From Whitmania pigra (Eukaryota; Annelida; Clitellata; Hirudinida; Haemopidae): DNA of 64,000 bases. The notes under the pieces are model-generated. The model did not search any database. It was not told the DNA's origin and was given only the letters and a program-made list of their open reading frames with translations. The DNA lies in the NCBI GenBank assembly GCA_021613335.1, contig JAJTWR010000236.1:1256001-1320000 (forward strand), written 5' to 3'. Each line of letters opens with the position of its first letter. Within the stretch, counting starts at the first letter, position 1. Both the position numbers and the translations under genes were made by a program. Shown here piece after piece: positions 1 to 64,000 of the stretch.

Positions 1-298
1 GTGAGGCTGGAGTGCGACCACCGCCACTGAGGTTCATGACCAGATCTTGATCCTCCCTGTTAATATCTGCAGTTGGCAAGGGGTAGTTTCTCTGAGGATA
101 GTCAAATGGTGACTTGCTTGGTGAAGACGGACTGTTTGCAGATGGCGAACCGTCGCTCGACGTTAAAATCTGTTCCTTGGCAGTGGTGGAGCGAGAGAGT
201 TGCGGAGAATCGACTGAATTGTCTATTTTACATTTATGTGCAGGCGACGTTGTAGATTTCTTGTTGCCCAACCCAAAATGCTTTAATATTTTAGCCAT
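1..298 (-). CDS. N-terminal coding part of an unidentified Ser/Pro-rich protein (runs off the window)
   Basis: Reading on the minus strand from an ATG at 298, the frame stays open for 99 codons to the window edge. The product begins MAKILKHFGLGNKKS and goes on as a low-complexity Ser/Thr/Pro-rich segment containing SPSSPSKSPF and NYPLPTADI. This looks like the disordered N-terminal leader of a larger signalling or scaffold protein, but I do not recognise the family. The basic amphipathic start could bind membrane or a partner; that is only inference. No donor site is needed within the visible part, so the exon may continue past base 1. It lies upstream of, and on the same strand as, nothing visible; its 5' side faces the 3' end of RSL24D1. 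Confidence 0.55.
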   Translation of the reverse strand, partial: MAKILKHFGLGNKKSTTSPAHKCKIDNSVDSPQLSRSTTAKEQILTSSDGSPSANSPSSPSKSPFDYPQRNYPLPTADINREDQDLVMNLSGGGRTPAS

Positions 299-793
299 TA
301 AATAAATTTAAATGGCGATGCGGAGATCAGGCCAAACAATAATTGCAAAACAAATTAATCAGAACCAAAGATATGAGTCAGCTGCATGACAACATTATGC
401 TAATTTTGTCGCTCAAACAATTTTAAGGTTGCATTTTATTCTCATTTTTGATTATTAGCTTATAATATTTTCAATAAAGTAAAAATTTAAACTACCCGAT
501 TACAACCTATTTGTGAAGCAGAAATTTAACTTGCGCATAAAAATGCTCCTAACGCGCACCCATTGCAGTCTCTCCGCTGTCACACCAATTCTAAAGATAA
601 TTTCTGGTGGACTTTTTCGTTATCTATCGAGGTCCGAATTTCCAATCAAAGATCATCTCAGTTCACCACAGTACGTAACAAAAATACTGTGTTTTCACAT
701 ATTTCCCCACAATCAAGCTCAACATGCAAAAATTATGGGCCTATCCAATAGTTTATTACAGAAAAAAATCAAAAACAATGTTCATGTCAAGTA
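299..793. other. Intergenic: RSL24D1 3' flank and upstream region of the edge gene
   Basis: No coding signal is seen here. The minus strand carries an AATAAA (complement of 752-757) 37 bases after the RSL24D1 stop codon, a likely poly(A) signal. The remainder is AT-rich and should hold the promoter of the gene starting at 298. Confidence 0.5.
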
Positions 794-2394
794 TTATTCT
801 GTAACTTCCATAAATGTGTCTTCTGCAACAACAGCACTCTCTGCAATTTTGACTTTCGTCTTCCTCTTTTCCTTCATTCTTTCTTTCACTATAATAAGTA
901 GAATTAGTGTAATTTTTATTACTTGCATCACTAAATAATCAACCAAAGCAGACCTTCCTCCAATTTTTACCAAGACATAAAATGAAATGGGATATTGAAA
1001 AGGGCCCATAATGAAGGCACACAAGTTTGAACAAGCCAATGGCACCAAATACGAATAACAAATTACCCGAGTTCTTGATGAGGTACATGTTTTCTTGCAC
1101 CAACTTGAGGTTCTCAGTGTCCTTCAGTTGAAGACCCTTTGTGAGTCTGAGAAAAATGAAATACTTCAATATGAATCATTATTCTTTTGAATTGTATGAG
1201 ATCATCACAATTGCAAATAATACAATAATAATACAAACATGTTTTTGCTCTCTCAAAAGATCAGTTCATTTCAAAGAGAAAATAAAACATAAATATCTAA
1301 ACTTTTCCTCATGGTGTGACATGTCATTTGCACATTCAATCATCCAATTAATGGACTTGACAATATAATGCTTATGCAATTAAAAGTCATGTCTCCAATG
1401 TAATATTTTACTGTCTATAGCTGGGTCAACAGCCATAATTCTATTTTTATCAATAATAATCCACAAGATGTTGAGCACAAGTTAAGGAGTTGAAAATTAA
1501 AATTAGTAATTAAATCTAATGTTTAGAGCAACTTTATGAAAAATGAAATATTAGAAAATGTTTTCACCTCTCTCTTATGAATTGGTTCTCCCTTTTGTTT
1601 TTAACGGCTGATACCTTCTTCATTGCCTCAACTGTTAAAATGATTGTGTTTATGAATGTATGATAATATTTAAAAGTTACGTACTAATTTCTAGTCTTTA
1701 GACAATTTTTCAATTGAGTTTTAAATATTAACAGTTGTGACCATGTTGCAATAAATCTATTCTATGCTTTTGAACATATCAAATGCAACATTTCATCTTT
1801 TCAAAGTTCAGTTCTTCAACTATGCAACAGCTAGCGTTGCCTTACGAAGATGACACTCCTTGGTGCCATTTGTCTAATTAGGAGTCTCTACCAACTATGA
1901 ATCATGGTTCTTAAATGTAATTTTTAAGCATAATTAAACAGTTTACTTTGGTAATTTCAACAACTCAATATGTTTACAGCTTTACATACCTATCATCTAG
2001 TTAGAAAAAGTTATAAACAAACTTGTTTTTTGGAAGAGAGCTCTGTCGTATTTAACAGGAATGTCACGTCTCTTTTCGAATTCATAAATTGGATCGACTG
2101 CCAGTTCTTTACCGGCGGCCTTCCTGAAGGCCTTCGTCCATTTAACCTTCCTGGGATTACGTTTCTTTGCGAATGCCTTCTTACACTTCGATCGGCAAAA
2201 TCTGAATATCTGGGCGTAGAAATTACAAATGGTACATAACAGTCGCTTGGATGACAATTCTCTAATGTTTTCAATCAAAATTTCAACAAATGCGCAATAT
2301 GGCGTGAACTCACTTTATTGTCATTTCTCACGAAAACACTACCGTGACCCGGATAGCAAGGAGAAGAACAAAAATAACACTTCTCAACCCTCAT
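794..2394 (-). CDS. RSL24D1: RSL24D1 / RLP24, 60S ribosome biogenesis factor (5 exons)
   Basis: Exons on the minus strand: 2394-2314, 2209-2023, 1631-1568, 1146-1067, 840-794; 459 nt, 152 residues (human about 163). All junctions are GT-AG and the phases join cleanly. The product starts [18 protein letters not shown], a zinc-binding Cys cluster of the L24e fold, followed by [12 protein letters not shown] and the strongly conserved basic block [19 protein letters not shown]. The C-terminal helix ([20 protein letters not shown]) matches the end of the family. Family knowledge: RLP24 holds the place of ribosomal protein L24 on pre-60S particles in the nucleolus and recruits the AAA ATPase that later releases it in the cytoplasm. 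The last 47-nt exon is short and weakly conserved, so it is the least certain part. Confidence 0.95.
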
Positions 2395-3046
2395 TTTCGG
2401 CTTAAATTTATAAAATTAATTCAAGTTCCAGATATACTCCGCCCAGGCTGTTTGGGCGATAAGTTAGAGCGATAACTAAAGAACAATTGTTTCACATCAT
2501 TTAAACAAACACTTATTAACTAATGCATAAAATTCATGAGCATTTAATTAGACTATATTAATAAAATGTAATAAAAATAAATAAATAAATGAAATTAAAA
2601 AACTAAATTGTAAATTGAACTTCGGAATGTGATTATTTAGTTACCTCTGGCTATTTCACGTCTTGAACTTCAAAAAGGTTATTTTCAAGCATTATTTTGG
2701 GTCAAAATGAAGTTTTTAGTATCTTTGTGTTTAGGAGCAAAGCAATACAGACTATTACAATCCAAGATGTTATGGGAGTAAAGATACAAAACACATCAAG
2801 CTTCTTAACGACTTTCACCATTACTTTACATTACCATGCACCATTGAATGTTGTACGGTTATCGCGACCACGAATAGAATTTCTTGCTTATATTTTTGTC
2901 GAGATGATCAATGATCAACAGTAGAGCAACCATGTTGTAATGTTAACCGCATTTTTGTTTATTTTATTAAGTGGGTAGAAGACCGAAGCCTCCTACCTGC
3001 CCACTATCAAACAGCAAAACATTGGGAACAGAAACGAAAGGTTCAA
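2395..3046. other. Intergenic: RSL24D1 promoter side
   Basis: AT-rich sequence upstream of the RSL24D1 start codon. No gene is seen. The stretch from about 2945 to 3046 probably belongs to the 3' untranslated part of the LINE fragment next to it. Confidence 0.4.
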
Positions 3047-3232
3047 TCAGTAATAGACGAGAAAAGGAGACAAGTCATATTCATTGAGAGGGGAGGTGAA
3101 GCGACTATAGGTGCTAACTGAGACTAAGCTAGGTAGTTTGTTCCAAACGTTAATAAATCGATTTGTGAAAAAATATTTGGTGTTGTCTATTGCGCAAACA
3201 TATGACCTTAGTTTAAATTGATGACCCCTAGT
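3047..3232 (-). mobile_element. Relict 3' end of a non-LTR retrotransposon (reverse transcriptase ORF C-terminus)
   Basis: On the minus strand a 61-codon open stretch follows two stop codons and ends at TGA (3049-3047). It reads TRGHQFKLRSY, then FFTNRFINVWNKLPSLV. This TRGH...F..R..NVWN.LP pattern is typical of the C-terminal end of LINE-type reverse transcriptase ORFs. No upstream RT domain is present, so the copy is 5'-truncated and dead. It lies between RSL24D1 and the proline-rich gene, in the same orientation as both. Confidence 0.7.
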
Positions 3233-3362
3233 TTATTACGAGAATAAAACAGTTTGAAAATAAAAGGCGATGATTTAATCAAATGAATAAAACCTACAAA
3301 ACAGTTGGAAAGATAAGTAAAGTTCATCGTCATCTGTCGATATATTACATAACGTCATTCAA

Positions 3363-6300
3363 CTATTTTTCCGAATAAGTTTGCAAAAAGGATTTCCAGG
3401 CTTGCTTATTTGGATTTTGATTGGTAACAAATTTCTTTGATTCCAAATCAGCATTAGAGAGACTTTTACCTGTAAAGTTAATTTTCTAATTTACTAAAAA
3501 CTAAATATTATGAAACTATTTATAATCAATAGCAACCTGGTAATTTTGTGTTAATTTCTGGAAGAACGCACTTTTCAAGGACACCTTTCTTGCTTGGAGT
3601 CTTCTTTAAAGTGCCGAACTTAGTTACTAGACTCTCAACAGGAAGATGAGATGCTGCATCAATGGATTCATCGTTTAAGGTTGTTGCTTCTTCCAGCGAG
3701 TTCGTGGCATTAAGTGTGTTTCTAGGTTTTTTGTTCTCGCTTGAAATAGACTGGCTTTCTTCCAAGATAAGATTTGATTGATTTTGATATTTTTGGCGTA
3801 ATCCTTGGAGCATGGGACTGCTTGAAGTCTTATGAACAGAGAATGTTGAGGATTTCTTTGGTAAAATCCTGTCAGATTTTTTAATGCCTTCACTTGCCTT
3901 GATGCTTTCGAAAAATGCTTTGGCCTCCGAAACCGCCAAAATTTCATCTGACTTATCATCAGTTACCTTAACTTCGCCTTTTGAAACTGCATGTTCAGTA
4001 ATACAGTTTGGTTCCAGTCCGTATTCTTCTACAGAACGATTTGAAAAGTTTGATTCTAACTCTATACTTTTCTCAATAGGCCTTATTTGAATCGGTTTCC
4101 GCTGCAGACTGGCAGCAGATGTGGACCTTTTTACGCCCGTAACTTTGGTATATCCAGTCCCATCTACTTTATTTGCCGATTCAAAAATCTTTTTGGATTC
4201 TTGGAGTCTCTTTCCAAACTTTACGATTTTAATGAAGTCATTACCCTGGTTTGTAACCAAATCGTCAACTGGTGTCGAACTAGAACCGTCCACTTTGTTT
4301 TGTGTAACATTCTCTGGATCTATTGCGCAATTCTTTCCAAGTTCTAGAGACAAGCTTTTTATCTGTTCCTCCGTGAAACCCTTTACCTTTGGACCTTTTC
4401 CATGGCCAAATATAACATTTCTGAGATTTGTATCTGTCATTGGAATGCATCTAATTATTTCTGAATTACTTCCACTATTTGAGTGGTTATCTACTTCCAT
4501 AAATTTATGGTCCGGAGTCGTGCCAGTTTCGAGATTTTCGTTATCTAAAACGTCGGTTTTGGTCTGGTTTGCTTCCGAATGATTTGGATCGAAGGAACTC
4601 TCTTTGTGCTCAACAAGGCTTTCTAACTCTTCCTTTTGAACCAAGCTATTTTGATGTGACACGTTACATCTAATTTGGTCATTACTTGGATATAAATTAG
4701 GAGTTTCTGAAATGTCTTCAATTTTTGAATTAGGACATTCAGAAAGTATTTCCAGTTTTGTAGACCTTTGAAGTTCCAGTGTCGTTTTGATTTGTTCCTC
4801 TGTAAAGCCAAGAACTTTCGGAGCTTTTTTGAGTTTAAATGTCTTGGGTGCTGTAGGAAGTTTTACTTTTTGATGTTCGACCTCACTGTGTTGAGCAAAG
4901 CCCTGAGCACTTTCACTATTGCGAGTTTGAGTTATTGCTAAACAATTGATCGCCGATTCACTTTTAAAGCCGGTATCGGAATAGCTATCAATACTAGTAC
5001 TCTTTGACAAGTTACCTCGACAAGTCCCAATCAATCTTGTCGGATTGACCAAAGTAGCTTTCTCATCACAACCAGACATTAAGCATTTCAGTTCTCCGAT
5101 AGTAGCATCGAATGACTGCTTTCTAAAATCTGAGATATCTTTTACTTCGGACTTGCTGCCATCTTTCAAATGTTTCGGTGTGAAGACATTGGCTATGATA
5201 GGAGTGTTTGGTTGTGTTTTGGTTTCTTTGTTTTTTGTTTGATCTGGATTGCTTGCATCATTGAAATATTCCTTGATGATGTTACATAGGCTGCTGTCTT
5301 CAGTTAACTGTGCTTTTGCTGGAGAAAATGCATCCTGAACGACACTATCCGCAGCTTTTGAATCTTCATTTACAAACAATGATGGTGGACTGGCATCGAT
5401 AAAACCTGTTAATAGTTTAATTTATGTAGCATAAGCTTCAAATTCAAATTAAATTTAAAAAAATTAGGCTTTTTCTGACATGTACTTGTAACATCCGAGG
5501 TGATATTTTCGGAAGTCTTCGACTGTTCGCAATCAGGAAGTATTCCAGATTCTGTTATTGCTTCATTAAAATTACCTGCATCTGTAATGTTACCAGCTGT
5601 GTTACATTCAGTTTTATCTGCAGACGCCTCTGAGTCCAGTTGCTTGAAAAGTCTAGCGAATGGCTTTTGGTCCTCTTTAATGGATGAGTCATTTGATTCC
5701 TGAACATTTTTTTCCAAATATCCTTCGCTGTTCGTCGGTTCCTCGATTTTTAGTGATGGTTTATCTTCAATAAATGGGACTATAAAACCGCCTGTAAGAT
5801 TGCAAAAAGAAGAAGGAAGTTTCAGCTTCTTCGATTCCTTGCTGGGAATTATCGTTTTAACATCCAACTTTGGTGAGCAACTAGTATCTTTAGATAATAA
5901 GTTTAGTGATTCTTGGCTATCAGTGGGCAGAGTCTCTGACACCGCAGCGAAACACTCTTGGGGTGGAGGGGGAAACTCATCGTCGTCGTTTTGAAATCCA
6001 CTTTCATTGTCCCACTCACTGGACGTCTCTGAATGATTGGTTGGAGGGAAAGCCAGAGGCAGGGGTGGAGGAGGATGAGCATCGTTTTCATCAAGAATGA
6101 CAACAGGAGTCGGAGGTGGTAGGGTCAAGGGTAATGGAGGAAATTCAAATTCGTCATCTGAGGTCTGAAAAGAAATTATTTTGTAAGAATGACACAGAAT
6201 TAGAAAAATTCCATATTTACCTCAGATATCGATGCCGATATTATCGCCGAATCGCTGGAACTGAAAATAATTTGATAATAATAGATTTAAAGATTGTGTT

Positions 6301-6474
6301 TGTACAAATTTTAGTAATTTTTAGTGATAAAACTCGGTAGCTATTTTTCTTGAGACTGCCTACAAGACCTACCCACCTCGAAGTATCTGTCTTACGTCCA
6401 ACCATGAAGTCCGAAGTGTCTGAAGTGCTATTAATTTGAGCGAGACTTTTGGGTCCAAAGTTACTTGATTCCAT
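3363..6474 (-). CDS. Unrecognised proline/serine-rich protein with duplicated GFTEEQIK motif (5 exons)
   Basis: Exons on the minus strand: 6474-6377, 6260-6221, 6164-5486, 5405-3537, 3469-3363; 2793 nt, 930 residues. Phases agree at every junction. If the 5405 exon is read through, the frame stops at 3526; splicing at 3537 instead adds a 35-residue tail ending KQAWKSFLQTYSEK. The N-terminal third has SH3- or EVH1-like proline clusters (LPLTLPPPTPVV, PPPPLPLAFPP, DDEFPPPPQECF). Two copies of PKV(L/K)GFTEEQIK lie near residues 474 and 617, both preceded by a short basic Lys/Gly/Pro stretch. No catalytic domain or membrane segment is seen. I do not know the family; a cytoskeletal or signalling scaffold is only a guess from composition. 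Confidence 0.75.
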
Positions 6475-6949
6475 TTTGGCAGCTAGTAAAATATGTAAAG
6501 ACTTTAGTTTACAATTTGTTCGGACTTCGTAACTTTCGGTACTTCGAAATATTATTTATCACGTTGAGAAATTACTGGAATGATAAAGAAATGTTTCACC
6601 ACTCACAATAGCATACTCTCCTATTTTTATTACATTGATTGCTGAGGAGATTTATTGGTGCGTATCGAAGCCATTTGTAGTTGCTATTGTATAGTTTAGT
6701 TGGTTATCGCTGGTTGCTTTTGAAGGTGCTTAGACTTTATGTAATCACGACTCTTATTTTGAATAGATTTTATTTTTATAGGAAGTCCTTCAAATAAATG
6801 TTAATGGCTCATGCATACCTGTCTATATTGAAGGCTGTTTTGGCCATTAGTCGTTACGATTAGAATAATGTTGTGGTAAAATCATTTGTGTTTCACATTA
6901 GGCTTAGGCGCTACGCTTCTGTTTTGCCGATTTGAGGAGATTAGATACA
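6475..6949. promoter_or_regulatory. Divergent promoter region between the proline-rich gene and SCAMP
   Basis: Only 475 bases separate the two divergent start codons (6474 minus, 6950 plus), so both promoters must lie here unless upstream non-coding exons exist. I see no TATA box at a convincing distance and no CpG-rich core. Confidence 0.5.
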
Positions 6950-9900
6950 ATGTCGAATAGTTTTGGAAACTTTGCTGACAAAAATCCATTTGAAGTAAGT
7001 TTGTTAAGAAATTTATATACGTACGTTCTGCGAATCTTTGCAACAAAGCGTATTTTCTTGAATTCTTTGAAATTTATGCTACGATTCTTCTTTTGATTGC
7101 AGGATCCAGCCGTGCTAGAGGCGTTAAAAATTGAACAGTCTTTGAATGTGGGACCTACTTCTGCTGCTGTGTCAGCATTCAATCAAACTGCTAACCAGGT
7201 GTGTTGTGCTTAACGTTTTCTTTAACTCTATTAAAATAAAGCGGTTGTTCTTAGATGGTTATTTTTGTTGAAGCATTTTACTCATTTTTATCACCAGGCT
7301 GTGGAACAAGCGATCAGCCAGGCGATAATCGGTCCTCCGCCTCCATATGCTTCCCCAACCTCGTACGACCCTCACGCTGCCGAAGAACTGAGGAAGAAAC
7401 AAGATGAATTGGAAAGGAAGGCGGCCGAACTTCAGAGAAGGGAAGAGGAGATGCAGAGGAATGTCCAGCAACAAGGTCTGGGCATAAAAAGCATCTAGTT
7501 GTATTTACTTTTAGGAAAACATAGTCTTGCATATTTTATTTTAATTCTGAATAATTTTAAATGCTAATCTAAATGTTATCAAAGCTTATGATGCACATGT
7601 GCTAAATTTGTAAGATTTTAATTTTTTTATAAATGTAAAAAGTTTGTTATCACCTATTCTATCACATAAATGTCTTTGCAAATGAAATTTTAAAAAAATA
7701 TACATGAATTAATCGGAGACAGTTTGTTGTTTTTCAGTCAGAAGAAACAACTTTCCACCTCTGCCATCATTTTGTCCTCTAAAACCATGCTTCTATCAAG
7801 ACATCTCTATTGACATTCCTCTTCAGTTTCAAAACATCGTCAAGATAGGATTTAAACTTTGGCTTGGTTTGTGTTGAAATTTATTCATTATAACATGATG
7901 TTAATTATTCTCAAGGCATGCTTAATTAATTTTAGTTAATTAGTTAACTAGTTATTGAAACTGTCTGCCACTTGAGGAGCACTAAAGTGGGACCTTTATT
8001 TGTCGGGAGCTAAAAAATTGTTGAATCTTTTACTAGAGTTACACTAACATCTTAAATGCTATGGCAAACAGATGTTCCTTAAAATTGGATGTTGTATTAT
8101 TAAACATTTATTCATTTAAAAATTGATTCCATTATTTATTATGCAAGTCAGCACTACAAAACTGGCCTCTGAAACAAATATAATATTTACATGTCCACAT
8201 GTTAAAAACAATAAGGAAAATATCACATTGTATTGCAATGCAAACAAATTAAACAAATGATCAAAATAATTGTGAATGTTCCCTCAGAAGGTATTACTTA
8301 AAAATGAAATTCTTACTGCATGTAATACACCATGTTTTAGGAACTCGTTGCATAACAATGATGTTTCGGCATTAAAAAATTCGCTCTCTGACATTTACTA
8401 CATTGGCGATGATGACAACGACGAAGCTTATGACAATGATGATGGTGACACTAATCATGATGATAATGATGATGACTCTAACCATGACGATTTCTACGAT
8501 GATTTTAATCACAACAAATCCTCGACAATAGCTTACGTCGTGCTCCTGTTGATCAACATGTTCATCTCCATGATCTACCTGATTTCCTCCATAAGCAACG
8601 GCATCAACAACTCGTCCGGATCGACGTTCGGCCTCTCCATCGTCCTGCTCTTCGTCTTCAGTCCTTGTTCCTTCGTCTGCTGGTTCAGACCTCTGTACAA
8701 TGCCTTTAGGTTTGCATGGCTTTTTGTAGTCAGGAGTGATGGAAATTCTCAATATTTGTTCTCCCTTTGTCTAGATTTTATAATGTGGTTTACAATTTAA
8801 TAATTATAATTAATGTTGTTTCACCTCAATGTTAAAGTCCCACAACTGATGGTTTAGACATTTATTGTTTTGCATTTGTCATCGGTTCTGCATAATAATC
8901 CTTCTAATCAAAATATTGATTGAAAATAATTGTATCTACAAGCAAAAGAACGTACAAGAAAAATTGTGCAATTGTGTTTAATCTATTAATTTTCGTTAAT
9001 TTGATTAATTATTAATTTTCCAGGATTGACAGCTCCTTTAACTTTTTCTTCTTCTTCTTCGTCTTCTTCGTTCAGTTCATCGTGTCCATCATTCAAGCTC
9101 TAGGAGTCAGTGGATGGGGGACCGTGTAAGAATATCATAAACTGTTCGATCGATTAGTTTGACGTGTATATGTAGAATTTTACAACTTAGGATTTATTGA
9201 TAGGATAGGTTTAAGCATTTACTATTCACATTATTGGTTATTAAATTCTGATGGTTAGCATGAGTTCATTTATATTTAATGCAGTCCTGCTAAAAACATT
9301 ATTATTGTTGTTGTTGTTGTTGTTGTTATTATTATTATTTGATTAAGTGTATCATGTTTTTCTCTTAATACTCTTTAAAATGCCTAATCAGTTTAGTTCG
9401 ACGTACTCTAAACTAACCAAAATGTGTTGGCTATTCTAATAACATGATTTTATTTTATTCAGCTACATTGGTTTATTTGATTATTTAATTCAGAATATTT
9501 TTATTTTTATTGTTTAATTAATATCTACAATTCAACATACTCGTAGCTGTTAAGATGGGAAGCGTTATGTTAATTAATTATTGAATTAAATATTTTAGAG
9601 GGATCATAAGCAGCATTGGGATGATGAGTCATGGCAGTGGGGGGAGCCTGTTTGCTGGCCTGCTCATGCTATTGGTTGGATTGCTCTTTGTTGCTCTCGC
9701 TGTCCTGGACTTTCTTCTTCTTCTAAAGGTTGAAGTATTTTACTTAATTACTTAAGTACTTAATTTTTTTACATTACTGGTTATTAAACTATATTTGTTA
9801 GCATGAGCTCATGTATAATTAATGCAATGCATGCCTGCTAAAATCATAGTTGTATGGTGATATGCAGAAACTTTATAGGACCTGTGAATAGTTATTTTAA

Positions 9901-10216
9901 ACTCCTGAATCTATTGATCCTAAGGGCTGCCATTAAAAATTTGGCCGGAGCTAATGATTTGTCTTGAACAAAGACCTTGATATTTATATATTCATAACAG
10001 TGATCAGTTGAGTGACGACTTGCAAATGATGAGTTATTACTAACGAATTCTCTTCACACGAAGGTCCATCGCATATTCAGAAGCACAGGGGCCACCTTTG
10101 CAAAGGCACAACAGGAATTTGCCCAGGACATAATGGGTAATAGGACTCTGCAACAAGCAGCCAGCAACTTGATTTCTTCCAATTCTGGGGCTGCAGATGG
10201 CTCCAACAGATATTGA
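6950..10216 (+). CDS. SCAMP: Secretory carrier-associated membrane protein, SCAMP (8 exons)
   Basis: Exons: 6950-6994, 7103-7198, 7298-7475, 7738-7866, 8532-8709, 9024-9125, 9599-9728, 10064-10216; 1011 nt, 336 residues, the usual length of SCAMP1-3 (about 338). The N-terminus has an NPF motif (DKNPFED) for EH-domain partners, then a heptad-like helix with [19 protein letters not shown]. Four membrane segments follow, with the family signature [16 protein letters not shown] after the second and [20 protein letters not shown] after the fourth. SCAMPs are four-pass proteins of Golgi and endosomal recycling membranes that act in vesicle traffic and exocytosis. The 3' splice site before exon 5 (8532) lacks a pyrimidine tract and sits after GAT-rich repeats. 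The paralog number (1, 2, 3 or 5) cannot be assigned. Confidence 0.95.
8404..8515. repeat. Imperfect GAT/AAT repeat in SCAMP intron 4, abutting the 3' splice site
   Basis: Degenerate GATGAT and GACAAT units fill the last ~130 bases of the intron. They stay open in one frame and would encode an Asp/Asn-rich stretch if the intron were retained. Confidence 0.7.
9229..9303. repeat. Interspersed repeat, copy 1 (SCAMP intron 6)
   Basis: About 75 bases containing TGGTTATTAAA, GTTAGCATGAG(T/C)TCAT and CCTGCTAAAA recur at 9773-9848 in the next intron. Direct reading suggests roughly 80% identity. A (TTG)n/(ATT)n microsatellite follows copy 1 (about 9303-9342). Confidence 0.6.
9773..9848. repeat. Interspersed repeat, copy 2 (SCAMP intron 7)
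   Basis: Second copy of the repeat at 9229-9303. It contains the palindrome ATGAGCTCAT. No coding content is seen. Confidence 0.6.
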
Positions 10217-11733
10217 GTTTGAATGTTCGATCGGTCGGAAGGAAAAGAAAATGGCGACGATCGATTCTAACACGAGTTACCCGAGCAGATGGAATCTGGA
10301 AATAAGGAGATGAATTTCGTAGGCTTAGATGAATGGAGTTTTTTAAACATTTAGATGGAGTTGACGGTGACAATCACCATTGCTTATGTTGTCTAGTCTT
10401 GACGAGGTCATTTATTCGTGCTTACAGCTGTCAGCCCAGTGAGCTAGTGTTTGCGCATGTCTGATTGTTAAACATGCTTAACCTCATGAATATTCATATT
10501 TATATTTTTCTTTTGCTGCCGTTTTTGCTTTACACTAGATTTTGCAGATGAATGAGTCATAGTCACTATATTTTTTACAGCTTTTAAGAAATGTTGTTTC
10601 ATTGAGATTTAATATGTATTATTGAGATTGATTGATCACTAGTTTCTAGAATTTCACAGTATGTAATTTTCAGAATCTCTCCAATGAAGCCTCTGGATTA
10701 TGGACTTTTATGTTGTATTAATTGGTTGATGTTTCTAGTCAAGCATTCATTTAAATTGTTGAGAATGGCAGGCCAAATTGTTTGATTTATGACATTCACA
10801 CCAAATATATATATTCTGGTTATTAAAAATTCTCTTGCTGGATATTATTCGGACTTGTGTTTATGAGAAGTTCTGCTTGTGAGCGCTATGTAAAATAAGA
10901 ACTTAGTAATATTAAAGTAGTTTGGAAAGATGTTAGTTTAGATAGAATATAAATTTAAAATGATGACGAAAATTGTGGATGCAATGGAAGCGTTCATGAT
11001 TATGCGCTTTCTGTGGCCGGAGTCGCGTGTACTTGGAGATTTGGAGATTGCGTATGCTTATTGGTACTAAGCAGTCTGCAGATGAGTGAATGACTACAGG
11101 TTTTATAAATTATGAATTACCTAAAACAATATCGATAGACAGATTTTAGTTTCTTACCTGCCCATATGTTCAATCACAAGCTAATTCTGAAATAGTCAAT
11201 AAATTGTTTTTATGACTTTTTAAAAATTATAACAAATAATAAAAAGCAATTTAATTAAATGAGATAAGTACATTAATAACATAATTTATTACAAAACTTG
11301 GAATGATTGAATAAAAATTTGTTACTTTTTAATTTATAAAATAATATTATTGTTTTACAAATTTAAAATTCAACTATTTTACATCAAGCAATAAAGCGTC
11401 AAAACACTTCTATTCAGTGCTGTGCTACTTTGTCGCCATTTTGCTACTGATCTTAAACAGTTTTGGGGATATTTGTAGCGGTATTTGTTGTTTCCATTTC
11501 AATTGATTATCAGGTATTTAAATTAATTTGCTGCACATCGACATCGTTTCTTTCGAATTTAACGCAAGCATTATTGCACAGTCGTTTACCGTAATCGGTC
11601 TTCTAGGGCCGTATGTTTCATAATTTTAAACAACTTATCAATTAAAGTGGCTGGAAACTTTTGCCATTTCTATACACATTAAAACGTCACTGTATGGCGA
11701 GGCTCACCAAAGGACTTTTTTTCTGGTAGACAA
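10217..11733. other. SCAMP 3' region and upstream region of the SAP/RRM gene
   Basis: About 1.5 kb with no supported coding sequence. The first part is probably the SCAMP 3' UTR. AATAAA hexamers occur near 11200 and in the AT-rich stretch after it. The last few hundred bases should hold the promoter of the SAP-domain gene. Confidence 0.4.
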
Positions 11734-14700
11734 ATGGCTGAAGAAAATTTCGAAAGTGTTTTGGAACATTTGTCAGAAGATCAGTTGCGAGAAGAACTCA
11801 CTCAGCGGGGACTCGATACTACTGGAGATAGAGATGAATTGATCACCAGGATTGAGAAATATGATCAGAGTGAGAATATAACTTTTATGCTGTTGGAACA
11901 TTTTCTGAAGATGCACAGTGTGATCTCGACAAGATGGTCAATCTCTAAGCAAGATCATTCCAAATATACTGTTTCTTGGCAAAAATCCTGAATTAACACT
12001 GTCAACCACTTTGATTTCATGCATAATATTAGTTCAGCTATTGCTATGATGAATTATTAGGATATGTGGTAACATGAATCTTTGCACAAGTACACTGCTT
12101 TCCAGTGTTTATGTATGGCTCACATCAGTTGTAATACAATATTTTAAACCAAAGGTTATGCCAATGATATTGAGCTGAGGGATTCAGAAGCTGAAAACGA
12201 AGGCAACTACAGTACAGATGGTGCAGTGGGCCAGGATGGAGAGAATGGAGAAGAAGAAAAAGAGGATGAGAATGACTTTGTTGTCTGGGCTGATGGTAAG
12301 ACATTTCATAATAGAGTTTTGGTTTTTAAATGCATTGTTTAACTGGAAATAGTTTTATTATATTTAAAATAAACATAAGCAACTTATTTTGCCTTTCAGA
12401 TGTTGATGAAATAACTGAGGAAGAGAAAAGGTCCAAAAAGGATGGAGAGGTTGAGCTTATTGATGTTGACAAAGCACCTGCAGAGCTTTTTGCTGTTGAC
12501 ATGGCCAAAGAAAGTTAGTCTTATTTCATTGATCAATTTTGCACTTTTTGTTTTGGATTAGTTTTTATTTATTTTTGATTATATAATGATTTTTTTTTTA
12601 ATTTGAATGTTCAGAGGACCAGCTTCTGCTTACCTGGAATGGACAAAAAATTGTTGTACCTTGCAAGGAGGATGTTTCAAGAGGTGAGTAATTACTGAAG
12701 TTTTTTTTTTATAAAATTGGATTCAAATTAAATTAATGATGTTAAGAATTTATTTAAGAATGTTATTCTGATGTTATTACTAATTTAGTAATCAGTTTTG
12801 AGAATTATGTTATAGAAGGCATCAATCAAGTATTAAAAATAATGACAACCTTATAAAATATTTTGTTTTTAATTCCAGAGTTGAAATCCTTCTCTAGGCA
12901 ATTGAACATCATAGCCTACCCCATCTTGGTGGAGGATTTTTACAACGAGGCAGTCATTCCCGTCATCAAATCTGCTGTTAATTTCTCTTCGGAGATCGAC
13001 GAGGTTGGACCTGGCATTCCTATCAAAGGGTGAGCATTTGTAATTTTTAGAACGAGAAATGTGGACTTTGAATAACTTGGACTTGTTGCGCTTGTAAAAT
13101 TGGCAATGTCGCTTTATTATCGAGCTAGCATGAAGCTAATGTTTGGTTAGTTCGGACCGATGTTTATCAGTCTATTATTACTTTTAATTCAGGTACCTGA
13201 GGTTAAAGTTTGGAACGGTTGCTGATATGAAACAAGCAATGGAGGTTCTTAATGGACTTGGTACTGAAGAGAGGCAAATAACTGTCCAGCATTTCTATGA
13301 TAGTGATTCTGAAGGTAATATTTTGCTCTGATATGAATTTTTAATTTTGTAGTTATGCAATAACTTTGCTCTCTTTAAAAATTATAATATAACCTAGTCG
13401 TTAACATTTACTTAGGATTACAATTTAAGTAAAAAATTAGTTTTTAATTTCCTTGATAATTTCAGGCCATATTCTATCAAAGGTAAAGGGAAAAGGCTCC
13501 ACTAAAGGTTAGTTGGTGGCTTATTTATTCAGACGATCTCCAAAATTAAAACTGCCGTCATAACCGACAATTTAAAGCTTTTTTTCAAATGGTCGAGTTA
13601 CATGTAACCTTTAGCATCCTTGGTTGTATTTCAACTCTTGAATCCGGTCTCGCAGTTGGAACGTCGTGGAAAATCAACGGAACGGCGGCACAAAAATCTG
13701 CGCTCGAATCGAAAAGCAGCAAAATACTCTTCAAACTCTACAAAAACCAAATCTCCAATAATCAATGATCGTTTCAGATTCGGTGAATCAAAGATTACTA
13801 TTTGTTTCCAATATCCCTGCTGGAGTTACAGAAGACGAGCTTAAAGAGATCTTCACTGACTGCCTCAGGGTCATAAACCCTGCAAAAGAAGAAAGCAGCA
13901 CTGGGTAATTGGACCGCTTCGATATTGGATTGGCAGAAGAATGTGAATAGTGTTTTATCGAGAAAGCTCTCGACGTCTGTCAGATACGGATCGACGAATC
14001 ATAAGTCTACGTTTGACATTTTCTAAAATAACCCGGCAGTGGAATACGCCGGGCTTTGGAATGTATTGATTGTTAATGGACATCGCTAGATGTGAATAGA
14101 GTAGAGTGGAAGAGCAGGAATTGATTGAATTAAAAAAAAAGAATTCCTAATTTTTTGTTTGAATGAGAAAACAGAGAATGATATAATTTGATCTACCCTT
14201 TAAGATGTAATCTAATTAATCTTAAAATCAAATTTCTATGCTTATCAGTCGTTGCTCTATTACTGCTGATAGACTGCAGTTTGCTGATTGTAATTGCGAT
14301 GTCATATTAGTGAATGTGAGAATTTAACATTTACATCTTTAGGCATGTTTATGTGGAGTATGTCTCTGAGGCAGCAGCCAATGAGGCAGTGGAGAAGCAC
14401 AGGCAGACGATACTCAAGGACCAGCCTCTCTACGTTATCAAATGTCTAACCGAAAGAAAGGAATCCATTGGTTAGATTTGCTTTACTTTTTAGGCACTGT
14501 TGATTGGAGTATTTCGTCATAATAAGTGCTTTAATGACCAGAATGGATTTGTCATGAATTATAATTAATGGGTTCTGTATCTGAGCAGGTCTGCTTAAGG
14601 ATGGCTTAAGGAAATACTGGCTTGAACAAGTTCACTCATTGGAAGCTATAGACAGGTCAACCAAGTCGACGAAGGAGCTTGCTGACCTTGACCAGGTGTG

Positions 14701-15900
14701 GTGGCATTTTTTTAAAGTTTTGGCAAGCCAATGTCTGCTAAAAGTTCAAATTAGGGATTGAAATTGTGTGATTAAGTTAAAATTAATTTAAGTTAATTAA
14801 ATCTAATTAATTTAATTTAAAATTTTATTTATTAAGTATTAATAATAGTACCAATTTTTGTTGTATAACAACAAGTATTATTGAGCAGCAGTTTCTAATT
14901 TAAAGACTTAATGAATCTCATCCTTACATTTTAGAAACTTCACAAGTACAAAAAGAGGATCAACACAGACAACCTGAAAAGGGCACAGCTTGGATTCCCC
15001 ATCTCAGAGGAGGAACAGTTTCAACTGGATCCGGAAATTGAGGAAAAGGAAAAGGAGCAGCAAGACAAGGACAAGGACGTAGATAGAAAGAGCAGCAGTC
15101 GAAAAAGGTCACCTCCACCCAGACCAAGAAGATTTTCACCTCCCAGAAGGTAGGGCAATCTGGCTATATGAGTTGTTTATTGTTGAATAAATTAATGAAT
15201 TGTTTATCTCTAGGGGTCGTGGCAATTACAGAGGTCCTCACCACAAATTCCAGGGACCACCAAGAGGAGGTGGTGGAGCTAACCCTGATGCTCTTGTCAA
15301 TCAATTACAACATCTAGTTGGAGTGTTGTCGTAAGTCTTGATACTAATCATTCAGATTATTCTTGAACATCATTAGTACTTTTTTTCCTTGATTTAACAA
15401 AAATATTTTATTCTGAATTTCTCCTTTCAGTCATAAATTGCCATCTGAACCATCAAGATATGAATATGGAGAAAGGGATGACAGGGGATATGTTGATCCT
15501 AGGTCTAGAGAAAGATATCACCCCTATCCTGGTGAGATATTGTGTTAAAATAATGCAGATATTGATTATTAACTGTGACCTTGGTTTTAACTTATCATCT
15601 TTTACTTTAAGCCTACCCAGAGAGAAGTAGATTTGAAGGAAAGAGGTTTGCCAATGATGACTATGGTGGAGATAGAAAGAGAAGGATGGATGGTAAGTTT
15701 ATAATTATTTTATTTGTAAATATTTTATTCCAAATATTTTAAACTGTTGCCTTCATGTCATTCAGAATCTGATTATATGAGGTACGACAGGAGCCATGGC
15801 GATTACAGAGGATTCCGTGGAGGTAATGACCGCATTTGCTCCTCATTTACAAAGCTCATTCTGACTTTTTCTCAATTTTTTTGTAGCACCGAGATGGTAG
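11734..15900 (+). CDS. SAP-domain and RRM-type nuclear RNA/DNA-binding protein (16 exons)
   Basis: Exons: 11734-11869, 12155-12295, 12400-12513, 12615-12683, 12879-13029, 13193-13314, 13466-13507, 13778-13904, 14343-14470, 14589-14695, 14935-15149, 15214-15330, 15431-15531, 15612-15692, 15766-15822, 15887-15900; 1722 nt, 573 residues, all phases consistent. Residues ~8-42 form a SAP motif (LSEDQLREELTQRGLDTTGDRDELITRI), which binds scaffold-attachment DNA. An acidic stretch follows. A degenerate RRM-like unit spans about residues 170-250. A clearer RRM begins RLLFVSNIPAGVTEDELKEIF (RNP2-like LLFVSNI) but its RNP1 (GHVYVEYV) is atypical. The C-terminus is charged, then Arg/Gly/Tyr-rich (RRGRGNYRG), as in hnRNP-like proteins. 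A role in nuclear RNA processing or chromatin is likely; the nearest named family (SAFB/hnRNP-U-like) is not certain. Confidence 0.85.
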
Positions 15901-16699
15901 AGGAAAGTTGATAAACTGTGTTCATTAGAAAAAAGACTGAAGCCAAACTTTGATTGTTTAGGATTGAATGTTCACCGTTGATGGTTTAATGATCGTAAAA
16001 ATACATACCTAGATTATATTGTTTTGCATTTTGTATTGCTGTATTGATGTGAATTCCCTTTTGAACAAAGTTTTTATGATGACATAGTAATTGCGGCGTG
16101 GGTCGATGATTGTTCAAACATTGAATTTAGAACTGGCTAAAATGCACGTTGAAAGTTTGACTCCTGGGGTTCCATCTACTTGGCTTAAATTCTGGGCAGT
16201 TTATAATTTTTCAGCATGTGGTTGGGTAGTAGTTGTTTTTGGGAGAAAGTTACTAAATGGTCAGTGGGTATATTGAGGTACGTTGAAATTCGAGACTATG
16301 GACCGGGCATAGCTACCAGCTCAATCAGCATTTCCATGATATTCAGCGATGCCGAGTAAAAACGGTAAAGTGGCGTGGACATCTGAGGCATCCCTATTTC
16401 GCAAATCTAGTTTTACGCCAGTGTCCTCAGCAGGAAGACCTAGTAAAACTAGAAAGTTGTGACCAGCTATCAGCTGGGTCAACGCCCCTCTACTGGAAGT
16501 ATGAGTTGGTACTGATGGTTGTACTCTAGTTTATATTTTATTAGCAGCAAGAAGTAGAATTGAATAATTATTTAAATTTAGATTCAGAGTATTTATCTAA
16601 TATATTTTTAAATTTAAAAAGAAATTATTGAATTTACTTTCTATGCAAATCTGCAATAGTGGGCGATAGTTCTTGTTTACAAAAGTACAGTTAGAGAAC
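15901..16699. other. Intergenic region between the SAP/RRM gene and ELP5
   Basis: Holds the 3' UTR of the SAP/RRM gene and the ELP5 promoter. The stretch 16285-16510 is less AT-rich than its surroundings and carries the inverted motif GACCAGCTatcAGCTGGGTC, which could form a small hairpin. I see no gene in it. Confidence 0.4.
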
Positions 16700-17524
16700 A
16701 TGGACATCATCGGTGGAAAGGAAATCAGCAGTACAACTTTGATTGTGGATAATGAATCAGTATTTGGTGATCCCGTGCTGAAGTGTTACATTCGGAAGTT
16801 GTTGAATGCACTTGATCAAAATGTTCACATTTATTTGTATAGACACGATTCCACCGAATTATTAGAAAAACTGGATATTAATCCTAGTTCTAAATTGAAG
16901 ATACATGATTTTTCTAGAGATATTTTCGGTTGGGAAACGGAGGCTAATAAATTTGAATTCCCTGTAGTCTCGGAAAACACAACCGTTTTCATTGATGACC
17001 TGAGCAAACTCATCGATTTAACTGATTGCAACAAAGTTTGTAGGTTGTTAAACAGATGCAACAATGAACTTAAGATGTCAAAAATTGTTTCCCTAGTCCG
17101 TGGTAATCTGCACGACCCGTCGACACTCAGATCTCTCGAACACAGCTGCCGAACATGGATAACTCTTGAAGCTAGTGAATCGCCTCAAGTTTATGCCCGC
17201 GCTGTGACCATATGGAAGAAACCGAAGTTTTCAACAAAGAAATCTGAAGAATGCATCACCATTACCAACGAATTCGAGATAAAATTTGAAAAGATCATGC
17301 CTATTGCTAAAGAACCTCAACAGAAAATCGAAGACCCGCTGAATAACCTTACGTTCAATGTTGCTTTGAAGTCGAGTGAAGTTGAAGCAAGAAATAATCT
17401 GGTTCTTCCTTATCTGGCTGCCAGAGAGGTGAAAGCCAACAAAGCGCCAGCGAAAATCGAATATGTTCCAGATGAATTTGACGACCTAGATGATGAAGAT
17501 CCAGATGACGATTTAGATATTTAG
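16700..17524 (+). CDS. ELP5: Elongator complex subunit 5, ELP5 (single exon)
   Basis: One uninterrupted frame of 275 codons gives 274 residues. I take the ATG at 16700 (MDIIGGKEISSTTLIVD); the frame is open nine codons further upstream but with no earlier ATG. The strongest family mark is the C-terminal acidic tail YVPDEFDDLDDEDPDDDLDI, nearly the same as the end of vertebrate ELP5. The body has the RecA-like fold pattern expected of the Elp4-5-6 ring, including VFIDDLSKLI and SKIVSLVRGNLHD. Elp456 is a hexameric ring that binds tRNA and supports Elongator in making the cm5U-type wobble modifications. An AATAAA at 17536-17541 follows the stop by only 11 bases, so the 3' UTR may be very short. 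The gene has no intron, unlike all its neighbours. Confidence 0.9.
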   Translation: MDIIGGKEISSTTLIVDNESVFGDPVLKCYIRKLLNALDQNVHIYLYRHDSTELLEKLDINPSSKLKIHDFSRDIFGWETEANKFEFPVVSENTTVFIDDLSKLIDLTDCNKVCRLLNRCNNELKMSKIVSLVRGNLHDPSTLRSLEHSCRTWITLEASESPQVYARAVTIWKKPKFSTKKSEECITITNEFEIKFEKIMPIAKEPQQKIEDPLNNLTFNVALKSSEVEARNNLVLPYLAAREVKANKAPAKIEYVPDEFDDLDDEDPDDDLDI

Positions 17525-18129
17525 TGGTGTCTTTAAATAAATTGATTTTATTCCTACGAATTTGTTGACAGTTTTGATTCGAGGTTTGGCATAGGTTTTG
17601 GGAAATAGTTTTGGATGAACCAAACTTCTTCTATACTTTGACAAACACGTCAGTTATCCTCGTTCGGCATGCGTCACCTAGCGAGGTTATTTTAAGGGTT
17701 TTTTTGTAGAGGCCGAGAAACATGTCTTTATGGGCGCAAGATAAATGGGAGCTTGCTCAGGATTTTGTGGTGTTTCGAACGACACTAATTTTGTATTTTG
17801 TAATTTTACCCTTAGGCTTTTGTTTAATTTCTTATAGTTATCTAAGCTTCGATAAAAACTATTAGATGACACACCTTGATAGTATCAATAAATCCATAAC
17901 CATCAGTAATAACCCAATCAGTATAGCTATAGTTACTGAAATATAAAAAAACTATTTTACAAACTTAAAATAAATTTTTTAAAGAATTGTCAAATCGAAT
18001 TTTAAAAGTTTAAATGGTGTCAATAAAATATTATATGTATCTTTAAAATTCATATTTAATTGAGAGCGTACTTCGTAACTTGTTTATGTTTTTGTTCGTA
18101 TCACCCGTATATAATATTATATATTCCTA
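17525..18129. other. Intergenic region between ELP5 and COPS4
   Basis: About 600 AT-rich bases with the ELP5 poly(A) signal at the start and the COPS4 promoter at the end. I see no gene. Confidence 0.45.
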
Positions 18130-21100
18130 ATGGCTACTTTGCGGCAGTCTCTTTCCGCGATTACGACCAGTAATGCTTCACAAAAAGAAAAAGCTTCGAA
18201 GTAATATTTTCACCTTTTAGTAACTTGTTAATTTGTTCTTCATGGAGACTTTGCTGTAAATTTCTGTCTTTCGCAGGTTTCTGAAAGTTCTCCAGAGCTT
18301 CTCCAATCTTAATGAAAATGAGCTGACTGAGAATTTGAAGATATTCGTTGAGACGGGTAGGCATAAAATAGTATTGCATTATTTGTGATGAAATTGGACA
18401 TAAATTCCTGAGATGTCACTGTTATTAAAGTACTTCAATATGAGCCATTTTGACATTTGTATCATTTTTAGTTGCTCATGAGAATGTCAGTCTTGTTATC
18501 TCTCGACAAGTTCTCAGTGACTTTTGCTCCAGCATTCTCCCAAGTTTTCCTGACAACATTGGCAAAGACATTGCTAACTTCACCCTTGAGAAACTTCAGC
18601 CTAGAGTTGTTTCATTTGAAGAACAGGTGCTGTTTTCTAAATTTCATTTTAAAGTAAAATTGCATTGTTCATCCTCAGTTGTGTACATTTTTTAGCAGTG
18701 TTACAATTTCTTGTTGTCTGGTTGTTATATCTTTTGATAAACTATGCCTCTAATTTATCTAAGAAGTCCAATTTGAAACATCTTCATGAATTTAATGCTG
18801 ATTTGGCTGTTGTTGTTTGGTCAGGTTGGCTTGATACGCCAGCATTCAGCCTCAATTTACGAAAGGGAGCAAAATTGGAGGGAAGCTGCTAAAATACTTG
18901 TTGGAATTCCTCTGGAGACTGCACAGAAGTAGTGATTTTTTTTCTTTAAACTCTGATTAGTCAGTTACTATTTAATTAACTTACAATAATGCTAAAAATC
19001 ATTATTTTGTGATGATTCTTATATTGTTATGGTTAACTGCTTTGAAATTAGAAATTTAGTTTAGTTGTAGTGTGTGCATGCATATTTTAATAATGTCCGT
19101 TTCATAACTAGATGATCAGGTTTGGTTACAGTGAAACATTCGCTAACCTATAACATTCGAATTTGTTTATAACCATCTGTGGCGCCAAATGTTTGTTGAC
19201 AAACCATCCATGTGCTATCTCTCCTCACAGGCAGTACTCCAATGACTACAAGTTGAACACGTACCTGAAAATAGCTCGTCTGTATTTGGAGGACGAGGAT
19301 CCGGTTCAAGCCGAGATGTTTATCAACAGGGCGTCCATGCTCCAGGCGGAATCGACTTCCGAGGAGCTTCAGATCATGTACAAGGTTGTCATGGTTACAT
19401 AGTAGTGATACTAGTACTTTATCAATGTCCCTAGGGTTATAAGTCATTATGTCTAGTAATACTTGTGATTATGTAGTACTTTATTAAAATGTCCCTGTGG
19501 CCATGTAATAATGATATTCAATATGTGTTCATAATGCCAGATGCACTTACGGTGAATGACTTAGTTTTGTGGTCATGGCAGTGTCAAGTCTAGCTCATAT
19601 AACTATAACAAATTGTGAAATGATATTCATTTAATTAAAGATTTAATCGTTCAAAAAGTGATTCTTAATCTCGAATTCCCGGGATCTCGTTATTATTTTA
19701 CTCACGAACATTCACGTTCAACTCAGGCCTGCTATGCGAGAGTTTTAGACTTCAAGAGGAAGTTCATCGAAGCAGCACAACGCTACAACGAACTCAGCTT
19801 CAAGACTTGCATTGCCGAGGACGAGAAGATGACTGCACTCAAGAATGCCCTCATCTGCACGATATTGGCTGGTGCCGGTTGGTATTACAATAGATATGTG
19901 AAATGATGACAACGATGATGACTATGGTTATGATAATGATGTGAAACAATGATTACGATGGTAGTTGTAATTATGATAACGATATCCTCCTCAGACCCGC
20001 GTGCACTGTAGTGTACATAAGGTCATAAAGCTTTTGCGGATAATACAATAAATTGTAGTGATAGAGACCAGTTGGTTACTGTAGTGTACGTAACAAATAA
20101 TTGAAAAACTTTTGAGTTACTTTCATTGACTCTTAAATGTTATGAAATTGAAAAAAAAAGCTCCAACATTTTTATTGTCTTGTATTGGTGAGTCTGAGGA
20201 GGATGTGAAACGACATGACGGTGACATTTATGTTAGTGATGCGAAGTGATGATAGCTATATGAAGTGATGATGGCGATAGGAAGGTTAATGGTATAATTT
20301 GGAAACCTGATTTATTAAGCAGCACAAATTTTTCTCTTGTTCTGCCAGGTCAGCAGAGGTCAAGGATGCTGGCCAATTTATTCAAGGACGAGAGGTGTCA
20401 GAAACTGCCGGCGTTTGCCATTTTGGAGAAAATGTGATTATTTTTATTCAAATCAGCAAGTTTTCATTTAATAATCTCCATTTGTAAATATGTTGTTATA
20501 TTATAATAAATTACATTATGTTATTTAGATAGTATTGTTTATCATTATATTTACAATTGTTTGAAAAATAGATAAAATAAATAATATCACAGATTTTTAA
20601 GAGTTTTAAAATCACAAATGCAAAAGGTCATTTGACAGTTATTTCCATTTTTTGCAGGTATCTCGACCGAATCATCAGAAACAGTGAGCTGAAGGATTTT
20701 GCTGAAATGTTGCAGGAACATCAAAAGGCCATAACTCCAGATGGTCAGTTGGCACCAGTGATTATGATGATGACTGTAATGATTGACAAAGTGGTGTTAA
20801 TGAATAATTTAATAAATAATTTATTGTAAAAATTAAATTAGCTATAAATAAATAACGGTTAGTTGTTGTAACACTAGTGACAATGAAAATGATTGTTTGA
20901 AAAGTTAAATGAATTTGATATCATTGACTTTGACCATGATTATGATAATGATGAAGGATCCACCATCTTGGAGAGAGCAGTCATTGAGCACAGCATGTTG
21001 TCTGCCAGCAAGTTGTACAACAACATCTCGTTTGATGAGCTGGGAACTCTTCTGGAGATTCCTCCCAGAAAGGTGAAGTTTTGTGATTTTATGTTGTCAT

Positions 21101-21657
21101 TGTGTGATTATTATTAGATTATCTGGTAAGCGAATTGCTTGTTGGACGAAGTTCCCATTTTTGGTTTTAAAAATTGTTATTTTTGGGTGCTTTGTTTTTT
21201 CAACAAACTCATGAATATCCGATGACACATTTCAGGCGGAGAAGATTGCTTCTCAGATGATCACCGAGGGAAGGATGAATGGACACATTGATCAGATTGA
21301 CTCCATTGTTCACTTTGAATGTTAGTGTTTTAGCCATTGTTATAACTTAGTGAATCTATATCTATAAATATTATTGATAATGAGGTAAAAGGGGTGAGTA
21401 CGATTTCACTAATTTTGCAAATTCGATTAGCCTTTCTTGTTCGAGAGTGTGTGCTACGGTTTGATGATCAATGATAATTGAATCTATTAGTTATTGATGC
21501 CCATGTTGTTATTTTCTCTTAAGCTCAAGATGCCCTTCCAAGTTGGGACAAGCAAATCCAAAGTCTTTGTGTTCAGGTCAATGATTTGGTTGAGAAGATT
21601 AAGCTAGTTGATCCAGAATGGATGAGCAAAGTTGAAGAGTCGCAAATGTCCTCATGA
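18130..21657 (+). CDS. COPS4: COP9 signalosome subunit 4, COPS4/CSN4 (11 exons)
   Basis: Exons: 18130-18200, 18277-18356, 18472-18626, 18825-18928, 19231-19384, 19727-19877, 20349-20433, 20658-20743, 20957-21072, 21236-21320, 21524-21657; 1221 nt, 406 residues, the length I recall for human CSN4. Diagnostic stretches: [83 protein letters not shown] and [16 protein letters not shown]. The TPR-like helical repeats fill the first ~200 residues and the PCI domain about 200-365. CSN4 is a scaffold subunit of the COP9 signalosome, which removes NEDD8 from cullins and so controls cullin-RING ubiquitin ligases. The acceptor at 20957 follows a GAT/ATG repeat instead of a pyrimidine tract. An AATAAA lies at 21735-21740. 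Confidence 0.97.
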
Positions 21658-22057
21658 AATTTCTTTTAGTCGTTCGCTAGCGTTATGACAGATATGTCAA
21701 AACCACATTGTTTCGCATTGTTGTCTTGCTTTGTAATAAACGGTCAGATTATCGGATAAGATAATCACTTGTTCGAGTGGTGTGTTTTGGTTCATTAGTA
21801 ACTTAAAAATTGGGAAGTTGGGACTATTAAAATGGTTGAAGAAAATTTATAAATGAAACGCTTGCAATTGCTTGAATTGTGAAATCGGGGCAGTAAATGG
21901 TCATCCTTTATTTAAAAGTGAATTCTTAACAATGGGGTTCACATTGTTTATGTTTTAGCAGAGAGTCTTTTATTTCTTCAGGCTTGTGTCTTTTGCACAA
22001 TTCTGATTTACATGTGTTGATCTGTGAGCTGATATCTACAAAGTCTGATTTGCGAAA
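21658..22057. other. Short intergenic region, COPS4 to MEAK7-like gene
   Basis: Only 400 bases separate the COPS4 stop from the next start codon on the same strand. The COPS4 poly(A) signal (21735-21740) lies in the first quarter, so the genes are probably separate transcription units. Confidence 0.5.
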
Positions 22058-25000
22058 ATGGGCAACGGGCAGTCGTCTAACAAGAGGCAACATTCTGTAC
22101 ATGCAGATGATTTGAGGAAAGATTTTCCAGTCTTAACTGCTACATTCGTTGAGCATGTTAGTAAAATACTGTTATTATAAGACTTGTAATTGCAATTCGT
22201 AGATGACATGATTAGGTAATGAATTAGGTATTGATTCATAATCGATATTGATGAAGAAATCTACGGTTAATTTTTTAAGGCCACAAAAGTGGTTGGCGAA
22301 AAGAAGCATTTGACTGAAGAGAACGTCACTGTAAGTTTGAATATATGATTTAATTTAATAATTCAAACGAGATCAACAATTAATTAATTCTCAACCAGCT
22401 GTTTAAAAACCACTGGCTTATGATCCCTAGAAGTAATGTGTTCTAAAGTTTATCTAATGATAAGTAATTGACTTATCTGACTGTCACTTAGACACCAATT
22501 TATCTTTAACAGAATGGTTTGTTTGCCAAGATACCAGACTTTGGTTTAGCATTTTTTCAAAAGTACCACAATGAAGATGATATGTCTGTGGACCTGATGA
22601 CCTTCCTGAACATTGGAAGCCAGTTCTCTTCTCAGGGATTAAACTCTTCATCTGAAAACTTACTCAGATTCTACGCTCAAATGTTCACCAGTGATGAACA
22701 GAATCTGAATGGAGATGGTATTTCGTGATTTATATTATTGATTGTATTCTATGATCATAAGTTATTTGTCTAAATGGGTTGTTAATTGAAAGATTGAGGG
22801 AAGGATCTATCACTTAATTTTGCACTATGAAAACTAGATGATATTTTGATTCTGTTGAACATTAAATACATTCAATTATGCAGCAACTCAAAATGCCTAA
22901 CATCAATGTTGGTTTATAAAGTTGATTTATTTTTCAAATATATTTATAGATGTTTCAAAATTCTTCAAAGTCCTGATACAAAGCTCTCTTGCAATCTGCA
23001 AGATCAACTTATTGGACGTTGATTTTGACAAGACCACAACGGCTTTTATTAATGCATCGGTTAGCTTCCATGATGTGTAAAGCATCTTTGTGTGTTCATG
23101 TGATTGCGCAAGCGGTTTCTTATTTGAATGTTTTCGGGCAAGTTCTCGACCTTGCGTGACCCCAGTTCACTTTTGCATTGTAGATTAAAAAAAAAACATT
23201 TATTTAGATTGCACTTAATCAACTATTTATTAATTAATTAATTTAATTTCAGTTCGGTAGGTCAAACGATACAGATGAAAAGAGCATTTCGGTAGAGGAG
23301 TTTTGCCAATGGATGATTCGACATCTTCCTTTTGGAGTGAGGGACCTTCACGATCATGTTGTTTACAGGTTGTTGAAGAGGACCAACGTCAAAAAGAATG
23401 TCAGTCATCTTTTCATACACTTTTTTTAATGTTAATTAATTACTCACTTTTAAGCATTGTCTGTATTTTTAGCATTTTTACATAACCATATTTGAATTAA
23501 TTAAGCATGTTTTATCATTATTAATTCCTACAACGATATAATAGTTCGATGTAATCTTTATTCATGAAATGCATTTTCCTTGGGAATGCAATGGCAGCTA
23601 GAACCACTTACTTTCATCTTGTCAGCCCACCAACAAAATCCCTGAGCCGGCTGATCTCAGTGACATCTACAAAGTCTGCTCCAAAAAAGAAAGCGTCGTC
23701 GGCATTTCCGGACTGTGGCTCGTTTCTTCTTTTGCCCCTCCCTCGTTCGTCCCCCCGTCCGAACTCGGCAACCTTTCTAATCTCGTGAGTGGATTTTCCC
23801 CGGGTTTTATTTTAATCCCCGATGTTGTGTTTTGAATATTCATAATACAAGATTGATTGACATTTTTATCTCCTCCCAGTCGAGAGTTCTCGAAGATAAC
23901 AGTTGGCACATCCTTTATGACAGTAACAAGCAGGGACTCAGTGCTAATGGGTAAATATTATAAAAATTTTCACAAAAAATTTAATCTTACCAAAAGCTTG
24001 CTATAGAAAAAGAATTGTAATAACATAATTATTCAGTGTTTTGAATGAGGCTATTAATTATCTCATGGAATTTATTAATTTAAATTATTATTATATAAAT
24101 ATTGTTATATAACTATTATATATTATATTACTATATAATCATTAATATAAATGTAAAAATATTTAGTGGCATCGATGTTTAAGACAGTGACAATTTAATT
24201 ACACAATTGCTCTTTTTAAATGCTTTTTTACATGCTAATCCTTGCCAAGGTTCACTCATAAAGTTTTGGGATATCCCGGCCCGACGTTCACCTACTTTAG
24301 ATTCGGAGCCCATTTGCTGCTCCTGGGATTGGACACCGAGTGGAGGTTAAAAATATTACCATCATGAATATTTATGAACTGGCATGGCTAATTATACCTA
24401 ATTAGACTTATAAGTTTTTACTTGATTTCTTGCTTAACCAGGGAAAGCCATGTAAACAGAGGCAAATATGATTGTTTTCTATTTCAACTTCTGCCTGAGT
24501 TCAAGGTTATTCAAAGTTAGTGGCTCGTTTAAATTAACATAATTTATTAAGCAACTTAACCCTTTAAACCCTGTTTCCCCCTACAACCCGAGCCCCCCAG
24601 TAGAAGCGATAGCTTTCCGGAAAACCGGCCTGTGGGGTTCAAAGGGTTAACCTAGATGCTTTGAAGCAGATTTTCAATAGTTTTACTATTGCTATAACCA
24701 ATGAGATTTAATTGAGGAATCTAGCAACTTTTCTGATTGGCTTATGCAGGCAATGTTGAAGAGACTGTTCATTTCAACCTGACCAATCGCACAATCAAGA
24801 GAGGATTAACCGTTTACAGGGACAAAAAGATTCTTTTTGAACTCGATTCTGACTTCTCTCGAGTGACTTACAACATGGAAACCTACAATATTTCAAGATT
24901 GGAGGTAAACAGCTGTATCCAGTTGTAGACTGTCTATGATGATCTGCTTTTATGTTTGGATTTATTTTATTTGCTTGGTTAGAGCCTGTTGCATAACTAT

Positions 25001-25528
25001 TTTTATTCTGATCATTTATACTTATGTCAGCACTTATGTTGTCAGATGGTGATTTCTTATTAATTATTAACTAACCAGTTTTTAACGATATGTGCGCTGC
25101 GATCCCTACATTGAGTTAATGCAAGTCAATAATTTGTTTTTTTTGCAGGTTTGGGGCTGTGGAGGTTCTGCTGTTTATGAAAAATATGCTGGCATGAAGC
25201 TGTGGGAGAAGAAAGACACTGCTAGACACCAGAACAGAAAGGTTGCTTTTGTTAAGGAGTTATTTAAAAAAAAAATTTCTCTAATTAAATAAAATTCCTG
25301 CAAATACACTTTACTACGAATTACAAATTATTTCAAAATATTATTTGGTTTAATCTATTATGATCACAAATAGGAATGATCCTTAGCATATCGATCGTGA
25401 CCTGTCATTCATTTTACCTCATTAACATAATCCAGCTCCGCCCCGAAGATTGGAAGGACAATCCGGATAAAGAGCTCCTCAGTTATGGAGGGATCGAGAC
25501 AGACCATGCTAAGAGAGGGGATTTATAA
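22058..25528 (+). CDS. MEAK7: TLDc-domain protein of the MEAK7 / eak-7 type (12 exons)
   Basis: Exons: 22058-22156, 22280-22330, 22513-22717, 22950-23059, 23253-23399, 23626-23784, 23880-23950, 24250-24345, 24442-24515, 24750-24904, 25149-25241, 25436-25528; 1353 nt, 450 residues (human MEAK7 about 456). The start MGNGQSSNKRQ fits N-myristoylation, as in MEAK7 and EAK-7. The middle is helical and EF-hand-like (TSDEQNLNGDDVSKFF, EKSISVEEFCQWM). The C-terminal TLDc domain includes WHILYDSNKQGLSANGF, YFRFGAHLLLLGLDTEWRE and LEVWGCGG. MEAK7 is a lysosome-associated activator of an alternative mTOR branch in mammals. An alternative acceptor at 23602 would add eight in-phase residues. Intron 9 holds a TTAA-flanked MITE. 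I am sure of the TLDc domain and fairly sure of the subfamily. Confidence 0.85.
24556..24650. mobile_element. piggyBac-type MITE with TTAA target duplication
   Basis: An 87-bp element (24560-24646) is flanked on both sides by TTAA (24556-24559 and 24647-24650). Its ends are inverted copies: CCCTTTAAACCC at the left and GGGTTCAAAGGG at the right. TTAA duplication plus CCC/GGG ends is the piggyBac superfamily signature. The inside is GC-rich with a short hairpin (CTTTCCGGAAAACCGG). It has no coding capacity, so it would be a non-autonomous element. It sits in intron 9 of the TLDc gene. Confidence 0.8.
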
Positions 25529-25897
25529 GTTAAACACTTCGAGAGAAGGCTCAGCCACCTTTCAATATAATTTGACTGCTTAAAAATCCATCTAGGGCAT
25601 TTATTGCTTATGTCCGATGGATAATTCATTCGGTCGATTCCTTGTTCACTTTGCAATGATAAAGATTCTTCTCGTTTAGTTCAATGTTGTGATGACACGG
25701 TTTATTTTATATCTGTGATAAAAACATGTGATTTCTGCCCGTTTCATTTTATTTCATCATAATGTCAGTTAAATCAAGATCGGTAATCAATTTAAATACG
25801 ATATTTTGGTCAGAAATATAGTCTTTTATTATAATATCCGCTTTTATTCGCTCCAAACTAAAATTAAACAATTTGAAATCAGAGTCGTTTGGGGTCT
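25529..25897. other. Convergent intergenic region between the MEAK7-like gene and the MIP precursor
   Basis: Two genes end toward each other here, 370 bases apart. On the minus strand an AATAAA (complement of 25843-25848) lies about 50 bases after the MIP stop codon. A second AATAAA overlaps the MIP stop itself (GGAATAAAG). Confidence 0.5.
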
Positions 25898-26503
25898 TTA
25901 TTCCTTTTCAGCAGCGCCATCTGTGCCAGCATACGATCTCTTTCCCCACATACCCATGCTTCCGCTCGCCCACTTGCTCTTTTGAGATCTTATCTGATTA
26001 ATGGCACTGTCCAACCTCTTACCCCACATACCCAAGCCATCGGGACCCCATCTTCTTTTCTCAGAGTAGATCGTATCATTATCATTTTCATCGTAGTAGT
26101 CGTAATAGTCGCGGTCTCCGACTGGCGCCGTCGCTATGGGTAACGATCTCTTCCGGCCCCACATGGCCATGTTTCTGGAGTCCCACTTTCTTTTTTGCCA
26201 GTCGGCGAGTGATCTCTTACCCCACATGCCCATTTTTCCGGATGTCCACTTCCTTTTCTCCGCTTCCGGAATGGCAGGCTCGTCGTCGTTCATTTGGAAT
26301 CGTTTCCCCCAGAGACCCATCTTGTCAGAGCCCCACTTTCGTTTATTCTGGTGAGAATCCGTGTTTTCGGCTTTAGGGTGAGATTCTTCAAAGCTGACAG
26401 ATTCTGCATATTCGGCGTCCTTTGACGCGACAACGTGGGAGATCAACAGGACCGAAGAACTCAACAACAGGAATACGGCCACTGGGTTTACATGCGAAGC
26501 CAT
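25898..26503 (-). CDS. MIP: Myoinhibitory peptide (MIP / allatostatin-B) W-amide neuropeptide precursor
   Basis: Single exon, 201 residues. Residues 1-26 form a signal peptide with a leucine/valine core. Five repeats end in W-G followed by a basic site, the pattern of C-terminal amidation: KWGSDKMGLW (56-65), KWTSGKMGMW (85-94), KWDSRNMAMW (106-115), RWGPDGLGMW (151-160) and KWASGSMGMW (177-186). Each is W(X7)W-amide. Four are preceded by KR; the fifth is not, so it may be cut at a single Lys or stay N-terminally extended. Spacers are acidic; the one at 120-148 is Tyr/Asp-rich (DRDYYDYYDENDND) and could be sulphated. MIPs act on the sex-peptide/MIP-type GPCR; in annelids they have been linked to larval settlement and feeding. 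The stop codon overlaps an AATAAA hexamer. Confidence 0.93.
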   Translation of the reverse strand: MASHVNPVAVFLLLSSSVLLISHVVASKDAEYAESVSFEESHPKAENTDSHQNKRKWGSDKMGLWGKRFQMNDDEPAIPEAEKRKWTSGKMGMWGKRSLADWQKRKWDSRNMAMWGRKRSLPIATAPVGDRDYYDYYDENDNDTIYSEKRRWGPDGLGMWGKRLDSAINQIRSQKSKWASGSMGMWGKRSYAGTDGAAEKE

Positions 26504-29500
26504 AAGGTTGATCCCTGCGAATGATTTAACTTATAATGAATTTTAAACATCGGGATGAATTTATCAAGAGTAAAACTGTCCCTTTTGGCAAGGGCTTGAA
26601 GCCCTGTTATCAATAAAGAATTCTTTATGCTCGGACACTTTTTACGATTTGAGTCGTTCCCCTGCCAGGGCTCGTATAACTTAATCCCCCAAGACTTACG
26701 CCCACACTTAATTTGCATGCACTAAAAGCCAACCGAAGGTGATAATTAATTTGAAACCGTTGCACTTAACTGATTACATTTAATTTTTGGAGGTCACTGC
26801 GATTCATGGAACGTACCAGCCCGTGCAGATATTATGATACTTTTAAGCTGAAGTTACTACTAAATAACTACTTGCGTCGACTTATTCGATTTAAATACAA
26901 AAATACAAATTCTACAACAATTATTTAAATATATCCTATATCCATAATTTGAGCGAATATTGCGCTTCAAAATCTGTTTGATTTGAAATTCTAGATAAAG
27001 GTATTTTGAGGTCAAACGGACTAACCCTTGCACTGAAATCTTTAGAGGAAAATATCGAGAAACGCAAAAGCAAGTACAAATAGACTTTTTTTTGGAGATA
27101 TAGCTAAATTTATTTTTATATTATCATAATTAGGGAGACACTCATTAACGCCTGACAGTTATAGTCAAAGATATTAAACAGCGGGTCTACTCTTTTAATA
27201 GAAGCAAAACTTCATTGGCAACTCCACACTCCATTGCCATTTATATACTTTCCTCGAGCGTGGGATCCGCGTCATAATCTCTCTATGGCACGTTATGATG
27301 AGCCGAATTCCTAAAAATCAGCTTGATAATTAGAAAGTAAATTAAAATGAACAAATTGAATTTCTAGACGATTAAAAAATAAACGCCTTCACCAAAAATC
27401 ATTCTCTTTCTCAAATCGACATGGCCATTAAGAACTTATCGAGTTGCTCCTTCTGCTATTTTTTTTGAATAAGGTTAATGTGAAGAAGTTGAATGTATTC
27501 TGGAACACGCCTGCTGTCGGTGAGAAGCCATTAAGCAATAGTGAGTTTATTAGGTAAAAACTTCTTGCCGTGCCAGACGGGACTCTACTAAGTGAATGAA
27601 ACATCAAACCATGAGACATGCTTGACAACCTTTATTGATAGCCTTTGCCTTAAGGTGGCGTCAGAATGGTGTTAAAAATCCTCCTTATCATCCACATAAA
27701 AGAAAAGATTTAATTTATTATGAAGGAGCATGTCTTCTTTTGTTAGGGACCCTAGTTGGATTATCCAATTATACAACTAATCATAATTTGGGCAAATGTC
27801 CTAATCTAATATTCGGACGACACATCCTGTTATTTACGGCGATATCAGATTACCTCAAATCACGCGGCCCTATATTTATATTATTTGATTAACTAATTTG
27901 CGTCATCTCATGATAAATTTACTGACCACACAGATTTCCAGTACCCTCCAAAATTCAGTTCCTGAAAAAACACAGACTCGACTCACAATTCTCAAAAAGT
28001 ACTGAATTTCTGTCACTGAGTAAGTTCGAGACATTCCCTCTTGCCTAGTAAGATTAAATCTGGCAAATGTCTACTGGTAATCTAACAAATTAGAAATTGC
28101 AGCGAAATTGAATAAAAAAAAGCTTAATCAAAGCAGCCAATTCAAACTAATGTAGTGAGGTTCGAGATCGACGATTTATCTCTAACTCGAAAAAAGTAGG
28201 ATTTTTGTGAACAGAAAATGTAAATTAGACGTCAAGAAATAACTTTTACTTTTCCCATAGCAACAGACGAAGAACGACAGAATATCAGAGCAGACGACCC
28301 CGTCACGATTGTCTGTTTACCAAAAACATTGCATGGAGTGAAGATAACAGTTAACATTGTATGCTGAAGAATTCGGAAAACAATTGAAGTACTCTCTACA
28401 TCTAAGCAAATATTTATAGGCATGAATAGCCGCTAACAAATTACCCGACGAAGTTTACGGAAATTATTTTCCGACCGATTTATATTAAAAATGAATTTTT
28501 GAAAGCTTCGAATAAATTATTATTGGAATTTTTATAAATTAATTAATACCCCATAACTATGACAGATGCTTTGTGGAGACTAATGACGGACAAATCCTTG
28601 AAAAACATTGATTTCATCTACGGAGTTCTCGAGGTGAACGAGCGACTACAGACATATTTGTTTACCTGTTTCAAAGAGCAAATCAATCACTGCGGAGCCC
28701 ATGGGAGGAACATTTAGAGACAAAAATACAAAAGCTAAATATTCGCCAATAATAAATAGTATTGATATTTCATTTCTCTATGCAAACAGCACTAGAATAA
28801 AACGTTTAATAGGATATAAAACGTGGGCGCTTTTGAAAGGAACGTCATTTGGGGGCAGGAGGGCATACGGTTGAAGAGATGGTATGGATTTTCGTCATTT
28901 TGAGTGTCTCCCCTTGGACAAAGCTGGAATGAAGACTCTGGATTTTGACACAACTCATTTCTTGTGACGGAATCACTTCTGCTGGTGTCATTCAGTTGCT
29001 CACGTATTTAATAATTCCCTTTTCTAATGCAAAAAGCAGTCCCAACAACCGAAATTGATGTGTGGCGTGGCGCTTGCCTAGAATTGCCGCTCTAATCCAC
29101 AATGTGTTCGGATTTTCAACTTAGTTTGAGAAATTCAGGCCATTCTGTTAATGACTGAATTATCTCAGTAAGATAGAAAGAGGCTTTAGCTAAATGCGAT
29201 GCTTTCTGCTTGTAATCTTTTCATATGTAGTTTTAGTTTAGTTCTATATGTTTTAGTTTCGTTTGGAACTTAAAAAGCAACTTAATAGCAACTTAAAAAT
29301 TTAAATAAAATCCTTAAGCCCGAGATTAGAGTCACCGAATAAATCTTAGTCGAGGACACAAATTCTTCAATTTGTCTAAACTTTAACGAGTTGCTTGAAA
29401 CTTCTATTTAACTTTCTCCATCTTAACATCGTAACATTTTACATCTTTCCGAATTATGCCATAGCATTACCTTTTCTTTGCAATCATTATTATTGTTATT

Positions 29501-30506
29501 GTTACTAATAATAGTAATAGTAATAGCAATGCAATTACTGATTTTTTAATTTTATTTTTGTTAATATTTCGGACGCTTTTGTGAATTGGCGATTTAAAAC
29601 CTTTCAGAGTTATTTCCGCGCAGCTGATAATCGAAGAAAACAGGATAAATCCTTTCTCGTCGAATATTGAAAATGAAAATGCCGAATTTCCTGAAAAATT
29701 CTCTCAGCAAATAAAACATTGGAAAGACTTTATTTTTTTCTTCAATTCCTTGCAACGGGGGACTAATCACTATCATGCCCGCCTTCTCCGTCGTCAGCAC
29801 CAACTCCTGCGAATGGTGCACTTTGTGGGGATTCGGGGACCCATAAAGAGTGAGTGGAATACAAACTCGTCGGAAATTTGTCATCCGCTGGAAATGGTGA
29901 TAGTGATTTTCGTCATTTCGTGTGAGCATCATCTTGGAATGTTTAAATTGAGTAATAAAGTTTACGCTTAATTCTATGTTCCACGAGAAATATTTTTTCT
30001 AAGTCGATGAAAATTATTTAGCCTGACGTTTACACAAACTTAGTAATGTAATATTTATATTAATATAGTTTATCAAGCCAATTAATTAGAAATATTATTG
30101 TAATTAAAACAATTTCACGGAAATGGGTCAGGTGATTTCAGAAAAAAGAATTTTTATAAAAAATTGTTAAATAAAAAAATTAAAACAAAATTTACTAATA
30201 TATAGTTTAATAATTATTCACATTAATATTAATTAATAAAATAATAACCTATATATTTCATAATAATAATATTAGTACTAATATTAATACTTATTAAAAT
30301 ATTAATGACAGTAAAAATAATTGTTAAATATAAATAATATAATAAATCCGAACTATTGTCTTCTATTTTAAAAACTCGTTGATAACTTATTTCATAACGG
30401 TTGTTTGGGTGACAAATGAGGGCCATCGGCATTTTAAAAATGTCAATAACTTCCTAACATATTTTAATAACAAATACCAAAGGATATAATGACAGTAAAA
30501 GTTACA

Positions 30507-30664
30507 ACAACAACAACAACAATAATAACAACAATAATTCTAAGATTAACTTTTAAAACATTAAAAAATAGGGATATTATTAACATTATTATTATTAATA
30601 TTATTATCATTATTATTATTCCTATTATTAGCAGCAGTAGTCATCATCACCATCATCATCATCG
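30507..30664. repeat. Compound microsatellite (AAC)n, (ATT)n, (CAT)n
   Basis: Three short arrays close together: AAC units near 30507-30535, ATT units near 30580-30625, and CAT units ending near 30664. Confidence 0.8.
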
Positions 30665-32884
30665 CTTCTGATCAAACTTCCATGAAATCAACGCAAGATT
30701 TAACCATGCAATCCACACATTCGACCATTTCATTGTCATTCAACACATCTGTTTGACCTTTTGAGAAGTTCAACACCCCAAGCCACAAGGTCACCTAAAT
30801 CTCTTAATCAATGTCTGAACACTTAGAACGACCTTGAAGACCGCCGAGAGGACATCCTTTAAACAAGGTCACATGGAATTTAACGCCTGGTTTTGGGCGG
30901 GAAACTGTGAAGTTGCTAAAGAGAGCTGACGGGATGTTTTTATTGGTTGTCAAAGTGTTTTGGTGACAAAAATTATCATGTGTTAGTTGTACATTTTATA
31001 ACCAGGGTTTACAATTTAATAGTTTAGTTTTGCAATAAAGTTATTTTATTTTTTATTTTTTTATTAGTTTTCTTTTTATTTTTTATTGTTGTTGATTTTT
31101 GATTGTTAATTTAAATGTGTATGTAATGTTGACCAAGTCTATAATCTAGAGTTCCTGTCTATTTAGAGATCGTTGTTGAGAAAAATTTGTTGGCTCTGCC
31201 TATTTTAGAATTTCTGAAAATTTAAGTTTTTTAATCCCAGGAATTATTCAATTATTCAATTCACCGTGGGTGGATCACGTGCGGTTTTGTAACTTTAGAC
31301 ACACCTGGATGGAAATACGAGTCAGAAACCGATTAAATGCGATATTAATACTCGCTAATAATTAATCTACAAATAATATTAACAATAGCAATGCTGGCAA
31401 TGGCGATAATGATGGACGTGACCATGGTAACGGTGATGGCAAACAATAAACAAAAGCAACCACAAGGCTACTACTGTTACCTAAACGCACCAAGACGAGT
31501 TTAGGCAAAGCGAAATATGCAAAATACTCAACGAGATATAAACAGAAGAGAGCGCAAGTGGCAGGACGCCATTGTGCCGTTGTTTTGTTGACCCATTAAT
31601 TTCAAGAGGACATAATTAATCCGTTGACATTCTTCAACCATCCGTGACCAGGGATAATCAGTGCTGTCATGTTTATTGGATGCCTGCAATGCTTGCGTTG
31701 GCCTTTGCATTTGTCGAGGATTTTATGCTGACACTGAACGATTTATAGAATGGAATATTTATGATTTATTTTTAGGTCTTTGCATCTGCTGTTAACTATT
31801 AATTATTAATTACTAACCATTAATTATTATTTAGTTATTTTTTGCTTAATTAATTGGTTATTTTATCTTATCTTATTTGTTCTGTTTTATACTTTGCCTT
31901 ATCATTCGTCGATCAAACGATGACATGTACTTTTAATAATATTTCTCGAGAGGCAGGGATTTATAAGCCATAAAACATCTTTAATGTTCATTCCGCTGTA
32001 CTTGCGGAACCATACCCCTCCCCATGCACCGATCAACCCGCATGGATACGCATATTAAAGACTTAATTTTAAATGAAGGAAATCAGAATTCGTAAATATT
32101 ATTATAATTACGAGAACAAATAGCAACTCGATGGTGTATTCGAAAGAAATTATTAGGTAGAATTTTAATTGCTTTACGATACCATCTGTCATGGATTTCG
32201 AATCGTGACCTGCATTTGAAGAATTCAACGTCCACACCAGGTATTATAATCCGACTGCCTCAATCACTGTCAACATCGTCTCCAACGTAATCGTCATCGT
32301 CATTTCGTTGCTGATGTCATAGCGATGACATGTTCATGTTGAAATCATTTGGAGTAATAGTAATTTTTGATTTTTTTTTTCGGGATCAGTAATGATGCAG
32401 TTATGCCAGGAACTCGTCAGCTTTGATGATGTTGATTAGCGGATGTCATTGCAATTCATGAATAGAATGAATCTGTAAAACATCTGAAGTTGTCACATCA
32501 ATCATCATCGCAGCTCGTACAGGTACTACCGATCCGTCATGTCTTCGTCTCTTGTATGTCCCATTCTGCACCTGACCTGCACAACGCTGATTCAATTGCC
32601 GACTGCAAATTATATGTCATTACCGTAATAAATGATAAATCAAACTAAAGAGTTTTATTGGTCAGCCTTGGTATTTGAATTAAAATTAGTCAATTAGTTT
32701 TCATATTTTATGATCATGTTTGCATGATTCATAGGCTCGGTTAATACCTTACGAGCTCGAATCAGCGTAAACGATGTAAATTTACTGTTTTCAATTTACA
32801 AAAATGGTGCATCCAATAACAACGCGAACTAAAGGTGAAAGGTTAAAAGGAGAGGATAAGGTATTAAAAACATTCCATTTAGCA

Positions 32885-33115
32885 GTCTGGTGGGTTTGGC
32901 GTGGTTTCAGCAGGTCCCCCGGTAGAAATTACCAAACCCCTGGGCATAGGGTCTCTAAGTTATTTAGATTTGGTAATAGAAAAGCAGAAACGTTTTAAAA
33001 CCGGAGCGGGCCCCATGTAAAGAGCCGGGCCTCTAGAAACTACACGCTGCCCCGGTATTGGTTGAGACCAAAGAGGCACCGGGATTATTGACGTCCGCAC
33101 CGGTCTAATTGGCAA
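32885..33115. other. GC-rich patch of unknown origin
   Basis: About 230 bases stand out from AT-rich surroundings. They contain GGGTTTGG and, about 40 bases on, its complement CCAAACCC, then GGAGCGGGCCCC and GCACCGGGATT with GCACCGGTC further on. No open frame or tRNA box is seen. A degraded mobile element is possible. Confidence 0.35.
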
Positions 33116-33360
33116 TGTAAAATTGCGGTTTATACGCAATTGTTAAATAAAGCATTTTTTACAATGTTAAAATGACCTTTGGTAGAAAATTCTAAATGTA
33201 CAGTGCCGTATTTGTAAGAGAACTAAGGATACCACATCAACACTCAATTCACTTTGTTACACGCTCTCGATGTTGCGAATATTTACGAAATCGGTATGTC
33301 CCACCCATGCAACTGATGTCATATACTTGGTGTCGAATCGACATTTGACTTAGAAACCTA

Positions 33361-33505
33361 TTATTAGATTATTATTGCTGTTGTTGAAATTACGTTTATT
33401 ATTACCATTGTTGTTGTTAAAATTACTTCTATTATTATCATCATTGTTGTTAAAATCACATTTATTATTACCATCATTGTTGTTGTTAAAATTAAATTAT
33501 TATAA
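33361..33505. repeat. Imperfect tandem repeat of ATTATTACC/GTTGTTAAAATTA units
   Basis: Three related blocks, each a run of ATT, an ACCATT or ATCATT, a run of GTT, then AAAATTA or AAAATCA. Confidence 0.7.
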
Positions 33506-33837
33506 ATATTGTACATCACTAGTCTGGAATAAACATCGCATCGACGATGCATGCAATTAAGAATTCCTAGCAACAAGAGACATCAGGCCGGTCAGGCGTT
33601 GTTAGTCTTGTCTTAATCGTAAAGTAAAGCCTTCGCTGAACCATTCATCCAGTGTTCCAGTCGTCGAATGTTGAATGCGTATGAAAATAAATTAATCACG
33701 GTAAGAACATGCAGAGCAACAGGTGAGCTGCAAGTCTCAGATGTACAGGGGGGCCATCGAAACATCAGTTTTGAACGATCGACAGAAGTTTGATTGTCAA
33801 GGTGGATCGAGCGAATGATTCGTGAATAACAGATACT

Positions 33838-33838
<1 letters not shown>

Positions 33839-33902
<64 letters not shown>

Positions 33903-33920
33903 TAATAATAATAATAATGA
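33839..33920. repeat. (AAT)n microsatellite
   Basis: Nearly pure AAT array of about 80 bases, with one interruption near 33899. Confidence 0.95.
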
Positions 33921-34544
33921 TGATAATGGCTAATTTGAATGTTTATGGGCTAAGCTAATAATTAAAAGAAAGTGTTGAAATCAAATCTTTTAAGCGAAGG
34001 TGATCCAGAGATTGAACGCGCCTAAAACAGAACTTAAATCGTCGGATCACCACCCGTATGCATGCACGTGAATGCGAATGTTATGCATGTGAATGTCAAT
34101 GTGAGTGTCACGCACGCGTCGTTGACACAAGTTCTAACAATCTGTGGCCGTCAGGGCAGTGATAATACTTGGCAGCTAACATTGCACAGCACGGGCAGCA
34201 CGTGGTAGAATAAAAGTGAACTTAACTACGAAAACATAAAAGTCCTTCGTGTCAAGTAATTCTGGCAGGAGCGAAAGTGACCTTCAATCGCTGAAGGACA
34301 GTCGAAGGTCAGGAAATGAATTCCAGTAAAAAAAATACAATTAAACCCACCTAGTCGATGAGGCAATCGACATCGATAAGATAGATCGATCAAAATCGTC
34401 GGGCGAAAGTCTGAAAAATGGCGGCAGGTAGGAATGAAAGATGCAGACGACAGAAAGAATAACGGAGTCGATCGACGTCTGTCCATAGCAACGAGAAGGT
34501 TGGCAGTCGCGTGAGATTTGTTGCCAGTGCAACTAATTGTGTAA

Positions 34545-34606
34545 TAACAATAACAACAACAATAATAACAAATTATAACAGAAATAATAATAATAATAAC
34601 ATAATA

Positions 34607-34637
<31 letters not shown>

Positions 34638-34655
34638 TATAATAATAATAATGGA
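34545..34655. repeat. (AAC)n/(AAT)n microsatellite
   Basis: Mixed AAC and AAT units interrupted by ATAATAT and GAAATAATA. Confidence 0.9.
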
Positions 34656-34777
34656 CTAATCTTGAATCAATGACTATATCAATTATGTAGCAATGAATTG
34701 TGAATATCACCAATCGACAATGGCAAAGGTTGTCATCAAAAGTTCAAAAAGTCTTGGCAGTGGTGATAACAGAAAAA

Positions 34778-34863
34778 AAAACAACAATAATAATAACAAC
34801 AATAACAACAATAATAAAAATAATAATAACAACAATAACAACAATAATAAAAATAATAATAAC

Positions 34864-34901
<38 letters not shown>

Positions 34902-34920
34902 CAACAATAATAATAGTAGC
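34778..34920. repeat. (AAT/AAC)n microsatellite downstream of the ORP gene
   Basis: About 140 bases of alternating AAT and AAC units just beyond the 3' end of the ORP gene. They create long false Asn-rich and Leu-rich open frames on both strands. Confidence 0.95.
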
Positions 34921-35028
34921 AACAGTAATAACTGTCGAGATAGTACATATAGACACAATAAAGCGAGACAAACAAAAATACGCTCTCTGAAAATAGAAAC
35001 ATCTCTCCTTTTAGCTTTTAACTTCGAA

Positions 35029-38000
35029 CTACTTGAACCACCACGTGAAGAAAGCCTGGAGCAATATGGCCAGCATGAAGACTGCCAAATCCTTCGTGTC
35101 GAACGTGGCCCCGCGACCGTTCGTGCTGCCGAGCAAGCTGCTGTTGCTGCTGCCAGCTGCCGACAAACTTCTCAGCTGCCCTTGCATAGCCGTCAGCTGC
35201 TGCTGCATGCTTGCCAGCTTGTCGGAGGATTCCTTCTGGATTCGGATGAGCGAGTGAACAGCCTCGCCGCTGGGGATGGAGGAAGCTGTTTGCCTCTTGC
35301 TGCTGGTCGGGGTGGCTTCGACTGTTGAGGAGAAAAAGAGAGTTCAGGGGTCGAGCGAGCGATTGGAAAATTTGAATTTCAGAAATGAATTGGCTGAAAA
35401 TCAATACATAAATAAAGAAATAAATTGTAAATGTGACAAAATGCGACAAGAATGGCGGCTGAATGTTATAAAATTAAAAAAGAAAAGTAATTATATAAAC
35501 ATTATTAAACTTAATTCAATTACACTAACAGGTAAATTAAATTAAACTGATTAAATATGTAAATAATTAAATCATCAATCTAACCTGCAGACAGGGACGA
35601 TTCGCTGTCGCACCTTTCCGCGCTGACCTCGTTGACGTTCGACCTGTCTCCCGATTGGCTGTTCGGAAGGATTGACCTGATTTGCTTCATCCTCTTCATC
35701 TTATTGGTTCTCTTAGCGCACTCCATCGAGGAATGCCTGGAATGCCCGTGGACGGAATTCCCCGATGTCGGCTTTTCTTCCATGCTGGTTATGCTGGTGG
35801 TGTGAACGATGGGCGTCTGGTGGTGCGTCTTAGTGCTGATGATGAAATCCCTCTCGAACTGGATGACATCGTTCAGGGGATCCCACGGACGCCAGCTATC
35901 AATGGAAGAGTGTAACGAAATGTGGTAATGGCGATTGTTGCTTGCTCAATTGTTGTAAAACAACATTTGTGAGAATGGCAATGAAATGTAACAAATGTAA
36001 TTATTGTTCAATTTATAAAAAAAAATACTCGTGTAATATGGATTGTAATAACAAACCATTTATAAAAAGATTTTCACGAGTATTTTAAAAATTTAAACTA
36101 AAAGATTAAAAAATAAAGCCAACTTAACTCACTCAGCATATTTATAGATCCAGTCCCCGGTGATGGCATTCCTCTCGAAGAGGTTCGGCGTCCACTCGAG
36201 CAGCTTGGCTTTCCTTTCTCTGGCAGATTTCCTCTGCTCCTCCTCCAGGAAGCACTTCTCGTCCGTGGCCACCTGCTGGTCGCCCTTGACGATGGCGTCG
36301 CTCACGTGCGACCACAACTTCTCCGATTCAAATTCCGACTGGGCCTCCATCGAGATCGTGTGCCTCTTCAGTCGCTGGCTCTTCACGGTCGGTGTCGGGT
36401 TCCAGAAGAGTTCTAAGGTCTGTTTGCAAGGAACGAAAAAATGGGTTTTAATCGGGTTTTTATTGTCGTGTCAATTTACAAACAATATGCATGCATTCTT
36501 TGCTTGATCGCATTCTAGATGGCATCTTCAGAATTTTCAAAATATTAGCATGTTTTAATGCTAATCAAATTATTGATTTAATGAAGACGACGACATAGAC
36601 GGTGGTGGTGATGATGATGGCAGTGAACTCACCCCTGTCCTCTTGTCCTTGATGAATATTTCTTGGTCCCAGTGTCCCTCGATGGTAGCCAAAGTCTCGT
36701 CGCCGAGTTTGATTTTTCCAACCACTTTGTTGCTGGTCTCCCCACTTCCTAAGAATGGCTGCAAATTTATAATGAATCTCATTGGGATCGTTAAGGCAGC
36801 ATGTTTAATCACTAACGATCGTTACTAATGTAATCTTCTTTAATGTTGGACAAAAAATATGACTAGAATAACAAGGAAAATAAAGCACATGTCAACCTTC
36901 AACTTGAATTCCAGGTCCGCCCGATATCCTGTCTTCTCGCACTGTATGGAGACCTCCCCTCCAAACTCCATGGTCAAAGTGCCAATCAAGATGCCTGTTA
37001 CGAAAACGGAATTAACCGTTTAGTTGCAGTATAATTAGAGCAAAGACGGCAGACGTGATTCGAACGTACCCTTGCAGTGAGCGTACGGCATTGTTATCAC
37101 GTAATCCTCGCCCCTGTTGAGAAAAACCAGACGACAGACGCCATCCAAGATGGCCGACAGGGAATTACCGTAAAACTTTGATTTCGCTAAGATGCTGCCG
37201 CTGATGGCAAAACCATCCTGCCTGTTTGTGATGTAGAATGCAGAGACAGGTGGATGGTGGGAAATCTGTTTGAGTCGAGGAAATGATTGAAAAAAATTAG
37301 CGATTGTACAAGTTGTTGTACTGCATAGGATACAATCACAATGGCAGCATTAATGTAAACCTTTTTAGTACAACTAAGCACCATTGCGAGTTGACTTGCA
37401 TGCTGTCAATGGGTTTTTAATCTGGTGCCTAGTCAGCTATTCAGTGACATTTCTCACTCATTCATTGACTCACTGACTCACTCACTCACTCACTCACTGA
37501 CTCACTCACTCACTCACTCTCCTCCATCATTCGAACCTGTTCCGCAATGTAGAACGTCCGACTTCCTGTCTTCGGATGCTTCCAGAAGCACCTGAACATC
37601 TCACCAAGAATCGGGTTGTAAGGCTTCTTCAGACCCTGATGAAGAAGATAAGCAGCGATTGGGAAAAGAAATTTTATTTTGTTCGATTCAGTATATCATG
37701 TTAATATGCAAGAATTAGTAAAATTACAAACTTAAATTTATTTCTTTATAATAATATTTTATTTATATGGCATTTTAAGCATAGGGTCAGAGGCTTAATT
37801 ATAAGCTTAATTATAATAAATCTGATTAAAATTTAAAATTCTAAAAAAAAATGAAAATAAAGCTCATAAAAGATAGAACTAACTTTTGGCTTCTTGTAAA
37901 ATCCCGACAAGTACCACTTGACCACCATCTTCATCCTACTGAACGGATCCTCCAACGTCACGGCCCTGATTTTGGGGTTTGAAAATAATGATAAACATGT

Positions 38001-39071
38001 CGATTAGGATTGTACGTGCTGTCACCACTAACATCATCATTGCCGTAATCATAATCATAATCTCGACCATCATAATCACTATCATCATCATCATCATCAT
38101 CATCATAATCACCACCACCATCATCATCATCACCACCTCCACCACGGTGGCCGTTCGGCCAATCCATCATCATCATCATCATCGAACTCACTCTGATAAG
38201 AGGTCAGCATGATAGTAGTAATCGGAGAGCTTATCAAGAAACGACCTCGGCTCCAGGATGAACGTTGGTAAGGCAACTCTCGACAGGTCCATCCCCGGTC
38301 TGACCTGTTGTTGTCGTTTTTAAAATTCCATCCATCAGTTATGGAGTTATCGAGTATCATTTGTAAATAGATGGTCAGATGATCCTTTGATTCATAATTT
38401 ATTATATGATAACTTATATAATAATAATAATAACGATGATGATACAATAATAATATTAATAACAACAATAATAAATTAATTAATTAAAAATGATGATTAT
38501 GAACTTTGTTAAGGTTATTAATTGAGTTAAAATAACAAAACAAATACCAAATATTATATCAAATCTGACTCGATAACTTGGGAGTCACGCTCACCTTCGC
38601 AAAACGAATATTTAATTCAATCAGCCTTCAGCATCACAATGAATTTATTTATTTGCCCTCGACAATATAATATTAATGACCTCAACAATATAATATTAAT
38701 GCCCTCAACAATGTAATATTAATGACCCCCACACTATAATTTTAATGACCTCAACAATATAAAGTTATTTATTTTAAACTAAAAAATAATAACCAAACTC
38801 AGGTGATGGTAATTTTAAAAATGAATGTGAGAACTTTTAATTTCCCTAACTCAGTGGTGCAATAAAAATCCCTTCGATCGTTGACGTTAAACGTTAAGAT
38901 ATGTTAAGTGGATCCAAAGCAATGTCAAGTCGATGCTGTATTTTTGGACGAAATTTGTGAAATTGTGAAAATCAAGACGAAAAAAAGTTTTAAATACAAT
39001 ACAATATGAAGTTGATACCAAGCAAGATAAAGTTATAATGTTATAAATACAATATAATATAAAGTTGATAC

Positions 39072-39153
<82 letters not shown>

Positions 39154-41161
39154 TAATAATAAATTTATAAGGCACAGCACTAGAGGCGCCCATAATACAA
39201 TACGAAGTTGATGCAGAACAACGAGAAGTTGTTCACAGTTAACATGCAAAAAAAAATAAAAAACAGAGCAGACGTTTCATACGAGGAAGTGATTCAATCG
39301 AGGATGAAAAGCTGCAAGATGGAAGAACAAGAAATAAAGGAAGAAAGAATTGAAGAAATGAAGAATTGAAGAAAGAAAGCAATAAGCCAGAAAATGTGCA
39401 GAATTTCATTTACAAGATAGTACAATAAGGTTGTTCAGATAGAGAGCAGAGGTCAAAGATGGTTATATTAGATGGAAAGTGATGATGATGATGATGATTG
39501 TGATAGTAGTGATTTGCAACAACCTGCTTGACGAGCGACCAAATGATGCTCTTGTTCTCGTCTGCAACCTCCTCGGTCTGGCTGGCATCTCCGAGCTGGA
39601 ATAAACAAATAAACATATAAATTCATTACATATTAATATATTAACACAGCTTAACCTTTAATTCAAAATTACAAAACGTATCCAATATCCAATGCACGTG
39701 GCCACAACAGTAATAACAGCAACAATGTGCGAGTTGGCGTAGAGGGTTGCGTGCCTGTGATGACATACGGTGATAGCAACAGTCGTTTACGTGTCGTGTT
39801 CGCAACCCAGCTCGCACAGCCAGGGAGCGCCATCGGGTAGGGATGCTACATAAATGGTGGATCGGTTAAGAAGTTGATTCACATTAAGATTAAGAAGTGC
39901 ATTCACATCCGTCGGTTCTGATGCATAAGGCACTCAAAAAATTGGCTAAATACAAATACAAATAAACAACAACAACAACAACAACAATAATAATAATAAT
40001 AAAAATAAAAATAACAATATTAATAATCATCGTTCATGAAATTACTAATGCATCGTCGACTTGGTCTCCATGACGACCGTCTGCTTGCCTTTGTGCCAAC
40101 ACATCTCCGTTAAGTTTGTGACTCATCTCAATAACGATTATTTCTACTCAGGAACAACGGCACCACAAGACGGTGAGAACCATTAGATACACCACCATCA
40201 TGACCATTAAGATCACCATCATAACCATTAAGATCATCATCATAACCACTACTACCATCACCATCATAACCATTAAGATCATCATCATAACCATTAAGAT
40301 CATCATCATAACCATTAAGACCACCATCATAACCATTAAGATCATCATCATAACCATTAAGACCACCATCATAACCATTAAGATCATCATCATAACCATT
40401 AAGATCATCATCATAACCACTACTACCATCACCATCATAACCATTAAGATCATCATCATAACCACTACTACCATCACCATCATAATCATTAAGATCATCA
40501 TCATAACCACTACTACCATCATCACCACCACCGCCATAATATAATGGCCTCATAGCATTCCCATCATGTTTTGGCTAAGTGGAGCATTTTCTTGAGAAAC
40601 AGTTTATCAGGCAGTCAGAGTTGATTATCGTGTTTTTCAGGTGCTTCTTGATAACCTTCTTGATAAGAGAGGCAAGAATTTAAAGATGTTACAACGTGGC
40701 ACTTTGAAACCTGCTAGTCTGCGATGGCAAAGTTACCATCGCGATTTTAGCATTCGTCGTCAACATCATCATCATCATCATCATCATCTCGTGAAATTTA
40801 AATCTAAAATTCGACATAAATGAGGACGACGAACGTCGTTGAACATTCGACATGACGCAATCTGTCGGCATTAAAATTTTATTATCATCAACGTCTGTTA
40901 TCAGAAAGAAGTTCGTAGGTCATCTTGAATCGTTTGATAATTAATAACTCCCAGCTTCATCCAGACATGGCCGACGAAGACAAGAGATCAGGTGAAAAGA
41001 AAGTGCCAAGGATTTGTAGGAGGATGAAAGCAGGTGATGATCCCGAGGAACGCGTTGCCAGTGACGACCGGCAGGAATGGTTGCACAACAACGACACGGG
41101 ATCATTATTATTATTATTACTATTATTATTATTATTATATTATTATTATTATTATTATTAC

Positions 41162-41195
<34 letters not shown>

Positions 41196-41616
41196 ATTAT
41201 GGAAATGATGATGATGATAACAATAATGATAATAATCAGTACTTTTAAATTTTATTTCAGAGAGTTTTTATTAAGTTTTTCTTTTTTATTAAAATTTTTC
41301 TTAAAACTTTTTACAGCTTTGTACTTTTGAACTGTTTATTTATTTATTTTTATTTTTATTTTCATTTTATTTTACTTATTGCTGGACAATTTAGATGACT
41401 CTGAATCGAGTCTGTTTTTAAATGCTACGTCATGCTTGCAGTGCAATGTCTGCATGCACTGTCGCATAACAACGAGATGATGCATGCTAAGACAGCAACA
41501 ATGGCAAAGTGAACAAACAACATTATAACCATAAAAGGGCAACAATTCATTGATTAGAATGAAATGACATCAACAATAACAATAGCAACAACAACAAAAA
41601 CAACAACAACAACAAC

Positions 41617-41696
<80 letters not shown>

Positions 41697-44600
41697 CAAC
41701 AATAACCATTACAATTACCTGTCCCAACTCTTCTTCAACGTTTTCAGTATAAGGTGACTCAACAGGTGGTTCGTTTTCCTGCTTCGCCAGCTTCTCAATC
41801 TCGCTGTTGCGTCTGCTTCTCTCCGTTTTGTCGTCGTCATCGTCGTCCGATTCTGACTCCTCGTCCTTGTCCGTCCTCGCATCCTCATCGTCCACTGATG
41901 ATGATGATGATGTTGATGACGGAGATGATGATGATGATGATGATAATGAAAGTAACATGCATTGGTGACAGAACACGAAAGGTTTTCACTTGGTTAGTTC
42001 AGGTGTCAGTTCTCGAAATGTTAGAATTTGCTTTTAAAAAGTGACATTGATTCAACTGATTTCTTAGGACTAAAAATAGTAGACTGGAAAAACCGGGTCG
42101 CGTTTCAAAATTTTACAAAAAGGACAAAAAAAAACCGCGCGCAACGACAAGACAACCTACCGCACTTGAAGTGATCCTCGCAGTCGCTGAAGTCGATCAT
42201 GTGCGATATGAACGAGTCGGCCAACGACGACGCTGCCGTCGACACTTCCGTGGTTCCGGGGACGGCCGGTGGCGTCGTGGGAATCGGGACGCTGTTGCCG
42301 GACGTCGCGGAAGGATTGACCGACATGTCGGAGTTGGGGTCTTTGGAGTCCTTGGTCATGGTTCTCATGAGGAGGCTTGAACAATGGAGTGCAAGTTCAA
42401 GGGCATCCATCCAGCACTTTCCTGTCATTTTTCCGACGGATTTGCATGTTAAGGAAAGCAACTATCAAGATCACCTCGTCTGCCTAATTAATTCGCTTTC
42501 TGATATCCTTCTCTTTAATTTTTTTTTTTTAAACAAAGCCATTGCTTGTTGACATTGCAATGCATTTTCATAATTTATGCTAATCAAGTAGCAGTTATTC
42601 AACCTGCAGCTTCGGAGGGAGCTCTGAAGATGATGTAAGACGTTGGCAGTGGGAGTGTCAGTGCTCCGATGCTTTCACCCTTGGGACCCTGGATCCAAGA
42701 AATAGAAATAATAATTAATATATTATTATTGTTTTATATTTTTAAATAAAATAAAAAGTTAGAAGATTTGCTTTATGTTATTATGGCATCATTGCTTAAT
42801 GATATTATCATGGTTGTTGCTGATTTTATTCAAGTCGTGCAGCTTGTTAATATCCGTTATTGCATTTGTAATCATGATGATGTTGCTGATGATGGTGATG
42901 GTGATGATAATGATGCTTATTCTATGATGACTTACAGGAGCGAGAATCGTGATGTAACAAATACAAGAATATTTGGATGGTTATGTCAAAGAGAAAAAAA
43001 TTACGAAACAAGCTGCAATTTTTAAGCAAAATGAAAAAAAATTAGGGTGACCCGTCAAAATAGCCCCGTCAAAACATCTCTGTCAATGTATCTTTATATG
43101 AGTTGAAGACATTAACCGATAACTGATTTCAAATTTGATTAAATGAAATGAGTTTTATGTTTTGACGGGGCTATTTTGTCGCCGGGCTATTGTGGCCGGG
43201 TGCCAAAAACTAGAACTCAAGTGCCCACAAATATTAAACAACAACAACAACAACATCAGCAACAACAGCACCAGCTGTAATAATGATGATGATAATGATA
43301 ATGATGATGATGACGATGATGATAATAATAATAATAATGATGATGATGATAATGATAATGATAATAATAATGATAATGATAATGCAGCAGCATCACCTTG
43401 GTGGCCCAAATTGATTGGTCGAGAGGATGGAAGACCTTGAAGCAGAATCCGTTCTTCTTGGAGGGTCGTTCCAGAACCTCGCAGGAGCTCAGCAAGCAGG
43501 TGGCAACCCAGTGGCTAGACTAATGTCAGACTTATTGCTAGACTTTTTGCAAATTGTAAAAATTGCATTTAAATGTTTATTATTTGAATTAATAACTAAT
43601 GCATGGATTAATAGGTTCTGATTAATGTCATCGTTAACAACGTCATCGTTGTCGTCATCACCGCCGCCATTGTATACGTCATCATCCTCATCAACAGCAG
43701 CAGCATCAGCAATTGTTATTCTTATGGCATTCATTCACTATATTAATTTATTACGTCACAACAAAAGATTTCTTCAAAGCCTTTAACCATAAGTGTCATT
43801 ATTCGACTCGCACAATGTCGCTTCTGTTATTTTATTCATTCGATTGATCTCGTTGAGAGCTATTTTATTTGCAATATTTGTGAGTTGATTGCACAGGCTT
43901 TTGCTTCTGACAAGACACGACATGAAATACCACGAAGTCAATTTCTCTTTTTTTAAAGAACATGTTATTCTTATTAATGTGATATGTCGCATCTATATCC
44001 GAACGGACTTCAAATATACATCACTCGAGACAATGTGATGAGTAAATAGGCAACAGTTAGCAGTATATTTCTTAAAGTCATTATTAGCATTATCTGCTTT
44101 TCACAAACCTATTGATATTTCATTTCCAGGCCAACAAGATAATTCAATTACTTAAAATAATACAAATAAATTGAAATTAGTTAGACAGTAACCTTGCAAA
44201 TAAAATTAAATTAGTTAAATCGTAACAATAAAAACAACAACCTTGTAAATAAAATTAAATTAGTTAAATCATAACGACAGCAATAATAACAACCTTGTTG
44301 CTCTTATAAAGGACCAACAGGCCTGGCTTGAGAACGCACCACAGTTTAGTCCAACTCTTTAGCGTCCCTCGGACTTTCAGCCAATCGGAGAGCACGATTA
44401 CAGTGGGGTCTTGGAGTGTGCTCAACAGCTCATTGGTCGCCCTCTTCTTCTCGGACCTGTAATTCTTCTTCTGCTCCTGTCGCAACAAAGTAACGAAGAT
44501 TACTTGTTTCATTTAATTACTTAACTTCGTTAAATTAATTAGCATTCGCAGAGAAATTTTTTGATTAATATTTCAATACAACGTAATAACGATTTATAAA

Positions 44601-45441
44601 TGCAGGGATTAATATATTTATATGGCCTTCATTCCCAAGGATACTCATGTCAGTGCGGGCTGGTTGTGTACATTGTGACAGTTGTTGTCAAGCTGAGCTA
44701 AGCCGCTTGCATCATTGTATGGTTGCTTACTACTACACGCCCATAAATAATAGATCAATTATAATATTATAATTATACTCAGTTCGTAGGAGGTTATAAA
44801 AGGATGTTACGACATTGACATTAACATAAATTATAAAAATCTATTTTCTTAATCATCCATCAATATCTCGATCCCTCGTTCTAATGGTCTGTTTCATGTA
44901 AGTAGCAACGTCACTAATGTTAAAGTTTTAGACCTTACATTTCATTCACCATTTTAAGACGAACAGAAATAAGAATTCATAAAAATTAAAAACAAAAATC
45001 TTACATAACTAATAACTTATTTGATGTTCTATTTGGCCTTCAAATAGTAACGACCAATCAAATGTTGATTTTTATATTTTTATATATTTATAAATATATA
45101 TATTATAAATTAAAATAAATAGTTTTTTAATCATAAAACTGTGCAAAACAAGGCAGACTTTCAGAGATTCTTTCTTCGCATTCCTCGTGAAATCCTTGGA
45201 GCCAAAATTCGTCAAACGACTGAGGTCGCGACCGAGGTCCAGAGACTGCCGAAGAAGAAAAAGTGGAACATTACTGACTACTAATAAATGATTATAAATG
45301 TTAAGAATCGTTTTTTTATTACCCATTATTATTATTATTATTAAATATCAACATTATTATTAGTAGTTACTACTAAGTAGTATTATTATTATAATAATTG
45401 TTGCTTTGATTGAAAATGTAATATTCACTTTTTAATCTATG

Positions 45442-45516
<75 letters not shown>

Positions 45517-45764
45517 GTTGTTGTTGTTTTGATCATCATTAAAAAGATATTAGGCACACAATGTGAGGCCGGGTTTAATCTAAACATATTTACAGGCACC
45601 CGTGGTGAGCTCACCTTTGCACTTTTACCTTCTGATTGATTGGCTGTTTGAAGGAGCAAGTCATCGTCCAATCCTGGTTAAAGAGAAAATTACGACAGTA
45701 ATAACATTCAGTGTTATTAAAGATGCAATAGCAATGTAGTAAATAATGAATAATAATGATGACG

Positions 45765-45836
<72 letters not shown>

Positions 45837-45845
45837 GTAATAGTA

Positions 45846-45908
<63 letters not shown>

Positions 45909-45972
45909 TAATAATAATAAAGAATGTAAAATTAATTAATTGCAATAGCAATGTAGTAAATAATGAATAATA

Positions 45973-46046
<74 letters not shown>

Positions 46047-46918
46047 AATAATAATAATAATAATAAAGAATGTAACATTAATCTTAGTTGACGCCCGATA
46101 AAATCTACAAGTTAAAATGCTTCTATCAATAATAATGATAACTAACTTTAATATATGATAATTATTATGCTGGTGATGATGGTGGTGATGATAATGATAA
46201 TGCAACAAGCACAATAAAGCCTTAGAAAAACGATTCGCAATACGAGATGGCGTTGTCGCAAAGCAGACAATGAGGTCATTCGATGAAGTCGACCTTGAGT
46301 TCTAAAAATAGAATAAAAAAACCTGCCGTCTCCGTGTTCAAACCGTCGCCAACATTTGCTCAAATGGAGACAAAGTGACCCGAGTTTGTGCAGCGATTCT
46401 TTCCGGTTTCATTTTCGTTTCGGACAATGTGAGGCGACGTAATGCTCGGAACATTGCTTGTTTTTATGATTTTTTCCAGGAAAAGTCATTAAACACCTAA
46501 TACTAATGTTAACATCTAAGGCTGGGATTTATTATCAAACGCATTGAACGTGCAAGGAAAGAGAAAGACAATGCACAGGCACACACGCACACAAACACAC
46601 ACAGAAAAAAATGAGTCGATCCATAAATGCTGTAAATGTGAGAACAGTTTGTCAAGGGGGAAAGCTATTGGAAGAAGAATTCACTCCGTTGTCATAACAA
46701 CCGAGAAGTCCATAAAATCATCAATCGGCTCAACCAACCTCTGGGGATCATTTGAAACGTGGTCGAGTTGTTGGACGGCGAAGAGGGCGAGCTGTTCGGC
46801 AGTTGCTGGGAGCCCGCGGAATTGAAGGGGGTTGCGTTGGTCGACGGGGTGCTGTTCAGGGCGGTCGAGGAAAGCATTTTGCTTGTCAGGGACTTTCCAA
46901 ATTTGATCAGCTCGTTTT
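35029..46918 (-). CDS. OSBPL8: Oxysterol-binding protein-related protein, ORP5/ORP8 type (18 exons seen, 5' end missing)
   Basis: Exons on the minus strand: 46918-46739, 45673-45615, 45245-45159, 44476-44294, 43519-43397, 42688-42604, 42421-42161, 41894-41719, 39595-39524, 38304-38192, 37965-37884, 37635-37537, 37265-37070, 36994-36897, 36758-36633, 36419-36133, 35895-35585, 35321-35029; 2831 nt, about 942 residues, phases consistent. Domains: [11 protein letters not shown] linker, PH domain ([17 protein letters not shown], then [20 protein letters not shown]), acidic linker, ORD lipid-transfer domain ([20 protein letters not shown]; lipid-binding signature [12 protein letters not shown] near residue 505; GHWDQEIFI), and a C-terminal tail-anchor helix ([19 protein letters not shown]). 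ORP5/8 sit at ER-plasma membrane contacts and swap phosphatidylserine for PI4P. The first visible exon starts in phase with two bases of a split codon, so at least one upstream coding exon is not found. It cannot be told from sequence whether it is closer to ORP5 or ORP8. Confidence 0.95.
37480..37520. repeat. (CACT)n microsatellite in ORP intron
   Basis: Tetranucleotide CACT array interrupted by one CTGA, close to the exon at 37537-37635. Confidence 0.9.
37750..37793 (-). mobile_element. SINE 3'-tail fragment (minus strand) in ORP intron
   Basis: On the minus strand it reads GCCTCTGACCCTATGC and then TGCCATATAAATAAA. This aligns with the tail of the full SINE at 58047-58235 (GCCTCTGACGCTATGC, then TGGCGCTATATAAATGAA). 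The tRNA-like head is absent. Confidence 0.6.
38031..38185. repeat. (CAT)n-rich imperfect microsatellite in ORP intron
   Basis: Mixed ATC, CAT and ACC units fill most of the intron between the exons at 37884-37965 and 38192-38304, stopping a few bases from the latter's donor. Confidence 0.9.
38421..38475. repeat. AAT/GAT microsatellite in ORP intron
   Basis: Short AAT array with a GATGATGAT block and AAC units. Confidence 0.8.
38657..38764. repeat. 23-bp tandem repeat, about 4.7 units
   Basis: Unit CCTCAACAATATAATATTA plus ATGA (23 bp), starting at 38657, 38680, 38703 and 38726, then a partial unit. Units differ by one to six bases. Confidence 0.9.
39067..39192 (-). mobile_element. SINE tail fragment joined to a (TAA)n microsatellite
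   Basis: On the minus strand, GCGCCTCTAGTGCTGTGCC and TTATAAATT match the SINE tail (GCGCCTCTGACGCTATGC...TATAAAT) and run directly into about 100 bases of ATT repeats (39067-39166). No head is present. Confidence 0.55.
39479..39500. repeat. (GAT)n microsatellite near an ORP donor site
   Basis: Seven GAT units 24 bases into the intron that follows exon 39595-39524. Confidence 0.85.
39725..40015 (+). mobile_element. tRNA-derived SINE (copy A) with AAC/AAT tail
   Basis: Box A-like TTGGCGTAGAGG at 39734-39745 and box B-like GTTCGCAAC at 39798-39806 give the internal RNA polymerase III promoter of a tRNA-derived head. The body shares CATACGG, GTGTCGTGTTCG and GCTAC/TATAAATGG with the copy at 58047. 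The tail (CTGATGCATAAGGCACTCA) runs into AAC then AAT units at 39967-40010. It lies in an ORP intron, opposite to the gene. Confidence 0.75.
40190..40545. repeat. Minisatellite, 21-bp unit AAGATCATCATCATAACCATT and variants
   Basis: About 355 bases of a 21-bp unit, with longer variants carrying ACCACTACTACCATCACC. The unit length is a multiple of three, so all frames stay open on both strands and give false repeat proteins. It is intronic in the ORP gene. Confidence 0.95.
40763..40790. repeat. (CAT)n microsatellite
   Basis: Nine nearly pure CAT units in the ORP intron. Confidence 0.9.
41103..41225. repeat. (ATT)n microsatellite with GAT end
   Basis: Long ATT array with a few ACT units, ending in GATGATGAT. 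Confidence 0.95.
41575..41700. repeat. (AAC)n-(AAT)n-(AAC)n microsatellite at an ORP donor
   Basis: AAC flanks with an AAT core. It begins about 20 bases after the 5' splice site of exon 41894-41719. Confidence 0.95.
41897..41946. repeat. (GAT)n repeat forming the 3' splice site region of an ORP exon
   Basis: On the minus strand, CAT units run up to and form the CAG acceptor at 41897-41895. The usual pyrimidine tract is replaced by this repeat. Confidence 0.85.
43050..43190. mobile_element. MITE-like element with ~24-bp inverted repeats
   Basis: The left arm at about 43054-43078 has CAAAATAGCCCCGTCAAAAC and the right arm at about 43156-43178 has its exact complement, GTTTTGACGGGGCTATTTTG. 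Between them lie about 80 AT-rich bases without coding content. It lies in an ORP intron. The target duplication is not clear, so the superfamily is unknown. Confidence 0.65.
43238..43385. repeat. (AAC)n-(GAT)n-(AAT)n compound microsatellite
   Basis: About 145 bases ending roughly 12 bases from the donor of ORP exon 43519-43397. Confidence 0.95.
45441..45531. repeat. (ATT)n-(GTT)n microsatellite in ORP intron
   Basis: Nearly pure ATT array of about 75 bases followed by GTT units. Confidence 0.95.
45724..46080. repeat. 218-bp tandem duplication containing AAT arrays
   Basis: The unique block GCAATAGCAATGTAGTAAAT, followed by AATGAATAATAATGATGA, occurs at 45724 and again at 45942, an offset of 218. 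Each is followed by an AAT array and then AAAGAATGTAA(A/C)ATTAAT. The second array is shorter and carries a GAT block. Confidence 0.9.
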
Positions 46919-49900
46919 CTGCAAGCAACGATTCAACGTCAAATTTTGCAGGTCTAGGAAATATAGCATTTACACGAAACCCATGCTATGCCCAGATGTA
47001 GAAACTCATTTTCAGTTAGAGTGCGAGATCCGATAATGATTCTGTTATTTTTCTCCAGTGCCTAAGGCAGCACAATCAAACTCATAAATAATGGAGCAAA
47101 TGCTGTGGTGGAAGTTGTGATGACAACTACGATGATGATGATGATGATGATTTGCATCATTGGCGGATGTTTGTTGCATCTTTTAGAAACACGCAATTGA
47201 GAACTCAATGCACTGACATTATTCAGGAAATATTTACAACGTGCTACTAAACGATAATTATTTTGTCTGTTTAGAGCCTATTATTAAGACTCCATCCTTA
47301 TCAAATATAAATCACAAGTAGACACAATTACCATAATTGCCTTCATTGTCCAAACGTTATGTGGACTCATTACCGCTGACATTGTTGTCTCAGTAGTCAC
47401 CAGCCCATCACAATCATCACTATCACATCATCGCAATCACTGTCACATCAAAATCATCACCATCACTATTCAATCATAATCACTGCTGTCAGGTCGCAAT
47501 CACCATCATCACCATCACAATTTCATTCATTGCCACTCACCCTTTCCAGGCATAACCCAGCAAAATGCAAAAGACAGGTTGGGGCTTGATGAAGCATAAA
47601 ACTCAAAATAAACGATCGCAGAATACAATGAGGAGCTTCGAATAAGTTCTGTGGTTATTCCGAGCGGCCCAGTTAAGATTTTAACTTCTTCTAAATATTT
47701 AGTAGTAGAAGTATAACGTCAAGCAAACAAACGACAACAACAAGCAATGGCTCTGAGCAGATTAGTCCTTTGTCCAAAGAGGAGGAAATACAGATTCACA
47801 AGACTGTTTGTTTGATTTTTGATGTCAACTTATAAGTTGCTCTGAGTGACTCTTTGACATTAAGTCCTAAGTAAACCTGAAATGAGAATGTTTTTGGAAA
47901 TGAAAAAGGCTAAATGTTTAAGGCCAATGCAGTGAGAATAAGTTCAATTCGAATTTTTAAAATGTGCTGTAATTGGATGTTGAGCTTTACAAACATCTAA
48001 TTTAATTGAAGACTTGAGTAAAGACTCATGCAACTGCCTCAATGTCTTCAAAATGTTTCATAATTCTAACACTTAAGTTATTCAAAGAATTTGCAAGTCC
48101 ACTTCAAATTACATACAGCATGCATTAAAGTACCTTATAATAAGCTGCATTAGTATGTTTAAACATTTCAATACTATTTTTTGCATAAATTATCCAGTGT
48201 CGTCACAATTACCAAGAAATCCAATAAAGTTTTAAAAAAATATTTGGACAATTCATAAATTACATAAGTAGTCCTAAAAATAAGAAAGAAGTCGCCTTAA
48301 TAGTCGCCTTTTCAATTTTATACAAATTTTTCAAATCCAATTCATTTAGTTTGCATCATTAAAAGTATGTAATCAAAAACATAAATATGCTTCGAAAACT
48401 TGGCATTACCTTTAGTCTCTATTTCAGATAACAGACTTTTATAAACCGCTCAAAATGAAGATGTTTCAGTGTAATACTAAATCCTGTTCTCAACCAAATG
48501 TCGATCACGAACCGGCAAGAAACCGCCTACATGGAATCCTTTGAATCGCAGCTCACACAGAGGCCGACTATTATATTGACAACCATTAAAAACTCATCAG
48601 CATTTCCAACTGATTTTAAAAGTAAACTTTTTAATTATATGAAAATTGTTTCTGTTTCCAAAAATCGTGAGACCAGCTAAGAAAGGTTAATTGCACTACT
48701 TAATTAAAGTCATCGATATGCACCTCATTAAACCCAAGCTTGAGTTTTCTAGCTATGCAATTTCTAGATTTCCATATCTTTTTCATAAATTCTTCAAATT
48801 AAACAATTGAACCTTAAAACCAATAAAATTACTTTTCTAAATGCTTTTAAAGGAGAAATTTCAGGCTGAGTCAGCACTGATGACATAGCTTAAAATAGTT
48901 AATTATAAAAATTCATTTCAACTTTTTCATTTTCTTCAACTTCTTTAAGCATTTTTAAAACATCTCCTATTTGAATTATTTTATAATTAAATATTTGTCA
49001 AAATTGACTTTTTAATTTGGTCGCAACATGACATGACGGTCACATGGTTCACCTCTAACGATTTCTAAAACTTATTTATTTTATTAAAGCCGGTTGCATA
49101 ACTAGGATGATTTGAAACTTCTACATTTGTCCCAATTTAAGAAAATCGAGTTTTAATAAGATTATTGTTGGTTGGTCACCCTGACCGAATCCTTAACCCA
49201 CCAAAAAAAATTAATTTCCATTTTAAAATCATCGAGCCTCAACATTTGCAATGCCTAAACGTCGAATAATAATGTTGTATGAATAAGACGAACTTTGCTA
49301 CAAAATAAAACAAATGACAAAATCGCAGCCAGTCCCACTTATGTTCCATAGTAATTTACTCTTAACTAATGATTAATTACCATTCAAATTTATTAGAGAG
49401 TTATTATTCAACTCGTACTCATACTTGCCCTCATCTTAGCTTTTGCTTAAAGAAGCTGGCTATTAATATTGCAAGTCTAACATAAAGAAATTGCAAATTA
49501 TTCAAACAGTTTTGCGAGAATATAAAACAACGTAGAACGAATATCAAGCTCAAGAAAGTTTGAAATGAATAATTAAAAAAAATCATGGTAGCACAGACAT
49601 CCTGAAACAAAAGTAGGGTGGCTACAATTCAAAATATCAATTTTGTATAAAATAATTTCACACAAAAAAAGGCAGATGGGTTGGGAACAACTTGTCAAGG
49701 CAGTCGTTAAAAAGAAGCCTCAAAATCGAGATATCCACTTTAGAAAGCTAAAGCTCCCTTGCCATCCATAAACAAATCTTCCCAAATTTAACTTGGAAGA
49801 GCCAAAAAAACATGATGGTGCATCGGCATGACAAACATTTCCGCCCTATTTGAATACATAGAAAACTACCCAGATTGGACCAAAGCAGTAAAACGACAAT

Positions 49901-49947
49901 GGAGAACGGCGGGACTGAATATCACTCGATTCATGTTTGAGGCACCT
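46919..49947. other. About 3 kb without a recognised gene (ORP 5' side to the esterase remnant)
   Basis: AT-rich, with a CA-rich stretch (46575-46605), GAT units near 47131-47153 and degenerate ATCACC repeats (47400-47520). The part after about 48895 resembles 50232-50917 and is an older duplicate of the esterase 3' flank. One or more upstream ORP exons may be hidden here. Confidence 0.45.
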
Positions 49948-50001
49948 TCAAAGCTTGGCCTTGAGATACTCTAAGATATCTCCAAAGATCTTTTTGGAAA
50001 C
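49948..50001 (-). pseudogene. Remnant of a fourth NCEH1-like esterase copy (last 17 codons)
   Basis: On the minus strand it reads VSKKIFGDILEYLKAKL and a stop, matching the C-terminus of the three intact copies (VSKRIFGDMVDYLKAKL). Similarity ends abruptly upstream of the Val codon. The flank from about 48895 to here also resembles the 3' flank of copy 1, with many substitutions, so this copy is older than the others and has lost its body. Confidence 0.85.
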
Positions 50002-50917
50002 ATTGTAAGGTTAAGGTTAGGTTATATATTTTTTGCTTTTATTTAAATGGGCGGAACGGGAAGAAAAGTGGGTCCCCGGTGAGCAGCCAACGATGTCTCT
50101 CTGGCTTGTGTCTACGGGAAACCGAACGGGTTGCCCACCCCAATCCCGTTATCATTAAGCACAGGTTGCCCAGCAATACATGTACGATTGAAAAACACAA
50201 ATTTTCAAATTTTAGAGACAGATCCACTGTCCAATTATAGAAATTCATCTCAACATTTTTATTTCCATCAATCTATAAGTATTTTTCTAACATCTTCATC
50301 TTTTAATTATTCTATGATTATATAGTTGTCAAAATTGACGTCTTAATTTGGTCGCGATATGGCACGATGGTCACAAACGTACAAAAAATGGTTCATCATC
50401 TCTGATAATTCCTACAACTCATTTATTTAATTTTATTTTAGTTATAACTAAGATTATTCAAACCCAAAATTTATGCGTAGCTGACGACCCAGAACCATTC
50501 GAATTAATTACGGAGTTGTCGTTCAACTCGTACTCAAGCTTGTTCTCACCGTGGCGTTTGTTTAAATGAAGATGGCCATTATTATAGCCTGCTTAACGTA
50601 AAGTCGGAATTGTAAATTATTCAAATACTTTTGCGGGAATATAAAACAACGTAGAATGAGAACACTGTCTCAATATTGAAGCTCAACCTTATGATGATTT
50701 GAAATGAATAATTAAAGCAAATCATGGTAACACATATTCAGACAAAATTAGGGTGTCACTGGCAACAAATTAAAAATATCAAATGTGTATAAAATAATTT
50801 CACAAAAAAAAGGCAAAAGACAGGTCTTTAATGAAGACCATAGAAAACCATCAAGATGGAACTCAAGCGGGTAACAAGACAACAGATACTGGCACTCGAT
50901 TCATGCTTGAGGCACCC

Positions 50918-53027
50918 TTAAAGCTTGGCCTTGAGATAGTCTACCATATCCCCAAAGATCCTTTTGGAAACATTGTAGTGCTCAGTCCAAATTAAGACAC
51001 CATGAAAGGCTCCTTGATAGTGCATCATCTTCGTCTCGACTCCTTGTCTCTTCAAACGTTCACCGTACATGAGGCCGTCGTCCCTCAGGACGTCAAATTC
51101 TGCTGTAATGAGATAGGTGTCTGGCAGGCCAGACAAATCGCTGGCCAAGAGAGGGGCATATAATGGATCCGTGAGGACACCTTTTAGTCTTTCAATATCT
51201 TTCTCAGATTCTTTTGAAAGTTCTGGTGATGATGATGAAGCAGGGTCAGCTGTGGTGGTAGATGATGAATTTATTCCAAGGGATTTCCAGTCAACAAGGG
51301 GAGCAAGTTTTCCATCTGGATCAATGACCTTTTGGTGCCTACAAAAATAAAAAATAACTTAAGAATGAACACGAGTACTTATGTATATTTTCGCACCTTC
51401 CTTCAATGAAATCATCCGATAGAAGGTGTCCTTTGCTACCAAAGGCATACCACAACCAGAAGTTGGTCATGCTGGACCTGGAGAGAACCTCATCAAGATA
51501 GTTCTGGTTATAGGAAGGTGTGTCAAAGCGGTAGGCTTGGAGACACGGAACGGCGAGTATTTGAAGCTTATTCTTCCAGATGAGGTTCGAGTCCCTGATC
51601 TTTATGGAAAGTGCAGCTGCTAGGTTACCTCCGGCACTCATTCCTGTTTACAAGGGGCAGACAAATTATCAATTTAACATACTATTACATATACAACTTA
51701 TTATTATTCATACAGCATACTATTATACCATAAAACATACGTTCTATTATAAGTATAACATACTGTTGTACATATTATTTTATGTTATCACCGTTTTAGT
51801 TTTTAATGTTTATCATCACCTCCTACAGCAATTCTGAATGGGTCGACATTGTGCTCTAAGGCATTCTCGATGAAATGTTTTGTGGCAGTAAAACAATCAT
51901 CCAGAGGAGTGGGGTACGGAAATTCCGGAGCCATTCTGTATCTTGATTCATTAAGTATTAAGTATTATGTAGCAAGTGCTAACTCATTGTGCACAATCTA
52001 GAACACTTTTGCAGGTTTGGAAAATTATTGAAATAATTAAAAAAATGAAAACAATATAATTAATTTTATCAGAATTTAAAAATTATTGGTTAATATATTT
52101 TGCAGAACAACAACATCGAATAAAAAATGGCCACTCTGAGAGATGCGTAAGTTGCCAAACTTGCAAAGGAATTCGAATAGACTTTTGAGAAGCAACTTAC
52201 TCAATGGACACGATCATCATCTTCATGGCCTTACACAATTCTTCTAAAAACTCTGAATCCATTTCTGAAAAGAAAAATGTTCAGTTATAGAACCAACATT
52301 TCAGATCATGTCAGGTCTTTTTCATAAACTCAAGATGTCTATTCTGAACCTTCAACCAACCTGCTGAACCTATGACCCATCCACCACCATGGATCCATAT
52401 AAGGGCAGGTCCGTTAGAATCTTTTTCTTTAGGTTCAATGATCAAAACATCAACTCCAGCAAACGAATCCTTATATTTCTGCATCAATCAGAAGTTATGC
52501 TGATAGGTTAATGACATAGATCAAAAAAAGACTAATTTAACCATTCTATTTAACTTGAGCCAATATACTTTATGAACAAAAAATTTTCAATAATGCAATT
52601 AGAATGTAAATGACATGTTACAAATGTCTGTTACTAACCCTGATGTCATCATAAATAGGCTTTTTTGATTCCGAAAACCCAATGCTCGCCAACTTTCTCA
52701 AAAGAATTACCTTATGTCCCAAGCCAACCTTCTCTCCCAATTCTGCCTATTGACAACATTAGCAAAATTGGTCGTCATCTCCACCAAAACAGAAATGTTA
52801 GACATACAACCTCATTTTAAAATTAAACTCGATTATATATTAAAAATAAAATTTGAGACAAAATTAAGGATACTAACCAGAAAAATTCCTATTTTCGAGG
52901 CACCATAGATCCAGGCAACCTCACTCTTCTGCTCCAAACCTTCCGGGATATTGAAATTTATCGTCCACCAATAAGCCAAGCCAGCGACAATCAAACTGAG
53001 TATAACTGCCTTGGAAACGAAAGACAT
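50918..53027 (-). CDS. NCEH1/AADAC-like microsomal esterase, tandem copy 1 (7 exons)
   Basis: Exons on the minus strand: 53027-52878, 52746-52639, 52478-52361, 52264-52201, 51941-51820, 51643-51397, 51338-50918; 1230 nt, 409 residues (human NCEH1 408). I use the ATG at 53027 (MSFVSKAVILSLIVAGLAYWW), which starts a type II signal anchor; the open frame before it has no ATG. Hormone-sensitive-lipase family marks: oxyanion motif HGGGW (116-120), nucleophile elbow GMSAGG with Ser190, acid Asp352 in EFDVLRDDG and His382 in GAFHG. The usual elbow is GDSAGG; Met replaces Asp. Family members hydrolyse cholesteryl, acylglycerol or drug/xenobiotic esters on the lumenal side of the ER. Its 3' flank has lost about 190 bp found in copies 2 and 3, including an AATAAA. 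Confidence 0.93.
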
Positions 53028-53837
53028 TGCGAGAAATATGAAAAGGAGTAGAAACTTCAAAACTGGATACGACTTCTCCGTACTATTTATTAACTGCAGA
53101 CATTATATGCATATGCAGAACTACCCTCCCCTCAACGGGTCTACATCTCCCTCTGCATGACCTGTCAAGGTGTGATTTGTAATATATATTAATATGTTTG
53201 TAGTAATTCATTTCAATTAGAATATTATTATCACTAAAATAGAGCTAGTTTTTCCGGCATTTACATATTTATATTTGAGCGCCAGGTTAGAATTTTTTAA
53301 ACCGTGTCATCTGTGATTGATATGTTCGCTGTCATTATTATAGCCTGCTTAACGTAAAGTCGGAATTGTAAATTATTCAAATACTTTTTCGAGAAAATAA
53401 AACAACGTAGAATGAATCCACTGTCTCAATATTCAAGCTCAATATTATGATGATTTGAAATGAATAATTAAAGCAAATCATGGTAACACATATTCAAACA
53501 AAAATTAGGGTGTCACTGGCAACAAATTAAAAATATCAAATGTGTATAAAATAATTTCACAAAAAAAAAGGCAAAAGATGAGTTGGGAACATCTTGCCAA
53601 GGCAGTCATTAAAAACATTTAATATCCATTTGAGCTTTTGCTTTATTTACATCCTTGTCAGCAACCAATAAAAATACCCCAAATTAGTTCGGAAAAGACA
53701 AAAAAGCCACATGGCCATGCGGGCATGTCAAACATTTCCGCCATATTTTGATGAAAACCATAGAAAACCATCAAGATGGAACTCAAGCGGGTAACAAGAC
53801 AGCAGATAACGGCACTCGATTCATGCTTGAGGCACCC
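53028..53837. promoter_or_regulatory. Copy 1 promoter and copy 2 3' flank
   Basis: The minus strand just upstream of copy 1 has the conserved block TGCATATGCATATAATGTC (near 53110-53092) and TTAATAAATAGTAC (near 53091-53078), also present before copy 3. The 3' flank of copy 2 carries AATAAA (complement of 53642-53647) about 190 bases after its stop. Confidence 0.55.
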
Positions 53838-55979
53838 TTAAAGCTTGGCCTTGAGATAGTCTACCATATCCCCAAAGATCCTTTTGGAAACATTGTAGTG
53901 CTCAGTCCAAATTAAGACACCATGAAAGGCTCCTTGATAGTGCATCATCTTCGTCTCGACTCCTTGTCTCTTCAAACGTTCACCGTACATGAGGCCGTCG
54001 TCCCTCAGGACGTCAAATTCTGCTGTAATGAGATAGGTGTCTGGCAGGCCAGACAAATTGCTGGCCAAGAGAGGGGCATACAATGGATCCGTGAGGACAC
54101 CTTTTAGTCTTTCAATATCTTTCTCAGATTCTTTTGAAAGTTCTGGTGATGATGATGAAGCAGGGTTAGCTGTGGTGGTAGATGATGAATTTATTCCAAG
54201 GGATTTCCAGTCAACAAGAGGAGCAAGTTTTCCATCTGGATCAATGACTTTTTGGTGCCTACAAAAATAAAAAATAACTTAAGTGTGAACACGAGTATGC
54301 ATGTATATTTTCGCACCTTCCTTCAATGAAATCATCCGATAGAAGGTGTCCTTTGCTACCAAAGGCATACCACAACCAGAAGTTGGTCATGGTGGACCTG
54401 GAAAGAACCTCATTGAGATAGTTCTGGTTATAGGAAGGTGTGTCAAAGCGGTAAGCTTGGAGACACGGAACGGCGAGTATTTGAAGCTTATTCTTCCAGG
54501 TGAGGTTAGAGTCCCTGATCTTTATGGAAAGTGCAGCTGCGAGGTTACCTCCGGCACTCATTCCTGGTTGCAAGTGGCAGAAAAATTATCAATTTAACGT
54601 ATTACATATACAACTTACTGTTATTCAAACAGCTTACTATTACACCATAAAACATATGTTCTATTATAAGTATAACATACTGTTGTTTTTAATGTTTATC
54701 ATCACCTGCTACAGCAATTCTGAATGGATCGACGTTGTGCTCTAAGGCATTCTCGATGAAATGTTTTGTGGCAGCAAAACAGTCATCCAGAGGAGTGGGG
54801 TATGGAAATTCCGGAGCCATTCTGTACCTTGATTCATTAAGTATTAAATATTATGTAATAAGTCCTAACTCATTGTGCCTTTGAGATAAGAAATTTGAAT
54901 TGCTGACACTAACAATACTTGGTAACTATTGCAGTCAGTGGCACATCTAGAACACTTCGGCAAGTTTGGAAAATTATTGAAATAATTAAAAAAAATAAAA
55001 ATAATTTGATTAATTTTTTCAGAATTTAAAAATTATTGGTTAATATATTTTGCAGAACAACAACATCGAGTAAAAAATGGCCACTTATGCAGAGATGCAT
55101 AAGATGCCAAACTTGCAAAGGAATTCGAATAGACTTTCGAGAAGCAACTTACTCAACGGACACGATCATCATCTTCATGGCCTTAGACAATTCTTCTAGA
55201 AACTCTGAATCCTTTTCTGAAAAGAAAAATGTTCAGTTACAGAACCAGCATTTCAGATCATGTCAGGTCTTTTTCATAAACTCGAGATGTCTATTCTGAA
55301 CCTTCAACCAACCTGCTGAACCTATGACCCATCCACCACCATGGATCCATATAAGGGCAGGTCCGTTAGAATCTTTTTCTTTAGGTTCAATGATCAAAAC
55401 ATCAACTCCAGCAAACGAATCCTTATATTTCTGCATCAATCAGAAGTTATGCTGATAGGTTGATGACATAGATCTAAAAAAGACTAATTTAATCATTCTA
55501 TTTAACTTGAGCCAATATACTTTATGAACAAAAAATTTACAATAATGCAATTAGAATGTAAATGACATGTTACAAATGTCTGTTACTAACCCTGATGTCA
55601 TCATAAATAGGCTTTTTTGATTCAGAAAACTGAATGCTAGCCAACTTTCTCAAAAGAATTACCTTATGTCCCAAGCCAACCTTCTCTCCCAATTCTGCCT
55701 ATTGACAACATTAGCAAAAGTGGTCGTCATCTCCACCAAAACAGAAATGTTAGACATAAAACCTCATTTTAAAATTAAACTCGATTATATATTAAAAATA
55801 AAATTTGAGACAAAATTAAGGATACTAACCAGAAAAATTAATATTTTCGTGGAACGAAAGATCCAGGCAACTTCATTCTTCTGCTCCAAACCTTCCGGGA
55901 TATTGAAATTTATCGTCCACCAATAAGCCAAGCCAGCGACAATCAAACTGAGTATAACTGCCTTGGAAACGAAAGACAT
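53838..55979 (-). CDS. NCEH1/AADAC-like microsomal esterase, tandem copy 2 (7 exons)
   Basis: Exons on the minus strand: 55979-55830, 55698-55591, 55430-55313, 55216-55153, 54827-54706, 54563-54317, 54258-53838; 1230 nt, 409 residues. Exon lengths and phases equal those of copy 1, and no stop or frameshift is seen. HGGGW, GMSAGG, DVLRDDG and GAFHG are all kept. Differences from copy 1 cluster at the end of exon 1 (EVAWIFRSTKILIFL against EVAWIYGASKIGIFL), at the start of exon 4 (EKDSEF for EMDSEF) and just before the elbow (AVAGMSAGG for AVGGMSAGG). Its promoter lacks about 37 bp that copies 1 and 3 share, including the AATAAATA/TATAAT block, so it may be expressed differently. Confidence 0.93.
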
Positions 55980-56367
55980 TGCGAGAAATATGAAAAGGAG
56001 TAGAAACTTCAAAATTAGACCGACTGCTCCGCAGAACTACCCTCCCCTCAACAGGTCTACATATCATTCTTCATGACCTCTCAAGGTGTGATTTGTAATA
56101 TATATTAATATGTTTGTAGAAATGCATTTCAATTAGAATATTATTATTATCACTAAAATAGAGCTAGTTTTTTCGGCATTACCATATTGGTATTTGAGCG
56201 CCAGGCTAGAATGATGTTTTGAACCGTGTCATCCGTGATTGATTTGTTCGCTGTCATTATTAAAGCCTGCTTAACGTAAAGTCGGAATTGTAAATTATTC
56301 AAATACTTTGCGAGAATATAAAACATCGTAGAATGAATCTACTGTCTCAATATTCAAGCTCAATATT
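55980..56367. promoter_or_regulatory. Copy 2 promoter region with internal deletion
   Basis: Compared with the copy 1 and copy 3 promoters, the sequence jumps from CTGCTCC to GCAGAACTACC at about 56028-56033. The TATA-like and ATGCATATGCAT block between them is missing. The rest of the flank is shared. Confidence 0.6.
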
Positions 56368-56890
56368 AGATCATCCAATCAATTGAGATCTGAATTTTCC
56401 CGTACCACCTTCAAAAAATTCTCCATATGTTGCAAAGGTCCACTCTTGTTCTCCTCTCTGCCGTCGTCCCTTGTTTCTCTAAACAGTTCCTCACTATTTA
56501 AATCCCATCTTAAAAAACACATTCTATCCACCCGTTGAACCTGTTATCCACATTTCCACCTTATCATTCATTTTATTATCCTGGTTTTTTCCTCGTTGAT
56601 TACATCGCTTATTCATTATTCCGATTATTCATCGTCTCTCAGTTGTTGCCATTAATTTTCACCTGTCGTTACCATTAGAAATTTATATATATGCAAAGAC
56701 CCTTTCAAACGCCCCTTTAAATTTGTCAAATGAAACAACCTATCCCCTAGACGGGAATTAATTCCCTTGGGATAGTTCATTAATGAATTTGTGAATCTTT
56801 TTTTGGTGTGATTTTTTTTTGGCTATTTGAATATAGTTTTTTGAAAATAAACGAATTCAACCTGAAAAAAAAAAAAAAAAAAAAAAAAAA
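56368..56890 (+). mobile_element. 5'-truncated non-LTR retrotransposon with poly(A) tail
   Basis: An insertion of about 520 bp has a 28-base A run at its 3' end and an AATAAA at 56846-56851. It is flanked by AATATTA on the left (56362-56368) and right (56889-56895), a target-site duplication. From 56371 to the TGA at 56536-56538 it encodes KFSICCKGPLLFSSLPSSL and then LFKSHLKKHIL, the usual C-terminus of a LINE reverse transcriptase ORF. Matching flanks in copies 1 and 2 lack it, so it arrived after the esterase duplication. Confidence 0.88.
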
Positions 56891-57297
56891 TATTATGATG
56901 ATTTGAAAGGAATAATTAAAGCAAATCATGGTAACATATATTCAAACAAAAATTAGGGTGTCACTGGCAACAAATCAAAAATATCAAATATGTATAAAAT
57001 AATTTCACAAAGAAAAAAGCAAAATATGGTTCGGGAACATCTCGCCAAGGCAGTCATTAAAGACATTGAATATCCACTTGAGCTTTCGCTTTATTTGCAT
57101 CATTGTCAGCTATCAATAAAAATATCCCAAATTAGCTTGGAAGAAGCAAAAAAGCATCATGGCCATGCAGGCATGACAAACATTTCCGCCATAATTTAAT
57201 GAAAACCATAGAAAACGTTCAAGATGGAACTCAAGCGGGTAACAAGACAACAGATAACTGCAGGGCTGAATATCACTCGATTTATGCTTGAGGCACT

Positions 57298-59624
57298 CTA
57301 AAGCTTGGCCTTGAGATAGTCTACCATATCCCCAAAGATCCTTTTGGAAACATTGTAGTGCTCAGTCCAAATTAAGACATCATGAAAGGCTCCTTGATAG
57401 TGCATCATCTTTGTCTCGACTCCTTGTCTCTTCAAACGTTCACCGTACATGAGGCCGTCGTCCCTGAGGACATCAAATTCAGCCGTAATGAGATAGGTGG
57501 CTGGCAGGCCGGACAAATTGCTGGCCAAGAGAGGGGCATACAATGGATCCGTGAGAACACCTTTTAGTTTTTCAATATCTTTCTCAAATTCTTTTGAAAG
57601 TTCTGGTGATGATGATGAAGCAGGGTTAGCTGTGGTGGCAGATGATGAATTTATTCCAAGGGATTTCCAGTCAACAAGGGGAGCAAGTTTTCCATCTGGA
57701 TCAATGACCTTTTGGTGCCTACAAAAATAAAAAATAACTTAAGTATGAACACGAGTATGCATGTATATTTTCGCACCTTCCTTCAATGAAATCATCCGAC
57801 AGAAGGTGTCCTTTGCTACCAAAGGCATACCACAACCAGAAATTGGTCATGCTGGACCTGGAGAGAAACTCATCAAGATAGTTCTGGTTATAGGAAGGTG
57901 TGTCAAAGCGGTAGGCTTGGAGACACGGAACGACAAGTATTTGAAGCTTATTCTTCCAGGTGAGGTTCGAGTCCCTGATCTTCATGGAAAGTGCAGCTGC
58001 GAGGTTACCACCGGCACTCATTCCTGTTTACAAATGGCAGAAAATTTGGCGTGCAGGTTAGCCGAATGGGTTATGTGCCTGCATACGGCAGTAATGGCAA
58101 CGGTCGTAATGTGTCGTGTTCGAAACCCGGCCGGCACTGCCACAAGCGCCCTTGGGAAGGAGCGCTATATAAATGGTTACAAGAAGCGCCTCTGACGCTA
58201 TGCATATGGCGCTATATAAATGAAGTTACAATTACAATTATCGATTTTATATAACATACAAATTATTATTATTCATAGAGCACTCTATTACACCATAAAA
58301 CATATATTGTATTACAAGTATAACATACTGTTATACATATTATTTTAGGTTATCACTGTTTTAGTTTTAATGTTTATCATCACCTCCTACAGCAATTCTG
58401 AATGGGTCGACGTCATGCTCTAAGGCATTCTCGATGAAATGTTTTGTGGCAGCAAAACAGTCATCCAGAGGAGTGGGGTACGGAAATTCCGGAGCCATTC
58501 TGTACCTTGATTCATTAAGTATTAAATATTATGTAATAATTGTGCATTTGAGATGGGAAATTGGAATTGCTGACATCTGAATCCTTGGTAACTAGTGCAG
58601 TTTAGTGGCACATCTAGAACACTTTGGCAGGTTTGGAAAATTATTGAAATAATTAAAAAAGTTAAGATGTAAATAATTAATTTTTTAGAATTTTAAAATT
58701 ATTGGTTAATATATTTTTCAGAACAACAATATTGAGTAAAAAATGGCCACTTATGCAGAGATGCATAAGATGCCAAACTTGCAAAAGTATTTGAATAGAT
58801 TTTCGAGAAGCAAGTCAACTTACTCAATGGACACGATCATCATCTTCATGGCCTTAGACAATTCTTCTAAAAACTCTGAATCCATTTCTGAAAAGAAAAA
58901 TGTTCAGTTACAGAACCAGCCTTTCAGATCATGTCAGTTTTTCATAAACTCGAGATGTCTGTTCTGAACCTTCAACCAACCTGCTGACCCTATGGTCCAT
59001 CCACCACCATGGATCCATATAAGGGCAGGTCCGTAAGGATCTTTTTCTTTAGGTTCGATGATCAGAACATCAACTCCAGCAAACGAATCCTTATATTTCT
59101 GCATTAATCAGAAGTTATGCTGATAGGTTGATGACATAGATCTAAAAAAGGCTAATTTAATCATTCTATTTAACTTGAACCAATATACTTTATGAACAAA
59201 AAATTTATAAAAATATAATTAGAATGTAAATGACATGTTACAAATGTCTGTTGCTAACCCTGATGTCATCATAAATAGGCTTTTTTGATTCCAAAAACTG
59301 AATGTTTGATAACTTTCTCAAAAGAATTGCTTTATGTCCCAAGCCAACCTTCTCTCCCAATTCTGCCTATTGACCAAACAGAAATATTAGACATAAAACC
59401 TTATTTTAAATTTAAACTCGATTATATTATATATTAAAAATAAAATGTGAAAAAAAAACAACAAGGATGCTAACCAGAAAAATTCCTATTTTCGAGGCAC
59501 CATAGATCCAGGCAACCTCACTCTTCTGCTCCAAACCTTCCGGGATATTGAAATTTATCGTCCACCAACAAGCCAAGCCAGCGACAATCAAACTGAGTAT
59601 AACTGCCTTGGAAACGAAAGACAT
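57298..59624 (-). CDS. NCEH1/AADAC-like microsomal esterase, tandem copy 3 (7 exons)
   Basis: Exons on the minus strand: 59624-59475, 59366-59259, 59098-58981, 58887-58824, 58505-58384, 58023-57777, 57718-57298; 1230 nt, 409 residues, ending TAG where the others use TAA. Exon structure equals that of copies 1 and 2. HGGGW, GMSAGG and DVLRDDG are kept; next to the catalytic His, copy 3 has GAFHDV where the others have GAFHGV, and Pro-Ala-Thr-Tyr (LPATYLITAEFD) for LPDTYLITAEFD. The intron between exons 5 and 6 is longer because of a SINE at 58047-58235. It keeps the full TATA-like promoter block (about 59665-59714) and an AATAAA in its 3' flank (complement of 57090-57095). Confidence 0.92.
58047..58235 (+). 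mobile_element. tRNA-derived SINE (copy B), intact, in intron 5 of esterase copy 3
   Basis: Box A-like TAGCCGAATGG (58059-58069) and box B GTTCGAAAC (58118-58126) mark a tRNA-derived head. The tail reads GCGCCTCTGACGCTATGC and GGCGCTATATAAATG, then ACAATT units. AATT flanks both sides (58043-58046 and 58236-58239). The same intron position in copies 1 and 2 reads straight through without the insert, giving two natural empty sites and exact element limits of about 189 bp. Confidence 0.85.
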
Positions 59625-60414
59625 TGCGAGAAATATGAAAAGGAGTAGAAACTTCAAAACTGGACCGACTTCTCCGTACTATTTATTAACTGCAGACATT
59701 ATATGCATATGCAGAACTACCCTCCCCTCAACGGGTCTACATCTCCCTCTGCATGACCTCTAAAGGTGTGATTTGTAATGTATATTAATATGTTCGTAGA
59801 AATGCATTTCAATTAGAATATTATTATTATCACTAAAATAGAGCTGGCTTTTCCGGCACTAAGTTATTTATATTTGAGCGCCAGGTTAGAATGATGTTTT
59901 GAATCGTGTCGCATGTGATTGATTTGTTCGCTGTCATTATTACACCATTATTGTTATTGATAATGTTTTTGTCAACAAAATTACAACAAAAATTGCACTC
60001 ATCGATTATTTATTTTGACCTGAGCAATAAAGATAAGGTGTGCCTTAATGTTCATTAGCATAATTATTCTGAATGCAACGTAAATACGGGCACGTTAAAT
60101 TCGCAACAGGTTTTACAGGAGGCATTCTTGAGATGTTCTTCTCTTTCAAGGAGTTTTCATTTCTCTCCTTGTGGATATCACATGTGTTTGCACTGAGGAA
60201 TTCATTTGCAATTTAGATCATTCTCGAGAACATTGTAGAGCTGTTACATAGTTCACCACTGATCCTTGATTGTTGCTGGAGCCATTGAAGTTAGTTATCG
60301 GTTACTTACGTTTAATCAGCAATGTTTGTTGGTGTGGTATGGATTTATTTAACATCAGCTTGTGGGCATATGTTTTGCTGACATTTCGGAGCTGTTTGCA
60401 GCAACACGTTCGTG
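59625..60414. promoter_or_regulatory. Copy 3 promoter and flank
   Basis: The first ~330 bases are shared with the flanks of copies 1 and 2 and end near 59940, which marks the right edge of the duplicated unit. Beyond that lies single-copy AT-rich DNA with no gene seen. Confidence 0.55.
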
Positions 60415-60878
60415 TTTAACCAACGATGTGGCTTTCTCAGGTGATATTTAACAAAATAAGACGGATTTTTGTTTCCTTAATTCTGTTGACAGTCTTTTCC
60501 AACCATTCTATGGTTTAATAACAGTTGTTAACAAACGTTTTTTGAAATCATACGTTAAGTGTAGTTGATCAATTTGACAATTTGTGTTTTGTTTGCTACA
60601 CGCACTGCGGTTTTGGTATGCGTAATTTTTATGTGATGACTGATGGTTTAACCAACGATGTGGCTTTCTCAGGTGATAGTTAACAAAATAAGACGGATTT
60701 TTGTTTCCTTAATTCTGTTGACAGTCTTTTCCAACCATTCTATGGTTTAATAACAGTTGTTAACAAACGTTTTTTGAAATCATACGTTAAGTGTGGTTGA
60801 TCAATTTGACAATTTGTGTTTTGTTTGCTACACGCACTGCGGTTTTGGTATGCGTAATTTTTATGTGATGACTAAATC
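60415..60878. repeat. 232-bp perfect-length tandem duplication
   Basis: Unit 1 (60415-60646) and unit 2 (60647-60878) start TTTAACCAACGATGTGGCTT and differ at only a few positions (GATATTTAAC/GATAGTTAAC; GTGTAGTTG/GTGTGGTTG). No open frame of note. Confidence 0.95.
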
Positions 60879-61608
60879 GTGATTAAATCTTAAATTGAAC
60901 TTTTCACTTGATGAGATGTCTTCCTATTCTTCGCTGGAAGTATTTTACGATTAAGTTCTAAATAGTATTTTAATATTTTATACATTAGTTCTGATTTCTC
61001 CACTGTTCAGAAATGAATCGAGAGAGACATGAATGGATTATGAATCTGTTTGATATTAATAGTAACAGATATCGAATGAATGAAATCTTGAGGTGTAATC
61101 TGTTAGTGGCGTCAATGCACCTTAAACGATTTGTGATGAAGATGATTTTTAAGTGACTAAAAAAGAATGGACATATCGAGGCTCAGGTTGCATAAAAATA
61201 TTAATTATGATGAAGAAAGATGTCTCTTAAGGAATGGAGAAGTTCAATCCTATTTTTCTTTTTTGTACAAAGGAATAAAGTTATTTTAAGTTAAAAATGT
61301 TTTTTGTATCAATACTCACGTTAACGATACCAATTACCGATTCTATTGGTCTTTTAATTTGTTTGTAAAATAAATAAAATAAAATGTGTTGGACATCGCA
61401 TAACCTGCCCATCCATAGCGTTAGAATGGTGAGATAGTGATGCAATACTGAGAATAGCAAGCGTGAAGAGAATTAGCTTAAGGAATGCGAATTCTATCGA
61501 ATGTTTGTTTGTTTGTTGATGTGCATCGATGGAACCACCCACGTCAGTGATGAAATATTAGATTAAATAGATTATATTGTCTTGGATATATTTAAGCATT
61601 TTGTTTTG

Positions 61609-61735
61609 TTTATTAATATTTATTTTATATTTATTAATATGAATTTTATATTTATTAATATGAATTTTATATTATTTTATATTTATTAATTTTAATTTTA
61701 TATTATTTTATATTTATTAATATTATTTTTTTGTA
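61609..61735. repeat. AT-rich tandem repeat of TATTTATTAATATGAATTTTA-like units
   Basis: About five to six units of 20-25 bp built from TTTATATTTATTAAT with variable joins. Confidence 0.8.
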
Positions 61736-62455
61736 TTATTCATTTTAGTCACAAATACAACTGACAAATTGTGCACAGATAATTAATCTAATAGGGATGC
61801 ATATCATTACATTAACTCATCTACAAGAGATTTTGTTGTCCCTAGTTTAGTTGTGCTTGTAAACCTGTTCGAAAGGAACCGAGTCGAGGTCCGCTTATGT
61901 GACATTAAACAATTTTTTTTGATTAAAGAAACTTTCGCATATTTATTTCAAGCTTCCTAGAAGCAATTACACATTACAGTCGTTAACATTCATTTCAAAA
62001 ATTGATAACGAGGTCTCCCCTTTGGTAGCTGGAATCTTGAGATTGTCAATTGTCACCAGCATGGGAAAGTCTTGAGATCTTGACGACAAGACCGCTCGTA
62101 AGTTTAAGTGAGCTGGTAAGAATTTATTTCTAGCCTGAAGTGGCTTTTAAGAACTTTTTAAAAATTAGATCAAGTATACTAAAACAGTGTGTTAAGAATT
62201 GTACCGATGTACGATAGGTCATGAATGGTTACTGTCCACGAGGTGAGCAATGTTTACCGGAAGGATATCGTATTAACAATTGATAGTTATACAATCATAT
62301 TAATTAATCATTAACAATTGATAGTTACGCAATGATTACAATTAGCGATAACGGGATAGTAGTAAAAATAAATAATGAAATTTGAAATGATAATTTGTCT
62401 TTAAAAATAGCCAACTGCGGCTTATTATCCTACGTGATTGTCTCAAACACCTAAA

Positions 62456-62485
62456 CAAACAAACAAACAAACAAACAAACAAACA
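62456..62485. repeat. (AAAC)n microsatellite
   Basis: Seven AAAC units. Confidence 0.9.
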
Positions 62486-62741
62486 TAGTTACTCAGAGAA
62501 ATTCAGACCTTTATGATGATTACTTTGCAAAGTCTGGTTGGCCTGAAGCTGAACTCATTCGATGTAGGTCGATTCAACCGTGTAAATCAGACGATAAGAC
62601 CACACGAGGGAGATTTTTAAGCGTAGTTTTTTCGTTTTTTAATTTATTTTTTTTTATGCGAGCCTCCACGCGCGTGTCACCGGAAGGACGTTAAATTAAA
62701 TCCGAGTATTAATTAATAATCTTCTTAAAAAATTAAATAAA

Positions 62742-62762
62742 ATGATGATGATTATGATGATG

Positions 62763-62799
<37 letters not shown>

Positions 62800-62812
62800 C
62801 AACAACAACAAC

Positions 62813-62845
<33 letters not shown>
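62742..62845. repeat. (GAT)n-(AAT)n-(AAC)n-(AAT)n microsatellite
   Basis: About 100 bases of four consecutive trinucleotide blocks. Confidence 0.95.
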
Positions 62846-62848
<3 letters not shown>

Positions 62849-63123
62849 ATAGGATCGTTGGCAAGAATAAAAATGTCTTGTGAGAGTGACTTAAAAGGCT
62901 GGATAGCGGACAATTATTTCTTTGCAAATGATTAATTACACTCTCGTGTTAGTCAAGCAAACGACTTATTCAATACATTCAAGAGTTTCACTCTTCCACA
63001 ATCTCAAGCTGAAGAAAAGCATAAATAAGTGCCTAAAGTCATTGCAAAATGTTAGCATTTTCCAGAGAAAAATAATGTAAGTCAATTAATGTAACTGTTA
63101 GTTGTTGTTGTGAGTTAATTGTT

Positions 63124-63192
63124 AATAATAATATTAATAATAATAATAATAATCATTAATTTATGTGCATAGCGTCAGAGGCGCTTTTATTA
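63124..63192 (-). mobile_element. SINE tail fragment joined to an ATT microsatellite
   Basis: On the minus strand AAAAGCGCCTCTGACGCTAT and GCACATAAAT match the tail of the SINE at 58047-58235 and lead into ATT repeats (63153-63124). The head is absent. Confidence 0.65.
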
Positions 63193-63928
63193 GTTAGATG
63201 TTATTATTAGTTATTAGTATTATTATTATCTTATTGTCGTTGTTGCAATTAATAGTAATTTGTTCTTATTAGGTAATTTTTATTATTAATTATAATTTTT
63301 TCGATCCTTGTACAAGTAAGCATTCAGCTTTTTGAAGCTTTTCTGAAACCAATTGGTGAGTGCTTTCTCCCTCATGTTGAATAGAAAGGTACTGTTTGAG
63401 GCCGTTGTAAGTTCTAAGTGCACTTTCAGCCTTTCAGGTTATGATGATTTAAAGTTTAAAGCATCCTGTTTTCTGGATAAAATTATTATTATGGATAATA
63501 TTAGAAGAATATTTTCTTCTAAACTTTAAGCAAAATGTATCCCTGTATTTACTGATCTTATCTCGTGACAATTTCGATAGTTCTTCGATCGCTTAACAAT
63601 TTATCTTAACTATTTTATCCTTAATATTGTCATGTTATTGGTATTATTATTCATTTTATTTAACATATTTAATATATTCCTATATATTATTAACCTCCGA
63701 GCATAATTATCGAGGATGACCAAATTGTAATTTCCATCGTAGCTGGAATTTCTCCAGTTTAACGAGGGTTTTTCCCTTCTGACTATAAATAGTTTTAATT
63801 TGGACCATTGTGAATTTCGGTTTCTCGATTGGCTTTTCCAGGAACATTTGGACGTCTTTGGTGGTTGAACTGCGAGAATCTTTTTATTGAGTGGTAATTA
63901 TTGTGAAACCATTTTGAAACGGCATTCA

Positions 63929-64000
63929 TGATGATGATGATGATGGTGAGAATAACCGCAACGACGACGTAACCCGCTCGCTCGCTCGCTCACTCACTCA
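63929..64000. repeat. GAT and CTCG/CTCA short repeats at the window end
   Basis: Five GAT units near 63929-63945 and a GCTC/ACTC tetranucleotide array that runs off the end of the window. Confidence 0.85.

What the first reader, a model, noticed from the sequence alone, without database searches (positions are those of the whole stretch)
25898..26503. MIP/allatostatin-B precursor with five W(X7)W-amide peptides of the M-G-M-W type
Seen: signal peptide, five WG-basic repeats, all with exactly seven residues between the tryptophans; three end in MGMW and one each in MGLW and MAMW. Known: insect MIPs are usually W(X6)W, while many lophotrochozoan ones carry Met four residues before the last Trp. 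Inference: a divergent lophotrochozoan MIP set, useful for receptor work and lineage placement.
Basis: partly seen in the sequence, partly recalled or inferred. Interest (0 to 1): 0.75.

Follow-up and report, generated by a model that had tools for sequence, protein, structure and literature searches.

The report
Probable leech myoinhibitory peptide precursor
This is an intact gene, most likely from a leech, for a precursor protein that should be cut into five short nerve-signalling peptides of the well-known myoinhibitory (MIP) family; the family is known, and the same genome seems to hold at least two further genes of this kind.

Summary
The ORF is real, on the minus strand: 25898-26503, 201 aa, hydrophobic start, five W(X7)W-G-basic units. 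The finding's count of endings is wrong: they are MGLW, MGMW, MAMW, LGMW, MGMW, so two MGMW, not three. Two close homologues (89%, 77% identity) and a Helobdella robusta protein (profile E 3e-14) make it a MIP/allatostatin-B precursor, most likely of a leech. W(X7)W with Met three before the last Trp is ordinary for annelids (Platynereis MIP6, MIP7, MIP9), so the spacing is not divergent; what differs is G/A-M/L-W in place of R-V-W. Peptide 4 has X7 here but X5 in both close homologues; a six-base slip between GGCTTG and GGTATG would explain it. The genome holds at least two further W(X7)Wamide precursor families, on contigs C332 and C324, perhaps another on C136, and seven receptor loci most like the sex peptide/MIP receptor. 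Their membership rests on motif and layout; no expression data were available. New member of a known kind; the multi-gene set is the interesting part.

The parts
25898..26503 (-). ORF of the MIP/allatostatin-B-type precursor, 201 aa plus stop
   Evidence: homologues
26423..26503 (-). putative signal peptide, MASHVNPVAVFLLLSSSVLLISHVVAS (cleavage place estimated by eye)
   Evidence: sequence; no signal peptide program was run
26309..26338 (-). peptide 1, KWGSDKMGLW-amide, between KR and GKR; W(X7)W; predicted [M+H]+ 1206.609
26222..26251 (-). peptide 2, KWTSGKMGMW-amide, between KR and GKR; W(X7)W; predicted [M+H]+ 1210.586
26159..26188 (-). peptide 3, KWDSRNMAMW-amide, between KR and GRKR; W(X7)W; predicted [M+H]+ 1323.609
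   Evidence: a MAMWGRK unit recurs in Helobdella P0004
26024..26053 (-). peptide 4, RWGPDGLGMW-amide, between KR and GKR; W(X7)W here, W(X5)W in P0002 and P0003; predicted [M+H]+ 1173.562
25946..25978 (-). peptide 5, SKWASGSMGMW-amide, after RSQK (single Lys with Arg at -4) and before GKR; W(X7)W; predicted [M+H]+ 1226.545
   Evidence: Helobdella has RR at this place
26504..26521 (-). possible 3' splice site (TTCGCAG, then 11 bases to the ATG), suggesting an intron in the 5' UTR
   Evidence: sequence only
25897..25902 (-). AATAAA overlapping the stop codon, possible polyadenylation signal
   Evidence: sequence only

Best explanation
The ORF is a MIP/allatostatin-B (Wamide) neuropeptide precursor of a leech or near relative. 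After the signal peptide is removed, prohormone convertases cut at the KR, GKR and GRKR sites (and after RSQK before peptide 5). Carboxypeptidase trims the basic residues, and the amidating enzyme turns the exposed Gly into a C-terminal amide, giving five 10-11 residue W(X7)W-amides. These act, most likely on gut, muscle and central circuits, through MIP receptors of the sex-peptide-receptor type (the genome has a 476-aa one, L002) and perhaps through Wamide-gated sodium channels. Shown: the ORF, the repeated units, their conservation in relatives, a receptor gene of the right type. Inferred: processing, secretion, amidation, ligand-receptor pairing, physiological role, and the leech placement.
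For: Five units in one intact ORF, none elsewhere in the window, 0.04 expected. Homologues at 89% and 77% over 99-100% of the length and Helobdella HELRODRAFT_168750 at E 3e-14 with the same layout, including a MAMWGRK unit and the SKW.SG.M.MWGKR last unit. Units are more conserved than spacers (60 of 65 against 76 of 109 columns). Platynereis MIP6 AWGDNNMRVW-amide, MIP7 AWNKNSMRVW-amide and MIP9 GWNGNSMRVW-amide have the same W(X7)W with Met three before the last Trp (PMC4307165 passages). Receptor: L002 is 65% identical to a Helobdella protein and about 50% to mollusc proteins labelled sex peptide receptor, Aplysia among them, over about two thirds of its length. Copper monooxygenase family PF01082 has five matches at three loci.
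Against: No transcript, peptide or receptor assay was available. No Pfam family fits above its cut-off. None of the homologues bears the name MIP in its source, and six of the seven come from unnamed sources. PF01082 is shared by the amidating enzyme and dopamine beta-monooxygenase (recalled), so alone does not show an amidating enzyme. Peptide 5 lacks a dibasic site upstream, and peptide 4 varies in spacing between close relatives, which argues for weak constraint on that unit.
Confidence: 0.93

Rival explanations
1. The ORF belongs to another W-amide family (RGWamide/APGWamide, CCWamide or a cnidarian-type GLWamide) rather than to MIP.
For: Peptide 1 ends in GLW-amide, like cnidarian GLWamides, and the Wamide review treats GLWamides and MIPs as one superfamily (PMC7270403 sections 5 and 6).
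Against: All five peptides carry a second Trp at fixed distance and the profile's next best hits are W(X7)W precursors. RGWamide-type peptides are short and lack the second Trp (recalled).
Confidence: 0.03
2. The gene is one member of an expanded, partly decaying leech Wamide family and is itself no longer in use.
For: Other loci in this genome do look decayed: stops or frame changes in the C44 copy and in two C324 copies, a further C324 match is partial, and two units at C332 are degenerate.
Against: The window ORF is intact, single-copy at high identity, and its units are conserved in P0002, P0003 and Helobdella.
Confidence: 0.04
3. A sub-question, not an alternative to the main reading: peptide 4 was X5 in the common ancestor of these three sequences, and X7 in the window species is a recent six-base duplication.
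For: P0001 and P0002 are closer (90%) than P0003 is to either (83%, 85%), yet P0002 and P0003 share X5; the bases GGCTTG GGTATG look like a diverged duplicate.
Against: The unit at the matching place in Helobdella, EWASNYMGMW, is X7, so X7 may be ancestral and X5 lost once or twice by the same slip.
Confidence: 0.45

Closest known systems
Helobdella robusta hypothetical protein HELRODRAFT_168750 (P0004)
   Same: Hydrophobic start, four W(X7)W-G-basic units, MGMW (two), MAMW and MMMW endings, a MAMWGRK unit, last unit SKW.SG.M.MWGKR
   Different: About 37% identity; one extra degenerate unit KWIDAGSW (X5) without an amidation Gly; no counterpart of peptide 1 in the alignment
Platynereis dumerilii MIP/allatostatin-B precursor
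   Same: Several W(X7)W-amides with Met three before the last Trp (MIP6, MIP7, MIP9)
   Different: Four of the five peptides listed end RVW-amide; eleven mature peptides; MIP1 has X6 and MIP8 has Ala in place of Met
Insect MIP/allatostatin-B
   Same: Two Trp, C-terminal W-amide; receptor of the sex peptide receptor type
   Different: Spacing usually X6 (recalled; the Platynereis paper gives x6-7 for MIPs)
Platynereis WI/WL precursor
   Same: A second precursor related to MIP within one annelid
   Different: Its peptides are not amidated; the extra precursors at C332 and C324 here carry amidation Gly

Membership tests
MIP/allatostatin-B precursor | Signal peptide at the N-terminus | tested here: inconclusive
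   Clear hydrophobic N-terminus by eye; no prediction program was run
MIP/allatostatin-B precursor | Repeated W(X6-7)W units followed by amidation Gly and basic site | tested here: met
   Five of five units W(X7)W-G-basic
MIP/allatostatin-B precursor | Sequence homology to accepted or predicted annelid precursors | tested here: met
   Profile E 3e-14 to Helobdella, 1e-7 to 5e-7 to three others, 0.05 to a fourth; none of these five bears the name MIP in its source, so the link to named MIPs is by layout
[quoted passage not shown]
   The residue before the last Trp is Met in four and Leu in one of five; Met is not strictly small aliphatic, though it also occurs in P0004-P0007
MIP/allatostatin-B precursor | Mature amidated peptides present in tissue | not testable with these tools
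   needs mass spectrometry
MIP/allatostatin-B precursor | Peptides activate the MIP/sex peptide receptor | not testable with these tools
   a receptor gene most like that type is present in the genome

The most novel reading that the evidence does not exclude
Leeches have turned the single multi-copy annelid MIP gene into a multi-gene Wamide system: at least three precursor families with different C-terminal signatures (MGMW/MAMW in the window gene, MNVW/MHVW at C332, LKAW/LKIW/LRLW in the C324 cluster), perhaps a fourth (C136, ISAW), alongside about seven loci for MIP-type receptors, so that ligand and receptor subtypes may pair selectively.
Probability: 0.3. Interest if true: 0.55.

Novelty: new member of a known kind. 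Interest (0 to 1): 0.35.

Why it matters
The leech is a classic preparation for single-neuron physiology, and in the library searches I saw no paper listed on leech MIPs; Veenstra's 2011 prediction from Capitella and Helobdella is cited in papers I saw but was not read and may already list one. The gene gives five exact peptides and a candidate receptor for direct tests. If the further precursors are used, the leech offers a case where a peptide cocktail was split over several genes while the receptor family also grew.

Tried and rejected
Rfam gave nothing in the window; Pfam and PDB gave one sub-threshold match each to the precursor (E 0.074 and 1.2). COX1 was sought to place the species: four matches were listed, and by my reading of the translations they are bacterial-type oxidases; no search was run to confirm that, and no mitochondrial-type match was listed. 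The W(X7)W-GKR DNA pattern alone is at chance level genome-wide (18 matches, 18 in the reversed control); 9 of the 18 lie in the three precursor families and 1 in the C136 candidate; of the other 8, three lie in an open frame of 25 or more residues and none shows precursor features that I could see. Local BLAST of the C332 ORF against the precursors was run with composition correction and filtering off, which inflates its E-values; they are not used. Three weak matches of the C324 protein (C177, C11, C283, E 0.04 to 0.8) were not followed. The receptor tree leaves the branching of the seven receptors open (12 of 27 inner branches open, several long branches).

Full report
Observation. The ORF at 25898-26503 is on the minus strand and encodes 201 residues. 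It starts with a hydrophobic stretch and holds five units: KWGSDKMGLW-GKR, KWTSGKMGMW-GKR, KWDSRNMAMW-GRKR, RWGPDGLGMW-GKR, SKWASGSMGMW-GKR. All five have seven residues between the tryptophans. The finding counted three MGMW endings; there are two, and the fourth peptide ends LGMW. The motif occurs nowhere else in the six frames of the window, and 100 shuffles gave a mean of 0.04.

Homologues. A single-sequence search of 5.77 billion proteins gave two hits at E <= 0.001 among 82 candidates: P0002 (89%) and P0003 (77%). A profile of the three, at E <= 10 among 3001 candidates, gave these two and five more: P0004, a hypothetical protein of the leech Helobdella robusta (E 3e-14), three unnamed precursors (E 1e-7 to 5e-7) and P0008 (E 0.05). 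All five carry repeated W(X7)W-G units, from three (P0007) upward; P0005 also has one X5 unit with an amidation site, AWQSTYIW-GKR. Helobdella shares with the window gene a MAMW unit followed by GRK and the last unit SKW.SG.M.MWGKR. In the window species and its two close relatives the last unit is preceded by RSQK, in Helobdella by RR; a single Lys with Arg four residues before the cut is an accepted convertase context (recalled).

Conservation. Among P0001-P0003, 60 of 65 columns in the units are invariant against 76 of 109 spacer columns beyond residue 27 (p 0.0005; columns where the first sequence has a gap left out). The units are what selection keeps. The exception is unit 4: WGPDGLGMW here, WGPDGMW in P0002 and WGPEGMW in P0003. 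The DNA here reads GAT GGC TTG GGT ATG TGG, two similar six-base words in tandem, so gain or loss of two codons by slippage is easy. No DNA of the relatives was seen. Helobdella's matching unit is X7, which favours X7 as the old state, but the three-way identities (90, 83 and 85%) would then need two losses or another tree; I leave the direction open.

Placement. Helobdella is the nearest named precursor, and among named rows the receptor L002 is nearest to a Helobdella protein (65%; tree support 100/100 for L002, P0010 and Helobdella). The assembly of 178.2 Mb is of the size reported for medicinal leeches (passages). A leech, by its distance from Helobdella probably not a close kin of that genus, is the best reading; it is an inference, and the species is not shown.

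Known layout. Passages of PMC4307165 list Platynereis MIP1 AWNKNNIAW-amide (X6), MIP6 AWGDNNMRVW-amide, MIP7 AWNKNSMRVW-amide, MIP8 AWKGQSARVW-amide and MIP9 GWNGNSMRVW-amide (X7). PMC3890597 (passages) gives x-W-x6-7-W and reports a second, non-amidated WI precursor in Platynereis and Capitella. So X7 with Met is normal for annelids; the leech sequences differ by Gly or Ala and Met or Leu where these Platynereis peptides have Arg and Val.

Function. From PMC7270403 (sections 5 and 6 read): MIPs act through the sex peptide/MIP receptor in insects, a tick, a mollusc, a nematode and annelids, the C-terminal Trp being critical, and in Platynereis also through a peptide-gated channel. Passages of PMC11027379 report that Urechis MIP acts on SPR and lowers cAMP signalling in HEK293T cells. 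Passages of PMC9234716 report Wamide-gated channels in Capitella and Malacoceros. In this genome 53 matches to the receptor family PF10324 were found; loci were fetched for 30, and 20 ORFs from them were compared with seven reference receptors. Seven (L002, L003, L004, L006, L011, L012, L013; several seen only in part) have 41-65% identity to their best reference, the other 13 at most 35%. In the tree (30 rows) the four rows nearest outside form a group (100/98) apart from the seven and all references; the group holding the seven has 83/78 only, and L014 on a 40-kb contig looks like a second copy of L013. The references were drawn from hits to L002 and so lean towards it. L002 itself has an identical protein, P0009, in public data. 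A search for the channel family did not complete. PF01082 gave 5 matches at three loci; that family also holds dopamine beta-monooxygenase (recalled).

Further precursors. Searching the genome with P0005 gave, beside the window gene, a weak match on C332 (E 0.35). The ORF there (206 aa from its first Met) has a hydrophobic start, KR-AWGRNSMNVW-GKR, a C-terminal QWGRNNMHVW-G-stop, and two degenerate units; it is found once. P0006 gave two matches on C324 (E 0.004). One copy there (1807941-1808573) is an intact 211-aa ORF with KR-MWQKSSLKAW-GKR, SGWKKNRLKIW-GKR and SWQNNILRLW-G-stop, all X7, plus a unit RAW-GKK without the first Trp. A copy 10 kb away is 99% identical but changes frame near its end, two more on C324 are partial or interrupted, and a copy on C44 is interrupted. 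A single-unit candidate, RR-KWGDNAISAW-GKR after a hydrophobic start, lies on C136. Membership of these in the MIP family rests on layout and motif, not on strong E-values, and single pattern matches are at chance level (18 against 18 in the control). No expression data were seen.

Literature. Seven searches of the library were answered, six of them on neuropeptides; no listed title or abstract start deals with leech MIPs. One search listed 20 of 321 papers; some searches listed all they found (19, 14, 13, 5 and 8). Veenstra 2011 on Capitella and Helobdella was seen only in reference lists.

Noticed in passing
L037/L076 (G000 contig C332, 414684-415301, minus): Second W(X7)W-amide precursor in the same genome, with MNVW and MHVW endings and two degenerate units.
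   Followed up: partly
L068, L069, L071, L074, L075 (contig C324, about 1773426-1808573) and L070, L072, L073 (contig C44, 76421-77050): A third Wamide precursor family in a local cluster: one intact copy and several copies that are partial or interrupted by stops or frame changes.
   Followed up: partly
L056 (contig C136, 833438-833472, plus): Possible single-unit Wamide precursor, KWGDNAISAW-GKR behind a hydrophobic N-terminus.
   Followed up: no
L002, L003, L004, L006, L011, L012, L013: Seven receptor loci most like the sex peptide/MIP receptor in one genome, several seen only in part.
   Followed up: partly
L032-L035: The four COX1-family matches listed for the assembly read, by eye, as bacterial-type oxidases, so it seems to contain bacterial contigs.
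   Followed up: no
window 50918-59657, minus: Three similar stretches about 3 kb apart with pieces of an Abhydrolase_3 protein (three ORFs of the first and third stretch tested; the middle one seen only), apparently a tandem gene triplet.
   Followed up: no
window 60414-60873: A 232-base unit repeated twice in tandem at 99% match.
   Followed up: no
window 16673-17524, plus: A 283-aa ORF matching the Elongator subunit family Elong_Iki1.
   Followed up: no
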